From NCBI GenBank assembly GCA_030620115.1, contig JAUXFG010000073.1:1-18460 (forward strand): a stretch of 18,460 nucleotides of DNA. Reading direction: 5' to 3'. The DNA comes from Candidatus Fermentibacterota bacterium. Its GTDB lineage: Bacteria > JAFGKV01. This document shows positions 1 through 18,460 of the stretch, one piece after another (within the stretch, counting starts at the first letter, position 1; each line of letters begins with the position of its first letter). A program made the position numbers and the translations under genes. The notes beneath the pieces are model-generated. The model had not been told where the DNA came from. It searched no databases and saw nothing but the letters and a program-made list of their open reading frames with translations.

Positions 1-29
1 AAATAAAAAGGCGCTTGTCAACACCTTTT

Positions 30-38
30 TGGTATAAT
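30..38 (+). promoter_or_regulatory. possible extended -10 promoter element
   Basis: The string TGGTATAAT contains a perfect TATAAT hexamer preceded by a TGN extension. A TTGTCA lies only 12 bp upstream, too close to serve as its -35 box. Nothing convincing is encoded downstream on the plus strand before about 1490, so any transcript would run antisense into the broken nucleotidyltransferase gene. This is a chance-level candidate. Confidence 0.22.
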
Positions 39-144
39 CAAGAATGGTCATTCAGGCGGCCAAATCGTTAGCCATAACCCTAACCTTCGCACAAGTCCGG
101 CAGGGAGACAAGCCTCTGGTAAATCAGGCGGCCTAATACGCCTG

Positions 145-932
145 CTACAATGCAGAAAAGAATGGGCACAGGTCAATCGCCTTGCTACACAAGGTGAAAC
201 CCGGCTCCAAAACGGCTAAACTGTTACCATCGATGCATGTATTCCAGATCAAGCACGTTTCCTTGGACCTTAAGCACACCCCGAACATCGTTCCATTGAC
301 GCTCTGAATTCCCGCCCCAAATGCGATACCAGTAGAGTTTGTGCAGGATAATATCTTCAGCGCTGGCCAGATTGAACGACCGGCCTTGTTCCCGTCCTGC
401 GACAACGCCCTTCTCAGCTCTCTGAAAAGCCTGCTGGTCGTAACCCGCATTTCTCACCGGCCATCTGCTGCAACGCTGCATTTGGCCCTGCCTGCTGCGT
501 TACGCTCCTTCGGACTCCTCGACGTATCGCAGGGGATACGCCTGCGGGGTCCTCGGTCACAAGCCTTGCAGCCACAGCCAACTACACCGCTTCGCGACGA
601 AGGCCGGTGAGAAGTGCGGGCTAAGCGCCTCTCTTGAGCACGAAGATGTCGATCTTGAGCATGGTCGATAGATGGATGAGGTTGAAGGAGGCCAGACGTC
701 GAATGGCGTCCAGGATCATGTTGGCATCGATGTAGTAGTCCTTTTCGAGCGCCTCGACCAGAAGCCGAACATGGCTTGGTTCCAGGTCAGCGATCATGTC
801 GACGTCGAGCGTCGCACGAGGCAGGCCATGGGCTGAACTGGCTACTGAGCCTCCGATGAAGTACCCCACACCCAAGCGATCAAAGGCTTCCACTACAGGT
901 TCAAGAGCGAGAATGATGTCCGGCTTGCTCAA
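145..932 (-). pseudogene. MNT/AbiEii-type nucleotidyltransferase, split by a 179-bp element
   Basis: The N-terminal part (932 down to 621) is 103 residues from a TTG start. It contains GGSVASSAHGLPRATLDVD, the GGS-x-DVD signature of MNT-type nucleotidyltransferases, in which the Asp residues bind metal. Translation stops at a TAG whose TA is target DNA and whose G is the first base of an inserted element (443-621). The C-terminal part (440 down to 224) carries AFQRAEKG and EDIILHKLYWYR, typical of the family's second half. Removing the element plus one TA gives GCT TAC GAC, an uninterrupted reading frame of about 175 residues, so the insertion is the disrupting event. The restored frame then ends at TAA after MHRW. 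A shift of one base there opens a further 26 codons to 145, so a second frameshift is possible. The TTG start overlaps the TGA of the upstream gene, which suggests translational coupling. Whether the 103-residue fragment has any function is unknown. Confidence 0.75.
443..621. mobile_element. 179-bp MITE-like element, copy 1
   Basis: The left end reads ACCCGCATTTCTCACCGG and the right end CCGGTGAGAAGTGCGGGC, forming imperfect terminal inverted repeats of about 18 bp. TA dinucleotides flank it at 441-442 and 622-623, as expected of a TA target-site duplication in the IS630/Tc1/mariner style. There is no transposase reading frame, so it would have to be moved in trans. A second copy of exactly the same length and orientation lies at 17939-18117. 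The ends and a central block around GGATACGCCTGCGGG are the best conserved parts. It interrupts the nucleotidyltransferase gene. Confidence 0.85.
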
Positions 933-1219
933 GGAGTTCTCCGCTTGATGTAGTGCTCAAGCCGTTCAGCCAAGGACGGGCCATAGCAGAATGCCACGAA
1001 GCGCAAGAGAGCCTGCAGTTCGTTCATCTCGGCATACCGCTTTCGTATGGCGTTTCTGGACATTTCGATGGTGGTGAGAGATAACGAGCGCGCCAGGTCC
1101 AGCCTTCTGGATAGTCCCGCCTGACGCAGAAGTTGAATCTGGACTTTCTCGGCTGTGGGATGGGTGTCGATCGACTGAGTGCGCAAGGATCGCTGGCCTC
1201 CATCTGGTTTGCCCACCAT
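929..1219 (-). CDS. small conserved protein paired with the nucleotidyltransferase
   Basis: This encodes 96 residues. The core, from HPTAEKVQIQLLRQAG through RLDLARSLSLTTIEMSRNAIRK to the C-terminal LRFVAFCYGPSLAERLEHY, matches my memory of a conserved uncharacterised protein that usually sits directly upstream of an MNT/AbiEii-type nucleotidyltransferase. No catalytic motif is visible and it appears largely helical and cytoplasmic. Its TGA overlaps the TTG start of the nucleotidyltransferase, and a GGAG lies just before that start, so the two were probably co-translated. Such pairs resemble two-component toxin-antitoxin arrangements, but that role is an inference. Because the partner is disrupted, this gene may be a functional orphan. 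The first 17 or so residues before the conserved HPTAEK are poorly supported, and the true start could lie further in. Confidence 0.7.
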   Translation of the reverse strand: MVGKPDGGQRSLRTQSIDTHPTAEKVQIQLLRQAGLSRRLDLARSLSLTTIEMSRNAIRKRYAEMNELQALLRFVAFCYGPSLAERLEHYIKRRTP

Positions 1220-1359
1220 TTACGCTGAAGGCTGAGGCAAGTTCAAGTCTGCATGCGTACATCGCCCCTCACTACAGTCCATCAAGCAGTTTCGGAACCA
1301 ACAACCCAAAAGCGCCCAGGATATCCACTGCAATCCCGCGCCAAACGCTGGACCTGCTG

Positions 1360-1375
1360 TCCGCCAGCTGGCGGA
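1360..1375. repeat. 16-bp perfect palindrome TCCGCCAGCTGGCGGA, copy 1 of 4
   Basis: The perfect palindrome TCCGCCAGCTGGCGGA recurs at 11638-11653, 11744-11759 (inside a longer palindrome) and 18373-18388. All four copies are intergenic, which marks it as a dispersed repeat and not part of a gene. Confidence 0.9.
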
Positions 1376-1428
1376 TGTCCCTCCACAGTTTGATACGTTC
1401 GCATCCCCCGGTGGAGGGCCACGGTCCC

Positions 1429-1458
1429 TTGACAGCCCTTAGGTTCGGTAGCTAATAT
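1429..1458 (+). promoter_or_regulatory. sigma70-type promoter for the 77-aa gene and BNR protein
   Basis: A perfect TTGACA at 1429-1434 is followed, after an 18-bp spacer, by TAATAT at 1453-1458 (4 of 6 matches to TATAAT). The predicted start of transcription near 1465 precedes an AGGAGG ribosome site and the ATG at 1490. A tandem direct repeat of GCTAATATA overlaps the -10 region and could be an operator or simply AT-rich promoter DNA. Confidence 0.55.
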
Positions 1459-1489
1459 AGCTAATATAGAAGCTGAGGAGGTGCTCTGC

Positions 1490-1723
1490 ATGATTTGCGT
1501 CGGTCCAATTGCAAAGATATTCATGATGCGAAGGGAGGTGATCGAGCAGGACCGCCTCGCTACGCTCGGGAGGAGGCTCTGTTCCTATGTTCTGCCGGAA
1601 CTGGCCTGGGACAAGGCACGCGTTCTTTCCTATGTCAAACAGCAAGACCAACTCCCGACTGGGGCAAAGATCATCCGGTTCAGGAGCGACAAGGAGGTTC
1701 ACACCTGGAGGTTGGCGCCATGA
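1490..1723 (+). CDS. 77-residue protein of unknown function
   Basis: I do not recognise this protein. It starts at an ATG preceded by AGGAGG at ideal spacing (bases 1475-1482) and lies downstream of a TTGACA/TAATAT promoter. Its TGA overlaps the ATG of the BNR-repeat protein in an ATGA junction, which suggests translational coupling. The sequence begins MICVGPIAKIFMMRREVIEQ and is fairly basic. It has no clear signal peptide, membrane helix or cysteine cluster, and ends in TWRLAP. Support comes from expression signals and the overlap, not from family resemblance. The alternative is that it is a short translated leader that couples ribosomes into the next gene. Confidence 0.5.
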   Translation: MICVGPIAKIFMMRREVIEQDRLATLGRRLCSYVLPELAWDKARVLSYVKQQDQLPTGAKIIRFRSDKEVHTWRLAP

Positions 1724-3066
1724 AGCGGAGAGCACTATTCTATGCGGTGATAGGTCTGATAAGCCTACTCGTTTTCACGACGTTGGCCGATGAGTGGCAG
1801 TGGCACAGGATTGCATGGGAAGGCATTCAGCTAGAATCAGTCATCTGTCCGCCTGATTCCGAGCATGTGGTCTACGTCAGCACCTCGTACAGGGACGTGC
1901 CTGAGGAAGAGTGGGGTGTGTATAAGAGCACAGATAATGGATTGACATGGCGATTTCTGGAGGAGAGCAACGGCCCGTTTACGTACGCTGTGACCATAGA
2001 TCCAAAGGATCCTGAGACCATATTCTGTGGCTTCTGGGGCATCTTCATGGGGGACGCGCCGTGGCGGAGCCGGGACGCGGGCGAGACATGGGAAAGGACC
2101 ATGGACAACTGGACCAGATACATGCCGAGCCCGTGGGAGCAGGACCTGATATTTGCCACGTATTCATGCGGCAGCTATGCCCTTTTGAGAAGCACAGACG
2201 ATGGCGCGACGTGGAACTGGATTGATGGAGCAGAGGCCCCGATTTTCTGCGATCGCGTGGTGTACCACCACGAGGACTCGCTGATGGTGTTTGCGTGCCT
2301 TTTCTCTCCAATGGGTCTGTGTCGAAGCAGCGACAGGGGTGAGACATGGGAGCTTGTGCTCGAAGGCGAGGTGAGCGCATTCGATAATGATCCAGCAGAT
2401 CCTCATCATTGGATCGCGTTCGTCGTCGTCTCATCTCAGAGCTTGTGGCCGCAATTCGCCGAATCGTTTGACGACGGGATGTCATGGGAGCTGTGGGACT
2501 TCCCCTATGATGTGTGGACAGGCCGGCAGATGGTCTTCGACCTGTTCGACTCCCGAACGATCTACATTGCGAGCGCTCCTGCCAGCCCTGAAAATCTTGG
2601 CATTCTCCGATCAACGGACGGCGGGGTTACGTGGGACCCGATGAACGATGGCTTAACGGAATTGCTCGGTCCTTGCGAGCTTTTCTTGTCGAGAGCCAGA
2701 CCGGGAGAGATGCTTGCGGCCCGGAGAGACGGTCTTTGGAGATGGACCGATCAGGTGATCGGAGAGACTCCGGGGGGGCCTGTTTCAGGGACACTGCGTA
2801 TCGAGTCGGTCTCGCCATGTCCGTTTCAGGGCAGGATGGAAGCGCGATATATTCTTGCCAGAAGCAGTGTTGTTCGGGCACGGGTCTACTCCATCGATGG
2901 CGCACTCGTGCGTTACCTTCTGGATTACCCATTTGAGAATGGGACACACAGCTTTAAGTGGGACGGCCGTGATGCTCAAGGACGAGACGTAGCGGCTGGA
3001 GCATATGTGCTGACGATCAACACGGATGATGAGCAGGCGATCAGAAGGGTTGTGAAGCTGAGGTAG
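1720..3066 (+). CDS. secreted BNR/Asp-box propeller with FlgD-like C-terminal domain
   Basis: This encodes 448 residues. The ATG at 1720 was chosen because a signal peptide (KRR, then a hydrophobic stretch at residues 6-22) follows immediately and TGGAGG lies about 8 bp upstream. An in-frame extension to 1495 has no such support. At least five Asp-box (BNR) motifs of the S-x-D-x-G-x-T-W type occur near residues 70, 117, 158, 203 and 298, plus a weaker DDGMSW near 251, which predicts a sialidase-like beta-propeller fold. The last 75 or so residues (ARVYSIDG, then KWDGRDAQGRDVAAGAYV) match the FlgD-type Ig-like domain found at the C-termini of exported proteins in FCB-group bacteria. Sialidase active-site residues are not evident, so a binding or structural role is more likely than catalysis. 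It overlaps the upstream 77-residue gene by four bases. No clear terminator follows it. Confidence 0.85.
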   Translation: MKRRALFYAVIGLISLLVFTTLADEWQWHRIAWEGIQLESVICPPDSEHVVYVSTSYRDVPEEEWGVYKSTDNGLTWRFLEESNGPFTYAVTIDPKDPETIFCGFWGIFMGDAPWRSRDAGETWERTMDNWTRYMPSPWEQDLIFATYSCGSYALLRSTDDGATWNWIDGAEAPIFCDRVVYHHEDSLMVFACLFSPMGLCRSSDRGETWELVLEGEVSAFDNDPADPHHWIAFVVVSSQSLWPQFAESFDDGMSWELWDFPYDVWTGRQMVFDLFDSRTIYIASAPASPENLGILRSTDGGVTWDPMNDGLTELLGPCELFLSRARPGEMLAARRDGLWRWTDQVIGETPGGPVSGTLRIESVSPCPFQGRMEARYILARSSVVRARVYSIDGALVRYLLDYPFENGTHSFKWDGRDAQGRDVAAGAYVLTINTDDEQAIRRVVKLR

Positions 3067-3216
3067 AGACTGGCCTTGGGGGTTCGTGCAGGAATAACTT
3101 CACATTTCGATATCCCATCTTCATCCCGCGTACTGCGCGAGACTACGTCTCCCGTCTACGCCAAGGCTTCGCCGAGGCAGGCCCGTCTACGTTTGACTAC
3201 GCCGTGACAAGCCAGT

Positions 3217-3238
3217 GGGCACGGCATGCCGTGCCCAT
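3217..3238. repeat. 22-bp palindrome with core GGGCACGGCATGCCGTGCCC, copy 1
   Basis: The 20-bp core is perfectly self-complementary, and the flanking T and A extend it to 22. The same 20 bases recur at 13315-13334 between the two propeller genes. Both copies are intergenic. Confidence 0.9.
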
Positions 3239-3283
3239 ACATGGGGGAGACCAGATCTACGGCATATCTGTGTACCATAACTG

Positions 3284-3310
3284 CGAATCCCGCGCAGTGC
3301 GCGGGATTCG
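3284..3310. repeat. perfect hairpin, 12-bp arms and 3-nt loop
   Basis: CGAATCCCGCGC is followed by AGT and then its exact reverse complement. Being symmetric and GC-rich, it could act as a terminator-like structure between the convergent transcription units, but there is no T-tract after either arm. It may equally be an intergenic repeat unit. Confidence 0.7.
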
Positions 3311-3413
3311 ATATGGCTTATTTCTGCGTGAATTATCAGATTTGATTAAGTTTCTGCGCATATACTTAAATAGTTTTGGATCGGAGCGCTCCTCACAATG
3401 AATGAGGCCCGGG

Positions 3414-3487
3414 GTCATCGCGAGCCGTAGCGCGGCGATCTCGATGGGCGGATGAGATTGCTTCGTCGCTACGCTTCTCGCAATGAC
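3414..3487. repeat. long imperfect inverted repeat of the GTCATTGCGAG class
   Basis: The left arm begins GTCATCGCGAGCCGTAGCG. The right arm, read on minus, begins GTCATTGCGAGAAGCGTAGC. The arms pair over roughly 30 bp around a GATGGGCGGATG centre. From memory this resembles a repeat scattered between genes in many unrelated bacteria. A truncated relative (CGCTCCTCACAATGA) lies just upstream near 3386. Confidence 0.75.
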
Positions 3488-3544
3488 TGAGGATGGGGCC
3501 ACGTCTCCGGGATGTCTCCACGGGTGAGATGATGAACAGAGGTG

Positions 3545-6500
3545 TCATCGGGCTTCCGCGAGCGGGGTAACCACTGCCCTGCCCCGTACTCGATGCCAGA
3601 GTCTGGCGATTGCCCATCCTAGGCGCGTCATGATCCAGTAGGTGGCTGGGATCGCGGTGAGGATGAGTATGGTGCTGCTGGCAAGGCCACCGATGGATGA
3701 GAGGGCGAGATTTTCCCAGATGTCCTTGCCCTCGGCAGTGTCAGCAATCTTGATGAGGAGCGGCAGGAGCCCCGCAATGGTGGTGCCGCTGGTGAGCAGG
3801 ATGGATCGCATCTGGATACGGGTGCCGCTGCAGATCGCTTCCTTAAGAAGCGCCTTGCGTTCATCACCGGGCAGTCGCCAGAGATCCACACCGCCAAGGC
3901 GTGCGATCTTTGGAACCAGACTGCTGGCGTAGGAGCGTTCCGCTACCGAATCCCGAATCTGCAGGCGGAATCTATTGATCAAGAGGATCGCATTGTTGAC
4001 TACAATGCCAAACATGAGTACTAAACCGATCTTTGCGGACGAATCAAAGACCGAATCCGTGGCCCAAAAGATCCCCACGACACCGGTCAGAGCCATGGGG
4101 ATGGAGAGAATCACCAGAAGAGGCAGAATCATACTCTCGAAGAGCGCCGACAGGGCCATGAAAATAAAAAGAAGTGTGAGCCACAGGAGGGCCTCCATCT
4201 CTTCTTCCTCTTCTTCGGTCAAAGGCTCACCCGAGACATCTTCGGCTGAATAGCCGTAGGGAAGATCGATGCCAGCAATAATGTCGGCAATGAACCGCTG
4301 TCGCATCCTGTCCGTGCCGATATACTCCCAATTGATCCGCCTGGCGTATCGTTGATTCTCGCGTTGGATCGATCCCATAACGGGACGTGTTTCTACGGAG
4401 ATCAGATCCCCTAAACGCACACGTTCTCCACTCATGGTGGTGAGGGTCTTGCTCATGATTTGCTCGTACTGGATGTCGTCCGCGTCTGCAAATGAAAGCT
4501 GCAGCCTCTGATCCTCCCCGCCTACGATCATGTGCCATGGCGTGTCGATACCGAGCAAGCGCCGTAGGAATCCTAGTACCTCAGCCACGCTGAGATGGTG
4601 ACTCGCCAGGCGATCTCGATGGAAAAAGACCACGGTCTCGTCCGATGCGTCACGCTCGAAGCGCTGGCCGCTGGTGAGCCTCATATTCCTGACCCGCCGG
4701 TTGCGCTCGAGACGCGCCATTACCCCGTCACAGATTTCGTCCAGGAATTTGCTGTTGTAGCCGGTAACCTTGACCAGGGAGTTGCTGATACCACCGCCAC
4801 GCCCGCCTTTCAGATAGGGATCGCCAAAACCATTGATCCAGACGAACATGCCCCCCAATTCCTCGGCCAAAAGGATGAGTCGGTTACGAAAAAGCTCGGG
4901 ATACTGCGAACGCAACCGGTATGGCTCGAACTTCACCTCGAGAAAACCACGGTTCTCCCAGCTGGTAGTCTTCATATGGATCCCGTCAGGGATGGGGAGA
5001 AGCTCTGTCTCGAAACCTCTGATGGTCTCGCTGGAGAGCACTACATCCGTTCCCACGGGCCGTTCGATATAAGCGACGAGACGTTCCTCGCTTTCACGCC
5101 TCCAGAACCCGCCTTGGTCGATCTCCTTGTCGAACACGTAGCCTGCGCCCACAAAAAGGCCAAGCATCAGAATCACCGGGTACCACCAGATCTTCAGATG
5201 CAACGCGGTGATCTTCTCCACAAAACTCACGAAGAAGCCAACCACCAAGAGCAGACCCATAATGCCCACGCCCCAGGGCCAGTGGTCGATCAGGCTTCTG
5301 GAGCCTTTGAGAAGCAGAAAGGCGATGCATGCAATCACCGCCAAGCCGAGCATCACTCCGCTCCACCGAACCAAGAAGGCCAGGCCGACCGGGCCTTGAT
5401 CTTCCGTGGCCGCCGCCCGAGCGTGCATCATCTCCTTTTGTGCAGGCCCTCGTAAGGCCACGGGGATCCAGCAGAAAGCGACGAAAATCGATGCGATCAT
5501 GGCGATGCCGACGCTTACTGCCAGCGGTACATAGTAGATCGCGAGACGCCCTGAGAGGAAGATGAACGACAGGAAGGCAACAATGGTGGTCAGGGTGGTT
5601 GCCAAAATGGGAAAGGCTACCTCGCGTGTTCCCCCGACAAGCGCCTCTCGCGAGTCATCGTCATACGTCTTTGACAACCGCCGATGAATGGCATCCAATA
5701 CCAGGATGCTGTTGTCCAGAAGCATGCCAAAGCACACGGTCAGGCCGCTGATGGTGATGAAGTTGACCGAGATCCCGAGGAAGTAGAAGAGCGCGAGGCA
5801 GATCACGATAGCCAGGAGGATAGAAGAAATCACAATAGCGGTGGTGCGTACTCGACGGAGCGCCATGGCCAGGAGCAGAAAGAGCACCACGAGGATAATA
5901 AGCGACCGGTACACCAGTTCCAGGAGTTTCTCCTCAAGCTCTTTTCCCTCGTCACTATCGATCTCAAACGTCACGGGAAAGGGCAGAGTTCGCTCGAGCT
6001 CCGGGAGCTCCTTCCTGAGCCGCTTGCTCACTGTCACCGCATTCTGGCCGCTACGTTTGGCAACAGTCGCCTGGATCACATTGTCTCCATTGATCCGCAC
6101 GAAGTAGGCCGGATCTTCGTAACTCTGCTCTATAGCCGCCACGTGATTCAGGGTGATCGGCTGCCCGGCAACCATACGAAGCACGGTCTTTCTAAGAGAC
6201 GAGAGGCTCACCGAATCACTCACGCTCACCGTGAGCTCCATGCCGGTCCGGCGGACAACCCCTGCAGGCAGAATATCATCCAAAGCCTCTACACGGTTGT
6301 AGATGCCATCAGCAGTGAGACCATAGCGTTCCATGAGGCTCAAGTCGAGCAGGATTCTCACCAGCCTCCTCGCCCCACCCTGCAACTCCGCATCAGCCAC
6401 ACCTGGGATGGAAAGAAGCCGCGGGATGAGCCAGGATTCAGCCTCATCGCGCAGCTCATTGGTGGAGAGAGGAGATACAAGGCTGACGGTGAAGAAATCA

Positions 6501-6910
6501 TCGGTCCGGAATTCCTCGGGCACATAGGGAACGATGACTGGTTGGCCGGCGGATCCAGGCAGATTCCGTCGTACCGCACCGAGCTGCTCTGAGAGCTCCA
6601 GCCGGGCAAACTCCACATCAACGTCACGTCGGAATGAGACCTCCACCTCACTCCGTCCCGGCGTGGACCGGGCTTTTATCTCCTCGACCCCAAAAATGCG
6701 CTGGCATGCTTCTTCGATAGGGATGGTAATCGCCCTTTGAATAGCGCTCGGGGAAGCGCCGTTCCACCGCGTATAGATAGTCAAGGAAGGCAGATCCGTC
6801 TCGGGCATGGCCTCGATGTTCAGCCTGGGCAACGCATAGATTCCCATGATGATCATCGCGGCGAACAGCATCCACGTGGCTACCGGGTGGTCAACAAAGA
6901 AACGAATCAA
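3545..6910 (-). CDS. RND efflux permease B, with extra membrane segments
   Basis: This encodes 1121 residues, long for an RND permease (usually 1020-1070). TM1 spans about 10-30. The first periplasmic domain spans 31-333, TM2-6 span 335-487, the second periplasmic domain 594-905, and TM8-12 span 906-1095. TM4 carries MLLDNSILVLD with D399 and N400 where AcrB has two Asp. Relatives with DN are common. Between TM6 and TM7 (about 575-593) are two further hydrophobic stretches, at about 513-534 and 545-564, which would give 14 helices instead of 12. The loop between TM10 and TM11 (983-1032) is also long. A run of six Glu (899-904) precedes TM8. The start is TTG (TTG ATT CGT), chosen because MIRFFVDHPVATWML aligns with the usual RND N-terminus. 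No good Shine-Dalgarno is visible, and 50 bp separate it from permease A. It is last in the operon and probably partners permease A. The exported substrate is unknown. Confidence 0.9.
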   Translation of the reverse strand: MIRFFVDHPVATWMLFAAMIIMGIYALPRLNIEAMPETDLPSLTIYTRWNGASPSAIQRAITIPIEEACQRIFGVEEIKARSTPGRSEVEVSFRRDVDVEFARLELSEQLGAVRRNLPGSAGQPVIVPYVPEEFRTDDFFTVSLVSPLSTNELRDEAESWLIPRLLSIPGVADAELQGGARRLVRILLDLSLMERYGLTADGIYNRVEALDDILPAGVVRRTGMELTVSVSDSVSLSSLRKTVLRMVAGQPITLNHVAAIEQSYEDPAYFVRINGDNVIQATVAKRSGQNAVTVSKRLRKELPELERTLPFPVTFEIDSDEGKELEEKLLELVYRSLIILVVLFLLLAMALRRVRTTAIVISSILLAIVICLALFYFLGISVNFITISGLTVCFGMLLDNSILVLDAIHRRLSKTYDDDSREALVGGTREVAFPILATTLTTIVAFLSFIFLSGRLAIYYVPLAVSVGIAMIASIFVAFCWIPVALRGPAQKEMMHARAAATEDQGPVGLAFLVRWSGVMLGLAVIACIAFLLLKGSRSLIDHWPWGVGIMGLLLVVGFFVSFVEKITALHLKIWWYPVILMLGLFVGAGYVFDKEIDQGGFWRRESEERLVAYIERPVGTDVVLSSETIRGFETELLPIPDGIHMKTTSWENRGFLEVKFEPYRLRSQYPELFRNRLILLAEELGGMFVWINGFGDPYLKGGRGGGISNSLVKVTGYNSKFLDEICDGVMARLERNRRVRNMRLTSGQRFERDASDETVVFFHRDRLASHHLSVAEVLGFLRRLLGIDTPWHMIVGGEDQRLQLSFADADDIQYEQIMSKTLTTMSGERVRLGDLISVETRPVMGSIQRENQRYARRINWEYIGTDRMRQRFIADIIAGIDLPYGYSAEDVSGEPLTEEEEEEMEALLWLTLLFIFMALSALFESMILPLLVILSIPMALTGVVGIFWATDSVFDSSAKIGLVLMFGIVVNNAILLINRFRLQIRDSVAERSYASSLVPKIARLGGVDLWRLPGDERKALLKEAICSGTRIQMRSILLTSGTTIAGLLPLLIKIADTAEGKDIWENLALSSIGGLASSTILILTAIPATYWIMTRLGWAIARLWHRVRGRAVVTPLAEAR

Positions 6911-6960
6911 ACCAAAAAACCCGCAGTTGCATCGACGACCAGGACTGTGTGGACCAACAA

Positions 6961-9900
6961 CTAGCTTGTCTCTTCTTCCCCATGGTAGCTCTTGTCGAGC
7001 CGGCTGTGCAGCAGCTCGTAGATCACGGGAGTGAGGAACAACGTGAGGATGGTGGCAATGGAGAGCCCCCCAATGATGGTCACTGCCAAAGGCCGCTGGA
7101 TCTGTTCACCGGTTCCAATGCCGATGGCCATAGGAATCATTGCCAGCACGGTGGTCAGAGTTGTCATCAAGATGGGGCGAAAACGAAGCTCACTTGCCTC
7201 CATGATGGCCGCGCGCCCGGGAATCCCCTGCTCCCGCAGACGACGGATGGTGGCCACCTTCACAATGGCATCGTTCACCGAGATGCCCAAGAGGGCGATG
7301 AGACCGATGAGTGAGATGATATTGAGGGAATGACCGGTGAGGAAGAGCGTGAGGAAAGCCCCCATGATGCCTACAGGGAGCACTGCGGAGATGATGACCG
7401 GATCGAGAAACGACTCGAACTGGGCGGCCAGAATCATGTAGACCAAGAGCACGGACAACAGGAGTGCCCAGCCAAGATCCCGAAACGATTGGTTAATCTC
7501 CTCCTGCTCGCCGCCTGTGATGAATGTCACTCCACCCGGGAGATCGATCTCCGCCAGCAGACCTCGCACCGACTTCCAGACCTTGCCCAAAGACCGGCCC
7601 TGGACATCGCCGCTGATGGTGATCTGACGGCGCTGATTACGACGTACTATCTCGCGAACAGGCCGACCTTCGGACTGCACAATGAACGTACCCAAGGGCA
7701 CGGTCTTGCCCCGGGTCACGGTCACCGGTGATAAAAGCACTGTGGCGAGATTCCTCCGCTCCTTTAATGGGAGCCGGACCGCGATGTCGATCCTTTGCTC
7801 TACTTCATTGTAGCTGGTCGCCACGACGCCCTGCACACGTGCTCGCAGCTCCCGGGCCAGATCGTCAGGCTCCAGGCCGTATCGCAATGCTTTCTCCCGG
7901 TCAATCGTGATTTCCACGGTAGGATTGCCCAAGACACGATCCATCTCGATATCAGTGAGCCCCCGAACTTCCTTCATCCGAGGCATAAGCTGCTCCGCCA
8001 CATCCAATGCATCCTCCGGCCTCTCTGCCACGATACCCAAGGTGAACGGCGCCTCGTTGCTGGCTAAGATCTCGCGCAGGCCAATGCCTTCATCGTGAAA
8101 CACAAAACCGGTACCTGCCAATGGTGTGAGCTGCTCCAAAAGACGATCCTTCACCGCCTCCATCCGGCGACGATTGTCACGGGAGGGATGGAGCAAGACC
8201 CTGATCCGGGCGGTGTTCGCGGCAGTGTACTCCTTGAGGGCCGCCAACGTCCGTTCGGTCTGTCCCACCTGGGCATAGACCGTGGCCACCTCATCCATGA
8301 CAGAGAGGAAACCGGAAAGCGCCGCCGCAATCTCTCGTGTCTGCTCGAGAGGTGACCCCGCGGGGAGCTCCAAAGCCAAGGTGAAGTCCCCCTGATTGCG
8401 GTCAGGCAAGAATGATTTCCGCATTCCCATGCCAATGCAAACCGCAAGGATCAGGCTTACACCAAGCCCCAACAGAAATCGCCCTTTGTTTGCCAATACC
8501 CTTTCCAGGAGTCTGTGATACCAGCCGGCGAGCCGCCGAAACATAGTATCAGAGAGTCGAAACAGGCCTCGTGGCTCCCCTGACCCAGCGGCTAAGAGAC
8601 GTGCGGAAAGCATTGGCTGAAGCAGAAGCGCGGTGAAGATGGAGATCAAGAGCGCGCAGGTCACGGTGAGTGCTTGGTCGCGGAAAAACTCACCAGCGAT
8701 TCCAGGCACGTAGATCACAGGGAAGAATACGGCAACGGTAGTCAGCGTTGCAGCAACCACTGGCGACGCAACTTCCTGGGCGCCTTGCACTGCCAAAACA
8801 CCAACCCTGCTTTTGGCGCCACCGGCCCACTTGCCACGAAGATGACGATTGATATTCTCCAAAACGACGATGGAGTTGTCCACAAGCATCCCCGCGGCCA
8901 AGGACAGCCCACCCAGGGACATGAGGTTGAGGTTCACTTTCACGAAGTACAGGAATGCAAAGGTAGCGAACACCGAAACCGGGATCGCCAGGCCCACCAC
9001 CACGGGACTCCGAAAGTCGCGGAGGAAGAAGACCAGCACAAGAAAGGCCAGGATCGCTCCATAGAGAAGCGAGTCCCGGAGCCCCCGAAACGACTCTCTG
9101 ACAAAACGGTCATCACGATACACAAAGCGGTGTTCGAAGTCGGGATACTCTTCCGAAAGAATCCCCAGGATCTTGTCTACTTCCTTGGTGGCGGAGATGG
9201 TATTCGCACCAACCTCTTTGTAGAGGTGGAGTGAAACCACCTCAAGATCACCGAGAAGCGTTGCCCCCTCAGGCTCCTTGATCGTATCCACTACTTCCGC
9301 GACGTCGCCTACTGTTACCCCTTGCCCTGCCGCGGGTATCTCGGTCTGACGGATCTCGTCAAGGCTCTCGAACTCCCCCAGAATCCGAAGCGGCAGATGC
9401 AGGGGTCCCCGCCGGATCCGTCCACCGGGAAAACTGATATTGGCGATGCGCAGCGCGAGGCTGATGTCTTCCATGGTGATACCGTACAAACGCAGCTTGG
9501 CGAAGTTGGGCCTGACCAAGATCTCCCGATCCGCACCCCCAATGACCTCCGCTTGGCTGATGCCATGGATCTGCTGCAGGGCGGGTTTCACCACATCTCG
9601 CGCGAATTCGGTCATCTGCGCCAACGGATCGTCTCCGCCGAGCGCCAAGATCGCGATAGGTCGTGCACCGGGATCCCAACGCAGGATCAGGGGCCTATCC
9701 GCCTCCTCCGGGAAATCATCGCGGAACGCGACCCGATCCAGGGCTTCCCGCAGGTGGAGATTGGCGAAATCCATCTCCGTGCCCCATTCGTACTGCACCG
9801 TAATGGTGGATACACCCTCTCTTGTACGGGAGATGACCCGGCGGACCCCCGCTTGCCCGGTGATCACCTCTTCAAGTGGTTGTGTGACAAGGCGTGTCAG

Positions 9901-10071
9901 ATCATCGGCCGGCGTATCGGCATACGTGGTGATCACCGTCAAATTGGGATAATTGATGGAAGGAAGGAGATCAACAGGGAGACGCCCGAGGGCCAAAGCG
10001 CCAATCAATACCAGCCCGCCGAACAACATAAGAATGGCCACCGGCCGTTCTACGGCCGTCTTGATAATCAT
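6961..10071 (-). CDS. RND efflux permease A
   Basis: This encodes 1036 residues, a normal length. It is an inner-membrane proton-driven transporter of the RND superfamily. TM1 is at about 10-30 (ERPVAILMLFGGLVL). The porter motif EEVITGQAGVRRVISRTREG (about 67-86) is followed by EWGTEMDFANLHLREALDRV. TM4 has GMLVDNSIVVLENINRH with D398 and N399, and TM10 has GISVNDAIVKVATIRR around 929-944. The ATG lies 6 bp after the adaptor's stop, with GGAG (inside the adaptor's last codons) about 10 bp upstream. The subtype resembles hydrophobic/amphiphilic-efflux pumps more than heavy-metal ones: I see no methionine-rich copper-type relay. Because a second, different RND gene follows, it may form a hetero-oligomer as MdtB and MdtC do. 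The substrate cannot be read from sequence. Confidence 0.93.
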   Translation of the reverse strand: MIIKTAVERPVAILMLFGGLVLIGALALGRLPVDLLPSINYPNLTVITTYADTPADDLTRLVTQPLEEVITGQAGVRRVISRTREGVSTITVQYEWGTEMDFANLHLREALDRVAFRDDFPEEADRPLILRWDPGARPIAILALGGDDPLAQMTEFARDVVKPALQQIHGISQAEVIGGADREILVRPNFAKLRLYGITMEDISLALRIANISFPGGRIRRGPLHLPLRILGEFESLDEIRQTEIPAAGQGVTVGDVAEVVDTIKEPEGATLLGDLEVVSLHLYKEVGANTISATKEVDKILGILSEEYPDFEHRFVYRDDRFVRESFRGLRDSLLYGAILAFLVLVFFLRDFRSPVVVGLAIPVSVFATFAFLYFVKVNLNLMSLGGLSLAAGMLVDNSIVVLENINRHLRGKWAGGAKSRVGVLAVQGAQEVASPVVAATLTTVAVFFPVIYVPGIAGEFFRDQALTVTCALLISIFTALLLQPMLSARLLAAGSGEPRGLFRLSDTMFRRLAGWYHRLLERVLANKGRFLLGLGVSLILAVCIGMGMRKSFLPDRNQGDFTLALELPAGSPLEQTREIAAALSGFLSVMDEVATVYAQVGQTERTLAALKEYTAANTARIRVLLHPSRDNRRRMEAVKDRLLEQLTPLAGTGFVFHDEGIGLREILASNEAPFTLGIVAERPEDALDVAEQLMPRMKEVRGLTDIEMDRVLGNPTVEITIDREKALRYGLEPDDLARELRARVQGVVATSYNEVEQRIDIAVRLPLKERRNLATVLLSPVTVTRGKTVPLGTFIVQSEGRPVREIVRRNQRRQITISGDVQGRSLGKVWKSVRGLLAEIDLPGGVTFITGGEQEEINQSFRDLGWALLLSVLLVYMILAAQFESFLDPVIISAVLPVGIMGAFLTLFLTGHSLNIISLIGLIALLGISVNDAIVKVATIRRLREQGIPGRAAIMEASELRFRPILMTTLTTVLAMIPMAIGIGTGEQIQRPLAVTIIGGLSIATILTLFLTPVIYELLHSRLDKSYHGEEETS

Positions 10072-10077
10072 GAACCA

Positions 10078-11403
10078 CTACTCCGCAGGCGGAGTGGCGA
10101 ATGCCCATCGATTCGTGGGCGTCTTGGTCTGGCGGATCTTGATTTTCGCCTCGTGAGCCAAGGTCAAGTGATCACTCACTACCACCCGATCCCCGGGTGA
10201 AAGGGAGCCACCGCTGAACACCTTGAGGATTTCGATCCACCGGTCATTCCCAAGGCCGGTCTCCACATAGAGCCATTGCACGCGATCCTCGTTCACCTTG
10301 AACACCAGGGGGCGGTTGTCGCGGGTCAACACCGCGGCCTTGGGCGCCATGAGTCGGTCTGGGTAGATCCAGCCGGCAATCTCGGCTCGGGCAAACATCC
10401 CTGGACGGAGATGCCCTTCTGGATTGTCGAATCGAATCAGGATCTGGCATGTACGGCTCGCTTGATCAAGAAGCGGGCTGATCACATCTACCTCAGCCTG
10501 TACCGTGTCGCCGGTCGCCGGGATGGCAACCAAGACGGGTCGGCCCTCTACAAGATTCCCAAGATCAGCCTCGAGCACATTGACGGAAGCCTCGAGCCGC
10601 TCATTGTTTACCACGGTGCAGACTGACGCGCCGGTGCCGACGATCTCACCGCGTACCACGGAAAGCCCCTCCACCCTGCCGGCAAAGGGAGCCCTGATCT
10701 CCGTATGCTCGAAGTTGAGCTTGGCGCGCTCCTCAGCCGTGCGGGCTTCGCCCAAACCCGTTCTCTCCTCGAACATCTCCTGACGAAACGCACCCCGCTG
10801 CAAAGCGGACATTTCGAGCTTGAGAAGACGCGCACGGAATTCATCCCGACTGAGCTTCCCCCGCCTCCTCATCCGCTCGAGGTCGGCTCGCTGGTCCGTG
10901 AATTCCGAAAGAGCCTCGTTGTTTACCGTCACGGACTCCTCTTCGGCCGCAGCCTGGGACAGCGCCTGGAAGTGCCTGTATCGACTCTCTTCCAGCGCCA
11001 GGGCATATTCTCTCGCATCGATCTGGGCAAGAAGCTCGCCGGAGCGCACATAGTCGCCATCCCTGACGAGCACCTTCACCAACTCCCCGCCCACCTTTGT
11101 GCGCACCTCCACAGAACGCGGAGTCCGGATCACACCATCAGCGAATACAGGGATCACCAGCTCGCCGCGCTGTACGGCCGCAACGTTCACTTTGATGGAC
11201 TTTTCCTTGGTCTTCTTGCTCACACTGGAGTCTGCCTGTGTTCCGGTTCCCGTGCTATCGGCTCCGGAATCACTGCCCTCCTCCCCCGAGCCGCAGGCAA
11301 GAAGGAGTACGATGAGAGACAACATTCCCAGAAGAGGGAAACGTTTGCCGTGAGCGATCCGATTTCCTGATTCTCCGAACGTGGTGGGATGACAAGACAT
11401 CAT
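10078..11403 (-). CDS. lipoprotein RND membrane-fusion adaptor
   Basis: This encodes 441 residues in the HlyD/AcrA-type periplasmic adaptor family. A lipoprotein signal peptide (KRFPLLGMLSLIVLLLACGSG) has a LLAC lipobox with the lipidated Cys at about residue 37. A Ser/Gly/Thr-rich linker follows. The first lipoyl half (about 80-125: VGGELVKVLVRDGDYVRSG) leads into a long charged alpha-hairpin, then the second lipoyl half (TEIRAPFAGRVEGLSVVRGEIV), beta-barrel and membrane-proximal domain. I chose the start at the ATGATG (11403 or 11400), which is preceded by AGAGG. An in-frame ATG at 11445 has no ribosome site and falls at a putative promoter. It would link the two RND permeases to an outer-membrane channel, which is not encoded here. 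It is first of three genes, with 6 bp to permease A. Confidence 0.92.
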   Translation of the reverse strand: MMSCHPTTFGESGNRIAHGKRFPLLGMLSLIVLLLACGSGEEGSDSGADSTGTGTQADSSVSKKTKEKSIKVNVAAVQRGELVIPVFADGVIRTPRSVEVRTKVGGELVKVLVRDGDYVRSGELLAQIDAREYALALEESRYRHFQALSQAAAEEESVTVNNEALSEFTDQRADLERMRRRGKLSRDEFRARLLKLEMSALQRGAFRQEMFEERTGLGEARTAEERAKLNFEHTEIRAPFAGRVEGLSVVRGEIVGTGASVCTVVNNERLEASVNVLEADLGNLVEGRPVLVAIPATGDTVQAEVDVISPLLDQASRTCQILIRFDNPEGHLRPGMFARAEIAGWIYPDRLMAPKAAVLTRDNRPLVFKVNEDRVQWLYVETGLGNDRWIEILKVFSGGSLSPGDRVVVSDHLTLAHEAKIKIRQTKTPTNRWAFATPPAE

Positions 11404-11447
11404 GACCTCTCTTTCAGCTCCTTCAGCGCGATCAACTGATTGCATTC

Positions 11448-11477
11448 GTTATACTGTCACAAGCTCTGTTTCTTCAC
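11448..11477 (-). promoter_or_regulatory. weak sigma70-like promoter for the efflux operon
   Basis: On minus, TATAAC (11453-11448) is preceded after 18 bp by GTGAAG (11477-11472, 3 of 6 matches to TTGACA). Transcription would begin near 11441, giving a leader of about 38 nt before the chosen start. The -35 is poor, so an activator or another promoter is possible. Confidence 0.35.
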
Positions 11478-11540
11478 TATGAGAAGGCACGATCCGCCAG
11501 CCCGCGGATGCCCCTACATCGAAGCGCCCCACCTCCCCCA

Positions 11541-11579
11541 CCCAGATTCTTCGGTCACTCCCCTCCCTCAGAATGACAC
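11541..11579. repeat. 39-bp dispersed repeat (CCCAGATTCTTCGGTC unit), copy 1
   Basis: It begins CCCAGATTCTTCGGTC and ends CTCAGAATGACAC. By eye it matches 18415-18453 at 36 of 39 positions in the same orientation. From memory, sequences of this form occur as intergenic repeats in many bacteria. Confidence 0.85.
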
Positions 11580-11637
11580 GTCCTGTACGTCCAACACGAG
11601 CCATCAGCCAGAAAAATGTTGTATCTCTGGAGGGACG

Positions 11638-11653
11638 TCCGCCAGCTGGCGGA
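11638..11653. repeat. 16-bp perfect palindrome TCCGCCAGCTGGCGGA, copy 2 of 4
   Basis: This is identical to the palindrome at 1360-1375. It lies about 90 bp from the third copy. Confidence 0.9.
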
Positions 11654-11738
11654 TCGCGTCCGTTGCATCAAACATCAACGGCCATGACGAAGCATGGCCC
11701 TCCATCATCCCCATTCGACGTTGGATGTTCGATGTTCG

Positions 11739-11764
11739 ATGAATCCGCCAGCTGGCGGATTCAT
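11739..11764. repeat. 26-bp perfect palindrome containing copy 3 of the 16-mer
   Basis: The 13-base half ATGAATCCGCCAG is followed immediately by its exact reverse complement. The inner 16 bases (11744-11759) are TCCGCCAGCTGGCGGA. The outer five bases on each side are not shared with the other copies. Confidence 0.9.
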
Positions 11765-11804
11765 TTCTCCCATTCCAGCAATCCGAAATCCTCCCCCTCC
11801 TCCT

Positions 11805-11850
11805 CAGATTGCAGATTCCAGATTGCAAGATTATAGATTCTCCCCCTTCC
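11805..11850. repeat. CAGATTGCA-type repeat, inverted relative at 15017-15064
   Basis: This segment repeats CAGATT/GATTGCA units and ends AGATTATAGATTCTCCCCC. The reverse complement of 15017-15042 carries the same AGATTATAGATTCTCCCCC. The two copies flank the propeller gene pair in opposite orientations. Confidence 0.75.
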
Positions 11851-11896
11851 TCCATCATCAAAACGCTCAGCGCTGCACGCTCTCTTCTTCCCAATC

Positions 11897-11947
11897 CCCC
11901 ATTTACCCATTCACCCATTCCCCCATTCTCCCAATCCCCCATTCTCC
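11897..11947. repeat. low-complexity CCCATTC-type tract
   Basis: About six near-tandem CCCATTC/CCCAATC/CCCATTT units run up to the stop codon of the propeller gene. This looks like a degenerate minisatellite and could vary in length between strains. Confidence 0.75.
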
Positions 11948-13237
11948 CTACTCACTCTCCAGTGAATAGCATATCACTTCCATGGGGGTCTCCTCTTCGT
12001 CTGTTTCCTCATCCTCTGAAGATACGCCCTGCTGGGAGAGAAATGCGTCCAGGGCGCCGGCCACCATCACCACCCTATCATCTCCCACGAAGTACAGCGC
12101 ATCCTCCCGAGCATTGCCGGGACAGCCAAGCGCTACTTGCTTTTTGAAATGGCCTGCGCTGTCGAACACATCGAGTACGGCCATTGCATTCTCAGGCAGT
12201 TCCTCGTCGCCCCGGCTCGTCCGCACCCAGATCTCACCGCTGGATGAAACCCGAATCTGCGCGATATCAGGCTCGGTATCTTCAATTCCCAGATCCCGAG
12301 GAGGCGCCGGGTAGTTACGCGCTACTGCCTCGAGGATCTGTCGCGCCACTTCTCTCTGTTCATCGTCCCGCGTGAGACTCTCATACTCCCTTGTAATCAT
12401 ACGCTCCAGCGTACCTTCTACACTGTAAATATCAATCTCATACTCGTTCCTAAACGGCACGACATAGAGCTTGCCATCCAGGCCCAAGGCACAGCGGCCC
12501 CACACAAAATCAAGGCCCTCCTCAGTGAGCACGAAGTCACTGTAGTTGATTGTGTTTTCCTTGCTGAAGTAACAGTGCTGCTCCACAGCCATTTCATCGC
12601 ATCGTGAGAGGAAATATGTCTGTCCATTCGTGCCATCCGTGTTGAATGTCATGCGGATCCCAGCAAGGACAAGGTTGCCGGCGCGGGATATTCCTTGGAG
12701 GAGCACGACAAACCTTCCCTGGCTCGGATCGCCGGAACCGAAGTTGAGGGCGCCGGAAGGGCTCCCATCGCGATTGACCTTGACTATCTTGCCCGGAAAC
12801 ATCTGCACCAGCCCGAGACTGCCATCTGGATGGAAGAACATGTCATTGGGATGCCGGATCTCCCCAGGACCATCTCCCTCGCGGCTCAGCGTCCTCAAGT
12901 GTTCACCGTCCGGCGAATAGACCGCCACCTCTGAAATCTGGCTGTCCATCAGGTAGATGTTGCCCTTTACATCGGCCAATACCTGCTGAATATTGCCGAA
13001 GAATACCTCGTCATCATCCCCGCCGGCGCGCCACTGTTCCGTGGCAGTCAGCGTCACCACTCCCTCGTCGGGCGTAGCGCCGTTGCGGATATAGGTTACT
13101 CCGTCGACGATCTCCTCCTGACCGGCGGCGACCGGCGTCCACCCCATGACAAGAAAGGTCATGCCCACAAACAACCAGGTTAGAAGCAAAAACCGACGGC
13201 GATTAGAGTATGAATAGGCAAATCTCGGAAACATCAT
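11948..13237 (-). CDS. exported six-bladed beta-propeller protein, paralogue 2
   Basis: This encodes 429 residues. A basic N-terminus (SNRRR) precedes a hydrophobic signal stretch (17-38), with likely cleavage after PVAA. The body has NHL/6-bladed-propeller features: GNIYLMDSQISEVAVYSPDGEH, then TLSREGDGPGEIRHPNDMF, then LGLVQMFPGKIVKVNRDG, and GLDGKLYVVPFRNEYEIDIYS. The motif GxGPGE followed by a blade is typical of Pfam-type 6-bladed propellers. The tail is acidic (DEETDEEET) and ends PMEVICYSLESE. It is clearly paralogous to the neighbour at 13443-14735 along its whole length. The start at MMF has GAGAGGAG 4-7 bases upstream. No enzymatic residues are recognised. A sensing or scaffold role in the periplasm or on the surface is an inference. 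It has several Cys (ACYS-type positions CDEM, EQHCYF, WGRCA, LGCPG), more than its paralogue. Confidence 0.88.
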   Translation of the reverse strand: MMFPRFAYSYSNRRRFLLLTWLFVGMTFLVMGWTPVAAGQEEIVDGVTYIRNGATPDEGVVTLTATEQWRAGGDDDEVFFGNIQQVLADVKGNIYLMDSQISEVAVYSPDGEHLRTLSREGDGPGEIRHPNDMFFHPDGSLGLVQMFPGKIVKVNRDGSPSGALNFGSGDPSQGRFVVLLQGISRAGNLVLAGIRMTFNTDGTNGQTYFLSRCDEMAVEQHCYFSKENTINYSDFVLTEEGLDFVWGRCALGLDGKLYVVPFRNEYEIDIYSVEGTLERMITREYESLTRDDEQREVARQILEAVARNYPAPPRDLGIEDTEPDIAQIRVSSSGEIWVRTSRGDEELPENAMAVLDVFDSAGHFKKQVALGCPGNAREDALYFVGDDRVVMVAGALDAFLSQQGVSSEDEETDEEETPMEVICYSLESE

Positions 13238-13314
13238 ATGGCTCCTCTCTCACAAGGTGGTCCGTTAGAAATCGTTCGCGAAATCGTCGGAACTAACCCT
13301 GCAGTGCCTCCCAT

Positions 13315-13334
13315 GGGCACGGCATGCCGTGCCC
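13315..13334. repeat. 20-bp palindrome GGGCACGGCATGCCGTGCCC, copy 2
   Basis: This is identical to the core at 3218-3237. It sits in the 205-bp gap between the two propeller genes, about 80 bp upstream of the second gene's start. A hairpin there could attenuate read-through, but it lacks a T-tract. Confidence 0.9.
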
Positions 13335-13442
13335 CTACAATGAGTGACGAGAACGGCACCCACGCCTTCGATAGTGAGTGCCATTGCTTTTCAACGGACG
13401 ACTGTCTTCGGCCGTCACATGATCAACAGAATCGATGGATTC

Positions 13443-14735
13443 TCACTTCTTGATGGCGTAGCAGATGACTTCCATGGGCTCGGGCTCCTCCTCGTCATCG
13501 GATTCGGCGGCGCCTCCACCCTGGAGCGAGACAAGGGCATCCAGAAAGCCGGTCACTTGTATGATACGATCGTCGCCGCAGAAGATAAGCCCATCTCTGA
13601 CGCCATCGCCGTCGCATGGCACGGCAACCTGTTTGATGAAGTGGCCTTGCGGATCGAAGACGTCATAGGTCACCAAGATTCCTTCCGGCTGCTCTCGGTT
13701 GCTGCGGCTGTGCTGTACCCAGAGATTCCCATTAGGCGCAATGTGGAGACTGGAAATGGCCGGTTCGGTATCTTCAACCTTCGTTTCGACCTCCATTGGG
13801 ATCCTTCTCGTTTGCGCCTCCATCATGGAGTTGGCGCGAGCCAGATCTTCCTCTGTACGCTTCCAGTTCGTGAACTCCCGTGCGACGACCCTTTCTAGTG
13901 TCCCATCCGCCTTGTACACATGAATGGCATAGGAATCACGGAAAGGCGCCGCATGCACACGCCCATCCGGTCCCACGGCCCAATGCCTGAAGACGAAGTA
14001 CTGGTCTTTCTCGATCATCTTGAAATCTGCGAAATCCAGGATTGTTGTCTTCTCGATGTAGCGGACCTTCTCCTCGCCGTCGTTCGAGAAACTGGCCAGG
14101 AAATTGTTCATGGTTTGTGTACCCTGAGCCTGGTCCACACTCATCCTGATACCGCCCAATACCAGATTGTCGCCTTTCTGCTTCGCGTCGATCAGTATTG
14201 CGAAGCTACCCTGTGTCGGATCGTTGCCGCCTACGGTGAATGTGCCGGCAGGATTCCCCTCCAGGTCGAGTTTGACAATCTTCCCCGGGAACATCTGTAC
14301 CAAACCCAGGGTCCCATCCGGCAGGAACAGCATGTCAAAAGGATTGTTGGTTTCCCCCGGGCCTTCACCCTGGCGACTCAGTGTCTTTATTTGCTCGCCG
14401 TCCGGCGAGTAGACATAGACTTCGGAAAGCTGCGTGTCGAGCAAATAGATGTTGCCGGCGCTATCTGAGACGACTTGGGAAATGAGACCAAAGAACGTCT
14501 CATCGTCCTCTCCTCCTGCTCGCCACAGCTCTTCGAGTTGGAGAGTCTCGATGCCTTGGCTTGGGGTGGCGCCATTCTTGATATGGAGCACACCTTCCAC
14601 CGTGCTCTCGACCCCGGCACTGGCAATCCCGGAACCGAGCAGAAACACTGCCGCGAGCAGGGCCATGGAACGCCATGCGGCGTTCCCCCGGGGAATGGTT
14701 TCAACTTTAGTCGATGACTGAAGTACGCCTCTCAT
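13443..14735 (-). CDS. exported six-bladed beta-propeller protein, paralogue 1
   Basis: This encodes 430 residues from the ATG at 14735, chosen because AAAGGAGG lies 7 bases upstream. An extension to 14792 would place the start in a hairpin region. The signal peptide runs to about residue 40 (MALLAAVFLLGSGIASA). Propeller blades include GNIYLLDTQLSEVYVYSPDG, then TLSRQGEGPGETNNPFDMLF, then LGLVQMFPGKIVKLDLEG and GRVHAAPFRDSYAIHVYKADG. The C-terminus has an acidic linker (about 411-420) followed by PMEVICYAIKK. The 11948-13237 gene shares this architecture and tail. The order is 1 then 2 on minus with 205 bp between, so separate or attenuated expression is possible. No catalytic motif is recognised. 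It lies between the regulatory pair and the efflux operon on the same strand, though a functional link is unproven. Confidence 0.88.
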   Translation of the reverse strand: MRGVLQSSTKVETIPRGNAAWRSMALLAAVFLLGSGIASAGVESTVEGVLHIKNGATPSQGIETLQLEELWRAGGEDDETFFGLISQVVSDSAGNIYLLDTQLSEVYVYSPDGEQIKTLSRQGEGPGETNNPFDMLFLPDGTLGLVQMFPGKIVKLDLEGNPAGTFTVGGNDPTQGSFAILIDAKQKGDNLVLGGIRMSVDQAQGTQTMNNFLASFSNDGEEKVRYIEKTTILDFADFKMIEKDQYFVFRHWAVGPDGRVHAAPFRDSYAIHVYKADGTLERVVAREFTNWKRTEEDLARANSMMEAQTRRIPMEVETKVEDTEPAISSLHIAPNGNLWVQHSRSNREQPEGILVTYDVFDPQGHFIKQVAVPCDGDGVRDGLIFCGDDRIIQVTGFLDALVSLQGGGAAESDDEEEPEPMEVICYAIKK

Positions 14736-14779
14736 GGGCGGTCCTCCTTTGAGAGAAATACAGGATGTGGGGATCTGTC

Positions 14780-14809
14780 GTCCCGCACCCAACGCTTTGG
14801 GTACGGGAC
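14780..14809. repeat. imperfect GC-rich hairpin in the leader of propeller 1
   Basis: GTCCCGCACCCAA pairs with TTTGGGTACGGGAC across a short loop, 12 of 14 positions by eye. It lies 45-75 bases upstream of the start codon. It could be an operator, an mRNA stabilising hairpin or repeat remnant. A CTGTC precedes it and GACAG overlaps its end, weakly echoing the TGTCC/GGACA site near 18256. Confidence 0.5.
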
Positions 14810-14824
14810 AGTCTCAACCATCTC

Positions 14825-14863
14825 GCCCGTTTCTCTGCCAAAACCGGTGAGAAATCAGGGCTA
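14825..14863. mobile_element. probable remnant of the 179-bp element
   Basis: The right half, CCGGTGAGAAATCAGGGCTA (14844-14863), matches the right end plus TA of the 179-bp element at 17 of 20 positions. The left half, GCCCGTTTCTCTGCC, resembles the element's left end with small gaps. The interior is missing, leaving only the two ends joined by AAAA. An ancient internally deleted copy is the simplest reading. Chance similarity of so short a piece is possible. Confidence 0.45.
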
Positions 14864-14889
14864 AAGGTTGAATGATCGCGACCGGAATA

Positions 14890-14917
14890 CATATACTGCC
14901 CTTACTACCAAACACAA
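14890..14917 (-). promoter_or_regulatory. weak sigma70-like promoter for propeller 1
   Basis: On minus, TTGTGT (14917-14912) and TATATG (14895-14890) are separated by 16 bp in an AT-richer patch. This would give a leader of about 150 nt containing the hairpin and element remnant. Matches are only 3 of 6 and 4 of 6. Confidence 0.28.
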
Positions 14918-14985
14918 GTGAAGAATATTCACGCAACATCCCTCGTGATAACGATGAAACTATAGATCCGTTACATTCCGGGCTC

Positions 14986-15064
14986 GATTGCTGGATTGCT
15001 GGATTGCGAGAATGGAGGGAAAAGGGGGAGAATCTATAATCTGTCAATCTGAAATCTATAATCT
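14986..15064. repeat. tandem GGATTGCT units and CTATAATCT repeats
   Basis: GATTGCTGGATTGCTGGATTGC is a tandem run of 8-mers. A purine-rich stretch and two copies of AATCTATAATCT follow. Part is the inverted relative of 11805-11850. It fills the gap between the kinase stop codon and the propeller 1 promoter region. No terminator with a T-tract is visible for the kinase. Confidence 0.7.
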
Positions 15065-15112
15065 AAGAAGACGACGGACGCCCGACGAGATCTCCGGGGC
15101 GGCTCAGTCGAT

Positions 15113-16480
15113 TCACATCGCCTGCAATGAATATACCCGTTCCGGCGAGGTTTCGGAAATGCTGTCACGCGTGTTGAAATCGATGAAGAAGCGTGTCGGG
15201 CCATCTGGAGGTGACTCAAGGTCGAAGTCAAAGCCGTGGAGAGTGAGAACTTGATGGGCCAAGGTCAGACCAACGCCCTGCCCGTGGCTCTTGGTGGTGA
15301 AGAAGGGGGAGAAGAGATTGGCCTGCGCCTCGGGGCTCAAGCCGGGTCCGCTGTCTTCCACCGCAGCGAAGAAGCGACCATTCGATACACCGGCATGGAT
15401 TTCAATGTGTCCGTCATAGTCGATGGCCTCCACCGCATTCTGCACTACGCTCACAAACACCTGCTCCATTTGGACGGCATCCATTGCTATTGGCTCGATA
15501 TAGTCCTCCAAGACAAGCCTGAGATCAATCCCCCTGCGGGCACACTCAGGCTCCATGAGGCGTACGACCCGAGAGAGTATCTGTCCGAGATCCACTGGGC
15601 GAAGCACCGGGGGTGGCACACGAACCACGTCGGCATACTTCCGCATGAAGAGGTTGAGGTTATCGGTACTCCGGATGGCGACATGCAGAGCCGTGTTGAT
15701 ATCTTCCCTCTCCTCACTGCTGAGTTGATCACCATAGACCAATGCTGAGTGGAGAATGGAATTGGTCGCCCCCACCGTGTTGTTGATCTCGTGTGACAGG
15801 GTCCTGATTAACGACTCATACGCGAACCTTTCGGTAGCCCATAGCTCATGGGTGAGGTCATCGATCACAAAGAAGCTTCGAGGGGAGCCGCCTTCATCAA
15901 GCTCGGAGTGCGTGAATCTGAGACGGCGCCGACAATGCCGGCCGAGAAGCCGCGATTCCCCTTTCGGTACCGCGCTCAGCTGACGAATGAGCGGTGAGGT
16001 AAGCTCTGAGAGCACCTTTCCCGTGATCTCCTCAGGCGAGATATCGAGCAGACGGACTGCCGCAGGGCTGACATCACAGATGCGACCGCCATGATCCGTG
16101 ATAATGATTCCCGAAGGAGAGGCATTCATGGCCTTGCGCACGAGAATATCCTGCTCCTCCAAGCGCGTCCGTTCCTGTCGGAGGCGGGTGACCATCTCGC
16201 TGTGAAGGCCAATGAACTCGTCAATGTCGGAAAGACCGGTCCGTCGAAAACGATGGGTCAAATCCCCATCCCTGAGCCACCTTAGCCCCAGATTCACCAT
16301 CTGTCCGGGCACACGAAGTGCCCGGAGCATAAGGCACATCGACGCCAGTGACGCCGGCACGGCAATCGCCAGGACGAGTATCCACAGCCGGTGATCCTGC
16401 CACAAGAGGAGCCCGACGACGCCGCCACATAAGAGGTGGAGCAAGACCAGATACCCCGTGAAGATACGCTGAATTGTCAT
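15113..16480 (-). CDS. PAS-containing membrane sensor histidine kinase
   Basis: This encodes 455 residues. Two membrane helices (about 6-27 and 32-53) are joined by only about five residues, so there is essentially no extracytoplasmic sensor. A HAMP-like segment follows (about 60-105), then a PAS domain (about 110-205: NASPSGIIITDHGGRICDVSPAA). The phospho-acceptor motif LSHEINNTVG has H230. The ATPase N box is VVQNAVEAI (N348), the G1 box VEDSGPGLS (D376), the F box FSPFFTTK, and the G2 box GQGVGLTL. The HEINNT form is like NtrB/AtoS-type kinases that pair with NtrC-family regulators. The ATG overlaps the regulator's TGA (ATGA), showing co-translation. A longer in-frame extension upstream only overlaps the regulator gene. 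The signal is unknown, but a membrane or cytoplasmic cue fits the missing loop. Confidence 0.93.
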   Translation of the reverse strand: MTIQRIFTGYLVLLHLLCGGVVGLLLWQDHRLWILVLAIAVPASLASMCLMLRALRVPGQMVNLGLRWLRDGDLTHRFRRTGLSDIDEFIGLHSEMVTRLRQERTRLEEQDILVRKAMNASPSGIIITDHGGRICDVSPAAVRLLDISPEEITGKVLSELTSPLIRQLSAVPKGESRLLGRHCRRRLRFTHSELDEGGSPRSFFVIDDLTHELWATERFAYESLIRTLSHEINNTVGATNSILHSALVYGDQLSSEEREDINTALHVAIRSTDNLNLFMRKYADVVRVPPPVLRPVDLGQILSRVVRLMEPECARRGIDLRLVLEDYIEPIAMDAVQMEQVFVSVVQNAVEAIDYDGHIEIHAGVSNGRFFAAVEDSGPGLSPEAQANLFSPFFTTKSHGQGVGLTLAHQVLTLHGFDFDLESPPDGPTRFFIDFNTRDSISETSPERVYSLQAM

Positions 16481-17883
16481 GGAACTATCCGATGTTTCTC
16501 CAAACGGCGGTAAAGCGCTCCGCGGCTCAGGCCCAGAGCGGTGGCTGCCCTTGAAACATTGCCTCCATACTCCTTCAACGAGCGCAGGATCATTTCGCGT
16601 TCCATCTCGTCCAGCGTCACTCTCCCCGGTTGAGGAACCATTCCTTTGGTCGGTTCCTTCTCCTGCATGTGTGCGGCCATGTCGAAATCCTCCGCTCTCA
16701 GCGAATTCCGCGGCGTGAGAAGGATGGTACGCTCCACGAGATGTTTCAGCTGTCGAACATTGCCGGGCCATTCCTGAACAATGAGCCAATCCATGGCGTC
16801 TGGGGAGATCTCGAGATCAGGACGCCGGTATATCCCACCAATACAATGCAGGAAGTGCGCGGCCAAGGCCGGAATGTCGCCTTTTCGTTCCCTGAGAGGC
16901 GGCATGTGCACCACGATCAAATTGAGGCGATAGAGAAGATCCTCACGGAAGCTTCCTGTCTCAATCATGGAGACAAGATCCTGGTTTGTTGCGGAGATGA
17001 CCCTGACATTCACCGTTCTGCTCGTGCTCGACCCAACGCGCTCAAAGGTTCGATCTTGCAGTACCCTGAGCAGCTTCACCTGGCAGCTGATGTCGAGATC
17101 CCCTATTTCGTCGAGAAAAATCGTGCCCTCATCCGCAGCCTCGAAGCGTCCAATGCGCGACTGCCGCGCATCAGTAAAGGCGCCCTTCACATGCCCAAAG
17201 AGCTCGCTCTCGAACAACGAGGTTGGAATACCGCCAAGGTTGACCTTGACGAATGGATGTTCCTTGCGCGCACTGTTGCGCCATAGCGCTTCAGCGACCA
17301 GTTCCTTCCCCGTGCCGCTCTCACCGGTAATCAACACCGGCGCATCGGTCGCAGCCACGCGCCCTATAACCTCCAGCATGCGCACGAACCGTGGATCTTT
17401 GCCTATGAGACCCGAGAAATCGTGGACGGCATCGAGTTCTGCTCGACTCATGGGGGCCGTGGTGGCTTCCGTCCTACGGAACTCGGCAAGCCCCAGAGCT
17501 GTTTGGACCGACTGACGAATCTGCTCATGAGTCCACGGCTTTGTAATGAAATCAATGGCGCCCGCCTTCACGCCCCTTACCGCAAGTTCAACCGATCCCC
17601 ACGCAGTGATAAGAACCACCGGCAGGTGTGGGTATCTCCCCTTGATTCGTTGGAGAAGCACCAGCCCCTCTTCCCCCGTGGTGCTGCGAGAGAAATTCAT
17701 GTCCTGGAGCGCCAAAGCAAATGGCCGTTCACCCAAGGTCTGGAGTGCCTCTTCGGGATTGGAGGCGGTATATGGGGCATAGCCTGACTGCTTGAGTAAC
17801 AGCGCCAGCGAAGTGGTCACCGCGTCGTCATCATCAATGATCAGCACATTCCGCGTGTCTGTGTTATCGATCATGGTAGGCAT
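16477..17883 (-). CDS. sigma54-dependent NtrC-family response regulator
   Basis: This encodes 468 residues. The receiver domain (about 12-130) has acidic DDDD at 17-20, phospho-acceptor D61 in LQDMNFSR, T93 and K115. The AAA+ domain (about 155-385) has Walker A GESGTGKE (187-194), the sigma54-contacting loop GAFTDA (234-239) and Walker B GTIFLDEIGD (253-262). The C-terminal Fis-type helix-turn-helix (about 425-465) includes GGNVSRAATALGLSRGALYRR. All residues needed for activation look intact. The start at 17883 follows GGAGAGGAG, whereas a longer frame to 17898 begins with TTG inside that ribosome site. It is first in a two-gene operon with the kinase. A -24/-12 promoter with an upstream inverted repeat lies at 18182-18264, suggesting positive autoregulation. 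The MNFSRxTTGEEGL form is typical of regulators that control transporter operons in FCB bacteria (recalled, not tested). Confidence 0.95.
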   Translation of the reverse strand: MPTMIDNTDTRNVLIIDDDDAVTTSLALLLKQSGYAPYTASNPEEALQTLGERPFALALQDMNFSRSTTGEEGLVLLQRIKGRYPHLPVVLITAWGSVELAVRGVKAGAIDFITKPWTHEQIRQSVQTALGLAEFRRTEATTAPMSRAELDAVHDFSGLIGKDPRFVRMLEVIGRVAATDAPVLITGESGTGKELVAEALWRNSARKEHPFVKVNLGGIPTSLFESELFGHVKGAFTDARQSRIGRFEAADEGTIFLDEIGDLDISCQVKLLRVLQDRTFERVGSSTSRTVNVRVISATNQDLVSMIETGSFREDLLYRLNLIVVHMPPLRERKGDIPALAAHFLHCIGGIYRRPDLEISPDAMDWLIVQEWPGNVRQLKHLVERTILLTPRNSLRAEDFDMAAHMQEKEPTKGMVPQPGRVTLDEMEREMILRSLKEYGGNVSRAATALGLSRGALYRRLEKHRIVP

Positions 17884-17938
17884 GTATCTCCTCTCCAAAT
17901 GGAGAACCTACGTCCGCTCACTCTCCAATATCCACTTA

Positions 17939-18117
17939 GCCCGCATTTCTCACCGACTTTCGGCTGAAGCAGCCGATATGGCACTGCCTGCTTCGTTACG
18001 CTCTGTCGGCTTCCTCGCCGTATCACAGAGGATACGCCTGCGGGATCCTCAGTCGCAAGCCTCGCATTCAGAACCATCTCGGCGCCTTCGCTTCGAAACC
18101 CGGTGAGAAGTGCGGGC
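17939..18117. mobile_element. 179-bp MITE-like element, copy 2
   Basis: The left end is GCCCGCATTTCTCACCG and the right end CGGTGAGAAGTGCGGGC, near-perfect inverted repeats. TA at 17937-17938 and 18118-18119 flanks it. Length and orientation equal those of copy 1 at 443-621, with clear divergence in the interior. It lies 55 bp upstream of the response regulator start, inside the predicted leader of the regulator operon. No coding potential of its own is evident. Confidence 0.85.
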
Positions 18118-18181
18118 TAGCGATCGGGACCCAGGATACTATACTATGCCGAGCACTTGGAACCCTCCAATCTCTTGCCCC

Positions 18182-18197
18182 TGCAAGGTGTATGCCG
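18182..18197 (-). promoter_or_regulatory. sigma54 (-24/-12) promoter of the regulator operon
   Basis: On minus the sequence CGGCATACACCTTGCA matches the consensus YTGGCAC-N5-TTGCW closely. GG (18196-18195) and GC (18184-18183) are exactly 10 bases apart, and TTGCA is complete. Transcription would begin near 18171 and run leftward through the 179-bp element into the regulator gene. This fits a regulator that itself activates sigma54 RNA polymerase. Confidence 0.65.
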
Positions 18198-18248
18198 GAC
18201 CGAAAAGTCTTCGTCATGGCACGATAGCGCCGTCCAATCAAACACATG

Positions 18249-18264
18249 TGTCCGAAAATGGACA
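18249..18264. promoter_or_regulatory. inverted repeat TGTCCGAAAATGGACA, likely activator site
   Basis: Perfect 5-bp arms TGTCC and GGACA flank GAAAAT. The centre lies about 85 bp upstream of the predicted sigma54 start, in the usual range for enhancer-binding proteins. The TGTC-spacer-GACA form resembles the site reported for the GlrR group (TGTC N10 GACA) but with an 8-base spacer. It is the obvious candidate binding site of the adjacent regulator. Confidence 0.55.
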
Positions 18265-18372
18265 GCCTTTGTTCATATCTGAGCACGCCATATAGCCCCC
18301 GCACTCAGCAGTTCGCCTTGCTATTCCAATATCAGCCAGCAACTCCGCTCCTCTCGTTCGATGTTGGGCGTT

Positions 18373-18388
18373 TCCGCCAGCTGGCGGA
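18373..18388. repeat. 16-bp perfect palindrome TCCGCCAGCTGGCGGA, copy 4 of 4
   Basis: Identical to the other three copies. Here it lies 26 bp before the second copy of the 39-bp dispersed repeat, as in the 11541-11653 cluster where the two also lie close together. Confidence 0.9.
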
Positions 18389-18414
18389 TTCAATGTTCAA
18401 TCCCCCCCTCCCCA

Positions 18415-18453
18415 CCCAGATTCTTCGGTCGCTTCGCTCCCTCAGAATGACAC
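18415..18453. repeat. 39-bp dispersed repeat, copy 2
   Basis: Same unit and orientation as 11541-11579, differing at three positions by eye. Within it GGTCGCTTCGCTCC shows the GAAGCGA-type core seen in many intergenic repeats. Confidence 0.85.
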
Positions 18454-18460
18454 CTATTGT

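Follow-up and report, generated by a model that had tools for sequence, protein, structure and literature searches.

A putative MenT1-like toxin gene interrupted by a MITE with IS1380-type ends in a Candidatus Fermentibacterota genome

On the explanation that best accounts for the locus as a whole, insertion has cost an overlapping antitoxin-toxin gene pair in a Candidatus Fermentibacterota bacterium its toxin gene, a reading to which we give a probability of about 0.87. The toxin gene is broken twice, in its middle by a MITE and at its 3′ end by a second repeat, and is dead, while the antitoxin gene is intact. The stretch of DNA analysed, hereafter the window, is 18,460 nt long and makes up the entire contig C25 of a draft MAG of 4.1 Mb in 296 contigs. 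Homologues were drawn from 60 genomes together with a GTDB genome set (289 relatives, 80 kept), which yielded 83 loci for examination; two of the genomes compared belong to the same family, and the next ones share only the domain. No Rfam family was matched anywhere in the window. As an instance of a gene lost to insertion, the locus itself is clear but ordinary, and the abundant, apparently unnamed IS1380-type MITE responsible for it is of greater interest than the toxin locus.

The nucleotidyltransferase gene, its two lesions and its partner

The nucleotidyltransferase (NTase) gene lies on the minus strand in two parts. The N-terminal 103 codons (624-932, with a TTG start at 932) hold the residues T41, D43 and D45, and the C-terminal part (224-440) holds K138 and D155. 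Between them stands an element of 179 bp (443-621; 183 bp including the TAs), flanked by the two copies of a TA target duplication (left, 441-442; right, 622-623) and bounded by inverted ends of 25 nt (441-465 and 599-623) that are 88% complementary. The right-hand TA, together with base 621, the first G of the element, forms an in-frame premature TAG at 623-621, and closing the site with one TA kept restores a single open frame of 175 codons that runs to a TAA at 226-224. A preliminary description had already reported the split by a 179-bp element and the origin of the premature stop, and both observations are correct base for base; the start that it gave for the locus, position 145, falls within the second repeat and outside the gene. 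It had also deduced an intact gene followed by an insertion, and the corresponding check, that the two halves belong to one protein, bears this out, the alignment being unbroken across the junction in 83 of 83 NTase homologues. The nearest orthologue from the same family (G001) is 45% identical to the NTase, and an apparently intact paralogue on contig C289 of the same genome (L046), with its own partner gene upstream, is 52% identical. This continuity, combined with the membership of the element in a repeated family (493 termini against 0 in a control, see below), makes the split pattern more than a matter of chance.

The joined frame of about 175 residues described earlier is indeed open and contains both halves; it is not the whole protein, since all but one of the relatives whose alignment reaches Trp175 extend 17-37 residues beyond it, and the NTase frame of the window stops directly after Trp175, at a TAA that lies within or abuts a second repeat. 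This second lesion was overlooked in the preliminary description. The repeat occupies positions 1-228 of the window, where 227 of 228 bases are common to positions 1-228 of contig C134; the two contigs share these first 228 bases and continue into unrelated DNA, and both start at the same base of the repeat, a pattern typical of assemblies interrupted at repeats. The truncation at Trp175 and the presence of the repeat together indicate that the 3′ end of the NTase gene has given way to one end of a second element, which is probably mobile in nature. Degenerate copies of this end are present on contigs C14 and C158, with a 22-bp piece on C118. It is not a high-copy end in the genome, gave no match among plasmids and only short, weak matches against 193 genomes, and its 15-mer matches in viral contigs are probably due to chance.

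The earlier assignment of the gene to the nucleotidyltransferases holds. Its family corresponds in Pfam to DUF6036 and, weakly, to AbiEii; PADLOC and NCBIfam returned nothing useful for either the NTase or its partner. Sequence comparison relates the NTase weakly to MenT1, with E-values of 2e-4 to 7e-3. For a structure model of an orthologue (pLDDT 90.5), Foldseek placed MenT1 of Mycobacterium tuberculosis first (E 1e-6), and structural alignment with MenT1 (VIA) gave a Z of 17.1 and an rmsd of 3.2 over 174 residues, the next protein scoring Z 13. Across the family, the residues T41, D43, D45, K138 and D155 vary little or not at all; by motif and spacing, they appear to parallel T39, D41, D43, K137 and D152 of MenT1 (PMC10435456, PMC11375011). 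The gene pair is best read as MenAT1-like, on the strength of these residues, of the modelled fold and of the antitoxin profile matched by relatives of the partner (see below), with toxin and antitoxin as the putative roles of the two products.

The partner, a putative antitoxin gene, is intact at 929-1186 on the minus strand, with a likely TTG start at 1186 and a product of 85 aa, its longest frame beginning at 1219. It overlaps the start of the NTase gene by 4 bp, an overlap that is common in relatives, and a homologue of it stands directly upstream of the NTase at 64 of 83 loci. The toxin-antitoxin-like pairing suspected in the preliminary description is thereby upheld, with the toxin as the broken half. 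The further suggestion that the partner is left unpaired applies to this locus and not to the genome as a whole, which carries the apparently intact homologous pair on C289. Eleven of 32 members of the partner family match PF18993, the Rv0078B-related antitoxin profile, albeit weakly (best E 1.7e-4); the partner encoded in the window gave no Pfam match itself, and the model of its structure resembled no solved fold at a significant level, so that it is called an antitoxin on the basis of the family profile and of gene order. In that order, with the antitoxin upstream, the pair agrees with menA1, for which it was described in 15 of 21 genes (PMC10435456). A HEPN-MNT pair was also considered and rejected, since neither the partner in the window nor any of its 31 relatives gave a HEPN match.

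An abundant MITE and its IS1380-type ends

The 179-bp element is short, has inverted ends and a target duplication, contains no transposase frame and is dispersed in many copies, as is characteristic of a MITE. Its strand is predicted to fold into a long hairpin (z -5.5). A blastn search of the genome returned 46 matches, the best other copy being 95% identical, and an initial search put forward 322 candidates and scored 40 of them. Matches to the terminal motif TANCCCGNANTTCTCACC number 493 (239 + 254) in the genome with at most one mismatch, against 0 for the reversed control, and 650 (310 + 340) with at most two, against 5; from these terminus counts, the copy number is roughly 250-325. ERIC has a published count of 711 copies in a single genome (PMC10969869), a figure beside which the abundance of the window MITE is high without being unprecedented. 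The lengths of 52 extracted copies lie between 54 and 376 bp, the commonest being 183 bp, and 31 of the 52 are bordered on both sides by TA, for the most part within a YTAR context. In 18% of 44 copies the closed site is crossed by a frame of 250 codons or more, as compared with 60% of random points; insertions avoid genes without sparing them, and the disruption of a gene is therefore unusual, not unique.

The window contains a second copy at 17937-18119, 79% identical to the first, which lies just upstream of a gene for a sigma-54-type response regulator (ORF 16477-17898, minus strand). A lone MITE-like terminus, GGTGAGAAATCAGGGCTA, is found at 14846-14863, with no recognisable partner end nearby, and is possibly a decayed copy. 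Other short dispersed repeats are present in the window (11528-11586 and 18402-18460; 11800-11848 and 15022-15070; 1360-1388 and 11625-11653), representing several families, among which are a CCGCCAGCTGGCGG palindrome and a repeat of the form TTCTTCGGTC..CCCTCAGAATGACA.

The parentage of the MITE is suggested by its ends. On plasmids of Pseudomonas putida (pKF715A), Bradyrhizobium and R. leguminosarum, elements of the IS1380 family terminate in TAGCCCGCATTTCTCACA or close variants, and the end of the pKF715A element is identical to the ends of both window copies at 16-17 of 18 bases. Another genome (G274) encodes an IS1380 transposase (NF033539, E 8e-117) at a distance of 218 bp from an exact terminus. 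The MITE is thus probably a non-autonomous derivative of IS1380, to judge from its ends, and an IS1380 transposase would be expected to mobilise it in trans. No convincing autonomous IS1380 copy with these ends was found in the bin; its loss from the genome or a gap in the assembly might account for this. Members of the IS1380 family are usually credited with target duplications of 4-5 bp. The duplication in the window is TA(A) only, and the flanking 4-mers are equal in 6 of 31 copies, with no significant correlation.

Several candidate parents were set aside: a weak, divergent IS1380-like transposase at the end of contig C122, which has no such terminal inverted repeat (TIR) beside it; the IS1634 transposases of the same genome, none of which is flanked by a matching TIR; an IS1634 gene near a TIR in genome G119 (L168), which has its own, different ends; and a pair of termini in G274 (L163), which encloses ordinary genes.

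Such termini recur in other genomes, with counts of 134 in G274, 123 in G209, 76 in G120 and 72 in G259, and are absent from both same-family genomes examined. The element of G037 resembles that of the window in its length of 183 bp and in a matching palindromic core at the same place. Some copies in this unrelated genome (L051-L055, L166) have ends of the TTATTCATGA type in place of TTCTCACC, which gives the impression of a separate divergence of ends and core. A viral contig of 4.8 kb (L239, IMGVR_UViG_3300049216_000555) has the 18-base terminus in inverted orientation at 107-124 and 4670-4687, about 100 bp from each of its ends. We tentatively propose, at somewhat less than even odds, that the window element belongs to an undescribed MITE family derived from IS1380, with some 250 copies or more here and no detectable autonomous partner, and that among the several unrelated genomes with elements that share its ends, G037, by its match in length and core, suggests a shared or transferred MITE lineage.

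Proposed history of the pair and alternative readings

The ancestral state would have been an overlapping pair with the antitoxin gene first, followed by the gene for a MenT1-like tRNA-nucleotidyltransferase toxin. A MITE with IS1380-type ends would have entered the toxin gene at a TA midway along it, introducing a stop after codon 103 and parting the presumed metal-binding residues T41, D43 and D45 from the other catalytic residues, K138 and D155. A cut at this point leaves a product of 103 residues without a complete active site. The replacement of the last 20 or so codons of the toxin gene would be due to the second repeated element, and their loss inactivates the gene a second time. Neither lesion touches the frame of the antitoxin, which lies upstream. 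Decay in this direction is survivable, and is what a toxin-antitoxin pair would be expected to show, since a cell that lost its antitoxin first would be exposed to the toxin.

The identity of the element, its consequence for the enzyme and the integrity of the assembly can each be read otherwise. The TA duplicated at both ends would also suit a MITE of the Tc1/mariner (IS630) type, and TA is the usual border of MITEs in bacteria (PMC4133298). That origin is nevertheless very unlikely, as no IS630 transposase (PF13358) was found in the genome and the ends, in a comparison set made up of IS1380-family ends, match at the 16-17 of 18 bases given above. It might also be supposed that the split is neutral or even functional, with both halves made and reassembled into a working enzyme, and a frame of 85 aa (224-481), whose ATG lies within the MITE and which continues in frame into the C-terminal half, is what such an arrangement would call for. 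Against this stand the strong hairpin that precedes this second frame, the loss of about 20 C-terminal residues that are conserved in relatives and the absence of any split precedent in 83 loci, and we regard a functional split as extremely improbable.

An error of assembly, in which unrelated contigs were misjoined through a high-copy repeat, either at the MITE or in bases 1-228, has to be considered for a draft MAG of 296 contigs, many of which end in MITE termini, and the contig under study itself begins inside the 1-228 repeat. At the MITE, however, the flanks are adjacent halves of one protein and exactly one TA is duplicated, an outcome that a chance misjoin would not give; a misjoin at bases 1-228 is possible, and artefact as an explanation of the locus has a very small probability.

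Insertional loss of the toxin gene from an overlapping pair remains the preferred reading, and the single locus would then display the survivable course of toxin-antitoxin decay, in which the toxin goes first and the antitoxin stays. The matching ends would tie a very abundant, apparently unnamed MITE family to IS1380 and make its proposed mobilisation in trans readily testable. The locus also carries a warning for annotation, as two or three short hypothetical proteins would be reported in place of one former gene.

Comparison with known elements and gene pairs

Among known mobile elements, the MITE shares with IS1380 (e.g. of P. putida pKF715A and Bradyrhizobium pCB82_1) the terminal inverted repeats TAGCCCGCATTTCTCAC and a TA at both outer ends; it differs in its length of 179 bp and in having no transposase gene, and the sharing was found at the ends only. 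No IS1380-derived MITE was found in print by a literature search. With Chunjie of Geobacter, Correia, ERIC and the hupL MITE of Thiomargarita, it has in common a small size, inverted ends, a palindromic fold, a high copy number and the occasional disruption of a gene (PMC10969869, PMC4853749), whereas its ends and its parent family are different from theirs.

The gene pair, for its part, resembles MenAT1 (Rv0078A/Rv0078B) in the position of a small antitoxin gene upstream of a nucleotidyltransferase of about 196 aa, in the fold and the set of catalytic residues of the latter and in the antitoxin-family profile matched by relatives of the partner. It differs from MenT1 in that structure alignments give an identity of only about 14-17% and in that the toxin gene of the window has been inactivated.

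Follow-up and report, generated by a model that had tools for sequence, protein, structure and literature searches.

The window, by which we mean the whole analysed stretch of 18,460 nt, carries on its reverse strand a two-component system composed of a sigma-54-dependent response regulator gene and a sensor histidine kinase gene (Table 1). In the direction of transcription the operator (18264-18249) is followed by a sigma-54 -24/-12 site, the predicted start, a MITE-like palindromic element, a ribosome binding site and the regulator ATG at 17883. Operator, promoter, element and ATG had been listed in this order in the first-pass annotation, at coordinates that were exact or nearly so. Both reading frames are intact, and since the kinase ATG (16480) shares the sequence ATGA with the stop codon of the regulator gene, the two genes are probably read from one transcript.

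Orthologues of the regulator were 61-68% identical. With its receiver, AAA+ and Fis HTH domains, its paired kinase and an upstream palindrome (here ~85 nt before the predicted start), the regulator resembles autogenous sigma-54 regulators of the NtrC/ZraR/AtoC type, but it scored under the equivalog cut-offs of the NCBIfam models listed. Two tandem paralogous beta-propeller (DUF5128) genes, at window positions 11948-13237 and 13443-14792, sit between the two-component genes and the genes for an HlyD-type adaptor and two RND pumps.

Table 1. Features of the two-component locus and copies of the palindromic element in the window.
Feature	Coordinates	Strand	Basis and remarks
Palindromic operator TGTCC-N6-GGACA, TGTCCATTTTCGGACA	18249..18264		Predicted target of the regulator; centre ~85 nt 5' of the predicted start
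Sigma-54 -24/-12 promoter, CCGGCATACACCTTGCA	18182..18198	-	Top consensus score of the window; genome has rpoN
Predicted transcription start	18171	-	Placed by the spacing from the -12 GC
MITE-like palindromic element, copy 2	17937..18119	-	nhmmer limits, fold, covariation; 183 nt, TA at each end
Ribosome binding site of the regulator, GGAGAGGAGA	17887..17896	-	Sequence; AGGAG at 17892-17888
Sigma-54-dependent response regulator	16477..17883	-	Pfam: receiver, AAA+, Fis HTH
Sensor histidine kinase	15113..16480	-	PAS and HATPase_c domains
Third element copy, 57-nt end fragment	14807..14863		3' of the kinase gene; nhmmer E 6e-8
Element copy 1	441..623	+	78% identical to copy 2

Operator and sigma-54 promoter

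The pattern TGTCC-N6-GGACA matched once in the window and seven times in the 4.1 Mb genome, compared to two matches of the reversed pattern. The spacing from this operator to the sigma-54 site is 66 bp. The site itself scored 0.93 against YTGGCAYRNNNNTTGCW, which was the maximum over all window positions on both strands, and scores of at least 0.93 were reached at ~9 per 668,000 positions of this genome. It reads GG-N10-GC at -24/-12, with one consensus mismatch, located in the -24 TGG. The chance of finding a site of this kind in the correct orientation, 40-110 nt from such an operator and in this intergenic region, was calculated arithmetically to be far below 1e-4. A start at 18171, as proposed in the first-pass annotation, is right for this sigma-54 site, being predicted 12 nt after the GC.

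Similar palindromes were located 46-69 bp 5' of sigma-54 sites at orthologous regulators of Bacteroidota (L185, TGTCCGATATCGGACA, 59 bp; L186, TGTCCGAAAACGAACA, 46 bp; L188, L196 and L202 likewise). A second operator/sigma-54 pair was identified in the genome under study, at L254 (G000:C160:30332), where the palindrome lies 86 bp before TCGGCATGCAGCTTGCT. This pair precedes a gene which, named from its sequence, reads as an ECF sigma factor, with a predicted leader of 108 nt, and the gene is probably another target of the regulator. Because the operator/promoter pair recurs and rpoN is present (one match in this genome), the regulator would most likely activate an ECF sigma gene in addition to its own gene. 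The Bacteroidota orthologues and the recurrence before the ECF sigma gene provide independent support for the predicted operator and promoter, and this part of the earlier reading is stronger than could be known from the window sequence. TGTCC-N6-GGACA can be taken as a testable operator of sigma-54 response regulators that form a widespread group.

A comparison of the promoter-to-ATG distance with relatives, which had been suggested as a check, turned out to be uninformative, as the promoters of orthologues could not be aligned, G001 had a different repeat and other sites were coding. No alignable promoter was found at the two same-family orthologues. In G001 (sister genus), two tandem copies of that genome's own multicopy repeat (L023:3112-3411, corresponding to G001:C129:5283-5582) lie ~230 nt 5' of the orthologous regulator and the contig ends inside these repeats; G002 has no recognisable sigma-54 site. 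Sigma-54-like sites near L173, L174 and L179 were rejected, as they consist of codons for the C-terminal PAxALH of an upstream permease gene. Translated in the permease frame, the window site would give PAYTLQ, with a stop just upstream and a remainder unlike the permease end.

Palindromic element

The first-pass annotation had placed copy 2 of the element correctly, but its limits of 17939-18117 omitted the terminal TA of each end, and the exact limits determined with nhmmer are those of Table 1. The element starts with TAGCCCGCA and finishes with TGCGGGCTA, is non-coding and is self-complementary over its whole length. Searching its own genome returned hundreds of candidate copies. When up to 2 mismatches were allowed, the terminal 16-mer was found 335 times, with a control count of 0. 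As the 16-mer pattern captured ~55% of the termini in copies recovered by similarity, the number of copies was roughly estimated at ~300. In total, 67 full copies were extracted, for which 183 and 195 nt were the most frequent lengths, and the majority had TA at the start and end; no empty TA site was found in a close relative. The closest sibling of copy 2 in the genome is 90% identical, and the insertion of copy 2 is therefore not recent.

The element represents an uncharacterised family within a known kind of repeat, the high-copy dispersed MITE-like palindrome. We use the label MITE-like instead of MITE because no enzyme that could mobilise it in trans was found when the genome was searched for DDE_3 and Y1_Tnp and the fetched loci for pairs of ends enclosing a transposase. 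An IS630-type transposase was rejected as mobiliser, as the genome contained no DDE_3. A RAYT-type mobiliser, as in REP/REPIN systems whose repeats flank the Y1_Tnp gene, was also rejected, with four Y1_Tnp genes present and only weak and partial element matches nearby. Two element ends are separated by 886 nt in L134 and by 1097 nt in L095, and both pairs were discarded when the enclosed ORFs showed no obvious transposase.

At L095:599-1701, an element copy is interrupted by ~900 nt of unrelated sequence in which no transposase ORF was seen. Copies nested in copies were observed in L034, L039, L040, L046 and L049, at the same internal point and with similar junctions, and look as if the composite itself had multiplied. 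In the fetched loci, among open frames that enter the element and are 160 aa or longer, 12 were in the phase of its TAR, against 7 and 2 for the other phases. The TAR would act as a stop codon there, which is no more than suggestive of an insertion preference for stop codons. Neither the element nor its core was detected in phages, plasmids or viral contigs at the sensitivity used.

Folding of the transcribed-strand RNA of copy 2 gave -98.7 kcal/mol in comparison to -65.0 +/- 4.3 kcal/mol for shuffles (z -7.8). The end-to-end hairpin was present in 31/31 aligned exact 183-nt copies. On the transcribed strand of these copies, 90% of cells were paired, a percentage inflated by the structure having been derived from the same 31 sequences, and 25 of the 70 pairs showed two-sided changes. 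The derivation alone does not explain the double changes: 114 cells were doubly changed, compared to 49 in shuffles, with 0 of 500 shuffles reaching 114, and shifting the partners by 1-3 columns left at most 30 doubly changed cells. Because related copies share changes, the number of change events is lower than the number of cells. A comparison with Rfam gave no match at gathering score, and one chance-level hit (E 1.1) fell outside the element.

Among known repeats, the Correia element (CREE/NEMIS) shares with the present one the form of a short palindromic repeat with >100 copies, the lack of a transposase gene and a hairpin, transcribed there and predicted to be so here, between native promoter and genes (PMC2649163). 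Its target is TA, as is probably the case for the present element. The Correia element differs in sequence, which is unrelated as far as seen, and in having paired ends around a core, whereas the element described here pairs end to end over 183 nt. In addition, the present element lies behind a sigma-54 promoter, RNase III cutting is predicted here, and unlike in Correia elements no promoter-like ends were found by scanning it. ERIC of Enterobacteriaceae is likewise a palindromic repeat of >100 nt, intergenic and with tens to hundreds of copies per genome (PMC10969869), but has another sequence and host group; a mobilising enzyme is not known for either. Palindromic multicopy sequences are also reported from Geobacter, e.g. 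a family with the centre GRCGTAGCGCTGCTACGCC that comprises 24 predicted RNA elements (PMC2700814). These are multicopy and intergenic too, with a palindromic centre of vaguely similar CGTA...TACG form, a likeness by form and not by alignment which we take as a lead only.

The element in the predicted regulator leader

The proposal of the first-pass annotation that the element is transcribed as a structured leader is supported by the anatomy of the region, the conserved operator/promoter arrangement, the rpoN gene and the absence of a sigma-70-like site. According to the sequence of events that we propose, the phosphorylated regulator would bind TGTCC-N6-GGACA and activate the -24/-12 site, giving autoregulated transcription of regulator and kinase. 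A non-autonomous, TA-targeting MITE-like element would have been inserted, not recently, into a leader of ~107 nt, and would now be transcribed as a self-contained 183-nt hairpin within a leader of ~288 nt. RNase III would cut the hairpin, parting the leader from the coding portion, and translation would begin at the downstream ribosome site, which the hairpin would leave unmasked. Overall, the two-component system would be little affected, and the insertion would be tolerated, not retained as a switch.

Based on predicted starts, the leader measures ~288 nt with and ~107 nt without the element, and the leader of the ECF gene with the like operator/promoter pair ~108 nt. The ancestral leader is not seen directly, because no orthologue shows the same promoter. 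The locus offers a clean natural example of a regulator mRNA whose leader contains a palindromic repeat and whose leader length before insertion is suggested by a second gene.

The element hairpin was predicted to fold independently of the rest of the leader. The predicted unpaired probability of AGGAG was 0.53 with the element and 0.64 without, and that of the AUG 0.25 with and 0.10 without, fold-based accessibility being a weak predictor. The hairpin is not followed by a U-run in the sequence. The genome contains an RNase III gene, and by analogy the leader hairpin is probably cut by this enzyme.

The first-pass annotation had offered two outcomes, altered expression of the two-component system or a neutral spacer. 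The evidence leans to the second, in the form of a tolerated spacer that is probably cut by RNase III, given the self-folding hairpin, the little changed pairing of the Shine-Dalgarno sequence, the age of the insertion and the intact frames. We consider it somewhat better than an even chance that the regulator mRNA carries the element in its leader and that the insertion is mostly tolerated, with a small net effect. Tolerance is favoured because the ribosome site looks unaffected, and because both frames are intact in spite of the insertion not being recent.

Less probable, at roughly one chance in four, is that the element materially sets the level of regulator and kinase, upwards or downwards, through RNase III cutting or an effect of the hairpin on mRNA stability. 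Such a regulatory effect is a serious rival because the Correia element in the mtrCDE operon of N. meningitidis, which is inserted after the native promoter and ahead of the genes and whose transcript is an RNase III substrate, did change regulation (PMC2649163). The arrangement in the window therefore has a published parallel, with the same architecture of a palindromic MITE between native promoter and genes, and both a stable full-length hairpin and an RNase III gene are present here. Against a level-setting role, the accessibility of the ribosome site was barely altered in silico, and copies of the element occupy divergent, co-directional and convergent gaps without orientation preference, as would be expected if insertions are tolerated. 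A literature search for MITEs in sigma-54 leaders returned no relevant paper.

We regard it as unlikely that transcription starts 3' of the element or from another upstream promoter, so that the element is not, or not mainly, in the leader. The start at 18171 is itself a predicted one, the contig end at 18460 hides any promoters or genes further upstream, and several orthologous regulators directly follow a permease gene. However, a scan for sigma-70-like sites found none between the element and the gene or elsewhere in the region, and the operator/promoter pair is supported by its recurrence.

Possible selection on the hairpin, and related repeats

Compensatory changes in a high-copy repeat raise the question of whether an RNA or a DNA step selects the hairpin. 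The analysis was based on the premise that selection on the RNA of one strand should give more G-U than A-C on that strand. Counting nearest-neighbour changes, the G-U to A-C ratio on the transcribed strand was 73:29 for all pairs and 16:9 for the strictest set (pairs at least 90% Watson-Crick). The orientation of the element relative to genes with a copy on their 5' side was 36:33, where genes were called by long ORFs only and some ORFs are likely to be spurious. Strand-specific selection on RNA was rejected, as the excess of G-U over A-C was not robust. Because this excess shrinks and orientation is balanced, a palindrome selected at the DNA level, in transposition or repair, is favoured.

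A reading of the element as a structured regulatory RNA that is specific to one strand and has a functional leader position is very improbable in spite of the strong covariation and the G-U excess over all pairs, since this excess falls in the strictest set, the pairs were picked by folding that very strand, gene orientation is unbiased, no Rfam family was matched, and a transposing DNA that requires the hairpin or template-switch repair would also yield compensatory changes.

The element was absent from the two same-family genomes, whose own palindromic repeat, of ~170 nt, is a different one. The apical hairpin TATC-RCAGMG-GATA also fits this repeat and the remainder does not align; homology of the two is unproven. 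When 386 genomes were searched for the 30-nt core, it was counted 85 times in G000, 35 times in G037 and 6 times in G259, and near chance level elsewhere. G037, related at the level of domain only, contains a similar 180-nt palindromic repeat (L011-L018), in which the central 30-nt core is common and the outer stems differ. Little probability is given to the wider picture of a family of covarying palindromes that crosses phyla, conserving one apical core through turnover of the outer stems, with an unknown mobiliser that requires the hairpin and with activator synthesis at the present locus dependent on RNase III.

Two further repeats were observed in the window. The small perfect palindrome TCCGCCAGCTGGCGGA is located at 1360-1375, 11638-11653, 11744-11759 and 18373-18388 and has >100 copies in the genome (TCCGCCAGCNGGCGGA, 136 matches on each strand, control 0). 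It was also found inserted within the large element, and a C-variant inside the repeat of the sister genomes. A 59-nt repeat, CAGATTCTTCGGTC...CCTCAGAATGACA, occupies 11528-11586 and 18402-18460, and the contig terminates in it.
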